A DNA stretch of 64,000 bases from Undaria pinnatifida. Taxonomy: Eukaryota; Sar; Phaeophyceae; Laminariales; Alariaceae. Position numbers and translations under genes: made by a program. Positions 1 through 64,000 of the stretch are shown here, one piece after another. The notes beneath the pieces are model-generated. The model saw only the letters and a program-made list of their open reading frames with translations, was not told the DNA's origin and did not search any database. Every line of letters begins with the position of its first letter. Positions within the stretch are counted from its first letter, which is position 1. The stretch covers positions 1,215,862 through 1,279,861 of the forward strand of contig JABAKD010000024.1 of assembly GCA_012845835.1 (NCBI GenBank), given 5' to 3'.

Positions 1-405
1 CCTAGGCCGTGAAATGGTCCATCGTGTAGCACGTTCAACGCCTTATGAATTGAGGGGGACGAGTGCCACTTCGACAATAGAGGTGGCACTTCAAGGTTGA
101 ATCGGCTTCTGAATGGAAGGGCTCCTTATAACCAAAAGCTCGTCTGAAGAAGAAGTTTAGTTTTCTTTTATTTAGTTTTCGTTTTATACCTAGGCCGTGA
201 GATTGTCCATGGTGTAGCACGTTCAACGCCTTATGAAGTGAGGGGGGCGAGTGCTAGTTCGACAAAGAGGTGGCACTTCAAGGTCGAATCTGCTTTTGAA
301 TGGAAGGGTTTCTTATAACCAAAACCTCGTCTGACGAACCACTTCAGTTTTCTTTTTTTAGTTTTCGTGTTGTACCTAGGCCGTGAGATTGTCCATCGTG
401 TTCGT
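1..405. repeat. Tandem repeat, about 187-bp unit
   Basis: The string cctaggccgtga occurs at about 1, 189 and 376. The sequence between copies (TAGCACGTTCAACGCC, GAGGTGGCACTTCAAGG, GGAAGGG, TTATAACCAAAA) is shared. There are two full units and the start of a third. No coding function is seen; the array may continue left of the window. Confidence 0.85.
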
Positions 406-3400
406 AGCACGTACGTACTTGGATGTTCCCCTAAATCAGGTGTTTTGGTCAAGCGGCACAAGAAGAACTCCTCTAGTGAGAAGCCTCAGAAACGAAATAC
501 TTTACTCCTACCGCACTATTAGTCCTACAAGTAGCATGTGTCGGAGCCTCAGCAAAGACAGGTGCTATATCTTATCTCAGCACACGACAAGAGTATAACC
601 CAAGCTCTACCAACGCTGAAATGTAAAACTGATTACCGCACTCCAGGAAGACGATGTGAGGGGATATTTAAGCGTTTGGTGGCCAGCTTCATCAGCGGGA
701 TTGCCGACGCTTTCCCTGTTGGACTCCCACAGTGTTGTTAACTGGGAAACCTACCATAAGAGTCGTTACTCAGCGCGTGGGTGGGGTTTCAAAGGGGGTA
801 GGCTGTCATCACCAACTACGCGAACGTCGGGGCCGAGTCGTGGAGTCGTGCCTCCCACGCGACAGCACTACCAAATCACTACGGTACACTAACATCATTA
901 CCAAAGGCTAAGTAGACGAACACATTTGGCTTTGCGTAATGAGGAGTAGGTAACCTGGCCTTTTGCAACGTGGGATAGACGGGGGGTTCGCTATATACGT
1001 TTTGCAAAGCGGGCGGCGGCGCTACTTTGTGCGAGGTGAAGATGTGACGTGACGTTTGGCAAAGTGGGCAACAACGCGAATCCTGTTGAATGTGAGGGTA
1101 TGACGCGAGGTTTGGTCAGCTTGCGCTCACTATGTGAGGAGTTTTTTATCGCTCCAAAGTCAACACGGAGAACACAGATGTAGCAAGCCTTCTCCACAGC
1201 GCACCTGCATTAGCGGGTAGTTTAAAGTTGTCGGACTGGAATTGAAACCCTGCGTGTGGGGTGTGCAGTATATTCGGCAGAAGTGCGCCTATGTCGGAGT
1301 GCGCATCGCGCGTGATACGCGCTTGCGATATGGGAAACTGCTTTATGAATAAATCATTAATAAACAAAAGTATGAAGGTAAAGGGGTAGTCTAAAGGTAA
1401 AGGTAAAGTGTGACTGAAGGCAATTCTCAAACAAGGAACTATGGGCACATAATCTAATGCTTGCGTTTTCCAATGTTACGATTAACAGAAAAAAATGCAC
1501 CGAAGCCTAGAGATTGATCGTGGGTGTCGCAGCTTTCCCTTTCCTCGACGAGACCACATTTTGGGTGATCGCGAGATATTCACAGCTGCTTAAGCCAGGA
1601 GCGGCGGAATTTTCCAGGCGCACCCCTGGTAAAGCACGGTGACGGAATAGCGAACACCCTGTACGGCCAATGGTGTATTGAAAGCACTACACCGTGAATA
1701 TTTTGTCATGAACGCATCTTGAGTAATATCCACAGAAAATTCAAACAAAGCTCGCAATGAAAGCAGGGGCATGACGGTGGCCGGAGGGAGGGGGAAGCAG
1801 ATGAGAAGAATGTTGCCCGATGTGGAGGCAGAGCCCCAGCAGTGGGTTTGGGGGCGACAACAGCGCCTGAAAGGGGAGACTAGCAACGGCAGTGATAAAG
1901 TGCCCCGCGGAAGGAACGTGTTTTCGATCCGACCCGTTAACGCCAAATACAAAACCCGCGCCCGTTTCTTCTGGATGGATAGCGTTGCTCTCGCGGGCCC
2001 GAGCAGTGTGATCTCTGTCAGCAAGATCGCTCGATATGTGCACCGACGTAACGGCGACCGAACGAGAACCGCAGTCCAGCCGTCGATGTTCTTTGTCAAG
2101 GTCCATTTTGTAGAGTTTTCGACGACGATGCGGTTGGCAGTGCGTGCAGGGAGGCGTGGGGTCGAAATGGAGACGGTAGCGAGCTGTAGCCGCAAGACAA
2201 ATACTCTCGCTGGAGGAGAGACCACATGGCTGTCGTTGAAGAAGTGGCTGGGTGTGGTTATGGTGGTAAATGTGGCGATGGGAGAAATTCTAAACTTTTG
2301 GCGAGGCTGGGAGCGGGAGTAGCGGTGGGGGGTGGAAGTCGGTGGTTGGGGGTGGGGGCAGAGGATGCAGAACACTCTTCATTGAGGATGTAGTCGGAGC
2401 CGGGAGGACGATGCCGTTGCATTCTTCACGAAATACGTCAAAAAACGGTCGCCTTACATGGACCCCTGGTGTGGTGATGCTAGACGAGCGGAGCCGTCGT
2501 GGTAGTTTTCAAAAATCACTGGACGCCGTCCCGTCAAATTGAAGACATACGAAAAACAGCCAGTGGTATGTTGCTGGGCGTATTTCATGCCAGTATCAAT
2601 CGCCAAGAAAGCTGGGTGCATAAAATGACGGACGAAACACAAAAGTGGAGGACCTGCCAGGAATCACACCATTGTCCGCGGGAGAAACGCCATGTGTCAT
2701 CGCGGGCCCAATGGGGAAGGCAACGGGACGGTATTATCCATTCACACGAAGATACTAGTTCATATCGCGTAATGCACTCGAATGGGGGGCCAAAGAGACA
2801 CCGCCACCACTACGTACTATAGAGGTATTATAATCGGGGCTGCGAAGCGCACAGCGCGAGTCCTTTCTTTGTTTTCCGAGGGAACAAAACCTTTTCATGT
2901 CGGATCGCAATTGGTAAATAATGAGGCGCGCGGCCTCAACACCTTGCAATAGTCCAATCTGCGATGCTGGGTGACTGCGGAAAAAACACCGATGAGGCAG
3001 AGCAGCAAACGAAATATCAGCAGCAGTATATCTGGTCATGTGGTAGATGTAAACTGAACGAAAACCAACACGAACGAACACCTACGAACGCTGTTTGACA
3101 TTTACGTTCTGTTTTCAGACAGGAAAAAAACTCGGTGCTCGTGGTGCTGCTGCAGCAGAACTCGTAGCAGCAGCAGCTGCAGCGGAATCATAATCAGTAG
3201 TAACGGTAGAAACAGCAGTAGCAGGGCATACGAAACCAGGGCCTGGTCGGCGTCGCGGCGCGTGCGTCCCTTGGATCAGCCCCCTGAAAAAGATACGTGC
3301 AGCCTCAGTTGTTTGTTTGTTTTGCTGTTTAATTCTTGAAGGCGAACAATCTGCATCTATCTTCGATAACCGAAAGGCATCCAACATCGGAGGTACTTAC

Positions 3401-5775
3401 TTTAGGCACCACCATGGTATCTACAGCAGAGCTTCTCGGCCCCCCCATCCATACGGTGGGCCTGACCATATACTTGCAGCATGTCTCAGGGACACGAACC
3501 CAAATGGTAATGTGGGCAGACAGACAGACAGACACGTTGGGTTCGCCCAGTATGTTGAACTTTCAAAAAGGAAAAAAGCTGCTTTACTCTGATGTTTTGA
3601 AAACCGGAGAACATGTAAAGGAACCCAGTTTCGGTGCCGGTGAAAACACACGTTGCCGCACCTGCCTCGACGAACTCCCAACGACTCACAGCGAAACCAG
3701 TTCGAGAAGAGTCCGCTGTCGTTTGTGCGTGCACAGGACCCGTCGGGACTTACCTTGGTGGCGTGCGTGTACGTTGAGTGCGGTGGACAAACGCGACCCT
3801 ATAGACTACCCCATCTTGGTGAGGATTGATTGCAAGAAGCGTTTTTAAACCTCGGCTGGCAACGCCTCAGGCTTGTCGACGGGTCTCCACCGAACGGCTG
3901 CCAGGCCCATGCTAGACTCGTCTCGTCCCTAGGTTGGCGTGAATACTGGATTGAAGGTTTTGTAAACCATTGACCATCATTTCTGGGGCCCGATAGAGCG
4001 TCCAGCGTGATAATGAGGGCGATGGGCATATGCAAGGTTTGCCGAGGAACCATGGCGGAGGGCTCCTTTTCTTACTCTACTCTTCAGTCATGCCGCCGCC
4101 GACACCACGCCGGTGAACGCGGCGTTGTTTTTAGCCGGGAGCTTTGCCGCCAAGGTGAAACACGCTTTTTCGCTGCTGTCCAATCGCGCTTTTCGCCCAG
4201 AGGGTGCGTGCAGAGTCTTGAAGCCCACCAGCGTAGCCGCCTTCGGGCCCGCCTTGCGAGTGTTGAGAGCGAGTATTCTGCGGGCGGTAGCCGGTGTCGT
4301 GTGTGGTCTGGTGCCCTTCACCCCGCTGGCGACCGAGGCAGCGCGAGAGTATTCCTACGATTTGCCCGATCGGGTGTTGTTCCCGTAATGACATCTGAGA
4401 ATATACGCTCCAGCCTTCGACGGTATACGTTGTGGCTGTCCTCTGGAGTTGTCCACGCTAGGGTCCAGGCAACCCCTATTGGCGATACTCGGCATGTGCG
4501 CAATGTACATGATTCTTTAGGGGGAATACAACGGTTCGTGACATTTACGGCGGCGTTATTGGCTGTTACGAACGGCAGCCGTGCGATTTGGTGGAGACCG
4601 CAGACCACTCTTTCGAGGGGAGTCGTCCGTTGAACGACTGGCGCTACCCCCTGAGCTTTCGTCGCAGTGTGCAAGTAGTCAACGTGCGTATGATCTAGAT
4701 GGGGGCCAGGGTTCTAAGGAATCGTTGGTAGCACTAGACTTGTACGTGGCGACCAGGTTGTATGGCGGGCCTGTTTACCAACCAGCCGTATGCGACGATG
4801 CACGGCCCATGTCCGCGGTCATAGGCGGCGGGCCGGGATTCGAACGAAGCGGGGGGGGGGGGGACCTTCCCGTCACGCCCGGAGAGAGTGAAAAAGTCGT
4901 GCACCATTGAAATCGGGAGGGCTTGTTTCTGCATTATACGCTTAAGACCAGCCACGCTTCTACATTTACTGCATGATGGCCCATTGACCTTTGAGTTGCG
5001 CGTAATGACCTCTCCGCTACTGCGGTGGTGGAGCCTGCCCTAATGCCGGTTTGGCTCGTAACGTCACAAAATTTCTCGGAGTAGTCGCCAGCTAGCCGGA
5101 GTGCAGCGTGAACACCAAGCCATGATGTTGCTCCCTGACGCGCTAAGGCGTACCGATTCCATCACGACCGTAACCGCGGCTTCCAGAACGCACTCACCTC
5201 CGGGCACCCCTGCCATCCCCTCTCGGAATTCCCTATATACGCCCGAAAACGGGGCTTTGTTTTCGACCCTCCAGACGTCATCAACGCCCTAGAGCAGTTG
5301 TCGCCATGTCCACGTGATTGCAGCAGCTTCGCAACCCATGGCAAAGGCTACAAAAAAACGCTTCCGGTCCCGAGACTCTTCGCTCCATGGCGCACAAAAT
5401 CTGACAGAAAATGTAATCGACGACGCGAATGAGAAAATTACTGGCGGTTTGTCGTGAGGACCATACGAAGCACGCCAACGCAGGGGACGTACCCAGATTT
5501 CAATCCTCGCCCCGGCACACATGTTCATACGGAAGGTTTCATCGCAGAGCGGGAGGACGTCTGTCTGACCTTTGTGCGACCGAGAGGGGTGAGCTGCTGG
5601 GCAGCCTCCGGCGGGAAGGTCACGGTAGTAAATGCGCCCCGGCTTCGCGGATATCCTAGTTGACATACACCCGCGGCACGGAGGCGGCATGTGCGGTCTC
5701 CCTTGAAACGAACACAAAATAAGGCGAACGGAGCGATGCGGGAAACGGTAGAGAAAGACGGATGTACACGGTCGT
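406..5775. other. Intergenic stretch, no recognisable gene
   Basis: No protein family, RNA gene or complete element is recognised here. Long open frames exist at 1590-2375 (minus, 261 codons), 1771-2322 (plus, 183), 3336-3848 (plus, 170) and 4007-4633 (plus, 208). They overlap each other on opposite strands and have no recognisable domains, so they are not called as genes. 3130-3230 is GCA/CAG-rich and would encode poly-Ala on the minus strand. A G-run lies at about 4851-4862. Around 4100-4390 the plus strand has Ala/Leu-rich open frames that could be a decayed exon, but nothing identifies it. Confidence 0.5.
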
Positions 5776-5867
5776 CTGCCAGCGTGAACTTTCCCAGGCG
5801 CTCTGCAGAGGATGCCATGTCCTGCCAGCGTGAACTTTCTTAGGCGTTCTGCAGAGGACACCATGTC
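5776..5867. repeat. 46-bp direct duplication
   Basis: Two adjacent 46-bp copies beginning ctgccagcgtgaacttt and ending ccatgtc differ at a few positions, so this is a small, fairly recent tandem duplication. Confidence 0.9.
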
Positions 5868-7399
5868 CTACCGGTGGAGAACGTCAGGTCTACCAAAATG
5901 AAGCTTCCCTCTCGGAAAACATATCCTTGGCACCCGGGGTGACTTCACCCACGAGCTGCTCCTCAGAAAACATGGAAGCAGGACCGCCGCTCTTGCTGTT
6001 CGGGACACGCCCCCGGGAGCGGCTCCAGCCCAAATCCCCTCCCGAAGCGTGGCCATGTCCACTGTTTCCGGGGTTCCCCTAGAAGGCGATCACTCCCGAT
6101 CATTCCCGCCACCATCACCACCACTGTTGCCGCCAGAGCCCCCTCCCCGATGGTCTCCCCGGCTACCGTGGCCGCCAGAGGTCCCATCGCGGCGGTTCTG
6201 CCCGTTGCTGCTTTCGCCTGCGAATTCATCAGGCTGGCAGGACCGCGGCTCCTGCGAATGTCAGGAGGACGTGCAGGCCCTGCCTGTTTTTCCTGTTTCT
6301 CCTTCGGACTCGGTCAAACCACGATGGCGTGCCCTCAGGCACGCACACTCGGGATGGAGCCTTGAAGGCGCGCGGGCACACTCAGCTAATTATTACGCGG
6401 CGTGCGTTTCTGTCCCAGTCTGGCTCAGCGCAAGGAGGGCGGACGTCAAACGAGTGGTATCCGTAGAAGGAGGGTAGTTGCTGCGGAAACGATCTCGGTG
6501 GCCAAATCCGAGTGAAACTCCCAGGCGTGTTTGTTCGCCGTACACATCACGCCGATGTCCAGGAAGATGCCATCCATTTTGTTGTTTTTACTAGTTCGAG
6601 GAAACAGTGGTCACGACGACAAATGCCGACACTTCAGGGCAAAGTACCTTAGGGGACGCTTCTACTGTTGCTGGTGCTACTGGTGCTGCTGGTATTGGTG
6701 CTGGTGCTGGCGATGGTGCTAGTACTGACACGACTGCAGTAATAGCCGGAACGACAGAGATGTTCACCGCAGTCTTAGCGGGGGCGATAGATTTAGCAAT
6801 GGCGGGGTCGCCCCCACTGACGGGCGTGATCTAGCAGAAGAAGCAACAGCGGTGACTCCCCGGAGGCAAGGGTGACCGTATGCGAATCAGAAAAAGCTTG
6901 AGAATTCAGTAGCGCCCAGCCATTGGACGGGCGTATCCCCTTCGATATTCCTTTCTGGTGGCGTCCTCCCTGGCGGCATCATCCTCGTCCTGGGCGTGGA
7001 TATGCGCCGAGACGGCTATTTTCCTCCCAACTGCCGCGGTCTCACAACGGCAGTTGGCCTCTTCTTGTCGAAGCTGCCACGTACGCACAAACAATCCTGT
7101 CCAAGTCTTGCACGGTCTGCCGGGGCCTCCCCTGCGGATGTTCTCTGGCCCGCCTTTCCTCCAACGCGCAGAGGGTGGGTTTCACACCGCTTCGATGGCT
7201 GTCGCGCTTGCAGGAGCCCCCGAGTGATGTTGGAGAACATAATCCTAGCTGTAACTATTTTTCAGATAATTGATCACTACTTGGGGATCGGCCGAAGTCC
7301 GGTGCCAGTGCCCCTCGGTGAGGAGCCCTCGCCTATGCGCCGGCTGTGGTAGAGGTGGTGGCCACGGTGAGAGCTAGGAAAAGTAGTGTCCTCCGATAG
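5868..7399. other. Intergenic stretch, no recognisable gene
   Basis: No family is recognised. 6660-6725 is a degenerate GGTGCT/GGTGCTACT microsatellite read by an Ala/Gly-rich open frame at 6607-6834. Open frames at 6049-6477 and 6923-7352 on the plus strand and 6906-7240 on the minus strand overlap each other and show no domain. Confidence 0.45.
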
Positions 7400-8205
7400 T
7401 TCGGCTCAGAAATCACATATCCTTCGATACATACTAAAACTCCAACAATCCGGCGACGAAAACAGTTACCCCTTTGTTTGGTCGATACCGCCCGGCACGG
7501 TATGGAACCCCCCCCCCATTCACTGATCGTTGTTTGACTGGGGCTCATGGAACCAGCGCGCTGCGAGAGTTATCCCTCGGGCCACCGGCGAGGTCTCGCC
7601 GCACCCGGGTATGATAATGTCCCATCCCCGGTCTGGAAATCCTCCATACATATGCAATTCCAAACATCCGGGGACGAAAATAGTGATCTCCATGGTCGAT
7701 ACCGCCTCCCCGGACTGTGTGTGAACCCACTGATCGACGATTGGTTAGGGCCCATGGAGCCAGCGCGCTGCGAAAGTTGCCCCTCGGGCTACTGTAGAGG
7801 TCTCGCCGCATCCGGGAAGGATCAGGGCATATCCCCGGTCAGCAAGAATTCCATGCTTATTAAGCTCCGACAACCCGAGGACGAAACCGGTTATCTCTGT
7901 CTGCCTGTACGGACGCTTTCGTATCCTCGTGAACCGTCTTTCCATATAGTATATAAACCCAAATATCCTATTATATTGAGTCGTTCTTGCACTACACAAA
8001 TTTCCTGACAATCCGCCGGGTCGATATCGCCCCGCGCCGTGAAAAAAACCCGCGCCCCATCCACTGATTGCTGATTGGCTGTGACTCATATAACCAGCGC
8101 GCTGTAAGGGTTGCCACCGGGTCAAGACCGAGGCCCCGTCGCATCCGGGGATGATGAGGTCCCATCCCCGGATCAAAAAAATATCGATAAATCTACAGTA
8201 CAACT
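7400..8205. repeat. Tandem repeat, about 211-bp unit, 3 degenerate copies
   Basis: GGTCGATACCGCC recurs at about 7480 and 7694, with a variant at about 8019. CACTGATCG or a variant recurs at about 7519, 7730 and 8061. Each is followed by an AACCAGCGCGCTG block and a CCCATCCCCGGTC-like block. The first period is 211 bp; the second is about 120 bp longer because of an AT-rich insertion near 7900-8010. It may be a satellite remnant or part of an unrecognised element. Confidence 0.8.
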
Positions 8206-8739
8206 CCTACAACACGGGGACGAAAGGTCATACAGCACACTATAAATACAACGAGCGCTACTATGCCCTACCCTATGATACCATTAACGGGCAACACGTG
8301 TGTAGCGCCACGTCGCCGCGCCGCTCTAGTAGTATAAATTTAAAACAAATGCAATTCATCATCGTTACTTAGGCGACCTGTACAAAACAGCCGCCTTCCC
8401 ATTTTATTTTGTTGATACTTGTATTTTTTTATTAGACTAAATTTTCAACCAATCAATACCAACGAAATCCGAACCAAGTATAATACTCCGTAGTATTTTT
8501 GTTGTTGTTCCGCCGAAAATGTTTACATCACATGCGCGGATAGCATCGTCTTGTCGATATCACAGCCCTGCTCACGTACTTGTCGATGGTACCAGCAGCA
8601 CGAGGAACAAACACTGGTGGACCCCGGTGCCCGAAACCAACACAGCAGTGCGGCGTGTCTAAGCGCACTGCCTTTTTTAGAACTAGCGCAAAAAATTGTT
8701 GGTCCGGTTTAACGAGCGAACGCCTTTGAAGTAATGATC
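8206..8739. other. AT-rich intergenic sequence
   Basis: No gene, repeat or RNA is recognised. The region is AT-richer than its surroundings. Confidence 0.4.
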
Positions 8740-8992
8740 ATGGCTATGTTATAAGGTTTAGTTTGGGTAAGCAATCGGTTAACCTTTTGCAAGTGTTCAA
8801 AAACGGACTAACACCCCACTACTACCTTAACAAGTGTGGCGTCGTCGGCAAGACCCGAACCTGCGCGTGAAATCATAACGGATTGGAAACCCACCGTGAT
8901 TTTACACGCAGGTTCGGGTAACGAATGGCGTCGTCGACAGACTACGGGTTTTTCGGGTCGTGGGTTCAATCCCACATCCATCCACCATAATA
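8740..8992 (+). mobile_element. tRNA-like (B-box bearing) dispersed element, copy 1
   Basis: The block runs from a GGTTTAGTTTGGGTAAGC-like start through TGGCGTCGTCGACAG (weak A-box-like) to CGTGGGTTCAATCCCAC (T-arm/B-box-like) and CATCCACCA. A reverse-strand relative lies at about 10080-10250. I could not close a complete cloverleaf with a 5' acceptor strand, so this is tRNA-derived sequence (SINE-like) rather than a called tRNA gene. Confidence 0.5.
8855..8920. repeat. Hairpin with ~23-bp arms
   Basis: The arms acccgaacctgcgcgtgaaa and its near reverse complement tacacgcaggttcgggt flank a short AT-rich loop. It sits inside the tRNA-like element, so it may be a secondary inverted duplication. 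Confidence 0.75.
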
Positions 8993-9543
8993 TACTTTTT
9001 CAGACTTTCCCCATGTCGAACTTGAAAAACACTCTCCCCGGTAAAGTATACCCAGGAAATGAAACGGCTTGGACATGTTGACAGGTCCGCCCGTATATCC
9101 GGCCGACCTGCTATCCCGCCGTTTCAGGGAGGGAGAGTGTTGTAAGGCTTAGTTTGGGTAAGCTACCCGTATTGGTTAGCCTTTTTGCAAGTGAGTGGTC
9201 AAACGGGCCAACCCCAGTAATACCCGATTAATACCCGAGTAATACCCGAGTAGTACCCGAGTATTGTAATTCCTTAACAACACCTTCACCGTAGGGGGGT
9301 ACCTGTTAACGTATTAGTGGGGTATTAGTCCGTTTGACCACTTACAAAAGGCTAACCAATACGAGTAGCTTTCCCAAACTAAGCTTTACAACACTCTCCC
9401 CCCCTGAAACGGCGGGATAGCAGGTCGGCCGGATATACGGGCGGACCTGTCAACATGTCCAAGCCGTTTCATTTCCTGGGTATACTTTACCGGGGAGAGT
9501 GTTTTTCAAGTTCGACATGAGGAAAGTCTGAAAAAGTATATTA
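8988..9543. mobile_element. Fold-back element with ~210-250-bp inverted arms
   Basis: The left arm begins taatatactttttcagact near 8988 and runs through CGGCTTGGACATGTTGACAG and GAGTGTTGTAAGGCTTAG. The right arm (about 9340-9543) is its near-perfect reverse complement and ends at agtctgaaaaagtatatta. The interior, about 9205-9335, holds repeated TAATACCCGAGTA units. The inner part of each arm matches the tRNA-like elements nearby, so this may be an inverted double insertion of that family rather than a classic fold-back transposon. Confidence 0.8.
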
Positions 9544-9544
9544 T

Positions 9545-10080
9545 AAAAATTAAAATACACTCCAGCTGTGAGATCGAAGATTTCGTCGAAACTCATCTTT
9601 GCAAGCTGTGTGTGATACTCCGATCGCGCGCATTACGAGTTGTGTGTCCTCATTAAGGATATAGGTCGGCGACTCCCCTTACAGCTACAGTGTAGCTATC
9701 AGGGTCAACAGGATGATTTTAGTCAGTCTGTGCGCGGAAACTATAAAACCCGTTTCTGAGGGGGACAAAATCTGACAGCTGTGAAGGGAAAGGGGGGGCC
9801 TGGTTTTGATCAAAAGCGAGCGGGTTTGGAGGGGGGCGGGGGGGGGGGGGGGGGGGGGGGGGAAGGGGCAATTTGTGCATGTAAGCTATAAATCCTTTCG
9901 AGGGGATAAATCTGACGGTTTTATCACCAGTATATTATTGGGGGCGGGGGGGGGGGGGGGGGGGGGCAGCTCGATATGTGCCTGGAAACTATACATTATT
10001 TCGAGGTGATAAATGTGACATTTTTGGAAATAATACATCAGTTTATTGTGTATATCCTGGGGTAAGTCGTACAATCAAAA
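9545..10080 (-). mobile_element. Dispersed ~550-bp element with homopolymer G tracts, copy A
   Basis: This is the reverse complement of 37985-38623. Shared landmarks are the CTCCAGCTGTGAGATCGAAG end, the GGAGTCGCCGACCTATATCC block, the GGGTTTTATAGTTTCC block and the GTACGACTTACCCCAGGATA end. Long G runs (about 9838-9862 and 9948-9966) lie at the same places as the C runs in copy B. No coding capacity is seen. Confidence 0.85.
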
Positions 10081-10237
10081 AGTATATTATGGTGGATGTG
10101 GGATTTGAACCCACGACCCGAAAAACCCATGGTCTGTCGACGACGCCATTTGTTAAGGTATTACCATATTTGTCCGTTTGACTACTTGCAAAAGGTTATC
10201 CAATAGCTTACCCAAACTAAGCCTTATAACACTCTCC
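10080..10237 (-). mobile_element. tRNA-like dispersed element, copy 2
   Basis: On the minus strand this reads from the TTAGTTTGGGTAAGC block through TGGCGTCGTCGACAGACC to CGTGGGTTCAAATCCCAC and ATCCACCA, matching 8740-8992 closely. The 3' half looks like a tRNA T-arm and acceptor strand. A retrotransposon primer-binding site was considered, but the similarity extends well beyond such a site. Confidence 0.5.
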
Positions 10238-10690
10238 CCAATTTTCAATACCGGGTTTGAGCTATCATACTATGATACTATCATACTATCATTATATCAT
10301 ATCGTATTATATCATATCATATCATATCATATCATATCATATCATATCATATCATATCATAGCATATCATATCATATCGTACTATCATACTATCATACTA
10401 TCATACTATCATACTATCGTACTATCTTCTCGCGCGAGTGACTCTGTACCTCACTGACAAACACACGTTCGGCGATTTTTTTTTGTTGCAGCGTAGCTAA
10501 CCACCCCTTAGACCGTATTAACGTCGAGAGTATTAAACAGCATCGTTATTAGCTTGTGACCTCAAGGAACAGGGGGGTGGGTCACTCGCACGAGTGACAC
10601 CGAGCCACTGAAAAAAAAGTGCCCAAAAGGGGGTAAATCATCATAATAACCCCACTGCCGAAGCCTTGGTCTCCAATGCTTCAGGCGTCA
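10238..10690 (+). mobile_element. TIR/MITE-like element with internal (ATATC)n, copy 1
   Basis: The sequence TTTTCAATACCGGGTTTGAGC is followed by a pentamer (catat/atatc) array at about 10265-10425. After that come the palindromic GCGCGAGTGA motif, a GACTCTGTACCTCACTGAC block, AGGAACAGGGGGGTGGGTCACTCG, and an end resembling GCCGAAGCCTTGGTCT. Copies occur at 41595-42130 and 42374-42648. This copy has lost its left terminal repeat. The pentamer array translates to YHIIS repeats that are not a protein. Confidence 0.7.
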
Positions 10691-11171
10691 GCCGAGATAT
10701 TGAGCTCAATTAGGAGCTCGAAATCTTTTGCCGCACCTTGCCGTGGAAAGACTCGGATGTTATACTAGAAAATAGGGTAGGATCTGCTTTCCGGTAAAGA
10801 AATGAAGCAGCTCGCATATAAGTCAGACTCAAATTAGTTGTTGTGTGACGCAGGGTGTGTCGTCCAACAGTTTCAATTTCCAAAAAGAAAAAAAGCTTTT
10901 TTTGCTCATGTCTCATGGAATGCTCAAGCCCAGATAGATGTCTTAACTCCGTGAAAAATTAAGCACTCCCCTACCGTAGGGTGCGCAACACACATACGAA
11001 GTATTTGTATAGTCTAATATCTTAGAAGAGACTAAAAGTGCATGCCTTAACGCTTTTGGCGCCCATGTGCAGACGAAGAACAAGTGACGCCGTTCTACGA
11101 CAGAGGCGGCGCCTTTGGGCTAAGGTTCTTTTCTGATTAACGGCCCCCCTTCTCTTTTCTTTTCTGTTCAC
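10691..11171. other. Intergenic sequence with partial element ends
   Basis: No gene is seen. About 11085-11115 has the GTTCTACGACA-GAGGCGGCGCC start typical of the family described at 11570-11880, apparently interrupted by the SINE that follows. Confidence 0.4.
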
Positions 11172-11488
11172 ACCCTTCTACTTTCCCGCTTCTGGACAAG
11201 CCGTGGTCACAGTCGTCGTCCCTTCTCCTCCCTGGTTCTTGCCTTCAATTTTTATCGCGCATAGGTCGCGCATAGGGTTCAGCACTCCCACTCGCTGCTC
11301 GTCAATTTTTCATCGAGGGCTGCTAACTCACGCTCTCGCGCTTTCCGTAAGTCAATTTGTGCACAAGAAAAAGTCCCCAAACGAATATATATATACGAGT
11401 ATTATGCACTGACTGGGATTCGAACTCACGAAGCCGACCTATACCAGGCTCGAGGACAACCTGATACGCCACCGGGGCGACCGGCCTC
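11172..11488 (-). mobile_element. tRNA-derived SINE, copy 1
   Basis: Read on the minus strand, the head is tRNA-like. It has an A-box-like TGGCGTATCAGG and a B-box GAGTTCGAATCCC about 40 bp later, then a body containing TTGTGCACAAATTGACTTACGG, AGCGCGAGAGCGTGAG and GATAAAAATTGAAGGCAAGA. The tail ends GACCACGGCTTGTCCAGAAG. A full copy lies on the plus strand at 20790-21087 and a split copy at 26868-28775. It has no coding capacity; it is a non-autonomous polymerase III type retroelement by structure. Confidence 0.8.
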
Positions 11489-11569
11489 TAAACCCACCTT
11501 GACCCAATAAGGTGGGAATATCATTCTTGTGTTGAGGAGTTTCCGGAGAGACGACAAGTTCCTTCTTAA

Positions 11570-11880
11570 CCCTCTTGGCGCCCATGTGCAGATTTAAAAA
11601 AGAAAATGATGTGTGCTACGATACAGGTATTAACGTATAACACTTATTCGCCAAAGTAGTTTTCGAACGACGGGGCTCCTCAACGCTTTTACAACTGGAA
11701 ACCCCTTTTAGGGATCACAAACAAAAAACCTCGAAGTTAGTCTAGGGAGGGATTTTGGGAAGTTAGCATAGGGAGGGATTTTGGGGCGCTCTAAAGGGGT
11801 TAGTCAACTCAAAATCGTCGGAATACTACTCTTGTTGATCAATTTTCTTGTAGTTTATTGTAGTATATTTTAAACCAACA
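11570..11880 (+). repeat. Dispersed repeat with ACAACTGGAAACCC / GGGGCTCTAAAGGGGTT core
   Basis: The core ACAACTGGAAACCC followed by ATAGGGAGGG-TTTTGGGGC and CTCTAAAGGGGTTAG also occurs at 21225-21310, 22338-22430, reversed at 22670-22770 and reversed at 43890-43985. Outer parts such as CTACGATACAGGTA and AAAATCGTCGGAATAC recur at 22255-22500 and 46930-47045. Confidence 0.7.
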
Positions 11881-12929
11881 GTAGGCCATCGGTTCCGCCA
11901 TCGGGTTGAACACTCTCGGTGAACTCAAAAAAAATAAATAAAAACATACAGAGCTCATCGCGCGAGGAGTCTCACAAAAAAAAAAGGTGAAGCTTCACCG
12001 TACAATGTGCAAAGCCCTAAGTGCGGTATCTCATCATACTGCGAGCGTGCAGCATACGGTAATTGCGCAATGCTGTGCCCGTGGCCGACAACTCCTTAAA
12101 TTGAAGCACGCCAATAACATGCAAAATATCCCATGCTATTTTTAGCAGCTCGCGATGCTTCGTGTGGCTATGAATGCTGTGATGATATTATTAATCCATC
12201 ACGTTTTCCCTCAAAAGGCCTAAAATCGCCGTTTCCGGTAACAAAACAGGGCTTCTCTCAACGGTTGTTTCCCGGCCCGTGGCTCAGTGACGAGCATAAA
12301 AAAAAGCCAAATTGGGTCGGGTCAAGTTTTCGAAGTCTCACGGTGCAGATCGGGTCGGATCGGGAGTATTTTCCAACACCAAGAGGGTAGGGTAGGGTAG
12401 GGCCGGGTCGGGTCCCCCTCCGACCCGGCCCGACCCACCAAAAGTGATCCGGCCCGTCAACAGTCACGGCAAAAAGGACGTCAGTTTCATCCCTCTTGAA
12501 ACCAGAAACCGCCACTGCGGGAAAAAGGAGAGCTGAGCTTTATTCGCCGTCATGTTTCCTCTCAAGTCTCAAAATCACACCGTTGCCAGAAAGAAAAGGG
12601 GGCGTCGTTCTTATTCGTAACTTCTTCCGCTTCTGCGTCCCAAACCAGTACACTGCCGAAAAACAAAAAGGCACGTCAAACCAAGAGCAAAAACAACGCA
12701 CCGCCAGCGAACCAGTGAACCAGCAGGCCGCCGGAAGGCAGAGGTGCAAGCGGAAACACAGAAACGCGCCCGAGCACACACACGCCCACGTACAGGTACC
12801 TGGGATCAAGAGACCGAAATAACGAGAGGGAGAGACGAATGCTCAACAAACTCAACCCCGCTCCTCCCCATAAAGTACGGCGAAACAACTAAAAACAGGT
12901 TACAATAGACGAGTAGGATTACTGAGGGG
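11881..12929. other. Region 3' of the seryl-tRNA synthetase gene, no gene seen
   Basis: No recognisable coding sequence. 12383-12440 holds short GGGTA/GGGTC pentamer runs and their complement. The open frames at 12496-12822 (plus) and 12540-12888 (minus) overlap and have no domain. An unrecognised 3' UTR of the upstream gene could lie here. Confidence 0.4.
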
Positions 12930-13460
12930 AGCGACCCGCCAGGGGTAGCGAAACCCAGCGGGAGACACACTCGAACACATGCTTCAATGAGCCCTGCCGA
13001 AGCCGCGGAAACAGGCCAGATACACCACTGAAACAAGAGGGCAGTGCTTCAGCCGGGCTCGCACTCAAGAGAAAAGGCGCTACAAAAGCAATCATCATGG
13101 CGCTCGTTCTCGAGTAGAGAAGAAGGCGATGTGACCCAGCCACCTTTAGCCTGTTTCAGGCGGGCTCGCACCCCAGAGAAAAAAAAGTCCAAAATCACGC
13201 CCATGCCCATCATTATCCCACCGAGCAGGACCCGGCATGTCCTGCCACCTCGGCAGCTTTGGCCGAGCTCCCAGAGAAAAGGCGCAACAAATCATGCCCA
13301 CGCCGGTTCGTTCTCCTACACGGAGGAGGAGCAGACGTATCCGCAGCTGCACCCCAGATACAAGGCGTAAAACACAATGTGCCCACGCCGTTCGTTCTCC
13401 ATCAAAAAAGGAGAAGGAGCCAACGTGTCCGAGCTTGACCACCAGACAATAAGCGAAAAT
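12930..13460 (-). repeat. Tandem decayed copies of the SerRS last-exon tail
   Basis: Downstream of the SerRS stop the end of the last exon is repeated in degenerate form, period about 90-105 bp. At 13095-13145 the minus strand reads RWLGHIAFFSTRERAP then TGA, against [18 protein letters not shown]-stop in the real exon. At about 13383-13436 it reads LGHVGSFSFFDGERTAWA, and further weaker copies lie at about 13290-13345 and 13180-13256. Later copies carry stops and frameshifts. They are probably 3' UTR or flanking sequence. Confidence 0.8.
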
Positions 13461-13464
13461 ATGT

Positions 13465-13604
13465 TCACGCCCATGCCGCTCGTTCTCCCGCGGAGAAGGA
13501 AGCTATGTGCCCGAGCCACCTCGCCACCGCCGGCAGCGCCTTCGCTTCCGCGCTCCCGGACAGGAGGTCAAACATGGCGGAGTCGTCCTTTCCGGCGGTC
13601 CATC
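13465..13604 (-). CDS. SerRS exon 13 (eEF1B-like end and stop)
   Basis: Completes a Gly codon, then [31 protein letters not shown] and AGERAAWA followed by TGA at 13467-13465. The pattern (Gly-aromatic, DD/D, F, then RW..HI.S) is that of eEF1B-type N-terminal domains. Acceptor is CACGGCAG. Confidence 0.88.
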
Positions 13605-16600
13605 CTGCCGTGCACATCGAATCACAGGAACAGTATTACAGGCGAAATAGATACTAGCCAGGTGCGATTATCGTGATATCAAAGGTACAAGCACAAATAC
13701 TCAAAAGCATGTCATGCTTCGTTGAAGCTATCGTAGTGCCTACGGCAACACATCATTAAGCGCATACACCTAAAACAAAAATGTGCATGCGTTTCAAGTC
13801 TGTTTTCTTTGGAGGGGAGGGGGGGGCAGGTGCTCCGCCCAGCTGGATTAACCAGAGAAGGGTCGTACCACAGGTAGTAGAAATAGAACCAAAGACGATG
13901 ACAGGACCAGCGACGAACAAAACGCCACCACCACCACCACCACCGCCACCGCCACCGTCAATAAAGACGACGACGACGACGAGAACGCCACTAACACCCC
14001 CGCCATACCCCTCCCCGCCATTGACACCACCACCATCCTCACCCCCACCCGATCACCAACCACCACCCACCTGCCACATACGAAAACGCCGCCAAATGCT
14101 GGGACAGGTTTTCTAAATTAGCCTTCCCATTCTCCATCACCGGGCCCTTCGCCGCAGGCGGTGGGGGGAGACCTCTGCTAACATCCCCTGCCGGAGCACC
14201 GCCTCCCTTAGCCGCAGACCCCTTCTTGCCCGCGTTGTGCACGGCAGGTGCCTTATTCGCCGCTTTTGGTTCCTTAGGCTTAGTGCTGGCCACCACCGCC
14301 CCTGGTGCTACGTAAGCTTTGCCGGTTTCCTCCTTGTACTGTGTCTTGAGGGCTATGAGAGCGTCGATGTGGGGAGTGAGGGTCGCCTTGTCCGCCTTAG
14401 ATTTCTTCAGCTCGCGGATCTCCTCCCCCTAATGGGTGTGGAGGGAGAAGACACGGACGGGACAGGGTGGGGGAGGAGGGGGGGGGGGGGGGAGGTTACC
14501 GCTGACACAGGGGGTGGGGGGGGGTACTCATTTTCAGTCATAGCCGGGGGTTTATCATCGTCATGCAAAATCGTCTCCTATAAGACCATAACCCTCTCGT
14601 CCTTACAACGCCGGGACGGAGCAGAACGAGTTTCCACCCACGTGGAAGAGGGGGGAAGGGATTGAAGTCAATTTACGGGGGAAAGGTACAGGACCGTAGC
14701 GTATTGGAACAAGGACTTCACAGTCCATTAGAGTTGATGTGGACAGTCAATACGCATGAGTTTAGTCGGAATATTTTCCCAGGTGCTATATCTAGTTGTT
14801 TGCACAATCACTACGCATGGGTACACTGAATACCTTTCCTAAATGCCAAGAAACACAAAAATATATTCAGCGTTTGCCAATCTCCAAAGCATCTGCTCCT
14901 TTCTTCTCCATCACAAGCGTGGTCTTCACAGATTCTTCAGTGGCATCTCTGCAGCCCCGATCACAGAGACAGCCTCGACACGCCTTGTTGCTTCATAGCT
15001 AAGGGTTAGAAATACCACCCAAACGTTCCTTGCGCATTTGGACACAGTGGGTCAAAATAAATCTTAAACCTTACGCTTGGAGCTAATCTTGTAGATAGCC
15101 GTGCCCATAATGACCTATACCTTGGCAACGATCTTGGCCGAAATTTCCGAGGCAGCAGGGGATTCTTCTACCGTCGCCCCTGCCCCCGAAGCCACCGCCG
15201 CCTCCTTTGCAGCCGGTGCCGCCGGAGCCTTAGCCGCGGCTGCCGGGGCGGGAGCATAAGCTTTGCCCGCCACCTCCTTATACTGCGCCTTGAGGGACAG
15301 GAGTTCGTCGATGTGGGGTTGTATGGTCGCCTTGTCCGGCTTCGACTTTTTTAGCTCGCGGATTTCGAGCCCCTGCTTGTCAAAATAGGAGAGGAAGGAG
15401 GACGTGGGGAAGCGATGGGGGGGGCAGGGGGGAAGGGGGTGGGCGGGGGCAGGGTAACCGACCGAGAATAATTTAGCAGAACGTTTTCATCCTGTTCCTA
15501 CTCTTCACAGCGGGAAACGTGGGGTAACGCGAAGTTTGATACGTAATGGGAGTCAAACGCAAGGGACTCAATTGCAATTCTGTCGTCGTTTCGAATGCAG
15601 GGGGTTCAGCTTCATTTCTGCTGGCTCTTACAATAAAAACAATGAAAAGCAACGAACCGGCTTGCCTTGGCGTCAATTTCCTTGTCCATCAAGTCCGTCT
15701 CGGACCCTCCAACCCCCCCCCCCCCCCCCCCCCTGCCCCTCCTCCAGCAACCGCCAGCGAAAGTTAACGCAACCCGCGCGCTTGATGAAACAATTTCCCT
15801 CCCGAAGCAGAACCGAGGCGCAAGACAACTGTCGCCTACAAAAAACACGAAGACAAAAACAAAACAGAAACAACAATGTTCTCGAAAAATAAATAGCTTT
15901 ACCTTGGCGTCGATCTTTGCGCCAATCAAGTCCGCCTCGGACCCTTCTCCCCCTGCCCCTCCTGCCGTCGCCTGCGAAGCTTCAGGCAACCCGCGTGGGG
16001 TAGCCCCGTCCCCGTTAGCGGCTGTCTCCGCGGCCACAGGCTTAGCGGCGGCGGGTTTCTTAGTCGAGGTAGCGTACCCGCCGCGGGTTGCTCCTTTGGC
16101 CTCTCGCTTGCCTTTGGGAAGCTCCTTGACGTAGTCGAGGAATGTGATGCCCCCCATATAGGGCACTAGCACCTGTTGAGAACGGGCGTAACGTTTGGTT
16201 TTGGGTGGGGTTTGGGGTTAGGAGCGATTTGAGGGTGGTCCGGCCTGGCCTGGATTGGCAGGGCGTGGAAACCCACACCCACACCAACACCAACATTGGC
16301 ACTAACACCGACATCAACACCATCCCCCGAACCCAAGACATAACACCAACCCACCAACCACCGCTATCATCCACGCCAACACCGATGCCAACACTCCCGC
16401 CCACACCTACACCCTCCCTTGCCCACACCGACACATACACAACACAAACACAAACACCAGAAGGACAAAGGGGGAGGGTGGAGAGGAGGAGGGAAGAGGG
16501 GGGGAAGAAGGGGGGGGGGGGGGCGGGGGGGGGAAGGGGAGCGGAGGACCCACGCCCACACCAACACCAACACCGACATCGACACCGACACCGACACCGA

Positions 16601-19600
16601 CATCACCACTTACACCACCACTCAAACCAACACCACTTATACCAATACCTCCTCTCGACCACACTAACACCAACATCGACGCCATCACAGGGGGGGAAGG
16701 AGCACGGGAGTAGAGGGAAGAGCGAGAGGGGCACGGTAGGGATAGGGGGGCGGGAAGGCCCACACGAACGACACCACCACCCAGACCGACACCACCACCC
16801 AGACCGACACCAACCCCAGCACCTCCCACCACCACCCTCAAACACCCCACCACTGGTAACACCACCGCCGCTGACACATGCTACAAATAGTACAGAACTA
16901 CTAATAGTACGGTAGGAGCGCAGCAACCATTATCTTTCTGAATCTTCTCACTACATAGACTACTCTTTATTACCAATACTATTATACTATAACAAGTAAT
17001 ACCCCTCGGAGGAAAAAAAGCGATTATGAGTAAGCTGAAAGTGCAGCCTGATATCGATAACATCTCCTAGGTGTAAAAAGCAAAATAAGCAAAACAAAAT
17101 GGCATTCTAGCGGCATTGGGCTAAGAACCACCGAAATTCAGAAGAAAAAAAGAAAAAAAAGTGCTGCCTAGGCATCCGCTACCCTGCCCAACACCAACAC
17201 CAACAATAAGGTTGCCTCTCTCCCCCGTAGCCATGAACCATCTTGCCTCGACCACCAACACCAGCGCCAACGCCCACACCCACACCCACAGCACCACCAC
17301 CACACCAACCACAAGCACCAACACCAGCATCCTCATCGACACCAACACCGACACCACTTGGATTGGCTTCCCTCCCTCCCACGTAACCATGGTGTCTCTC
17401 TCACCTCCGGCACAGCGACGCCGGTGGGGGTCTGGCAGTTCTCCATGACGCAACAGTAACACGCTCACCAACACCGCCGCCACCAACAACACCAACTACA
17501 ACATCACCGACACCAACGCCGCCAATACCACCACCAACCACACAACACCACCACCACCCGACAACGAACACCTACACCCACCCGAACAGCCTCCACCGCC
17601 ACCAACCCCAAAAACCACCGCCAACACCAAAAACCAACACCAACACCAACAATAACACCACCAACACCACCAACCCCCACACACCAACACCAACATTGGG
17701 GTAATTTCTCTTGCCTCGACCCATCCCATAGTGGGGATTGCACTTTTTGGACCCAGTAGTGTTTCTGGCCGGTCGAGATCTTCGAGCGAGGAAATACCGG
17801 TTAGTCTTGATACCCTTTATGAGTGTACTAGTTTCAGGAGGAGCGTGTGCAAGTGCTCGTCGGATTGCGCGAATGAATGCATTCCAACTCATATGTCCGG
17901 TGAGATTATGAGCTCTTTCTAATAGATCAGAAAATTCCGCTGCACCTCACCCGTGGGATTACTCCTCGAGGACAGTGGCGCCGGTGGGGCTCTAGGAATT
18001 CTCTAGGATGCAACATCAGCACGAACACCGACACCGACACCTGCAACACTGACACCCATCACCACAAACCCCCCCACACCAACGCCCACACCAGCCTTAA
18101 GGGGGCCTCTCTCACCTCGGGCACAGTTACGCCGGTGGGGGTCTGGTAGTTCTCGAGGATGCACGACATGGTGCGAGTGGTCGCGCACAGGGTGGAGTTG
18201 AGCATGTGTACATACTTCTTGTCGCCCTGCCCCATCTTCTTTTGCCCCGAGCGCACCTCCATGCCTCGGCTCTGCGGAGCAAAAGATAAAAACGCGGCGC
18301 GTTTGACACGTCGAGCGCAGAAGAATCCGCCGTACGGGATATACGGGTGGGACACACGCGGCATAAACATCATTCGCAAGATAACACACCACACGCCCGG
18401 TATGAGGGGTGCAAAAACGCGAGAAAGACCATGCATGTGACACACAGATGAGCCCAGACAAGAAGCAATCACACACCGCTGCGACCCAACCCAACGCAAC
18501 GCTACCCAACCAAACCCAACCCAGCCCCTGCACTTTTGAAGCGAACGTAATAGTCGGTGCAGTTAGAGCACGAGGCGTGCGCTCGGAACGCCTCGTACGC
18601 GGGGAACCAGGCCTCAAGGACGTACTTTTCGATCAAAAAGTTGTTGACCCCAACCCCCAACGCGAATTCCAACCCGACCAGACCCAACCCAACCCAACCC
18701 AACCCAACCCAACCCAACCCGACCAGACCCAACCCGACCCAACCCAACCCAACCCAACCCAACCCAACCCAACCCAACCCAACCCAACCCAACCCAACGC
18801 AACCCAGCCCAACCTCTGTACATTTGAAACGAACCTGGTAGTCAGTGCAGTTGGAGCACGACACGAGCTCTCGGAATTCCTCGTAGGCGGGGAACCAGGC
18901 CTCAAGGTCGTACTTCTTGATGGCCGCGTTGTTCAGCTCGCCCGAGACGATGTTGATCACCCGGTAGGAAATCCCCAGGCTCTGGTAGAACTCCTCGGCC
19001 GTCTTGCTCTACGTGTAGCGACACAGCAATCACAACAAGCAACGTGCCAGGTACTCAAACGTTAACTATTGAAACAACTACTGCATCTGAAATAAATACC
19101 ATAGTCTTCGACGTATCAACTTTTATTTTGCTGAGCTCGCCGGGAACGATGTTCATCAACCGGTAAGGTATCCCCAGGTACACCTCCCGGGCCTCCTCGC
19201 TCAAAGGGAAAAGTCACAACAACCGACCCAAGCACGTACCAGGGTACAAGGCATTCAGGTGTTTTTTTTATCAAAAAAATTACAAAATTTTCAAGACATC
19301 TCAGCTGCGAGATTGGGACTCTTCGTGGAACTCCTCTGAAGCAAGCTTCGGGGAGTACTTGATCGCGCGTGGAACAGGGTTGACATCATGAAAAACAACA
19401 AAAAGGGTATTTATTGCTGAAAAACACGACAAAGACTCACAGCATGACGTAAACTGCAATCTGCGTATATACATACGTACCGTGGGCATAGTGTATGCAT
19501 TGCATGCCGGGGGGGAAAATGCAAGACACCTGTGACCACGGCTAACCTAAGTTGTCCAGAATGTTGCTGAGGGTAAAAACTCTTACGAATTGAGCTGGAA

Positions 19601-22600
19601 AGTAAAGAGCGAAGATCGGGAAAAAAAAAAAAAAACGCGCGTGTCGAGGCAAACGCTCACCATCTCGTCCTGCATGGCCGAGCTCTTCTCCAAATCCCCC
19701 TCGCAGATGCAGAACTGCTCGACCTTCTCGAACTGGTGGACCCGGAAAATTCCCCACGTGTCCTTTCCGTGAGCCCCCGCCTCCTTACGAAAACACGTAG
19801 ACACGCCTCCATACCTGCACGAACAAACGCCGAACCAACAAAATTACAACAGTCCGCCAGCTGTAGCCTTTTCGTTACCGCGAGAAATATTCCACACAAA
19901 ACAAAAATTCCAATAATTAAAGGAACAGTCCCGTTACGTATGAAACGGCACATCTGCTCCCCCTTTTTTTTGTTGCTATTCGTGAAATTCACGTGATACC
20001 TCGTAGTTTGGCTGAGATTTATGTAATGGTTTCATATATCTTGCCGGAAAAACGCAAAGACTGTCCCGAAAAAACGTTAGTGCGAGTTCTTAAGGGGTAA
20101 CTTCTCCAACGGGTGCACCCGGAATTTCCCTACTTGCCCCTACCGTGCGCCCCCGCCTCCTTGCGGAAACAGGTAGACACGCCTCCCACCTGTCCGCAGA
20201 AACCCCGAAGGACAAAAACGATCAGTGTGTTGGATATGACCGTTTCACTACTGGCAAAAGTGTCCCGCACTACGGCTAAGGCAATTTAGTTCGTCCCTCG
20301 AAACGAGGGTGCAGTTCGAAAAGTACACCAGGAAAAAAATCCCACGTGTCCTTGCTGTCACCCCCCGCCTCCTCGTTGAAACAGGTACACACGCCTCCAA
20401 AGCTGGCCGAAAGGAACGCTAGTTCGGTAACGTCGACGGCCCCGCTGGCTGATTTGTGAGAAAAGTGGCACGCTTAACCTGATAAACAACCCACCGGCCT
20501 AGGTGTGCAGTCGAACCAACACTATCGCACAACAAACACGAAATTCCAATGGCAGTGGGCAGTTGCTGAGTTAAAGAACCCCGTCAGCCCGACAAACTTA
20601 AGCCAAAAAAACGTCACCATAAGCAGGTGTCCCCCAGTGCAGCGGTGGTGCGCTATTAATAGAGCAACATGACCGCCTTGTTGGGGAAGCCGCCGTGTTC
20701 ATTCCACGTTTCGAGTGCAGTTCCGCAGTCGCACCACGCAATTTTGACCGCCTTATTTCGGGATACCGACTTACTCAGACCGCCTTATGCCGGCCGCCCC
20801 GGTGGCGTATCAGGTCATCCTCGAGCCTGGTACAGGTCAGTTTCGTGAGTTTGAATCCCCCCGAGTGCATACTCGTATAAATTCGTGGGGACTTTTTCTT
20901 GTGCACAAATCGACTTGCGGAAAGCGCGAGAGCGTGAGCTAGCAACACTCGATGAAAAATCGACGAGCAGTTGGATTGCTGAACGCTATGCGCGATAAAA
21001 ATTGAAGGCAAGAACCCGGGGGGGGGGGAAGGGACGACACCTGTGACCACGGCTTGTCCAGAAGCTGGAAAGTAGCTGTGTGTGGAAAAAAAAGGGGGGG
21101 GGGGGGCGTACTATTAATACACCCCTATCGTAGCACGCAGTTGGATTTTTCCGTTCCAGTACCGTGGTGTACCCGATTCAAGACGTTCTATATTACATCA
21201 AGATAAACGGAATTAACGCCAATACAACTGGAAACCCATTTTGGGGTAATTTTACTTGGAATAAATATAGGAAGGGGTTTGGGGGCTCTAAAGGGGTTAG
21301 GGGCTTTCAAATCGGCTTGCCACGACGCCTTGTGTCGCCTATGCTAAAATCTACCAGGTACAGCGGGTGTCCGATTTGAGAGCTCCCCTATTACGATAAA
21401 ACGGATGGTCAGAATTCGGCTTGCCACGGGCCTTGTGACGCCAATGCCAAAAACTAGGTATTAAAAACTACCAGCCCGGTATGTAAAACGTGACGCCTGT
21501 ACGAAGACGCACATGGCACCCAATCTGGGGCAAGAGCGGAACGGAGATAAGAGCATTGACACTGGCATGTTTCACGGCGTTCTTAAATTGGATAAACTGT
21601 TGTGTACCACCTATGCCTCTGCGGTCTGCGTCCTCCACCGCAACAGTCAAGGCACGAGGGGATAAAGCCAGTTATTACGGTGGAGAGGAAGTAAGCCAAC
21701 CAACCGATTCACTAGTTGGGCGGCGAATTAAGCCAACCACACCTGGGTGGCGAATTCAGCCAACCACACCAGAGTAGCAAATCAAGTCAACCATACCGGA
21801 CTTTAGTCTTTCCCGACATAAAACACATTACGAGCTACAAACACACAAAAACATACACCAGTCTGACACAAAACACACACACTCAGCATGGACCGCAATC
21901 AAACCACGGTGATTGACACCTAGCCGACCGAAAACAACAGTCGGCGACTTATAGTCATCCAACCGACAACGCTACGAAGCACAAACTTCGTCGAGTTGGC
22001 TAACCTGAGAGGCAGCTCAGACTCCTTCAGCCACTCCCCCTTGTGGAAGGCACAAAGCGGCTGCTCCGAGGTGGCGATAAGATATTTCTCGTCCGTGCCC
22101 TCCCCGCTCACCTGTTCCACCCCCCACAAAAGACACACAACCACAACAGCAGGAGGGGGGAGAGGGCGTCAAACTCTGCTCAACTTGACACCCAGGTAAA
22201 GCAACCCTAACGGCGAGAAATGCGTTATGGACCTATGATGAAGAACGTGCCACCCTAGTGCGACGCGTTCTACGACAAAGGCACTGTGCCTCTTCTTGGC
22301 GTAACTGTTTTTTTAGTGAATGGGCCCCTTAAAGCCCTTACAACTGGAAACCCGTTCTGGGGGACGCATTATGAGTACTTAAAATGTGTATAGGGAGGGG
22401 TTTCGGGGCTCTAAAAGGGTTTAACCCAAAAAAATCGTGGTCGAAATATCAGTCTTGCTTGACAAATGTAAGCAACACGTTAATGTCCTCATCAAGAGAT
22501 TCATGGAAATACTTGCAAAAAACGGGCGATCGATGTATTGATCGGTGTTTTGCGCAGCTTGCAAAGATGAGTATCGACTCTAAATTTGTCAAAGTCACAG

Positions 22601-25600
22601 CTGACGTTGTCGTAAAAAAAAACTCAAGTGTGAATATTTTTTAAACCCAGGCCATGGGGTTGCAATATCAGTTCAGTTTAACCCCTTTAGAGCCCCCAAG
22701 CCCCTCCCTATACTAATTCCAAATATTTTCATACCAAAAAAAGCTTTCCAGTTGTAAAGGCATCAAGTAAGTTTTGGCCTCAAAGGGGTATTATACTATT
22801 TCTAGTATACAGCTCCAAAGTGAGGAGCCTCGGAAAATAAAAAAGGCGCACCTCTACCGTACCGGAGCATGTATCATGCAAGCATCAATCACCATGCTGC
22901 TGCCTGTGTATCATACACATCATGAGACGGCCAGTCAAGGGAAAACGTCCAGCGATCAAGGGTTTCAAATCGATCGTTCCACACCAAAACCTGGAGGTTC
23001 GACGTCAGTCAAGGTAAAATATTCGAAAATTCCCGTCTGTCAAGGCGTCAAAGTGCCGCCTCCTAACATCTTTGCTGTGCATCGTACGTCCAACCCCCGG
23101 CGAGACACTTCAGACCCACCGCCTGCCTCGAGCAGCCCGGGCGAACAGCCCGGGCTGAGCTTCGAGTGGCCGATGGCGCCACCGTCAAGCTAGTTCGGCA
23201 TGTTTTCCCTCGAGACTTCCAAACGGGTGAAACCCTTTTAATAACCCAGAAAAGGTCACCATAAACAACGAATAAGCGGTATAGTGTGAGGGTCATTACT
23301 AGCGATTAATTTCTCCTCCCGATTTCCCTGATTGTCCTGTTTAATTTATTGTTGGTTCCCAATTTACTTCTACCTGCCGTAAATTATTTTCAAGGAGGAA
23401 TACTAGCGGTCCTCATTTTTTAGACCCACTACTCTGTGAGGCATTTCCCGGCATACGGAGAAAACGTTCCTGTTGTTGCAAGGTTTCTTGACAAAAAAAA
23501 TGGAGAAAAAATCGCAAAAACGACCAAAAGAAGCGTGTACCACAGTCGGAGGGAAACTATTGATACCAGGGTATTATACATCAATCTAGCATGGTGCTAA
23601 GGCATAAAACAACAAGAAAAACTAAACAGGACGGGAAGACACAAGCCCAGACGTATTATGTGCTATGTATGTCTTGAACCCTTATTCCGCGAAGAGCAAA
23701 ACGACGCCTCTCTACCTTGTAGAGCTCCTCGTCAAACTGCTCCAGCTGGGCCACGCCTGCCATCACATCCTTCGTCATGAAGAACGGAGGCTGCAGGACC
23801 GAGTACTTCCTGAAGCAGTGGTTGATACACGTGGGTCACGGGGAGACGGGGCAAATAATCAAGAATGACATCCGTCATGATGAAGAACGGACGCTGTAGG
23901 GCCGGGCGCTTCGTGAGAAAATGGGCTGTTACGGGACCACGGGGAGAGAAGGCAGGCAACTCATTAAGAACGCTAGCAAAAGATAACTGACCGACACGCT
24001 GGATTCCTGTTGAGAAAGGAGGCGTTCTACACTAACTTCAGTACAGTGGCTCCAGGATTATTTTTCTCCTGGAAATATCAGCTAGTTTTTTCTTGGTGTT
24101 CGTTACTTTTAGCGGGTGATTTTCGCTGTGCAACGCACAAAGACTAAACAACAACAACAACAACAACAACAACAGCAACACGATGTTCACGATGCTGACC
24201 AATCGAAATCACCCTTGTCTTGAGGGTTGACAATCGCTTGTCACGACCTCGTCCTACAGAGTACAGCACCATCCCGAATAGTGCGGGGTCTCACTTTAGT
24301 GCGGTAAAAATACCTTGTCCTGACCTCGTACTGAGAAACGCACAATACCGGAATAGTGCGGGGTCCCACGTTAGTGCGTTGATGACACCATGTCACGACC
24401 TCGTACATAGAAACGCACTATACCGTACTATACTGGAATTGTGCGGGGTGTCACTTTAGTGCAGTGAAAATAACTTGTCACGACCTGGTATATATAACCG
24501 TACTATACCGGAGTGCGGTATCCCACTTTAGTGCGGTGATAATACCTTGTCACGACCTCGTACGGAGCACCGCACTATACCAGAATAGTGCGGGGTACCA
24601 CTTTAGTACGGTGATAATACCCTGTGAAGGTACCGCACAGATGAGGGACCACGACTTAATCGACAGGTTTGATGCGATACCCAACACAATATTACGGCAC
24701 TGACCTTTTTCGTGAAGAAATCGATGCTGTAGTTGATCAACGCCTGGTTCAGAACAAGTCCTATGAATAAACCAACCAATCCATGTGATTTCGATGTTTG
24801 ATATAGCGAAGCTTTCGTTTCAGTATCAACCCAAGAAACACAGGGATTCCACCGGATGGAGGGCTAAAAACGCTTGATACGATGTATCGATAGTTCGATA
24901 TTCCGATATATCGGAACTTTCGATACGATGTGTGACACAATTTTGCGATCCTGACCTTTTCCTGAGGAAAGCGATGCTGTAGTTTATCAACGCCTGGTTC
25001 AGGAGAAGCCCGGCGTCCCGCAAGAAGTACGCGCGGTGTCCGGCCACCCCCACCCCCCTTTCCGGCTCGTACCCGCCGATGCGGTGCAAAACCTGCAGAA
25101 ATCAGACAAAACGAAAACTATTAAAAGAACAAGACCCGTTTCAGGTATGTTGTACACTAATAACAAGCCAACAGATCAACAAAAAAACAAAAACAAAAAT
25201 AGAACAAAACAAATATCAAAGAAGGGCGAACAAATGGCACGTAAACAACAAAGTGAAAACTAAGCAAAAAAAAAAACAACATGAAATAATTCTGCTAGCT
25301 TAGACGAGAGCAACACATCACACGTTGGAAGTGGGATGGGGTGGGGGAGGGGTAGGAGATGGGGGAAAGGGGTGGAGGGTGTGGAGGGTGTGTCGGCACA
25401 TCACCTCGTGGTGGTGCATGTACTGCTGGCCGGTAGGGTTGGGTCCGAAGGTGCTGGTGACGATGCTGTCCTTCTCTTCATCGTCCGAAGTGGGCACGTC
25501 CTTAGCAACGATGTTTCCGATCTTCGGCAGCAGCTTTGCCACCTGCAACCCCAGCTCGGCTGTGCGGGAGGGGAACGCGTCGCATACGCGAAGCCGGACA

Positions 25601-28600
25601 CGAACACAAACGGAAACCAAGAAATACATTTAAGAGTAAGATAAGAGGAACAAGAACACGCGGACAATAAACAATACACACGAACATGGACATGAACACG
25701 AACACGAACACCATCGCACACGGATAAGAATACCGAGAATAACAACCAAGAACAAGTAGAACAAGGGCAACATCCAGAACAAGAACAAGAACACGTAGAA
25801 CAAGAGCAATATCCAGAACAAGAACACAAAGACGAAGGCGAACATCAACACCAACACAAAACTTTGGGGAGGGCTTTAGAGAGGGGCGGTGGCTCCACGC
25901 ACGCTTGCTGCGACGATTGACGTTGCCATGTTGCAACTTGCGTGCCACATCTCATAAGAAACTGGGATATTGGCCCAAGCTCGAAATATCGATTCGCTGA
26001 ATCACATCGCGTTGTTAGCCCTATCCCCCCCGCCTGGTATCCTCGCGATTTTTGTGCTGGTACTTGACGAAAGCTTTGGTGTATCCAATATTGAAACCGC
26101 ATCGATTATGCTCTTCGTTCATTGTTAACGTATCGTAATCGATTGTCGTTCGATACCCGATACCCGACATAAGTAGTTGTCACGGGACACTCATCCAACA
26201 TGGATTCCACAGCATTCATTTCCTCAACCACTCCCAATAAGTTGGAGTTGTATCGAAGCCCTTTTCGTGTAGAGGTATACCAGCTTATCGTCTCGGGGCC
26301 CGATTATCGCTTCTATACAAAGCAATAAAGTTAGAAACCGAGTTATCGTTCGATATTCGACATGCGATATCCGATATTGACATGACGTCGAAAAAACGAT
26401 TACCGTTCGATACCTGATACCCAACACAAACGATCATCACGGGGCGCTCACCCAACGCGACTTCGACGACCTTGACCTCCTTAACCACCTCGACAATTCT
26501 TGCCGCGTTTTCTGCGTCCTCTTGGCCGGCTTTCTTTGCCTTGGTTACTTCCTTCTGAAATCGGTTCTTGTCCTTGTTCAGGAAGTCGATGCGAGAGCGG
26601 CACTCACGCCACTGGGTGTCCAGGTCTATCACCTGGGGGTTGGTTGGTTGGTTGGGTGGTTTGTTTGTTGGTTTGTTGGTTGGTTGGTTAGTCGGTTGGT
26701 GGTTTCATTGGTTGATTGGTTATCATTGTGGGCGGATTGCTCGGGATGGTTGCTTGGGGGGTTTGGCTGGTGAGCATGGTTTGTGACGAGCACGGTTTGG
26801 TTGGTGTTAGGGCATGGTTCGTTGGTTTGCTGACATGATGGGTTGGTATTTATTTATTTTTTTCACTTACTTTCCAGCTTCTGGACAAGCCGTGGTCACA
26901 GGTGTCGTCCCTTCCCCCCTGTTCTTGCCTTCAATTTTTATCGCGCATAGGGTTCAGCGACCCCGCTGCTCGCCGATTTTTCGAGGGCTTTTCACGGGTC
27001 GGGTCAAATCTCGCGGGTCGGGTCGGGTCGGGTCAGCTGACCCGACCCGACCCGCGAAATTTTCGAGACGTCTTGACCCGACCCGACCCGACCCGCGAGA
27101 TTTTCGAGACGTCTTGACCTGACCTGACCCGACCCGCGAGATTTTTGAGACGTCTTGACCCGACCCGACCCGACCCGCAGGATTTTCGAGACGTCTTGAC
27201 CCGACCCGACCCGACCCGCGAGATTTTGAAATCCTCCTGACCCGACCTGACCCGACCCGCGATAATCCGGGTGACCCGCGAGATTCGGGTCGTCTGGCGA
27301 GTCACGTTAACTTGACCCGTGTCATTTCTCACGGGTCAAAGTCAAAAAGTCACGGGTCAAAGCATGTATACCTCGGTCGGTTGGTCGGTCCTTGGTCCCT
27401 CGTACTTTTCCCAGTATGTCGTGTTCTCAGCGTTTTTTACCGGCATTGTTTGCAGCTGATGATTATGTCATGTGGTGTGCGCGCGAGAAATAGGAAAGAA
27501 ACCGCAACCCACATGCATGGACATGCCCGTACCGCTAGACCACCGGGTCGACCCGACGAGCGACCCGACGAGCGAGCTAGTTATAAGTTACAAGTGCGAT
27601 CTCCGGCCCCGGCAAGCAGTCTAGCTGAGCCGCCGCCGGCAGCAAGCCCACAACTGGGGCGGTGGATCTGTCAGCAGGGGCTGCGATCCGCGAGGATGCG
27701 TTGTCTGCTGCTGGTGCTTGCTGCTGCTGCTGTGCTGCTGCTGCTGTGCTGCTGCTACTGCTGCAGCTGCTGCTGCTTGCTGCTGCTTCGACAACGGCTG
27801 CTCTGGCTTTTGAACGTTTGGTCACATTTCGTACTGGTATGATAATTCTCGAGCTAGCTACTACTACTACTACTACTACTACTAAGATAACTGCTGTTGT
27901 ATCCATCTTCTATCTGTGCAATCTCCAGCCCCGGCAAGCAGCTTAGCTGAGCCGCCGGAAGCCCACAACTGGGGCGGTGGGTCTGTCAGCAGGGGCTGCG
28001 ATCCGCGAGAATCCGGGGTCTGCTGCTCGTGCTTGCTGCTGCCAGTGCTGCTGCTGCTTCGACGACGACTGCCCTTCCTTGCCTTTTTACATTTGGTCAC
28101 ATTTCGTACTGGTATGACCGTAATATTACTACTGTTGTTACGGCTTCAGTAGGTACGGGATTCGCGTCACACTGCTGTATGCCTTGGTACGAGTAGCTAG
28201 GGGTACTGCCTGATGATTGTTCTGCACGCTGTGATGACATGTGATCGGAGCATAGGCACGAGGGAGGCAGGAAGCGGAAATGTTTGTATTTTATTGGCGG
28301 ACCCGCGGGGTGCCTGCACGGCACCAATGGCTCTCAGCAGTAAGTTTGAAAAAGGCGGATCCGCCGGCCAGATCCGCGGGTTTGACCCGCGGGTCAGCCC
28401 AAAACAACTCACGGGTCATCATGGCTTGACCCGCGAAGCGACCCGTATCTCGCGGGTCATGACCCGACCCGACCCGCGAGATTTTGAAAACCTTTTGACC
28501 CGACCCGACCCGACCCGACCCGCGAGATTTTGAAACCTCTTGACCCGACCCGACCCGACCCGCGAGATTTTGAATCCTCTTGACCCGACCCGACCCGACC

Positions 28601-30870
28601 CGACCCGTGAGATTTTGAATCCCCCTTGACCCGACCCGCGGGTCGGGTCATGACCCGTGAAATGCCCTGGATTTTTCATCGAGTGTTGCTAACTCACGCT
28701 CTCCCGCTTTCCGCAAGTCAATTTGTGCACAAGAACAAATCCCGACGAATTGATACGAGCATGCACTCTGGTTATTAACGGTTGGCTAGTGTGTTAGTAC
28801 GTCCGTTGGGGTGGGTGGTCGCTCGGTTGGTTGGTTCGTTGGTATGGCTTGTTTTGGTGGGTTGGATGGAGAGGTTGCTCGGTTGGTTGGTTGGTCGGGG
28901 GCGGCTCCACGACTGGTTGATTGGTCGGTTGGGTTATTGGTGGGCTGTAGGCTAGTGGGTTAGTCGGTTGGATGTTCCGTTTGTTGGTTGGTTCGGTTAG
29001 TTGCGTAGAAGGTTAGTTCGTTCTGCGGGTAGTCAATTGGTGGGTTGGTTGTTTGATACGTTGTTTCAGAGGGTTTGTTGGATTGGTTGGTCGGCCGGCG
29101 GCCGGCCGGGTGGGTGGTCGGTTCGTTGGTCACAAGGCCGGTGTGTTGACGGGTGCGATGCTTTGGCGGGTGGTTAGTTCGTGGGTGGATTGTAGTGCAA
29201 TGGATTGGTCGGTTGGTTGATCCGTTGCTTGGTCAATTGGTAATTTGGCTGGTCGGTTGCCTGCTTGGTGCGTCCTTTGATTGGTTAACCGGTTAATTGG
29301 TTGGTTGGTTGGTTGGTGGACTGACTGACTGGTTGATTAGTTTGGCGTTTGGCTGTTGGTCGCAAGAAGCACCGATGGGTGGGTAGAGGGGAGCGGCAGA
29401 TTATCAGTCCAAAATAAAACACAAAGCGATACATAACTATATGATGAAGAGCAAAGAGCTGGAGCAACGGGCCTGGCCGCGGTCGGAAAGCGGGGGTCAG
29501 CTTTTCCGGTGTCATTTCAACAACAAAAAACTGCAGCTACCATTAATAGTGCATTACAGCAGGATGCCTTCGGATCGACAATCTCCTAATCATGTGATAC
29601 TTGTATACTCGGTCTGAATAATCTATTACGCCACATACTATGGTCGATTCGGGAGATGCTTTCTTCGTGGGGCCTTGGACCTCCAACGGGTTTGCATGCG
29701 AACACAAGCTCTCAACTGCACTACCGCAGTACACCAAGCCGCATTCATCCGCAATTCGATTTCAGCACTTCGAATCGTTCGCCATGCCGTGTTCGTGAAC
29801 CTTGCAGGCCGTTTTAAACGCGGAAATAGCGCAGAAGCAAACATCACGCTCCGCAGCTATAAACAAGGCAGGTACTCGTGTTATACCTGCCTACCCGGCA
29901 ACTGCCTGTAAGTGAACATGCCAGAGGTACGAAACGCGTAGCACAGGAGGTCGGACACTAGTCGGACACTAGTCGGACACTACCCTTAAACCTGGCATAT
30001 TGGAGATCGCTGATCCTGCTCATACTGCCTTGTTAGGTACCTGGTACCAGTTATGCTGTACATCAAGCACACTGACACCTTGAAAGACTGCTGCAAAGAA
30101 TTGCGCTCAGCTTCGACAACACTGCCCGAGCTTCCACAGAATACTACCGGTTTGTACTGCACAAGGAGTCCAAATGAAAAGACGAACCCTAACCTTTGCC
30201 TCATAGAAGACCATCTACAATCTACCAGGTACAACACGATCGCACGATCACGGATCACCGACACACAGACAGAGTCGCGAGGGACAATGCCATGCGGCAC
30301 AATCGCGACAACGCTGTCCCATGAGTGAAGACAGCAGTGATGCGGGTTGAATCGAGTTGACAGCAGTACTTCTGCTTGCGGCAGTGAACCGCAAACGCAC
30401 ACCTGGCATCGCCCTGGATGCCACAAGAAACAGGCGCAAAACCCGATAGAAGTGACAGACCATGAGTACCGGTACTGCTGGTACGACAAGCGACAACCCT
30501 GTCCACAACAATTTACAGCGGCAGTACGGCCTCTCTTTGATATCGATCTGGCATAACCGCTGCGGTATAGTAAGGAATCGTGTACAAACATTGCGAGTAC
30601 GAGACCAACCACCCAACCCTGTACGCAATTCCAAATGCAAACAAGAGCACGTGCTTGAGCAAGGACATGTCGGCCGTGCTTCGCTAAAGTTAGTGAGTCT
30701 AGGTACGTAGTCACAGTAGTGTAGCTGGCTGAAGTACCCACAGCAGTGCTCTAAGCAACTCCCACCTCATCCACGATGTCAGGAGACTCGAATCGTCTCC
30801 TCTGAGATTCCCGAATTACTTCTGGATCGCCGCCGCGGTCCTTCCGGAACATGTTGATATCGATCGGCAT
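13465..30870 (-). CDS. Seryl-tRNA synthetase, cytosolic type, with C-terminal WHEP-WHEP-eEF1B-like extension (13 exons)
   Basis: Charges tRNA-Ser with serine in the cytosol (class II synthetase). Exons on the minus strand are: 30870-30766, 26632-26452, 25559-25405, 25092-24956, 23809-23716, 22111-22005, 19814-19661, 19008-18835, 18271-18116, 16172-15903, 15375-15121, 14428-14071, 13604-13465. All introns are GT-AG, phases agree at every junction, and the sum is 2286 nt (761 aa plus stop). Domains: N-terminal [10 protein letters not shown] typical of eukaryotic SerRS; tRNA-binding coiled coil, about 36-120; TSE serine-loop 238-240; motif 2 FRKE 268-271; SCSNCTDYQ 361-369; motif 3 around [12 protein letters not shown] with Arg402. 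A Lys/Ala linker follows, then WHEP1 (about 503-551), WHEP2 (about 588-635) and an eEF1B N-domain-like module (about 698-761). Typical eukaryotic SerRS is about 450-515 aa, so the extension of about 300 aa is the oddity. No transit peptide is evident. Confidence 0.96.
13605..14070 (-). other. SerRS intron 12
   Basis: 466 bp. Contains (CCA)n/(CCG)n-like runs at about 13925-14060 on the plus strand. No exon copy seen. Confidence 0.85.
14071..14428 (-). CDS. SerRS exon 12 (rest of WHEP2, linker, start of eEF1B-like domain)
   Basis: [39 protein letters not shown] parallels exon 11 almost residue for residue. A Lys/Ala/Gly/Pro linker leads to [16 protein letters not shown], the first helix and turn of an eEF1B N-domain-like fold. 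Acceptor is CCATTAG; donor is GGCAG|GTGGGT, phase 1. Confidence 0.88.
14429..15120 (-). other. SerRS intron 11
   Basis: 692 bp. Holds G-rich tracts at about 14465-14525; the remainder has no recognised feature. Confidence 0.85.
15121..15375 (-). CDS. SerRS exon 11 (rest of WHEP1, start of WHEP2)
   Basis: [40 protein letters not shown] is the main body of a WHEP domain. An Ala/Pro-rich linker follows and then EISAKIVAK, which begins the second WHEP. The acceptor could be ACAAG|CAG or three bases later; both keep frame. Donor is AAG|GTATAG. Confidence 0.88.
15665..15712 (-). pseudogene. Partial copy of SerRS exon 10 3' end (intron 10)
   Basis: The minus strand reads [15 protein letters not shown], against [14 protein letters not shown] at the end of exon 10. 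It is followed by GCAAGC where the real exon has GTAAAG. A C tract of about 23 bases (15714-15733 region) adjoins it upstream. This is a third copy of the WHEP first-helix module, without its own second part. Confidence 0.85.
15903..16172 (-). CDS. SerRS exon 10 (end of catalytic domain, linker, start of WHEP1)
   Basis: [20 protein letters not shown] closes the catalytic domain. A Lys/Ala/Gly-rich linker follows. The last residues, [11 protein letters not shown], form the first helix of WHEP1. Acceptor is CTCAACAG; donor is AAG|GTAAAG. Confidence 0.92.
16205..17720. repeat. Hexamer/nonamer ACACCAACACCGAC minisatellite arrays in SerRS intron 9
   Basis: Degenerate ACACCA/ACACCG/ACATCG repeats fill about 16270-16440, 16550-16700, 16770-16860, 17185-17365 and 17460-17695, broken by G-rich tracts (16490-16540). 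They produce Thr/Asn/Pro- or Val/Gly-rich open frames on both strands that are not genes. Confidence 0.9.
17390..17450 (-). pseudogene. Copy of SerRS exon 9 3' end plus donor (distal)
   Basis: The minus strand reads [14 protein letters not shown] followed by GTGAGAGAG, nearly identical to exon 9 [22 protein letters not shown]. Exon end and donor site are both copied; it lies downstream of the real exon. Confidence 0.88.
17952..18003 (-). pseudogene. Copy of SerRS exon 9 3' end (proximal, decayed)
   Basis: The minus strand has CCCCACCGGCGCCACTGT and CTCGAG, matching the exon 9 end, but the donor GT is changed to GA and the frame is broken. Confidence 0.75.
18116..18271 (-). CDS. SerRS exon 9 (motif 3)
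   Basis: [40 protein letters not shown], then [12 protein letters not shown]. Motif 3 with its class II arginine lies in CATTRT. Acceptor is TCCGCAG; donor is GAG|GTGAGA. Confidence 0.95.
18545..18652 (-). pseudogene. Copy of SerRS exon 8 3' half with intact frame and donor
   Basis: The minus strand reads [20 protein letters not shown] then [19 protein letters not shown]. Exon 8 has [20 protein letters not shown] and [18 protein letters not shown]. The first intron bases are copied too. No convincing acceptor AG precedes it, so it is treated as an exon-derived intronic duplicate. Confidence 0.88.
18665..18815. repeat. (AACCC)n pentamer array in SerRS intron 8
   Basis: About 25-30 units of AACCC with GACC and GACCAG variants. 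On the gene (minus) strand this is GGGTT. It separates exon 8 from its downstream copy. Confidence 0.95.
18835..19008 (-). CDS. SerRS exon 8
   Basis: [40 protein letters not shown], then [24 protein letters not shown] and SCSNCTDYQ are diagnostic for SerRS. Acceptor is ACGTAG; donor is CAG|GTTCGT. Confidence 0.95.
19130..19205 (-). pseudogene. Decayed copy of SerRS exon 8 5' part
   Basis: In intron 7 the minus strand reads [20 protein letters not shown] then GELSK, against [20 protein letters not shown] and GELNN in exon 8. It is a truncated, diverged copy upstream of the real exon. A second, weaker copy ([16 protein letters not shown]) lies at about 19310-19370. Confidence 0.78.
19661..19814 (-). 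CDS. SerRS exon 7 (motif 2)
   Basis: [20 protein letters not shown] then [14 protein letters not shown] and a short acidic segment ending SSAMQDEM. It carries motif 2 (FRKE) and the ATP-binding FRVHQFEK strand. Acceptor is TTCGTGCAG; donor is ATG|GTGAGC. Confidence 0.95.
20112..20196 (-). pseudogene. Copy of SerRS exon 7 5' part plus acceptor (copy 1)
   Basis: In intron 6 the minus strand has GGACAG followed by [15 protein letters not shown], matching exon 7, then an in-frame TAG where the real exon codes DTWG. The acceptor CAG is retained. Confidence 0.88.
20312..20402 (-). pseudogene. Copy of SerRS exon 7 5' part (copy 2)
   Basis: The minus strand reads [20 protein letters not shown] then a diverged stretch, against [20 protein letters not shown]. 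The catalytic FRKE is mutated to FNEE, so it cannot be a functional motif 2. Confidence 0.85.
20790..21087 (+). mobile_element. tRNA-derived SINE, copy 2 (in SerRS intron 6)
   Basis: A-box-like TGGCGTATCAGG at 20803-20814 and B-box-like GAGTTTGAATCCC at about 20847-20859. The body has TTGTGCACAAATCGACTTGCGG-type sequence, AGCGCGAGAGCGTGAG and GATAAAAATTGAAGGCAAGA, and the tail is GACCACGGCTTGTCCAGAAG. It lies opposite to SerRS transcription. Confidence 0.82.
21100..21310 (+). repeat. Dispersed GGGGCTCTAAAGGGGTT-core repeat, copy 2
   Basis: ACAACTGGAAACCCATTTTG at about 21226, then AGGAAGGGGTTTGGGGG and CTCTAAAGGGGTTAGGGG. Matches 11690-11800. Confidence 0.7.
21464..21780. other. SerRS intron 6 segment with an unassigned minus-strand open frame
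   Basis: 21468-21650 on the minus strand is open for 60 codons with a mixed, protein-like composition, but no family is recognised. 21690-21790 holds short GGCGAATTAAGCCAACCA-type repeats (3 copies). Confidence 0.4.
22005..22111 (-). CDS. SerRS exon 6
   Basis: [20 protein letters not shown] then [15 protein letters not shown]. It includes the TSEQ serine-recognition segment. Acceptor is GGAACAG; donor is CTCAG|GTTAGC, phase 2. Confidence 0.94.
22255..22880. mobile_element. Inverted-arm copy of the GGGGCTCTAAAGGGGTT repeat family
   Basis: 22338-22430 carries ACAACTGGAAACCC to CTCTAAAAGGGTTTAA; 22670-22770 carries the reverse complement from TTTAACCCCTTTAGAGCCCC to CCAGTTGTAAAGGC. The outer right part (CTATTTCTAGTATACAGC, AGTGAGGAGCCTCGGAAAA) resembles 47215-47300. 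A non-autonomous fold-back element is the likely explanation. Confidence 0.6.
23716..23809 (-). CDS. SerRS exon 5
   Basis: [20 protein letters not shown] then [11 protein letters not shown]: the conserved QPPFFM segment after the motif 1 helix. Acceptor is CTGCTTCAG; donor is AAG|GTAGAG. Confidence 0.95.
23866..23935 (-). pseudogene. Copy of SerRS exon 5 5' part
   Basis: In intron 4, just upstream of exon 5, the minus strand has GAAGCGCCCGGCCCTACAGC then CGTCCGTTCTTCATCATGAC, matching GAAGTACTCGGTCCTGCAGC and CTCCGTTCTTCATGACGAAG of exon 5. The frame is broken by insertions. Confidence 0.82.
24155..24182. repeat. (CAA)n microsatellite
   Basis: About nine CAA units in SerRS intron 4. Confidence 0.95.
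24225..24630. repeat. About 80-bp tandem repeat, 5-6 copies, in SerRS intron 4
   Basis: Units share CTTGTCACGACCTCGTAC, CGCACTATACC, GAATAGTGCGGGGT and CACTTTAGTGCGGTGA. Copies differ by small indels. It yields repeated open frames on the plus strand that are not a gene. Confidence 0.9.
24706..24768 (-). pseudogene. Copy of SerRS exon 4 3' end plus donor
   Basis: The minus strand reads [18 protein letters not shown] followed by GTCAGTGCC, against [17 protein letters not shown] ending AAAAG|GTCAGGATC in exon 4. Similarity runs on into the intron. Confidence 0.9.
24956..25092 (-). CDS. SerRS exon 4
   Basis: [20 protein letters not shown] then [19 protein letters not shown]: the core preceding motif 1 and the motif 1 helix. 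Acceptor is TTTCTGCAG; donor AAAAG|GTCAGG, phase 2. Confidence 0.94.
25405..25559 (-). CDS. SerRS exon 3
   Basis: Completes the split Ala codon, then [17 protein letters not shown] (second coiled-coil helix and the KIGN motif), [10 protein letters not shown] and QQYMHHHE. Acceptor is CCGCACAG; donor is GAG|GTGATG. Confidence 0.93.
25590..25860. repeat. GAACAC/AACAAG degenerate repeats in SerRS intron 2
   Basis: Runs such as CACGAACACGAACACGAAC and AGAACAAGAACAAGAACACG. The minus strand gives a Phe/Val/Leu/Cys-rich open frame that mimics a membrane protein. Confidence 0.85.
26150..26250 (-). pseudogene. Copy of SerRS exon 2 3' end plus intron start
   Basis: In intron 2, plus-strand GATACCCGATACCCGACATA and CACGGGACACTCATCCAAC match GATACCTGATACCCAACACA and CACGGGGCGCTCACCCAAC at the real exon 2 donor. 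The minus strand reads [19 protein letters not shown] against [21 protein letters not shown]. Confidence 0.75.
26452..26632 (-). CDS. SerRS exon 2
   Basis: Residues 36-95 plus one base. Begins [20 protein letters not shown], the first helix of the tRNA-binding coiled coil, then a Lys/Glu/Val-rich heptad-like stretch. Acceptor is CCCCCAG|GTGATA; donor is TTGG|GTGAGC. Confidence 0.93.
26638..26815. repeat. (GGTT/GGTTT)n repeats in SerRS intron 1
   Basis: Degenerate TTGGTTGG and TTGTTTGTTGG runs start right at the exon 2 acceptor (pyrimidine-rich CCAACC on the gene strand), so they may supply the polypyrimidine tract. Confidence 0.85.
26868..26990 (-). mobile_element. tRNA-derived SINE, copy 3, tail part
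   Basis: CTTTCCAGCTTCTGGACAAG, CCGTGGTCACAGGTGTCGTC and TTCAATTTTTATCGCGCATA match the SINE tail of copies 1 and 2. The sequence then breaks into GGGTC repeats; the missing middle resumes at 28672. Confidence 0.8.
26991..27365. repeat. CGGGTCGGGTC / CGAGATTTT minisatellite block 1
   Basis: GACCCGACCCGACCCGCGAG followed by ATTTTCGAGACGTCTT, repeated with about 45-50-bp periodicity. The same consensus recurs at 28410-28670, and the GGGTC core at 40315-40735. Confidence 0.9.
27595..28125. repeat. ~320-bp tandem duplication with GCT/CTG microsatellites
   Basis: Both copies carry CCCCGGCAAGCAG, CTGAGCCGCCG, CCCACAACTGGGGCGGTG, CTGTCAGCAGGGGCTGCGAT, a CTG/GCT run, and TTTGGTCACATTTCGTACTG then GTATGA. 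The first is at 27595-27843, the second at 27917-28118. A (CTA)n run lies at about 27857-27884. Confidence 0.9.
28410..28671. repeat. CGGGTCGGGTC / CGCGAGATTTTGAA minisatellite block 2
   Basis: Four to five units of GACCCGACCCGACCCGCGAG then ATTTTGAATCCTCTT. Same family as block 1. Confidence 0.92.
28672..28775 (-). mobile_element. tRNA-derived SINE, copy 3, body part
   Basis: TTTTTCATCGAGTGTTGCTA, CTCACGCTCTCCCGCTTTCC and GTCAATTTGTGCACAAGAAC continue the SINE from where copy 3 broke at 26990. The tRNA-like head is missing or too diverged to see. Confidence 0.78.
28785..29345. repeat. (TTGG)n / GGTTGGTC degenerate repeats in SerRS intron 1
   Basis: A long degenerate GGTTGGTTGGTCGG array with a GGCCGGCGGCCGGCC palindrome near 29090-29108. 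Confidence 0.9.
29346..30765. other. 5' part of SerRS intron 1, no recognised feature
   Basis: Contains three short direct GTCGGACACTA repeats (29948-29983). The open frame 29986-30741 (minus, 251 codons) overlaps the intron and plus-strand frames and has no recognised domain; it is not called. Confidence 0.45.
30766..30870 (-). CDS. SerRS exon 1
   Basis: Codes residues 1-35, from [16 protein letters not shown] to ESPDIVDE, the conserved start of eukaryotic SerRS. Ends phase 0 at GAG|GTGGGA. The ATG is chosen because family homology begins exactly there. Confidence 0.95.
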
Positions 30871-31141
30871 TTTTGCGGCACGTTCTTGCAACTAAAGGGC
30901 AAGCAGCAAAGACGCGTTATTGCAGGGCAATAGACCTCTGAAGGCAGGCTGCAAAGTGTGCGGCTCGAAAAGCTCGCATGGGACTGAAAAGCCATGGTCT
31001 TATCCCCGAAACAAAAAGCCTTCCAACTTTTGGTTTTTTCGGTGTCTCTCCGTCTGTGGTCTCCTCTCTCCTCCGCTCATCGCCGCAAAATCAAGTGACT
31101 AACTGTTGTATAGTATATACCAGGCAGCCAGTCTCAGCATC
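30871..31141. promoter_or_regulatory. Divergent promoter region between SerRS and TIM13
   Basis: 271 bp separate the SerRS ATG (minus) and the TIM13 ATG (plus). A TATA-like tgtatagtatatac lies at about 31107-31120, only about 21 bp before the TIM13 ATG, so either its 5' UTR is very short or the motif is not used. A pyrimidine-rich stretch (TCCGTCTGTGGTCTCCTCTC) at about 31048 is a possible initiator zone. The promoter role is inferred from gene arrangement. Confidence 0.6.
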
Positions 31142-31189
31142 ATGGACGGGCAGGCCTCGGCAGAGCAGCAAGCGGCGATCATCCAGCAG
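31142..31189 (+). CDS. TIM13: TIM13 exon 1
   Basis: MDGQASAEQQAAIIQQ, 16 codons, ending CAG|GTGAGG, phase 0. Identified by fit of frame and donor with exon 2 (Tim13 proteins have a short polar N-terminus); less certain than exons 2-3 because it carries no diagnostic motif. Confidence 0.78.
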
Positions 31190-31991
31190 GTGAGGCTGCT
31201 GTGCCAGCTGCACAGCAAGCAGTGTCTATTTTTTTTTTCAGGTGCTCTCTGTGTGAAGGCCTCTTCGCGAGTACATGCATATGTACGGCAGTTCGTACCA
31301 GTACTCGATCGCTCCATAACCGACGCACAGCCGTATCCCAGCCCCTACTCTGCGTGCATGTTGGTGGGGGGGCATGTGTAACCCGGTGGAAAAGTGTAGA
31401 GTCCGTGACTGGCTGCGACTGCTGCTGCAGGGGGGTTAATTTCCAGCTCCAACCTGCGCTACGGTTATACCGGTACTGCACGTCAGACTAGAGACTTCTG
31501 ACTTGAGCGGTCCATATTCTTCACCGGGTACAGCAGTAGATACGGGACAGAACACCTGCAGTACAAAAAGGACACCTAGGAATTGAGAAACAGGGAAATA
31601 AGAAACGTAGACTCTAGTCTTTGCAGGAAAATAGTAAATGCAAGCTCAGATTTTGCAGAAAAACAATGAATGCGGGAGCCATCCAAAACACTGAAGAAAA
31701 CAGGGCTTTTCTCGGGACCGAATGGTTGTCCCGGGACGGATCCCGTGGGATTGAGATATCCCGGGATCCGCCGGGACGGGATAAGGGGTATGGGATGGTA
31801 CAGGAGGGGTTTAAACCATCACGTGATTGAACGGGACAATTTGGACGGGATTGACATACGACGGGATTGCACCGGGCGGGATGCAAAACGTACCAGATGT
31901 AACGTTCTTCACCTGGCGTTTTCTTCACATTGACAAGCTACTGCTCTAACGACTGCTATGGCACCCGTCATGAAGGAAAAAAAATGGCACC

Positions 31992-32064
<73 letters not shown>

Positions 32065-35000
32065 CTCACATTAACTCGCATAATCAAGTCCGTGGTCACA
32101 GGACAGGCTCCAGTCACTCTGGAGCTAAGGAATACCCTATTACCTACCAGGTATTAAAAAACCCTCCCGTCGCCCATCGTATACCTGGTGTACTACGAGA
32201 AATACTCGCATCGTATTATACGTGTGTTTTGTTGCACCGAACAAATCCGCAAAAAGAAAGCTACGAGGAGATGTCAGGTTTCAAACAAAAGGTCACAAAA
32301 TACAGCCTGCATGACAGCACACTTGCAGAAAACACAAAAAAAAACTAAACCAAACAAAACATGTACATGCAAAATGCACAGTGCAAGTGCAACTTTCGAA
32401 CCTCCTGCCGCACTCTACACCACGGCAACTTTCTCGGCGCACTTGGCTGGCACCATTTTTTTTCTCCTGCTTGGCCTGCCCTGCTCTCCGGGATAAGAAA
32501 AACCCTGTTCAGTCGGGAGAACACCATTTTTTCGACTTTGGCCGGCAACGTGGAGCCGCGCAGGTTGCTAAGTAGGGATGACAGCACCGAAAAGTGCGGC
32601 GCGTGCTCCTTTCCCGCCAGACTTCTAGGAGCGAGAAGTCGTCCACCTCGGGGTGCTCATCCTCCGCCAGGTGCACCCGAAGCTCCCATTAAACGAGCAT
32701 ACCCCGCGAGATGGCCGTCCCCTGAGAAATAGCCGAGGCACCGCTGGCCGTTTTCGCTGCATTCCGTTCTGTGCGCCCACCCTCCAACGCTGAACGGGTT
32801 TTGAGCTTCTTGACCGGAGGCTCCTGGCCTCCTGCGCCCGCCCCCACGGCCGACGCCGACGCGAAAGATGTCGTCTGCTTATCCACGAGCGTGTCGGCAA
32901 CCTGCTTCCATGTACCACTCCGCAGAGATCTGAACGTCTACAACTACCGTTGACGAGAGATGGAATTCCGAAGTAGTTTTTTTTCCGCCTCGGGTCCAAC
33001 ATGACGCAAATGTGCTCTACCTTCAGGTGGAACTCCCGCAACTCCCCCTTAGCGCCCGTGACCTCAAGCAGCACCACGCGCACCTTCTGCGCGCCAGTGG
33101 TTAGGTCATCAATGCTCGCAAGATCCGTAGACACGTCCCCGTCGACGCAAGCTTGGTCGGGTGCGCGAATGGCGTGGTTCTCGCCGCCCGGAAATTCGTT
33201 GACCTCGAGCATGTTGGAACAGCGTCTGGCTGACGTGCTTGCCGACGGACCCTTGGATGCGAGTGTTCATCTCCGCGACAAGGTCCAGCAGGCTGCAGAC
33301 CTCGTTGGTAACGGACCACTCGCGGGGTGACAGCTTCCGTGTCTCGTTGGTGTGCTGCTCCTTGATTTACTCTACGATGGACGCGACGAGGTCCAGCAGG
33401 CTGCAGATCTCGTTGGTAAATGACCACTCGCGGGGTGACAGCTTCCGTACCTTGTTGGAGTGCTGCTTGATTTATTCAATGATGGACTCCTTCAGCTTGA
33501 GCAAGCAACCGGGCCACCATTTTGTGCTGACTGGTCCACCTGTTCGTGCAAGGTGCAGTCCAGTAGAACACAATACAAACGAAGGGGGGGGGGGGGGGGG
33601 GGGGGGGTTCGGTGGTGGTGATAAAAAACGTATGAAGTTGCAAGCATTCGACGGTTGACGTTACGAAAGAGTTGCCCTCTACACCACTCCACCATTCCGA
33701 ACTACTCCGCCCATAAGATAAAAGCTCTATACTGTAAACTATGTTCTGATCCTAGTTTTGTAGTACGAAGCTCAGCATCGACTACTCAAACGATCGCTTG
33801 TTTTTGCAGCTGCTGTTGTTATAGGCCCCGGTATGGTTGAAAGAACGTTGTAGTAATGTGTATAATTTAGCTACCGCATATCAACGAAGCGACTACATGA
33901 CGATTTTTGCGCTCGCCTTCTTGGTCAATGGCTCCCGACTTCGGCAGCGGTGTGAGTCCCAGAAAAAATCGTGTCGCAAGGCCGACGCGCGTGATCTCCG
34001 CATCGCCTTCAGCGACACACGACACAGAGAACGTGATGCACTCGTCGGTTTCGTGCGTGGTGGGGTCCAGCTGAGCACCGAGGAAAGGCCCGCTGTTTTC
34101 AAGCTTCGGGCACGACTCCCGGTGCAGTCTGATGCCCTCCCGCACGTTGCTGCTGACCTCGCCATAGAGCTTCGACAGGTTCGTGTTGAAAGTGGCTTCG
34201 GAGATAGCCGTTTCCACGTAGTCAGGGCTTGGGGCACAGCACGCCCGTGTGCAGCTTGTAGCCGTCCTCGTGGCGCATCACCTGCGGCCTCAGGTCAACA
34301 GCGAACCCAAATGGCGACTAATGCCCAGACACAGTGTAAAGAACATGGAGAATAAAACCACTTACCAAAATCCCGCTGTGTCAGAAATCACGGGATAAGT
34401 CCCACGGGATCACGAAACCACGGAACTGGTTTGGACGGGATTGGGAAATCTCAAATTTCCCGGGGTTGCACGGGACGCGACACGGATTCCACGGGACGCG
34501 ACACGGATCCCACGGGACGCGACACGGATCCCACGGGACGCGACACGGATCCCACGGGATCGGTTTGGACGGGAACGGGATTTTAAAATTCCACGGGATC
34601 ACGGGATTATCCCGTATCCCGTGGATTCCCACGGAATTTTCACAACCGTAAAAATCCCGAGGAAATCCCTAGAAAATAGAGTAGAACGCACCCCATCAAA
34701 ATCGGAAACACAGCCTGGGTCAGATTTTGTGTTTCTTGTACATGAGGTATCCTGTGCTGTACAGCAGCACAGGGTGTGATAGTAAGAGTATCTGGTAGGA
34801 AAACACGCACTACCGAAAGCAGTCTGAGGAGGTTCGCCGGGACAGAAGAAACTTGGGTGCCGTTGTACTGAAGTTAGTGTGCGGTGCATCTTCTGCCAGC
34901 TAAGAAACCCAGCCTGGACCGTTTTTCCTGATTCTTAGAACGGGTTTTTCTCGTGTTAATGGGTGTCCTGTATTGCTGTCATTGCTGTCCCACGTCAATC

Positions 35001-38000
35001 CAAGGCCATTCTGCAGCAGGCTTCTGAGGTCCATGCTTTTCTGTAGACAGGACACCTCCTGTTATTTTGAAAACGCGCACCCAAGAAAGGCAAGATAAGT
35101 GGTTTGCAGGAAAACCAAAAGCTCGGGTGGCGTGGATCTGAATTTGGTGCAGGGCACAGTACCTACCAAAGAAGAAACCCAGGCTGTGCCAGCTTTCCTG
35201 TTTTCTTACGAACCAGGTACATATCAACATGACAAGGCAATGCAGCAGTAGACTTTTTAAGCTTCGCGTATACAACACGCATGATAGGGACGCCTACGAA
35301 CGCTAGTGTTTACGAAGCTACGAGTATTTATTTTGACACGAAGGGGGCACATGGCACGTACGATGGGAAACTGTTGCTTTGGAAACGTCTCGTCGATATC
35401 TGTCCGTAGGCGCGTCGCCCGGCGTTTGCGTCGCTCGGCGTTTGCGCTCTCGCCGTTATCGAGAAAAACATCTTGAAAAATCGTCTGAGGCGGAGTGTTA
35501 CCTTGGGTGTGATATACTGGTATACTTGGGTGTTACATACTGGTATACGGTGCAAGGGATTAGGGCCGGCCCCTCCGCCCCAATTACGGAGGGACCTTTT
35601 TTTTTTCGACTCGGCGGATGGGGAAAAGCAAAAAAATCGCTACACTTCCAAGTATTTGATACATGTTGTCAATTTACATCGATTGTTTGCGCACTCCGGC
35701 GCCTGCTGGCGTGTCCTTCAGTTCCGGTGGTGTCGACAGCACGCGCCCTTCCTACCGGCGGTCACCGTTACTACGCCAGCAGCGCACGCTGCCGTTATAT
35801 ACGGATGCGTGAATATCCGAATTTATCCCTCGGGACCAGGTGCGGTGGAGATAGCCACCCGGAAAGCCATCCCTCCGGGTAGTGTGGGACTGGCGCAGGC
35901 TCACCCGCTAGCAAGACCCCGGACCATGAGAAAACAGCCTTCCGCCGGGCTTGGTGTCCAGTTACCACCTACCCTAGTCATCTACCTTAGCCATTCGGGC
36001 TTTGGTCCTATAGGGTGGAGGGTTCGTATTTTGGAATTGCTATTAATAGTACGAGATAAACGGGTTACCATGCAGTATAGTCTATGCGGTCATGTACGCT
36101 GTTGACGTTAGTCGTAGCGATAGGGGGGTGCGGGGGTGAACTGTATGATCCCCGGAACCAAAGGCTTTGAATCGTAATCGATCATGTCCGGGCACGATAT
36201 TTGCACGGAGATGTTTTATGCTGGTACTGCCGAGGGCTGTGTACGGTCGATGTAAGAACAGCACGTACCAGGTATGATGTAGTGCAGCAGCAGCAGCAGC
36301 CGCAGAATTATGGCAAAACGCGGCAGGCAGGACGCTGGACCAATCGTGAGCGATACCGTGATACCGATCGTCTACTCTTGCGGACATGCAATAGCGGTAA
36401 CCACCCAGAGCAGAAGGAGCAGTGCTAGCCATGCTGTTAGCAGCGCGCAGCAGCAGCCGCGTTACGCCGGGACTATTCGAACTATCGTAGCCCACCAATA
36501 GAACAGCCGCAGTATCTACTACGGTCCAGCGTAGGATAATCGTCACACAAGACTAGTTAATAGAGAATAATAGAGAGTAAAAAAACCGAATTCAACGAGA
36601 ATCCCGAGCAGAAAAAAAATCGTACGAGGGTGCGGAACCAAAAGGAAGGGCAGAGAGAGGTGTGTTTGAGGTTCAAATCATTTTCTTCGGACGGTTGGTA
36701 TTACTCCGTCCAGAATGTCATACGAGCACAGAGCATCGCAGCACTGCAGAGCAGCAGCAGGCAGCACGCAGGTCATCGCAAGACGTGAGTTCGCACGGTG
36801 TCATCAACGCCAGACTGTCGGCACGTACGATATGCATGCGCGCAACCACACCACTTCATGTGCTGGGTCGTTTTTCGTTGGGACATGGATGGGAATGACT
36901 AATAGGTATCTACGAAAGCGTGTTGTACATGCCGATAAGTACACGTCGCGAGGTAACAGGAAGCCATGATCGACCGTCCCCACCCCGATACTTTGTCTTT
37001 CCGCACGAGGGCCATGGCACATGACGAGAACAAGTCCACGCACGTGCCGTTGACTCTCTTGCTCGCGATGCCCTAAATCGCTGTCCAGGCAGTCCGCTAT
37101 ACCGCACTAAACCCAAGGTAAGCCTTCGAAAGACGTGATCTCAGCCTTGGCAACTCTAGCTATTTTGGATTAAGACGATGCTGAGGGACACACTAATGAT
37201 CTAGTTTACTAATCTCTCCACGTGATCTCACTGCTGTGTCGTATTCTCGAGCAGCTGCAAGAGCAAGTGCAGGCGAAGGCACTGCAGGAGCTCATGACGC
37301 AGATGACAGACCAGTGCTTCAATCGATGCGCCAAGACCTCCAGCGGCGACCGCTTGACCTCGTCCGAGCAGGGTTGCATGGCCATGTGTATGGACAGGTG
37401 TGATACGAATAACTTGATATAGCCGTTGTCGCCGGAATCGCTCTCGGCACAATGTTGGGGCGATCGGTAATTGGCCGCTTTTTAAGACTGACTTGGCTGG
37501 ACTTGACAGCTACCATGTTTGTGATTAATTGGGTGACGAACCATGCCAACTATTAATACTGGTTCTGGTACTGGCACAATCCTAGACCTAGCAGCACGCG
37601 TATAACAAGCCGCTACATATCTTTGATCTCACAGCCGAAGTGTATTTGAATATTATTTGCGACCTAAACCTCCTAAAAAATCTCCCCCCCCCCCCCTCTC
37701 GCTCTCCCTTACTCAAACGCCCCACCAAATATCGAAATCCGCCAGATTAATAAACACTTCACGCACAGGATATCACCTCATTATCTTTCGAGAGCCATCC
37801 ATGCCGCTGTTTCCCCCCCCCCCCCCCCCCCCGCCTCGAACGCCCCCTTCTTCCCCATCACCCGCACCATCGCCTAGACCTAGCACCACACGTATAACAA
37901 ACCCCTCACCTAAAGCCCTTCCTTCCCCCCCCCCCCCCCCCAACCCATCCCAACCCCACCCCCTCGAATACTCCACCCTCTCTTTATTCACTGATTGTAC

Positions 38001-39773
38001 GACTTACCCCAGGATATACATGATAAACTGATGCATTATTTCCAAAACCGTCACATTTATCCCCTCAAAATAATGTATAATTTCCACGCACATATTGAGC
38101 TGCCCCCCCCGCCCCCCCCCCGCCCCAACCCCCCCCCCCCCCAACCCCCCAATAATAAACTGGTGCCAAAACCGTCAGATTTATTCCCTTGAAAGGATTT
38201 AAAGCTTACATGCACAAATTGCCCCCCCTTCCCCCCCCCCCCCCCCCCCCTCCAAACCCGCTCGCTTTTGATCAAAACCAGACCCCCACGTCCTTCAAAA
38301 CTCCGCCCCCCCCCCCCCTCACCGGTTATTCGACTTACAAATTCACTTGATAAAAGGGTACATTTCCTTCCACAGCTGTCCGATTTTGTCCCCCTCAGAA
38401 ACGGGTTTTATAGTTTCCGCGCACAGACTGACTAAAATCGCCCTGTTGACCCAGACAGCTACACTGTAGTTGTAAGGGGAGTCGCCGACCTATATCCTTA
38501 ATGAGGACACACAACTCGTAATGCGCGCGATCGGAGTATCACACACAGCTTGCAAAGATGAGTTTCGGACGAAAACTTCGATCTCACAGCTGGAGTGTAT
38601 TTTCATTTTTTATAATAAATACGCCAGTCAGATTCCAAGACGCGGCACTCCGCAAATTACCACACGGCAACAAATTGTGCTATCTAGCGAACCAATATGC
38701 AAGGAGCTCCCAGCGCTGCGAGTATCACCTTGGCTTTCCTCGGATGCGAGACCGAACCTCACAATCGCGAGGACAGCCCTCGAAGAGCTGCAGTACTGGT
38801 AGACCAGGAATGTGCACTACCGGTGCGAGGTTCTCAGCGTTTCTCAGAATCATGTGCGGTTGGCAGAAAAAATTGCGAATTCCACATTTTTGCCGTGGCC
38901 CCTGGTGGAAAACGCCTCCTCCGTATACGCTGGAAATCCCCCCCCCCCTCGCTGTTTCATTTTTGGGATTTAAGAATGCAAACAATGTGGGCTGCGGTTA
39001 TTGCCAGTGATTTCCATTTTTGACCAAATTGCAGTATTGCCGGTACGTCCGCTCGTCTTCCAGTGGACCACAGCGTGGTGAATAAAGCTAGGCGAAAAAC
39101 AGAGGCTGACTTTGTGTCGAACGCTATGATAAGGAGGGTGAATCATAACACCATCTCCAACGGCAGAACACTTTTGTGGGCCTTGGCTTTACTTTGTTGG
39201 CGTAACACGTTTTTGCTTACCTATGTCAACAATAATACGTAGCGAACCGAGAAACCAGCCGTCTCTCAGCCTTGTGACATATCTTGAGTACATCCACGTG
39301 CATCGATATCCCAAAAGACTGGGAGCTCAAATAAAAAAAAAAAAATGGATGGTGGCCTTCTTTTCGCCGACCAATCAACCGTTATCGTTCGCTTCGATTA
39401 CGCGACGTCAAGAAATGCTAATCAAAAAGGGAGTAGAAGCACGCTTGATTGATGCTTTTTAGAGTTCTTGTCTGGTCGCAAGCCGCGCTGCAGTTTCAAG
39501 CTCACGCGAGTAGAAGCACGCGTGATTGATGCTTTCTAGAGTTCTCGTCTGGTCGCAAGCCGCGCAGCAGTTTCAGGCTGACGCGCCTTTAACATATTAC
39601 TACGTACCAGGGTATCATTGTTTTGGTAGACCCTGCGCCTGGATCACTCGCATTTTGTCGTTCACATACTTACCCTCCGAGCATTTGTTGTCTGCTGCTG
39701 CAATCGGCCTGCAAGGTATATGGACACGATGGGGGTCGTCAACAAAGCGATGGTCGCCAAGTCTCAACGGTGA
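31142..39773 (+). CDS. TIM13: Mitochondrial import inner membrane translocase subunit Tim13 (three exons)
   Basis: Small TIM chaperone of the mitochondrial intermembrane space that, in known systems, works with Tim8 to guide hydrophobic precursors across. Exons: 31142-31189, 37255-37397, 39716-39773; GT-AG introns of 6065 and 2318 bp; phases 0 and 2. The total is 249 nt, 82 aa plus stop (human is about 95). The twin CX3C motif is intact: CFNRC at 37-41 and CMAMC at 57-61 with a 15-residue spacer. They are flanked by ELMTQMTDQ before and MDRYMDTMGVVNKAMVAK after, as in Tim13. It lacks a cleavable presequence, as expected. Divergent neighbour of SerRS. Tim8 or another small TIM is possible, but the EQ.C.AMCMDRYMD segment favours Tim13. 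Confidence 0.92.
31700..31880. repeat. CGGGAC/GGGATT degenerate repeats in TIM13 intron 1
   Basis: Runs such as TCCCGGGACGGATCCCGTGG and GATATCCCGGGATCCGCCGG, related to 34380-34640. Confidence 0.75.
31990..32065. repeat. (GTT)n microsatellite, about 24 units
   Basis: Uninterrupted TTG/GTT trinucleotide run. The poly-Val open frame over it is not a gene. Confidence 0.98.
33240..33480 (-). repeat. ~120-bp direct duplication inside the gene remnant
   Basis: GAGGTCCAGCAGGCTGCAGA, TCTCGTTGGTAA and CCACTCGCGGGGTGACAGCT then TCCGT occur twice (plus-strand view, about 33277 and 33384). It creates the repeated KLSPREWS..TNE segment. Confidence 0.92.
33584..33607. repeat. Poly-G tract
   Basis: About 23 G residues followed by TTCGGTGGTGG. 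One of many long G/C homopolymers in the window. Confidence 0.95.
34380..34640. repeat. 21-bp minisatellite (ATCCCACGGGACGCGACACGG)-like
   Basis: Five near-identical units of CACGGGACGCGACACGGATC at about 34469-34560, flanked by GGGATT/CCCACGGGAT degenerate units. It gives an HGTRHGS repeat open frame that is not a gene. Confidence 0.92.
34650..37254. other. 3' part of TIM13 intron 1
   Basis: No gene is recognised. About 35370-35520 resembles 47320-47440 (CGCTCGGCGTTTGCGCT, TTGGGTGTGA), a dispersed repeat. 35800-36020 has a GC-rich, somewhat protein-like stretch on the plus strand without an identifiable family. 36280-36300 and 36740-36770 are short CAG runs. Confidence 0.4.
37255..37397 (+). 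CDS. TIM13: TIM13 exon 2 (twin CX3C)
   Basis: Acceptor CTCGAGCAG, then LQEQVQAKALQELMTQMTDQ, CFNRC, a polar loop, SSEQGCMAMCMD, ending GGACAG|GTGTGA, phase 2. Contains all four cysteines. Confidence 0.93.
37677..37984. repeat. C-rich tracts in TIM13 intron 2
   Basis: Poly-C runs at about 37682-37695, 37814-37832 and 37926-37940 within a pyrimidine-rich stretch; Pro-rich open frames result. Confidence 0.85.
37985..38623 (+). mobile_element. Dispersed ~550-bp element, copy B (in TIM13 intron 2)
   Basis: GTACGACTTACCCCAGGATA start, CACATTTATCCCCTC, C tracts at about 38103-38150 and 38222-38250, GGGTTTTATAGTTTCCGCGC, GAGTCGCCGACCTATATCC, and end CGATCTCACAGCTGGAGTG. It is the reverse complement of 9545-10080. 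Confidence 0.85.
39445..39592. repeat. ~73-bp direct duplication in TIM13 intron 2
   Basis: GAGTAGAAGCACGC, TTGATTGATGCTTT, TAGAGTTCTTGTCTGGTCGC and AAGCCGCGC occur twice in a row with few changes. Confidence 0.9.
39716..39773 (+). CDS. TIM13: TIM13 exon 3
   Basis: Acceptor CTGCAAG, completes the Arg codon, then YMDTMGVVNKAMVAKSQR and TGA at 39771-39773. It matches the C-terminal helix of Tim13 (RYMDAWN-like). Confidence 0.88.
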
Positions 39774-39889
39774 CGCGGGCGTGTACTTTCGTTTGACGCA
39801 AGGTAGCACACCCCGTCGAACACCTTCCAGTTTTTCTTTTTGGTTTTGCTTTTGGAAAACGGGGACAGCGAGAGCTAACGCTGCGCCAT

Positions 39890-40055
39890 GGTAAAATATC
39901 TCGACGAGATATTCCCCGAGGCAATGAGTTGGCTCTGGGTAGATATCTCAAGCGAGATACTTCTAAAGCGCCTTGTCCATGGAAATATATCTCAGCTAGA
40001 TGCTTCCGAAACCATTTGTCTGTGGAAATATATCTCAGCGAGATATTACCAATGC
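39890..40055. repeat. Array of short ATATCTC..GAGATAT palindromes after TIM13
   Basis: AAATATCTCGACGAGATATT, GATATCTCAAGCGAGATACT, ATATATCTCAGCTAGATGC and ATATATCTCAGCGAGATATT are spaced about 35-60 bp apart. They begin about 120 bp after the TIM13 stop, so they could lie in its 3' UTR or flank. Confidence 0.8.
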
Positions 40056-40314
40056 AGTTTTTAGCGTGTGCGCCTCTTGTTTTCGGGAGAATCGGCTGTC
40101 ATTTTTTTTCCCGAGGGGGTGTGTTGTCTTTCGCGTAACCTGGTAGGCGGTGCTGCTGTACGAACGGCAGTGGGAGCGGAAGAAGGGGGATGCAGAAGTG
40201 TGTTCGATGAAGCCCGGCGTCGCTCGTGCGTGGAATTGTGATCCAGTGGCCCAACACGTTCATCGTTCACGGCGGTAGCGACTCCACAGAGTCGGGGCGG
40301 ATATTTTTGCATAG
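40056..40314. other. Intergenic, no feature
   Basis: Nothing recognised. Confidence 0.4.
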
Positions 40315-40735
40315 TTGATCTCGGGTTATGACCCGGCTTGTGGATCGGGTCAGGAGGTTTTCAGATTTTCGCTGGTCAAGTCGGATTGGGTCAGACAGTG
40401 TTCGAATTGCCACGGGTCGGGTCGGGTCGGGTCGGGTCGGGTCGGGTCGGGTCGGGTCGGGTCGGGTCGGGTCGGGTCGGGTCGGGTCGGGTCGGGTCGG
40501 GTCGGGTCGGGTCGGGTCGGGTCGGGTCGGGTCGGGTCGGGTCGGGTCGGGTTGGGTTGGGTCGGGTCGGGTCGAGTCGGGTCGGGTCGGGTCGAATCGG
40601 GTCGAGTCGAGTCGAGTCGGGTCGAGTCGGGTCGGGTCGGATCGATTCGGGTCAGGACGTTTCCCAATCTCACGGATCAGATCGGATCACCCTTACTTAA
40701 GCCGACCCGCGAGAAATCGCCCTACCCGTGAAATC
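40315..40735. repeat. (GGGTC)n pentamer array
   Basis: An almost perfect GGGTC run from about 40413 to 40550 (some 28 units), then interrupted GTCGAGTCGG and GGGTTGGGTT variants to 40650. It is flanked by the same CGGGTCA-TTTTCAGATTTT and CCCGCGAGAAAT context seen in the 27- and 28-kb blocks. [10 protein letters not shown] open frames are artefacts. Confidence 0.97.
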
Positions 40736-41594
40736 CCCCCCTTTTTCCCCCGAAACCTGTCGCCAGTTGAAAGCCATCCGGGGCTGATATCTAGGAAGCT
40801 GCTGTAGTAGAAGAAATCGTCTGTTACATAGTGCAACCTACAGTCTAGTGGAACCTGTCGCATATTGTTACCAGGGTTATAGGGTTCGAGACCTCTTTTG
40901 CACAGCTGGAGTTTATTTCGCCCATTTTTTCTCGTGATGACGACAGCTGGTGGTGGTGTTACAGTAGTTCCTTGTGAGGGGAAAGGCGGTATCAATAGTA
41001 GTCACACCTGACATCACAACCTTTTTTGTTGTATGTTTTTTCGGGAGCACGAGTTTCAAGGTTTTGTTTGGGCGATGCAAAAACTTGAGCACACCACCGC
41101 TATGTGGGGCTGGCAGTCCGCTGTGCTCCCGCCCCCGACAAAGTGTTTGGGGCGGACGCTTATCTTGAAGAAACAACGGCACATGTTTGTGTTCGCAGGT
41201 ATTTACTGCACTGCAGGAATCAAAGTGCCGCGTTGTATCTCGTATTATTTGCGTTTCTGGTGTTTACTCGTGGTATGAAGAATTCGTATTACGGCGTTGC
41301 CTGAAAAATGTGCTGCCGGATGCTTGCTACCCTTGGAAGGCGTTACGGGTTGGGGGGGGGGCGGCGGGAGATGGTGATGTATACCCTGAGGGCGAAAACC
41401 TCGTTGTTTGCTTGTTTTACGCTGCGTGAACGGGACCGAACGGAACCGAATTGAGTGGACCGGAATCAAACCGAACCGAACCGAAACGAAATGAAATGAA
41501 AAATAAACCAGACGGAAACGGAAACAGAAACAAAACCGAAACCAAACCACTTGATACCATATGATATCATACCCTATACTATTAATAGTAATAC
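40736..41594. other. Intergenic, no gene recognised
   Basis: 41420-41545 is a degenerate CCGAAC/GGAAC repeat (also at 42150-42260). Open frames at 41033-41304 have no domain. A short intron-like signal context (TTCGCAG) occurs near 41195, but no coding segment is identifiable. Confidence 0.4.
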
Positions 41595-42130
41595 ATCAAG
41601 GCTGCGGTGGGGGGGGGTACCCCCCATTTTCACTACCGGGTTTGAGCTATAATATCGTGTCATATCATATCATATCATATCATATCATATCGTACTATAC
41701 TATATGATACCATCATACTATTATACTATCATACTACCATACTATCACGCTATCGTTTCTGCCATACTATCATATCATATCATATCATATCATATCGTAC
41801 TAGACTATATGATACCATCATACTATTATACTATCATACTACCATACTATTACGCTATCGTGTACTATCATACTGCCATACTATCATATCATATCATATC
41901 ATACTCGCGCGAGTGACTCTGTACCTCACTGACGAACACCCGTTCGGCGATTTTTTGTTGCAGCGTAGCTATCCATCCCTTCCCGTATTAATGTCGAGAA
42001 TATTTAACAGTGGTCACGAAAGCCTGTTACCTCAAGGAACAGGGGGGTGGGTCACTCGCGCGAGTGACACCGAGCCTCCACTGAAAAAAAAGTGTCCATA
42101 AGGGGGTAAAAAGAACATCTAGCCCTTATG
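41595..42130 (+). mobile_element. TIR/MITE-like element with internal (ATATC)n, copy 2
   Basis: Left end AAGGCTGCGGTGGGGGGGGG then TACCCCCCATTTTCACTACC and GGGTTTGAGC. ATATC arrays lie at 41660-41690 and 41770-41800, with GATACCATCATACTATTATA duplicated. The palindromic CTCGCGCGAGTGACTC follows, then GGAACAGGGGGGTGGGTCAC and CGCGCGAGTGACACCGAG. The right end is diverged. Confidence 0.75.
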
Positions 42131-42149
42131 GTACTGTAGCATTCATCCA

Positions 42150-42270
42150 AGTCAAACCGAACCAAAACCGAACTGAACCGAAGAGAGTAAAAATGCCCAA
42201 CCGACCCAAATCTAACCAACGGGAACCGATTCGAACCCGAAACGAATCTAGACCATCGGAACCGTACCAG
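42150..42270. repeat. CCGAAC degenerate repeats
   Basis: AACCGAACCAAAACCGAACT and similar units, shared with 41430-41545. Confidence 0.75.
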
Positions 42271-42373
42271 ATCGAATCCAACGAAGCGAACCGAGCATAC
42301 CATCGAAAAACGGCAGTAAACAATGCCTTTGCCTCGGTCAGTCTGCTCGCGTGTCGCCATATAGCCAACTAAC

Positions 42374-42648
42374 TGAAGACCAAGGCTACGGTAGGGGGGG
42401 TACCCCCGTTTTCACTGGTGTGTTTGAGCCACTCGCACGAGTGACTCTGTACCCCACGGATGAAAATGATTCAGGCACTTGTTTTGGCGCAGCTTAGATC
42501 ACCTTTGCATTGCGGGTTGATTTCGTCGATGTAAAACTTGAAGAATACGTAAGATCGCATAGAAACAAAGGGGTTACTCGCGCGAGTGACCCCTGCCACT
42601 GAAATAAAAGGCCCAAAAGGGGACCCCCCTACCGTAGCCTGGGTCTGA
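42374..42648 (+). mobile_element. Complete TIR element (MITE), ~265 bp
   Basis: Left terminus AGACCAAGGCTACGGTAGGG; right terminus CCCCCCTACCGTAGCCTGGG then TCT, its near inverted complement. Inside are TTTTCACTGGTGTGTTTGAG, the palindromic ACTCGCACGAGTGACTCTGT, and TACTCGCGCGAGTGACCCC. This copy lacks the ATATC array of copies 1 and 2, so the array looks like a later expansion. No transposase; non-autonomous. No clear target duplication was identified. Confidence 0.82.
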
Positions 42649-42684
42649 ACCCAAGTTTTTTAGCTACGGATATACTCGCGGTTC

Positions 42685-42868
42685 AGATCTCGCCCCTGCC
42701 AAATCGCTATCAATTTCACCCCCGCCATCTCATTTACCGCAGAAAATTATGGACAGGCGCAAGCTATGATACATCAGACCTCGCCCCTGCCATATCGCTA
42801 TCAATTTCACCCGCCATCTCATTTACCGCAGAAAATTATGGACAGGCGCAAGCTATGATACATCACAG
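42685..42868. repeat. ~91-bp direct duplication
   Basis: CTCGCCCCTGCC, ATCGCTATCAATTTCACCC, GCCATCTCATTTACCGCAGA and CAGGCGCAAGCTATGATACA then TCA are repeated back to back. Confidence 0.95.
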
Positions 42869-43190
42869 AGGCGCCGCTATTCTCATGCCGCCATCTTCCA
42901 TTGGTCATGGGGGGCAGCATGATACCACGTTATATTCACCCTTTTTGATTGAATATTGCGAGCGGCATTCGCCAGGGAGAGAATTCGTTTTTGTCACGTG
43001 AACCAGAGCCTGTACTAATGAGTCATCCCTCTACAGTGCCGTCGGGGTTGCACTGTCTTGGGGCAAACGTTTGTTAGCCCTATTGTTGTTACCTCTACTG
43101 TGCGGTTGAAAAGCTAGGGAACTACCGGTTGGGATGATAAATACACGAGGATATATCTGGTATTGTTTTAGGACTACTTTAGCACTAAGG
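42869..43190. other. Intergenic, no feature
   Basis: Nothing recognised. Confidence 0.4.
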
Positions 43191-43835
43191 CTTAGAAGCT
43201 TGGTCGGGTTGCGCGAACGAAAATGCCTTCGAAATTGTTTTTCGAGTGAGATACGAGTAGACTGTTGAGCTCTTATTAATGTAAGGAGAGCTCAGAGACT
43301 GGTGCTGCGCCCCAACCCTACCCACCGTGGGATGGCTCGCATAATTAAGTATATACCATTAAACGTTGGTTGGGTTGCGCGAATGAATGCCTTCGAAGTC
43401 ACGTTTCGGGCGAGTCTATGAGCTCCACTCATGATACGAGTGCAGAAACTTTTGCTTGCACCCCTCCTAGCGTCCGAGATGGCTGCTGTGATAAAATGGT
43501 GATGCATGAACTGTTCTTCACTGCAGGCTCGCTTCCTAGACTGTTACAGTTGTCGTTGCTGCTATTAATAGTATCGAAGAGCTCTTGGTGTAGGCCGACA
43601 TATATGGGCCACAAATGGGTTCATTGATCCGATATATCCTCGGAAATATCTTGGTTTGATAGCGCAATATTAATCGGTATATCTAGAGACTAGACTATAC
43701 AGATATCATACCTAGTAGGCCGTCGGAGTTGTTCCTTGGGTTGCGCACCTTCGAATGTTCTCAAGTTTCGCGATTGGGTGAGGCATAGACTAATGAATGG
43801 AGCTCAGACATTCTCAATTGAGTAGCATAATAAAC
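43191..43835. repeat. Dispersed GGGTTGCGCGAATGAATGC repeat family, 3 copies
   Basis: GGTTGCGCGAACGAAAATGC at 43207, GGTTGCGCGAATGAATGCC at 43371 and GGGTTGCGCACCTTCGAATG at 43738 share a following TTTCGGGCGAGT / GAGCTC context. Relatives occur at 17862-17925 and 63760-63830. Confidence 0.7.
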
Positions 43836-43889
43836 GAACGATACGTGCGGTGCACCCTACCTACCGTACGTAGCATTCATGCGTCAATA

Positions 43890-43985
43890 GCCACCTCGCC
43901 CAATTAGAGCCCCAAAACCCCCTACCCATACTAGATCCAAGTAAATTTTGTCCCCGAAAACGGATTTCCAGCTGCGAAAAGAAAG
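43890..43985 (-). repeat. Dispersed GGGGCTCTAAAGGGGTT-core repeat, reversed copy
   Basis: TTAGAGCCCCAAAACCCCCT, ACCCATACTAGATCC and GAAAACGGATTTCCAGCTG are the reverse complement of the 11.7-kb core. Confidence 0.65.
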
Positions 43986-45415
43986 TCGTTCACTATTAAT
44001 AGACTATAGCGAACTAACGTGTACCGCGGCGTGCCGTCTAAGAGTAGCACACTCTAACAGAAGCCTTGCCGTCTAACAGCGGACACGTTATTTGGGAAAA
44101 TTCCTCGATTTTGGTCGATCCTATCTCGAGAGCGGGGGCATCCAAACAAGAGCATGACCTATGCTACCTCTCCCCGCCAGCCAACATTGACCGAAAACAA
44201 TCAATGCTTTCGCCACACAAAGTCCCACAGACCAAATGTGGTGCACTGACTTCTCAGACATGAACAACGAATGCTATCTGCAAGTGAGTTTCCGACCATT
44301 GATTTCATCTGAGATAAAGTAGTCGGCCCTCCAAAAACTGAAAAAGAGTAGCCTATACGCGATGCAGTTTTCCATGTAAATCGCGAGGCGTTCGTGGGGG
44401 AAAGAGGTCGCGCATATTAGTCAATCCCTCTTGCAGTGAAAGCCTTGGTTTTGGTGTGGCTGCCCCCCCCTCGCCCCCCCCCCCCCACACAAAAAAAGAA
44501 ACGGAGGCCGAATCTGAACAAAAAAGTGTGGGTCATGCTTGGGTCATGGGGTGTATTTTCTTAACGCCCCTGTGCAAGCACTATATTTCACCAGAGGGGC
44601 ATTGTTATTAGTTATCAGTAGTTGGATTTGAAGGACAGGGAGTGGAAGAGAGTAGAACGGCAGATAGATACATGTGATCTGGGTGCTGGACACTACAGAA
44701 GGTGCTAGATACTGGGTGTACCGGGAGCTGCTTTCGTGTGTCCACGGGTGGGTAAGCATAGACAGTACTGCTTCCTGTAAAGTACCCTCTACCAGGCACC
44801 AGGCACCACCAGGTGTCCTGTATCCTGATTATTAATAGTATCTATCTGTACCGGTTTTATTGGTACACTATTACGCCGCGTTTTACGATCTTTTTGCTTT
44901 TTCGTTCTTCGGAAGGTGCCAAAACCGCCGGGTAGCCCCCAAAATCACCTGCACAGCTGCACACAGCGCTTCCCTCGTGAGGCTCACCCAGGAATCGTGC
45001 ACGGTGCCTCGCGATACGCAACATAGCACTAACCGTGGGCTTTCGGCATGGGCTGCAGGAATTTCCGAGCCCCGTGTCACAACGTGGAGCTTTCTCTCAC
45101 CTGCTATCGCTGTTTGGATCTGTTTCGAAAGATCGCCTCGTTGGCTGCCGCTGTGTATCCAGTGCGACCCCGACTCGAAGGAGGAGGTGCGACTCCGGGC
45201 GAAACACCACGCGTTATTGGCACCGTAATCGCAGGCATGACTCCTGGCGATGTCGTTCCAGCTCGTGTGATGAAGGCGCCCCGGCCCCGGGTGATGGCGC
45301 TTCTGCCCCTGGTGAGGGTGCTCTAGCCCCTATCGCTGGTGGCTGGGTGGGTCTCAACGCCTCCTCGTCCGTAAATATAATATCAATAGTGATATACAAA
45401 TAACGTATATACGGT
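43986..45415. other. Intergenic, no gene recognised
   Basis: Poly-C at about 44462-44486. Open frames at 44860-45403 have no domain. 45270-45320 has GCGCCCC-GGCCCC repeats giving a Gly/Ala/Pro-rich frame. Confidence 0.4.
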
Positions 45416-46200
45416 TCTTATATTTTGGTACAGGGTAGTGTTACCACCGCCTCCGCGAACGATACCCGTTGACACAGGTGAGCGAGCAGCGGGATGGGAC
45501 AAGCGTGCGTAAAGCGGAGGTTGAAGTCGGCGTACGCGAGAGGGTGGTGTGTCTGTGCGATTGCGGTGGCGGGGTGGAACCTCCAAGAAAAACGCTCAAT
45601 ATTTTGCGGCATTTACTCGTAGTGTCGCCGCCTTGTACTACGGATATTCACTGTTAGCAGGATGGATGATCGAACAAGAAAAGGGAGCGCCTTTGTTAGA
45701 TAGCGATTGACTCAAGCGTATGTTGTTAGCTGGTCTTACGAGGTATAGTCTACACGTACAGATCCTCAATCGAACACGATCGTAGCGTGGGAGAGCTCGC
45801 CTGCAAGGAGGTGATGCTTTCCTTTCTTGTGATTGATTTCATCCCGTTAACAATAGATCTCCGTAATATTAATAGGAGCTTTCTCCTATCTAGTCTCGCA
45901 ACTCGGAGCTTGCTTTGAAAGACCATCCCAACGCTGCTTGCTGAGCGGTTTTTCCACCATTACATTCATAAACGTAAGGGCCGTGTGAATGCCGAAGCTA
46001 GTGCCCAAACCAGTCGTATATTTTGTGGCAGTTGTGACGTTACAGGGCACAACGAACGATGGCAACAGCCGATAGAGGTGAGCGAGCCACAGGTTGAGAG
46101 AAGCGTGCCTGTAGCCGGCGCTGGTGTGCCTGTGTGATGGCTTTGGTGGGGCAGAACCTCGGCGTAAAGCGACTTGGCAAACAGTATAGACTAGTCTACC
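45416..46200. repeat. Degenerate ~640-bp-spaced duplication
   Basis: 45420-45600 and 46015-46180 share AGGTGAGCGAGC, GAAGCGTGCCTGTA / CAAGCGTGCGTAAA, GGTGTGTCTGTGCGAT and GGTGGGG.GGAACCTC in the same order. Both have a GT-rich, coding-neutral look. Confidence 0.6.
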
Positions 46201-46920
46201 TCGTCATCATAATAGTGTTCCTCTCTATCTTCGTTGGTTGCAGGGCGCGTGGCTGGGCATAAAAGCGTGTTCTTTGCTGCGGAACAAAAATCTTGTGTCG
46301 TACTCACGGGATGATAGGAGCGGGAAGGTACGAGTATGCACTCTGTCGTTTAGTCACCCATCGCCCGAGGAACCACCGCACCACGACACGGGCTATGGTC
46401 TACGGTAGTAGAAGAGATACTCCAATAGTTTAGTGATGACCCTCTCTTGAGGAGCTCCATGTACCTCAAGCAAGAGCTTAGTTTGGGATAAACTGAAATT
46501 GCAAACCGGTGACCAAACCCATGTCCCTGTAACAAACCATATCTACACTGCAAACAGACAATGGTGCCCATTCCAACGCATTCGGGTTAAGTCGCCCTCT
46601 CATCTCCACTAGACTAAATGTTTTGCTATCAATGATACCTCCATTAGTAACACAATTTCTTGTTCGAACGCAACGTCACCGTAGGCAGTCCAATCGAGGA
46701 TGGGGAGAGAGCACTTTTGGTCGGGCTTGGATCGCGTGCCATAAGTGCCGTAGGCGCAGGATGACAGTAAGCAGCTGGTACGAGCTGGTACGGGTTAGTT
46801 TATCACGCGTCGCAAGGGGGAACCACAGCGCCGCGGCATCGCACGCAAGCTAGCATCTCCCTGGGACGAAATTTAGATAACACTTTCTCCATACCAAGAG
46901 ACGCACACATAACGCACACA
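46201..46920. other. Intergenic, no feature
   Basis: Nothing recognised. Confidence 0.4.
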
Positions 46921-47310
46921 CAAGGAAAGACTTGTGCTACGATAGAGGTATACCTCTTTTTGGCAAAACCGGTTTCAGAATGATGGGGCCGGGCTTCTTG
47001 ACCAAAATCGTCGGGATTTCAGTACTTTTTTGTTGATAATATTTCGTCGTACACCTATGTGCCATGGTACTATCCGTTGAGGAACGCGCTTCCCATTTTC
47101 TCCTAATCCGTTTTCGCCTCAAAGGGCATTATAGTATTATATAGTACTATAGTATTATACTTCGAAGTATAATATTGTAGTATTATAGTGCTGTAGTGTT
47201 GTAGTATTGTAGTGTTGCACTATTTCTAGTATAGGTATACACCTCCTCGCACGTGAGGAGTCTCGGAAAATAAAAAAAGGCGAACCTCCGCCGCAGCACG
47301 TGTCGAAAAG
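46921..47310 (+). repeat. Dispersed repeat related to 11.6- and 22.3-kb elements
   Basis: GTGCTACGATAGAGGTATAC, ACCAAAATCGTCGGGATTTC and the right part CACTATTTCTAGTATAGGTA then CGTGAGGAGTCTCGGAAAAT recur at 11600-11860 and 22255-22860. 47125-47215 is an AT-rich TATTATAGTA run. Confidence 0.65.
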
Positions 47311-48555
47311 AGAAATAGCTCGTCCGAACGTTCCCATGCGCGCATCGCTCGGCGTTTGCGCTGTCCTCGTTGTCGAAAAAAACAGTTTCGAAAAGTCACC
47401 CTTGGGTGTGAACGTTATCTTGAGCGATTCACGGTGTTGGGGACGTAACGTCACAAAACGGCCGCCCAGAGGAAGCCGCCCAACACGCGCGCACGTACAC
47501 GAACGCCTTGGTCCGCAAATATATTGTAGTAATACCCCACCCTGTCGGATGATCTGTCGCGACCTTACTTTTTGCTTCCGTACGAGGAGTCAATCGACGC
47601 CAAACGTGTTTGTTCCCGCGTGCCGTATGTACTGGATCTGTCTGTTTTGTTCTTATCCGTATTTTGCTTCTCGCGGTCGCACTTTTTGCCGCTGCTCCCT
47701 GCAGAACTGACCGGAATCTACGCGCGATTGTTAGACAAGCCGATATGTACGTGTGGTATGTACAATGTGCTTGCTGAAAGGAGTTCTCCGAGTGATGCGA
47801 GAGCGGGTAAGGATATGTCGCCATGCTTCTTCCCCCTTGCCGACTACCGCAATATTCTCTGTCAACGCCCACCAGCTTGTGTTGCCGCCCTCCCCCAAAT
47901 GGCCGAAAAGTGGGCAAACGTTGTGCTCTTCCCGGGGAATGAGCTTTTTCCCCTTATTTTAAAGAAGTCCCCCCTGCTTCTTTGGTATCCCCGGGGACAA
48001 GTTTTTTTTTCAAACTAGATCGCCCTCCCCCGGGGTACAGCACGAAAAAACGATGCACAGCATCCCCAAGTCTTGTCCGTCTTGTGCTTCGCATGTGCTT
48101 GCTTATAGATGCTGTTGAGACCCGACATCGCTGGCTACTGATCGCGAGGTACGTGACGGGGGGGAAACGAGTAAGACACGAGTTTGTGGCGGACGTGTCG
48201 AGAACACTGCTTTTTGGAAGAAGCCGCAGGAGTGTTTTCTCAAAGTTTTATTTTTTGCTTTTTGACGAAGTCCCCGCCACCTCTTTGTTCTCCCCGGGGA
48301 CAATGTTTTGCTAAAAGATAAAACGCTCGCTCCAGTGCGCGTTGACAGAGGGCATAACAATGGTCGGGTCGAGAGTCGTCAGGCCCTGCGCCCTGCCGTA
48401 CTGAATAACGCTATTGACGTACCATGAATTGCTTTTTCGTCCGTCCGTCTACCTTCTATGTTACAATTCATAATGTAGCACGCGAGGAAAAGAGCACTCG
48501 AGGCTTCAAATAACTCTCTCTCTAACAGGATCGGGCGTGCACAGCAGTGGGCCGA
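47311..48555. other. Intergenic, no gene recognised
   Basis: 47320-47440 resembles 35380-35510. Open frames at 47300-48018 on both strands overlap and lack domains. CCCCGGGGACAA occurs twice (47987 and 48288) in similar AGTCCCC contexts, suggesting another degenerate repeat. Confidence 0.4.
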
Positions 48556-48559
48556 ATCA

Positions 48560-51500
48560 TAACCTCATTAACATTCTTGTTCGCAGGTCCTGGCACCGCC
48601 ATAGCCCCAGCCTTGGGTTCAGACCAGCCACACCCACGCACACGCCCCTATCTTTAGGTCCCAGACTCAAACCAGTTTTCTCCAAACTTAAGACAAGCTC
48701 TATCGTTACTCGCGGTTTCAAAGCAAAGCTCTCGCTCACGCCTCTTACCCAGTTCTCGTCATCAAAACATGCAGCACTTTTCCCAGCGTTTACCCTTCAA
48801 TACGAGCCCCAATCCCAGCCCTCTTTCCGCCTCCTGCCTCAGCCCCAGCCCGAGCCCTACCCCCACTCCCGATCCCATTTCAAGCACGAGCCCCCGCCCC
48901 AGCCACCGGCCCTTCAACAAACACCAGCCCGCTCCCTTCCTAGATTCGGACCGGCCGTGGTCCACGCCAATTTCCATTTACAACTTTCAGTCTGATACCC
49001 AGCCGAAACCCTGGTGCAAGTCCCAGCCCCAGTCCCAGCGCCAGTCCAGAACCTCAGCCCCATCCACAATCTCAGCATTAGCTCTGCCTTAGACCCAGTC
49101 TCAATGTGATCCCCGGTTATAGTCCCAGTGTCATCCTTGGTCACATCAGACTTAAGCCCAAACCCCTCCCCATGCCCCAACTGGACCCATTGCTTTATCC
49201 AAAGCCAAAGGCAAGTCCAAGCCCTGTTCCCAGCTAAAGCTCTGGTTCATGTCCAATATCCCTGCCCAAGCCCCTCTTCAAGCCCCACGGCCTTCTCCAA
49301 GACCAAGTCAAGCCGAATCCGCAGCCGAACCCTTGGCCGAATGTCAACCGCCTTGAGCTTCAATCCCCTTAAGCTTGGGCTAAGATTTTCGCTGGAAATC
49401 AACTTGGCGCTTGGCACGGGCTTCCGATAAACCCGAACCCTGGCCTGGGGCTTGGAGGGGTGCCTTGGGGTGGAGATTAGGCTGATGCTAAGTTTTTGGG
49501 CTGAAAATTGGCTTGGGACTTGGCTTAGGCATTGGATAAAATGGGGGTGGGGCTGTGACTAGTGCGAGGGGGTGGGAGTTTGGTGTGGCCAGATAGAGTT
49601 CAGGGCGAAGTCTGGGACTGAAACTGGTATAGGAGCTGGGAACGGGGCTGGGGATGGGGCTGGTGCTGGAGTAAAGGCTGAAGTGGAGGCTTGGACTTTG
49701 GGAGAGCCGCTGCCTCAACCTCAGCCTCAACGTATCCCCGTTCACAGCTTCAGCCTCAGCTCCAGCCACAGCCATGGTACCAGCCCAGGTCCCAGTCAAG
49801 CCCAAGCCCGAAGCTACGCCCATGTCTCCAAGCCCCGGAGTTGTCCAAACCCATGCCCGAAGCTACGCTTCTGTCTTCAAACCCCAGACCTAGGCCGAGC
49901 GCTGTCCAGAGCCCGAGTCAAGCCCCAGACCTAATCCCGAGTCCCAACCCTTGCCCTTGCCCCCACACCTTATCTAACCCTTGTCGTCCAAGAATCGAGC
50001 GCTTGTAGCAGTCTCCGCCCTCTAACTATCCTCAGTCCCACCCCAAGTTTGCAGCTCCAGCCTCAATCCCAGCCTATCCCCACCCCCAGCTCATGCCGCA
50101 GCTCCAGCCCCAGCCCTAGCCGCACCCCGTCCCCAAACTCCGGCACCAGCCCTACTCTTAGCCGCGGGCCTGGCGTGCACCCAAGCCCATGTCAATCCCC
50201 AAATCCATATGCATAAGACGTCGCCCAAGTTCAAGCCCCAACTCAAGCCCAAGTTTAGGCTGTTTCTCAAACCCAAACCACAGTTGTAGCACTCGGCCCA
50301 GGCCCATCCCAAGACCCAACCGGCACCGCAACCCATTGCTCAGCCGTAGCCTTGGGTCGAGCCCCTATCCCAGCCCAAGCCCTGACCACAGCCCCATCGC
50401 TTTCCCAAGACCCGACCGGCACCGCAACCCATTGCTCAAACGTAGCCTTAGGTTGAGCCCCTATCCCTGCCCAAGCCCTGACCACAGCCCCATCGCTTGA
50501 TCTAGCTTAATTCAAGCATAAATTCAAGGCCCTCCCCAAGTCCCTGGCGCACCCCTGGCCTTGTCCAAAGCCCATACCGCACCCCAGCCCGCACCCCAGC
50601 CTGCACCCCAGCTTGTGCCCAATCCACCTGTCCGAGCCCCTCTTCAAACCCCGACCCCATCCGTGTCTTTTTCTAAGGCCGAAGCCGAGCCCCAGCCTGA
50701 TCCCCAGCAAAACCTCCTAGCCCAAGCGAACCTACTCGAGATTGGGTCAGGGTTTCGACTGATCTTAGGTCCCGGGCTTGGCCTGTGCGTCAGATAAATC
50801 TGAGGCCGGGCTGGGGCTTGCAGAGAAGGTTTGGCAGGGAGATTGGCCTTTGGCTAACGGTTGGGCTGGAGATTGGCCTGGGGTCTGGCATGGGCGGGGG
50901 TGGCGCAGTGACGTAGAGGAGTAGATGGGCGTTTGGTGGGCCTTGGCTGAAGGATGAGCTGATCCTGGGGTTGAGATATATATTGGAGTTTGCAACGGGG
51001 CAGAGGATGGGGCTGGTGTTGAAATAAACAACTGGGACGGAAATTTACCTTTTGACGAGTTCCCGCTCCTGCCTCAACCCCAGCCCCCGTTCACAACTTT
51101 AATCTCAGCTTCAGTCACAGCCATATCACCAGCATTGGCGCCAACAAAACTCGAGCCCGATGTCTAAGTTTATACACGGCCTTGTCCATATCTTAAGTCA
51201 ACCCCGGGTCCTAATCCCGAGCCTTAACCTTGCCTTGCCAAAGCATTTTACTCAACCCCAGTCATCCAAATATCAAGGGCTTATACAAGCCTCTATGCAA
51301 GGACCTTACCCAGCCCCCAGTCATCCAAATATTGAGTCTTTATACCAGGCTCTGCCCCAAGCACCTTACCCAGCCCTAGTCATCCAAATAGCAAGCGCTT
51401 CCGCCAGTCTACTAGTATGCCCTAACACTAGCCACAAACCCAGCCACGTTCACAACTAAAGCCTCAATCTCAGCCCTAGCCCGAGCTTAATCGCCACCCC

Positions 51501-54500
51501 CAGCCCAAGCCTAAGCTCAAGACCAGTCCAGCCCACACCCTTCTTCCAAGTCTCAGTCCCAACCCTACTCCTAGCCTCGGCGGCCCGAGCACAAGCCCCA
51601 ATCCGTCCCCTATACGCAGCCTAACGCCTAGCCCATCTCCTAGTCCATATTTTCATCCCAAGTCCAAGCTCGGTGTATTTCCCAAACCCAAGACACAGCT
51701 CTATAACTCGACCAAGATCCATCCTTAGCTCCAAATCGGGCTAACCCCAACCCCATTCTCAGCCCAGCCTTAGCTTCAGTCTTAGCCCGAGTTCCAACCC
51801 GAGCCCCGGCCCCCATCCCAGCCTCGGCCCTAGCAATATCCAAGCTTAAGCCCAAGTCTCTCCCCAATATCTCCATCTCCGCTCTTGTCCCAGTGCAAGC
51901 CAAGCCCCGGCCCAGGCCCAGTCTAGACGCAATACCCTAGACGCATCCCTCGTCAAGATCCAGTCAAGCTCCAGCCCTACCGCTGGCCTTGTCTAACGCC
52001 CGAGTCAAGCCCTAGGCCAACCCCAGTCCAAGTTCTAGCACAAGCTCAAGGGGGTTGAGCATGGGTTAAGATTTGGGCTGAGATTGAGCTGGGGCTTGGC
52101 TTTGACTTTAGCTTTGGCTAAGGCAGGGGTGGGGGCGGGTGTTAGAGGGGGCTTAGGCCAGCGGTTGAAACATAGGCGAGAGCTTGGACTGATAATTAAG
52201 AAAGGCTATGGGTTGGGTTTCTTTGGGGGCTGGGGCTTGAAAAAGGGCTTGGGCTTACGCTAAAGTTTGGGATGAAAGTTGGACTGGGCCTTACGTTAGT
52301 TTTTTCAGGGCCTGGAATTAATCCTGGGGACGGAGAGCAAGGGGTTTGACCTGTGAAATGAGCTTGGCTGAGGTAAAGGCTGAGACTGAAGCTTGGGCTT
52401 ACGTGGGACAACGCTCAGGGGTGAGATTGGTGCTGGGGTTGGCCCACGGGTCAAGGTCGTGGGCGTGGGGTTTTCACGGGGCTAGGGCTGGGCAGGTGGC
52501 TCAGCTTTGGGCTGGAGCCTGAGGGGGTGATTTCTTGGTGGGCTGTGTCGGGGTTTGGATAGCGGCTGGGTTGGGGGTTGGGAACGGGGGCTTCGACTTC
52601 GCCCTGGACTTCTCTGGGTCGGGGACTAGATCTGGGGCTGGGAGTGAGACTGGACTGGGAATGGCGGCTGGGAATGACTATTGGGACTTGGGCCGCTGTT
52701 GGGGCAAGGACCGGGACGGGGGATTGAGTTTGAGCATAGGTTGGGGCTAGGGCTGAGGCTGGGGCTAGGGCTGCATGCTCGCCGATCCCAGAATCTGGTT
52801 GGCGTTGGGGGAGGTGCCCGACCTGGGACTGAGGCTGAAAACTGGAATGGTAGTGGAAATTGGGTTAGCGTTGGGGAAAGTGGTTGGGCGGGGGCTTGGG
52901 CGTTAGATTATACCAGAGCTAGGTAAATGACTTGGACTGGGGGTTTGAACGGGGTTGGGGTTGGGGATGGCACTGGAGAAGGCGCTGGGTAAGGGGCTAC
53001 GGCCGGATCTGGGAATGGGGGTAAGATTGGGGATGGTGTTTGGTCAAAAGCTGGAACGGTGGTTGACACGTTGGATAAGGCTGGGACTGGGTGAGAGGCT
53101 TCAGGCTGGACCAGGACTTGAGCTGGGCTGCGGTTTGGCTTGGACTTTGGACATGGTTGCGTCTGGGTCTAAGACTTACGGGCGGGCCGTGGCTTGGGCT
53201 TGAGGGCTTGTCTAATACGAGGGCTTGACCTGAGACTGAAACTGGAGCGGGGACTCGGTCTGGGGCTGGGGCGGTGGTCGGGACTGGGGCCATGGCTGGG
53301 GCTAGGGCTGTGACTGGGGCGGGAGCTAAGAACGAGGCTGGGCTTGGGGCTGGCGTTGAGGTATGAGGGTCTTAGGTTCGACTACGACATGGGTTGGTGC
53401 CTGGGGTTAGGCTTGGTTCATGGGGGGGGTAGGGTTGGTTGGTTGGGACTGGGGCTTGTGAAAAGGCCGGACTTGGGCTTCAGATAGAGCTTGTCCCAAG
53501 GCTGGGGCTGGGGCAGTGGCTGAGAACTGAGCTTGGGCTTGGACCAAGACTGAAGATGAGGCTTGGCGAACGATGTGGGCACCGGCTTAGGCATGGACTA
53601 AGGCAGGGACTGGGTCTGGAGCTGGAGCTAGTGCCGGGGCTGAACCCTAACCTCGGAACAGGGTTCGGATTGGGGCTGGTGTCGGGGCAAGGACTGGCAC
53701 GGGGTTTAGACCGTCGGAGAGGCTGAGTCTCGGGCCTTTGCTTGGGCTGGGGTTAGGGGCTCGGCATTGGGCTAGGGATTGGGTAGGGCTTTGGATTAGG
53801 CTGATGCTGGGACTGACGAGTGAGCACGGACTTGATCGTGGCCTTGTTCTAGTCTAGCTCCAGGGCTGAGAGGTGGGGTGGAGCTGAAGCTGGCGCTGAC
53901 GCTGACGCTTGGGCTAGTCCTACGGCTGAGGATGGGATTGGGGCCGGGAGTCGGGCTTGGGTTGGATTTAGGGTATAGCTGAGGGTGAGACGTAGGCTTA
54001 GGGTGGGTTTTAGGGTTGAGCTTGGATGTGGCTGGTGCTGGTGTAATGGCTGCTGCTGTCAACGTGGCTGTTGCTGTAGCTGTGATTGTAGCTGCGACTG
54101 CCGCTGGGGCTATGGCTGTGGCTGTGGCTGTGGCTGTGGCTGGAGCCAAGGATTGGGCTAGGGTCGGGGTTGGGAACAAGGCGGGGTCTTGAACGAAGAC
54201 GTGAGTTGTAACTGGGGCGTAGGAAGTAGCTCGGGCGTGGACCTGAGTCGAGGCTTGGGTTGAACTATATACTGGACGAGGGGTTGGGCTGGGGCTTGAC
54301 GTTGAGTTTGCATGACTATTTTAGGCCGGGTCTAAGGCTTTGGGAGAGGCTCGAGCTTGGGCTTGAGCTTGGGCCTGGGCTTAAGCTAGGGCTTGGGCCT
54401 GGGCTTAAGCTAGGGCTTAGGCGTATACTTAGGCTGGGGTTTAGGCTTAGGCTTGGACTAGGGCATGGCTGAAACTTGGGAACAGGCCTAGGGTTGGGGC

Positions 54501-57500
54501 GAGGGCTGCAGGTTCAGGCTATGAACAAACTGGCGCCCCAACACCAGCGGATTTGGTAGCCCCGCTCGAAACTTCAGACTCAGCTGCACCCACAGCCACA
54601 GACACAGACACAGCCACAGTCACAGGCCTAGCCCCACCATCAGTCAAGCTCAACCCCAAGCCCACGCTCCTCTCCAACCCCAGACGCAGACCCAGCCTTG
54701 TCCAAGGACAAGGCTAAGGCCAAGACTCGGCCCATGCTCCCAGCCGAAGGACTTACCTCACCCACGCCCCTTGTCCAATTGTAGTCGTCCAAAATTGAGT
54801 AATTGGCTCATCCTTGGCCCCAATTCCATCGCCAACCCCAGCCCCATTGTCAGATCAATCCCCAGCCATAAACCCAACCGCAGCATCTGCATCGTCTCCG
54901 CCTAACGCCTTTCCATCAAGTCCTAGCCCCAGCCCGACCCCAGCTACAGGCCCAGGCTCAAGCTCAGCCTAACCTAACGCACCCCCCTCAAGTCCGAGGT
55001 CCAGGCTTAGTCCTAGCCCCAGCCCAGGACAAGATCAACCCGAAGCTCACCCCAAGCTCCAGCCCAATGCCCGGCTCTAGTCCAAGTCCAAACCCCAGTC
55101 CAGGCCCAAGCTATGCTTTTGCCAAGCCACAGCCATTGCCCAGATCCTCGACCGAACCCCTGCCCCCAAACCCAGCCCCGAGTCCCGTATAAGCTCCGGC
55201 CTTAGCCTCCCTCCTACCCCCAGCTCTAGCCTGGGCCACGGCCAGAACCCCAGCACAGCCCATATTCACCGGCCATCCCCATGGCCTGTTCCCAGCTAAG
55301 ACTCACTCCAATGTCCAGCCCAACCCATAGTCTACGCTCACGCTCCCAGCCGACACCCCTCATCAAGTTCCAGCCCCACCCCTGGCCTTGTCCAAAGCCC
55401 AAACAAGCCTAGCCCAATCCTTAGCCCAAGCTTTTTTCCAAGCTCAACTGCCTTGAGCTTAGCCTAGGACTTGGGGTGGGATTGGGCTGGGGCTTGGTTT
55501 GGGCTTCGGCTTTGGCCGGAGGTGGGGCTGCGGCCTGAGGGGGGGCTTAGGTAAGGAGCTGAACTTAGGTGAGGGCTTGGGCTGGCGATTGGGTTCGGGT
55601 TTGGCTTTGGCTTTGGCTAGGAATGGGGCTGTGGTTTGAAGAACGGCTTGGGCTTAGACTAGACCTTTAGCTGTGGACTGGGCCTTCGCTTCGACGCTTG
55701 TTTAGGCCTGGGATGAAGCTTGCACGTGGGGAGGAGCGGGGGGTTGGATTAGGCTCGACTGATGTAGCGGCTTAGGCTAGAGAGGGGGTTGAGGTGGGAC
55801 TACGGACGCGGCAAGGACCGATGCTGGGATTAGCGCACGGATTTGGACTAGAATATGGGCTTGGCACGAGGCTAGGGCTTGGCAAGTGGCTTGGGCTTGG
55901 GCTGGAACCCGGGCTCGTGATAGCGTAGTGCTCGTGTTGGCAACTGGGTAAGGCTGGAGCAGGGACTGGGGCTTGACGGGCTTGCACTTAGGAGCGGCCC
56001 GGGCCGGGACTCGGACTGGTGCTTGGGCCCAGTCTGGGGTTGGGGCTGCAACTGGGGCTGGAGATGAAATCGGTGCTGGGATTTGAGCTGGTGGAAGGGC
56101 AAGGGATGGGACGGACGCTGGGTCTTTGTATTAGGCTGGGGTTACACAAACGACTTGCGCTGGCGCTTGGGTGGGGCTTGGGGCTGGAGTCGAGGTTGGG
56201 GGCCGGGCTGGGGCTGGGACCGAGGCTGGGGCTGGAACCGAGGCTGGGGCTGGGACCGAGGCTAGGGCTCAACCTTGGCCTGGATCTCAGAACGAGGTTG
56301 AGGCCGGGGGTGAGGCCCGGCCTTGCGCTGAGGCCAGAACCTGGAGTGGTCGTGGGATTTGGGCAAGTGTTAGGGCAAAGGTTTTGGCCGTAGCTGAGCT
56401 TCGGACGATACTACAGGTGAGTAAATGACTTGGGCTTGGGCTTGGGCTTGGGTCTGGACTTTGAAAGGGGTTCGGGCTGTAACCAGAGATTGGATTGGGA
56501 ATGGGACTGAAGCTGGAAATGGGAACGGGGCTGGGACTGAGGATGGTGTTGGGCCAAGGGAAGGAGCGGTGGATCGTTCATCAGATGAGGTTGGGCACGT
56601 GGAAGAGGCTTGGACAAACATTAGGACTTCGACTGGGCTGGAACTGGGTTTGGTTCAAAGGTATGGCTGAATCTGGGCCTCGTGCTTAAGGAGAAACTGG
56701 ACTCGAGCTTGGGCTGTGCTGAGGCTAGGGCCTAATGCTCACCCAAGAACTCAGGTTGGCTCTTCGTCTGATCTGAATCTGGGTCTGGTCTGAACTTGGG
56801 CGTGAGTGTGGGTCTGGATCCGGGTCGTGGGCTCGGAAAATCGGCTGCGTCTGATGATTGGGTTTGGGCCGGGGTCTGAGCTGTGATTGGCTCTAAGGGC
56901 TTGGACTGGGGCTAGGGCTTGTAGAGTAGAGTGAGCTTGGACTTGGGCCTAGCTAAGGCAAGATCTGGAGTTGAGACTAGAGCGGGGGCTGTGGGGCTGG
57001 GGCTGGGGCTGGGCCTGGAGCTGAGAATGGAAATGACATTTGGGCTGTCACTGAGGTAAGTGGGGCTTGGATTTCGACATCGACTTGATCTGGAGACTGG
57101 CTTGGCCTTGACTCTGAAATTGAGCTTAGGCTATAGCTTGGGCTCTGGAATACGGTAGGTCTGGGTCTGGATTTGGGAGTGGATTTAACTCAAGCCAGGG
57201 CTTGTGTCTTAGGGCAGGTTTTCGCATTGTAGTTGCTCCAAGACATAGGTTACACTGCGAATTGATAGATGGGGCTGGGGTCGGTCGTAGGATCAGAGTT
57301 GGGCTGAGGTTAGGGTCAGAATAGAGTTGGGGCTGAGGCTGGGGCTGGGGCTTGGGCTGTCGCTAACGCTGGGGCTCAGCTTCGCTCGAAAGATGGGTTA
57401 GGAATGGCTGTGGAAATAGGCTGGGGCTGAGACTTGAACCTGACCGGCTCTGGGGGTGTAGCTAATGCTAAAACACAATTGGGACACCGACTTGAGATGG

Positions 57501-60500
57501 ATGAGGTTGGAGCCAGACAAAACGCTTGCGCTGCGGCTTGTGGTTGAGCTGGGGTTGGGGTGGGGGTTGGTGCTGGGGCTGGGGCTGAGGCTAAGGCCTA
57601 GGCTGACAATGGGGGTGAGGCCGGGGCTGGAGGCAGGGCAGGGACTGGGGGTGGTGTTGAGGAAAAGGCTGAGGCTATGGCTTGGGCAATAATAGAGGGT
57701 CGGGCCGGGCAAGAGGATTGGAGTGGGAACGGGTTTGGGGATTGGAGGGCGTTGGGTAGGACGCCACGCATTGGCTGGGTTTGTGTTTGAAGCATACAAA
57801 CGGACTGGGCCAGGGTCTGGGCTGGGCTGACACTGGGACTGGGGCTGACACTGGGACTGGGGCTGACACTGAAAATCTAGCTGCGGCTTGGTCAGGGCCC
57901 AGATCTGGGTTTGTAGCCCGGAAAGTTAGCTGCGGCTGAAAATTGGGTGTGGGTCGAGGTTGGGTTGAGGCGGGGTTGACGAATTGATCTGGGGCTGAGG
58001 CTTGGAGCGTAGATTGGGCTTGGGCTCGCACTGAGCTAAAGCTTGAACCGGGGCCTGCGTTGACGCTGGTGCTGGTGCTGGTACTGGTGCTGGGGCTGGG
58101 GCTGCGAATGGGGCTGGGGCTGGGGTTGGGGCTGGGCCTCCAACTGAGGTGAGATATGGGAACGAGGTTGCGGTTGGGGTTGGTGCTGAAGTAACGACTT
58201 TGATGCGGGCTTGGGATTTGGTAAATTGGGGCTAAGCAAGGGGTTATAAAATATGCATGGGGTGTTTTTTACTTTAAATTGAGTACTTTCGGATCTGGCG
58301 CTCTGCGGGGGGGTCTGAGGCTGGGGCTATTGGTATGACCGATGAAGAAGGTGGAAACTAGGATGGGATTGGGGCTGGTGTTGAGGTACGAATATGGATG
58401 TGCACCCGGCTTTGGGAAGGCTTGAATTGATCACGGGTCCTAGGCTTGAACTGGCCCTTGGGCTAGAATGATCTCAAGCTTGGTTTGGGCTTTGGAAAAG
58501 AGTTAGGGTTATACCTGAGTATAGGTCTTGGCAAGTGGCATTATCATGGCCTAGGACAGACCTGAATCTAGCGCAAATCTAACGTTATAGCAAAGGTTGG
58601 GCAAGGGCCTTAGGCTTGGGTTGGCGCCTGGGCTTGAAATTGCGCTTGGGTTTGCGTTAAAGTCTGGAAAAGGCTAAGGCAGGATAGGGAGAGTGGGCGA
58701 TCGTGATAGGGAGACACTTAATAGAGCCGGGGCTGGGGCTGAGTGTAGGTCTGGGTCTGGGGCTAGTGCTTGGCCCAAACATCAGGTAGAGGTTGGGTCT
58801 GGGAGCGGGGCTGGGACTGGGGCTGAGGCTGGCACCTGGAACCGTATTGGGATTTGGGCTGAGGAGGTTGAAATATCTGGGACGGGAGCTTGACTTTCAG
58901 ATGTGGCCGGCGTTGGGCGAAGGACTTGGGCTGGGGTTGGGCTCCGGGCTGGGTTTGGAGGTAAGGCTGGAAATGGGGTCGAGGCTGAAGCTGACAACGG
59001 AGCTGGGATTGGGGGTAGTCTAATGGGTGGGGGGATTGGGGGTAGTCTCATGGGTGGGGCTGGGACGGTGGATTGATAATTGGATGAGGCTGGAGCTGGG
59101 CAAGGGGGCTGGGCCCGGGCTATGTTGTGGGCTGGAAATGGGCTGGGGCTTGGCTTGAAGTTGGGCATGACTGTGTCTGGGGCTGAGGCTAAGGAAGGGG
59201 CCGGGCTCGGGCTTGAACTGGGCTAACATTGGGGCTGGCACTATCGATGAGGCTCGGTTTCGGTCTGGGACTGGGTCTGAGCAACTGACGTGCACTCGGA
59301 AAATTGGCTGCGGCCGAGAATGGGGCTGAGGCTAAGCTTAGAGCTGACGCTGGGCGTTATCGAGGAGTAAGGTTGTGAGGTGGAATTAGGCAGCAGATCT
59401 GGCGTGGATTGAGACCGTGCTGGGGCTGTACCTGGCGCTGGGCGTGGGGTTAGGGCTGGGGCTGGGGCTGGTTGGGGCTGACGCTGGGGCTGGGACTGGG
59501 GCTGGGGCTGCGGCTGGGAATAGGGTTGCAATCGAGGTAGGAGTAGGGATTGGAGCTGTAGCTGGGGCTGGTGCTAAATGAAAGACTTAGGCGAGAGATT
59601 GGGCTTCGGGGGGCTGGGGCTGGATAAAGATCCTGTGCTTGTACTAGTACACTGGCTGGGGATTAGACACAGGGCTAGCATTGGAGCTGGGGGGATGCCA
59701 GGGCGTCGCCTGGGGGTGAAGCTGGTGTTGGTGCTGGGGTAATAACTGGAGCTATGACTGGGACGGTAGATGGGACTGACATTGAACCTAAGGCTGTAGT
59801 TTGAGGCTGAGGTCGAGGCTAAGGCCGGGGCCGAGGTTGAGATGTAGGTCGAGACTTAATCCAGAGTTACAACTGCGGCTAGTGGTTTGAGTTAATGCTG
59901 GGGCAGAAAATGAGCTAGGACTGAGGAGTTTGTGCTACAACTGGTGCTTGGGCTACAGCTTCTGTTCAGCAAGAGGCTTGGGCTAGAGCTGGCGTTGGTG
60001 CTGGAGCAGGGTCTGCAGCGAGATTTCGGGCTATTGCTCAGGCTAGGGCCGCAAGTAAGGCTACGCATGGAGCAGGGGTTATGTCTTGGGCTATACGCTT
60101 AGGCGTAGGCTGGGCTGGAGCGGAGTATAGATCTGAAATGTGAGCTAGGGCTCGAGACGCGGCGGAATTTCGTACTGGGGCTGAGGCCATGGCTGCGTTC
60201 GGAACCATATATGGGATAGTTTAAAACGCCGGGGCTATTACTTGAGCTGAGCTTGGGGCTGGGGGTGGGGCTGGGACTTGTCATGGGTTGGGGATGGAGC
60301 TGAAACCGGGACGAATGGGCTCGTGTTGGGTTTACGGGTTGGCCTGAGATTTGGGTCGGGGCTGGGGTCGGGGCTAACCGATAAAATTGAACATGGACTG
60401 CCTGGACATTCTGCTGTGATTTGGGACTGAGATTGTGCTATTGCTTAGCCTTGGGCTAGGATCGTGAGACGGGCTGGGGCTGGGACTAAGCAAAGGCCAG

Positions 60501-61290
60501 GTTTGTGGCATTGATCGGCGCTGGGGCTGGGGTAAGGACGCGCGCACGATATAGCTAGCAGTTTTCAGCCCAAATATATTTTGATTTCCGGGAATTGCTC
60601 AACTGAGGAATCACCCATCATCGTCGAAATTCCAAGCGTGCTCGTATACCGAGGTCATGGGGTTATTAATCATCTTGTGAATACCGTTTGTATCCAATTA
60701 CTGTATGTGAGGTACAGAGGTTCTCACGCGAGAGGCCTCAGAAAGCAATCGGTCCACCTGCAAGGTAGCATGCGTCCAAGGGCCGGAGAAAGGGCTGGGG
60801 GTGAAGCTAGGACTTGGATTAGGACTAAGACAGCGGGTACCTAGTGGCTGGCTGCGACTGAGGACCGGGCACGCGTCTGGGATCCAGCTGGCAATGATCT
60901 TCACTGGGTCTTGCGCCAAGACTGGACTTAATCTGGGACTTCAGCTGCAGCTACATTTGCGGGGGCGCGTGTCTGACGCTCCAGCTAGGGCAGGGGCAGG
61001 GATGCGGGTGGACGTTAGGACTAGGACTACCATAGAAACTGCAGGCTTGAGGCAAGAGATGGGGTGGGGGTTGGCGCTGGGGCTGAACCCGTGTCTACAG
61101 CTGGAGCCGATAGGCAGGAGCTAGTGGTCTAAGAAGTGGGCTGCAACTTGGACTCGAGCTGCAGCAGGGGCTGGAGCGTGGGCTTTGAGGTTTGCTGGGC
61201 TTGGGTTGGATCTGGAGGTTTAGGTGGCGGCTGGGGCCGGGGATAGAACTTCCGATGGGACGTTGCGTGGAGCATCAGGAGCTGAGGCTA
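48560..61290. repeat. 12.7-kb strand-switching degenerate GGGGCT/GGGCTT array
   Basis: The region is built almost wholly from degenerate hexamer units such as GGGGCT, GGGCTT and GGGACT or their complements. The plus strand is C-rich at about 48560-49345, G-rich to 49700, C-rich to 50735, G-rich to 51050, C-rich to 52040, G-rich to 54540, C-rich to 55450, then G-rich to 61290. There are many long Pro/Ser/Gln- or Gly/Leu/Trp-rich open frames on both strands; these are by-products of the repeat. No gene is supported. A short AT-rich interruption lies at 58230-58300. Confidence 0.93.
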
Positions 61291-64000
61291 CAGGTAAGTT
61301 ATGTCACGTAAGCGGGTTTCTCCTACTACCGTCCGACATTCAGCAAACCAATAGATAGCTCTGTGAATGTAGCGACGACTTGCTTCGTGTAGTTCTTGTA
61401 CACCGTGTAGGACAATGTGTGGCTAACTTTTCTCGAACCAACCGGCTGGTGGTGGTCGTGCTTCGGGATTAGTGATTCGATATGTGAGATCAAGCGATCC
61501 AGTGGGCTCCAGCGTCGATATGGTGTAGAGATATCCCATTCTACACATGTACATCTTCGCGCTATCGCCTATCCTACACCGTGCGCCGTCATGCTGCCGC
61601 GCGTGATTTTAGACATAACTTGGTGTAGCAATGTTCCACGTCACATCTTTGTACACGCCTATCACAACTATGTATGCACCGTGCGTTGGCACGTTAACGC
61701 ACGGACTTCTAGACATACCCTCAGTTTAGAAATGTGAGCGAGGGGCGGTGCTAATTGAGACGTGGCCTGTGCATATACGAAGTACACATGTACCTGGTAT
61801 GGAACGGAACATCGCTGCTCCTAATCAGCGACAGCATTTACTGAACTCGATTGGTCTACAAACATTGTGCGGTATTACGGCGATGGGCGGTGTTGATAGG
61901 GTAATATTGTGCGCACATTTAAAATGCATGTGGGACGTAACATCGCTACGCCGGACCAATGCCGGATTCCGCTTAACCCCTTGACTTCAGTCAACAATCC
62001 TAATCCCGTGGCACGGCCGGCACGACTGTGCCATACAGACACGCTACGTTAAGCCAGAAACGTAGGCACTCGGGGCTACATGCCCTGGCGACGTGTTTAC
62101 ATGGAGAATAGTGGCCCCGACCTGCTCGTGCCGCGTGGAACCAAGCCCGTAATAGGTGAGGTGATGCACCACCCACGACTATGCTGACTGATTCTGCGAT
62201 ACCCCCCTCCCAAAAAAAATCCAGCGTTTTCTTTAGCGAACGTTTCATGGCTGCTCGACACGAGTAAGGACGCTGTGGTACAACCATGTCCACATATTTT
62301 TATGTTGGCAAAGGACTATGGAACGACGACATCAGGGTGGCAAGGTGAAGCGTATTTCAGGAGATACGGTATGGAGCTGGTTTCAAAACCGGCGATTTCG
62401 TTAAAGAAAAGTTGGAGGGGCCACAAATGGGCGACGTCGTTGTCATGCTGAGTCGTGCGGTGTAAGCTACACTAGCAGTGCTTGTATTCAGGGAAAGGTG
62501 ATTCCCCGACCTAACGTCAACACGACATCTTAGCTTAAAAGTGGAAAATACCTGTTGATCAAGCCCGTCGGTACCCGCAACCGTTTTTCGTTCGTGGCAC
62601 GATGGAACCTGCTGCCGGACGTTTTACAACGGGTGACACTAAGATTGGTCGATGGGACCCGTCTCAACGTGACCCCGCCGCACAATTTATGTTTGCCTAT
62701 GACTTATGCCTATCGTCGTTTCGGCAAAAACGAAACGGCCCCGCGCAGCTGGGTAGGTGATAAGTACCTAAGGTCGTTCACGTCCTGGTCACAAGTGAAT
62801 GCACAAAACCGTCACATATGATTGAAACCACTCAACGTCGGATGGATCAACAGGAGCCTCATACAACCCGCATGAGAAGACCCCCCACCCCATAGGCCGT
62901 ATGCACCGTTCTCCTGGCGACACCGAACGTTTTTTTATGACGCGAAAGAAAGAGTAAGACAACAGTAGCCAAAAACGTAGGTGCTGTTAGTGGTGAAGGC
63001 GCAGCTCACCATCTCGCAGCTCTTTGTAAGCGAATTGTTTACTCTGCTGGGTACCTGCACGGGCACCTCCCCTCTACCCTCTCTCCCCCCTCCTCCTCAT
63101 CTCTTCCTACCCCCGCTCGCCTGCGATGGAACTCCGGGAACAGTTCACGGTTCTTTGCACCAGGTGCAAGTAACGTCTACCTGGTTAGTGAAACCCGACG
63201 CGCTCCGTCCCAGCACGGTTGGCATCCGGAGGTCAGTGGTCGCGGACGGACTGCAGCCATGCACGATGCGCCTTCCCTCGCCCCTCTCTCCCGCCTTCCC
63301 CCCCTCTCTCTCTTCTCCCCCCCCCTCCATCCTTTCCTCTCATTCTCTCGTTCTCTACACATGTCTCTCTTCGTCGCGCTCTCTCTCCATTCCCTCTTTC
63401 TGTTTATGTCTCTCATTCGTGCTGCTTGTGTTCTGTCTCTGCCCCTAAAAGCTACAGTATGCGTTTCTCGTGTGCACGGTGGAAGCAAGTTTCTCAACCT
63501 GCTGTCGTATGCGACACACTGAGACGACTTTATCACAGGGGTATTCAGGAGCTTCTCCCACGGCATGTGTGCACAGCTTTCCTTTCGACCCGTGACTTTT
63601 TTTTTTTCTGAGGCATCCCACGGTAGGGGTCGAACTTCTGGACCAAAAGGTTTCTGGCGTTCTGATTGGTTGAGCTTCTCTAGTGAGGAACTACCGTTTG
63701 GTCTAAAGTGTAATGATTTCACTAGTATAATATTCTTCAGTGGCTAGAAGGCATAGACCCTTGTCAGGTTGCGCGAAAGAATGTCTTGAAAGGCATGTTT
63801 CGGGTGGTTGAGATATCGAACTCAGGAACTTTCTGCTGCACCCCTAGTGTGGGATGGCTCGACTCACCTACACCCAACCCACAGAGTTGACTTTGGGAAA
63901 GCAAGCGAAAGTGCAACCCGATAGACGAGCCCCATGGCCTAGATATATTTCAATAACATTTCAGAAACGCGAGAATTTCGTTTAAGCGATACGACGTACT
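61291..64000. other. Right end, no gene recognised
   Basis: 61550-61740 holds two degenerate copies of a CACCGTGCG...TTCTAGACATA block. 62555-62821 (plus) and 62000-62293 (minus) are open but unrecognised. 63060-63430 is CT-rich (CCCTCTCTC runs). 63760-63830 carries the GGTTGCGCGAAAGAATG dispersed repeat. Nothing identifies a gene. Confidence 0.45.

Follow-up and report, generated by a model that had tools for sequence, protein, structure and literature searches.

The window analysed here is a 64,000-nt stretch of Undaria pinnatifida DNA on contig 31 in an assembly of 511 Mb and 68 contigs, and positions refer to this window unless marked otherwise. Its minus strand carries a seryl-tRNA synthetase (SerRS) gene, whose 13 exons we set by hand from reading frames and splice sites, without a gene finder. 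In the spliced model, GT-AG borders are found at 12 of 12 introns, phases are consistent and no internal stop occurs, which gives a coding sequence of 2283 nt, or 760 codons plus the stop; a preliminary description had put the product at 761 residues, one too many. An in-frame stop lies 7 codons upstream of the start codon. The exons are as follows:

30766..30870, minus strand: SerRS exon 1, start codon at 30870, beginning of the N-terminal domain (Seryl_tRNA_N, residues 3-113)
26452..26632, minus strand: SerRS exon 2, N-terminal coiled-coil domain (gene model, Pfam, phmmer)
25405..25559, minus strand: SerRS exon 3 (gene model, phmmer to SerRS structures)
24956..25092, minus strand: SerRS exon 4 (gene model, phmmer to SerRS structures)
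23716..23809, minus strand: SerRS exon 5 (gene model, phmmer to SerRS structures)
22005..22111, minus strand: SerRS exon 6, catalytic core (gene model, Pfam, phmmer)
19661..19814, minus strand: SerRS exon 7, catalytic core (gene model, Pfam, phmmer)
18835..19008, minus strand: SerRS exon 8, catalytic core (gene model, Pfam, phmmer)
18116..18271, minus strand: SerRS exon 9, catalytic core (gene model, Pfam, phmmer)
15903..16172, minus strand: SerRS exon 10, residues 422-511, with the conserved SerRS C-terminus (422-437), an Ala/Lys/Gly-rich linker and the start of WHEP1 (match from residue 506)
15121..15372, minus strand: SerRS exon 11, remainder of WHEP1, linker, start of WHEP2 (WHEP-TRS 58.5 bits alone)
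14071..14428, minus strand: SerRS exon 12, remainder of WHEP2, linker, start of the eEF1B-like domain (WHEP-TRS 50.7 bits alone)
13465..13604, minus strand: SerRS exon 13, remainder of the eEF1B N-domain-like module, stop codon 13467-13465

Twelve partial copies of exons 4, 5, 7, 8, 9, 10 and 13, which are 75-87% identical to their sources and on the same strand (blastn, E≤1e-3), sit in adjacent introns or immediately downstream of the gene:

24761-24707, 23912-23865, 20186-20101, 20399-20336, 18633-18551, 19178-19128, minus strand: partial exon copies 1-6
17452-17405, 18012-17965, 15778-15729, 15725-15666, 13145-13096, 13230-13195, minus strand: partial exon copies 7-12

In 12 of 12 cases, a copy upstream of its source exon corresponds to the 5' or middle part of that exon and a copy downstream to the 3' part. 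This polarity fits tandem duplications with one breakpoint in the exon, which leave the exon itself intact. Elsewhere in the window, an inverted repeat at 8987-9544, with arms of 199 nt that are 97% complementary and 160 nt apart, looks like a small hairpin transposon of the MITE type, and a shorter inverted pair joins 8747-8801 with 10177-10231. No tRNA genes were found in the 64 kb by ARAGORN with the bacterial code.

The catalytic part of the product is recognized by several profiles. In Pfam, it matches Seryl_tRNA_N (PF02403; E 1.2e-20, residues 3-113) and the class II core tRNA-synt_2b (PF00587; E 1.1e-43, residues 223-411), and in NCBIfam it scores 438.7 bits against the serS equivalog TIGR00414, for which the cut-off is 301.65. 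Its best PDB match by phmmer is 6gir, ‘Serine--tRNA ligase, cytoplasmic’ (E 3.8e-153, residues 3-437). With the in-frame stop so close upstream of the start codon, no targeting peptide was seen on the product, barring a missed exon. On these matches, the gene encodes a eukaryotic cytosolic-type SerRS with the standard coiled-coil N-domain and class II core.

Exons 10-13 add a tail to this enzyme, and they occupy exactly the span 13465..16172 that the preliminary description had joined in frame to the catalytic exons. The same description placed two WHEP modules in the tail, which the profile search bears out: WHEP-TRS (PF00458) matches the whole protein in two stretches (Pfam, E 1.8e-29), and exons 11 and 12 taken alone reach 58.5 and 50.7 bits, both above the Pfam cut-off of 32.5. 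In a PDB search, the WHEP part comes closest to 1d2d (E 2.6e-9) and 1fyj (E 1e-5), which we take from their molecule names to be repeats of the multifunctional synthetase EPRS. By these scores, the WHEP match is far above chance. The linkers of the tail are of low complexity.

Both WHEP modules are interrupted by an intron at the same position and in the same phase (between ..AK and G.EIREL), and the two are 79% identical in DNA across 110 bases. The shared intron site and phase, together with this identity, fit the tandem duplication of a unit made up of half-module, intron and half-module. Between WHEP1 and WHEP2, 13 of 26.5 silent sites differ as against 14 of 90.5 replacement sites, for a dN/dS of 0.22 (Fisher p 0.001) in what is a small test by a simple method. 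This bias toward silent change fits purifying selection, under which both copies would have been kept as protein.

The intron positions also bear on whether the tail belongs to the synthetase. Introns 10, 11 and 12 each fall inside a module, and exons 11 and 12 each bridge two modules. Splicing extends the WHEP1 profile match from positions 7-52 in exon 11 alone to positions 3-52 (Pfam), the 1d2d alignment crosses the join between exons 11 and 12, and the alignment to 5dqs_D, the structure matched by the end of the protein, crosses the join between exons 12 and 13. Because the introns cut the modules and exon 10 joins the end of SerRS to the beginning of WHEP1, a separate downstream gene for exons 11-13 is very unlikely, and this candidate was rejected on intron positions and phases. 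The alternative that SerRS stops after exon 10 and that exons 11-13 form another gene or transcript, which the preliminary description had itself raised, could draw on the fact that read-through of the exon 10 donor in some isoform would yield a shorter SerRS product. Even so, WHEP1 runs past the end of exon 10, and exons 11-13 all start mid-module in compatible phases, which makes that alternative highly improbable on the sequence.

At E≤1, the last ~60 residues of SerRS have a single match among 177,635 distinct PDB sequences, the EF1-beta chain 5dqs_D (phmmer, E 2.9e-4, 24.5 bits); their reading frame is open, and the SY..G and RW..HI positions are shared with EF1-beta. 5DQS is described as an unpublished structure in which eEF1B-alpha was crystallised with the N-domain of human EEF1G (PMC10452860). 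In it, the GST-like domain of eEF1B-gamma holds the eEF1B-alpha N-domain. Compared with eEF1B-alpha (EF1-beta), whose N-terminal domain the SerRS end resembles, the SerRS product lacks the exchange domain EF1_GNE (PF00736; absent at E≤1, Pfam). When the SerRS tail was aligned to three eEF1B N-domain stretches, each Smith-Waterman score was reached by 0 of 2000 shuffles; these stretches (two from the alga's own genome and one from 5dqs_D) were picked as eEF1B, and the test gauges similarity, not discovery.

The open searches for relatives of the end domain were the PDB phmmer run and a genome search, and the latter returned three matches at E≤10, of which two are the gene's own exons. The third, on C38 (E 0.117, 33% identity, one stop inside), has an EF1_GNE place 1.4 kb away in the same orientation; not significant alone, it counts because the sole match outside the SerRS gene falls in an eEF1B gene. 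By eye, the intron of the end domain lies ~10 residues downstream of the intron site in the C38 eEF1B gene, an offset that leaves recent exon shuffling from the C38 gene without support. The eEF1B N-domain-like terminal module of the preliminary description stands on the PDB hit and the shuffles, but no Pfam family matched it up to E 1, either within the whole product or alone. We consider the eEF1B-like match to be above chance, on a modest score and over a short stretch. We are nearly certain that the architecture predicted for the product is SerRS followed by two WHEP modules and an eEF1B N-domain-like end.

The EF1_GNE domain was found at three places in the genome. The region C38:10760000-10767999 holds a further eEF1B gene or pseudogene, with an in-frame TGA in the exchange-domain match that may reflect intron read-through in this unspliced search. 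The C-terminal domain of EF1G is also present (PF00647, E 2.6e-21), and GST_C (PF00043; E 9.6e-10, 39 bits, cut-off 20.7) lies ~1 kb upstream of it on the same strand. Of the two pieces searched on the eEF1G side, the second yielded this GST_C match, whereas for the first the Pfam matches were weak and to unrelated families, IR1-M (0.0013) and Aminopep (0.015), both under cut-off.

A genome search with the whole SerRS gave 16 matches at E≤0.01 among the best 30 candidates scored, and these are the 13 exons, an exon-8 fragment in an intron, the WHEP of another gene and an organelle-type SerRS. No second cytosolic-type SerRS was found among the best candidates scored, so the tail sits on the sole one seen, and 0 of the 16 matches is an mRNA retrocopy. 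The other enzyme, a divergent SerRS with 41% identity at C32:17997000-18006999, is probably organelle-type, as read from its divergence; its last exon as read stops 8 residues after the MGG motif, without a WHEP or eEF1B-like tail. Pattern searches of viral contigs gave 7 hits for the SerRS tail and 5 for the core, none of them confirmed, and 0 of 82 hits for the end part in prokaryote contigs was confirmed. For the EsV-1-7 domain, a first look gave 2167 candidates, and 150 of the 150 that were scored are matches; the 14 control genomes, which are prokaryotes where a name is given, gave 0. This family is expanded in brown algae, patchy elsewhere and also found in viruses (PMC7457493). We take its abundance here as a sign of a brown alga.

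The genome carries WHEP beyond the SerRS gene. With 8 candidates scored, there are 5 WHEP places at E≤0.001 and 6 at E≤5, two of which are the SerRS gene; at E≤5, 2 of the 14 control genomes also match, none over cut-off. Upstream of AspRS-like exons and on the same strand lie the WHEPs of C27 (NF003483 3.2e-19, PF00152 1.5e-8) and C48 (TIGR00458 0.00097, OB-fold 1.5e-7), and the WHEP of C57 lies upstream of ProRS-like exons (TIGR00408 2.9e-10), where all of these synthetase scores are for single exons of unspliced genes and fall below whole-protein cut-offs. The weakest case is C48, whose first WHEP piece reaches 31.6 bits against the cut-off of 32.5. We infer that WHEP shares a transcript with the AspRS-like genes (C27, C48) and with the ProRS-like gene (C57). 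The stretch C26:28591501-28591584 also resembles WHEP, but weakly (E 0.21, 20.9 bits).

Given its architecture, SerRS probably docks to the eEF1B complex. In the mechanism that we propose, the end domain would bind the GST-like domain of eEF1B-gamma, as the N-domain of eEF1B-alpha does, and this binding would place SerRS beside the exchange factor by which eEF1A is recharged. Added tRNA binding near the active site would come from the WHEP pair, and jointly the tail modules would hand Ser-tRNA to eEF1A, much as may be compared with ValRS in the vertebrate eEF1H complex. A cytosolic SerRS whose tail passes Ser-tRNA to eEF1A via eEF1B docking is in our judgement the best explanation of the locus, and a reasonably likely one, held with slightly more caution than the docking itself.

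The end domain might instead dock SerRS into a multi-synthetase complex, through the GST-like domain of a synthetase or scaffold and not through eEF1B-gamma. GST-homology domains of EPRS, MetRS and the AIMPs help assemble the animal complex (PMC7373986; PMC10452860), and in this genome the WHEPs beside AspRS-like and ProRS-like genes may be signs of a tagged set of enzymes. Against this, the sole solved match at E≤1 is the eEF1B-alpha domain, not the GST domain of MetRS, EPRS or an AIMP. GST-domain structures of MetRS, EPRS and AIMP exist. One such entry, 2UZ8, is a structure of EEF1E1 (PMC10452860). We favour eEF1B docking over a multi-synthetase complex because that sole match is to the eEF1B-alpha domain complexed with eEF1B-gamma, the gene for which is present in the genome, and we regard the multi-synthetase alternative as unlikely. 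It is less likely again that the end domain has no partner, that the WHEPs give non-specific RNA binding and that the fusion is neutral or lineage-specific. Such a reading would agree with the weak score of the end domain (24.5 bits, no Pfam family), with the low-complexity linkers and with the twelve partial exon copies in or by the gene, which are a sign of a duplication-prone region. However, the eEF1B-like stretch has kept its open frame and its SY..G and RW..HI positions, and the WHEP copies show the bias toward silent change.

Beyond eEF1B docking of SerRS, we raise a broader and tentative idea, which we think less likely than not: this lineage of complex multicellular algae may have built its own tagged synthetases, with WHEP on SerRS, on two AspRS-like and on one ProRS-like enzyme, and with SerRS filling the place of vertebrate ValRS on the eEF1B complex. 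If so, the tagged set would be an independently evolved aminoacyl-tRNA channelling complex. A SerRS that has an eEF1B N-domain as well as the WHEP pair would imply that an enzyme not known for eEF1 wiring can link to the elongation factor complex; it would offer a simple test case for tRNA channelling outside animals, and the independent gain of such domains in large multicellular lineages would find further support.

Appended domains help to set which synthetases enter supercomplexes, and knowledge of them comes mostly from animals, plants, yeast and a few parasites. AARS Online (2024) places WHEP in GluRS, GlyRS, HisRS, MetRS, ProRS and TrpRS, and GST in CysRS, GluRS, MetRS and ValRS; in the part of this source drawn on, SerRS is in neither row (PMC11580382). 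EPRS and fly MetRS each carry several WHEPs (PMC4394549), and plant cytosolic AsnRS carries an inserted WHEP (PMC7564348), which is missing from the AARS Online table and makes that table incomplete. Nor does the part of the table used here have AspRS under WHEP (PMC11580382), whereas AspRS-like genes adjoin WHEP in this genome. Trypanosomatid SerRS is grouped without a characteristic feature (PMC8319005). No SerRS bearing a WHEP or eEF1B domain is described in the portions used of PMC7564348, PMC3359775, PMC4394549, PMC11580382, PMC7373986, PMC6792207 and PMC8319005, and none was found in the open-access literature, sampled in part. The preliminary description had held the combination to be undescribed on SerRS, and in that respect it agrees with our search, but its list of WHEP carriers was incomplete, since it omitted plant cytosolic AsnRS (PMC7564348), ProRS (PMC11580382) and, apparently, the two AspRS-like genes and the ProRS-like gene of this same genome. 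We found no earlier description of a WHEP plus eEF1B-like tail on SerRS, synthetases with appended domains being known as such. The SerRS-WHEP-WHEP-eEF1B architecture may sit unremarked in other algal annotations.

CysRS binds eEF1-gamma through an EF1-beta-like domain. Human CysRS and ValRS, like the SerRS here, have a GST-type domain on the synthetase (PMC11580382), and ValRS joins the eEF1 complex (PMC10452860). Those two enzymes are class I and have no WHEP listed in the part of the table used (PMC11580382), whereas this SerRS is class II and has the domain at its C-terminus, behind two WHEPs. With EPRS, MetRS, GlyRS, HisRS, TrpRS and ProRS, it has in common a WHEP of ~50 residues, although SerRS stands outside the WHEP and GST rows of AARS Online as drawn on here (PMC11580382). 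The case resembles that of plant AsnRS, in which a lineage-specific WHEP is found on the cytosolic form only of a synthetase that has no WHEP in animals; unlike in SerRS, the AsnRS WHEP is single and lies inside the catalytic domain, with no eEF1B-like domain mentioned in the sections used (PMC7564348). Vertebrate SerRS with UNE-S likewise has a lineage-specific C-terminal extension (PMC3359775), but in the algal enzyme the extension reads as WHEP-WHEP-eEF1B-like.
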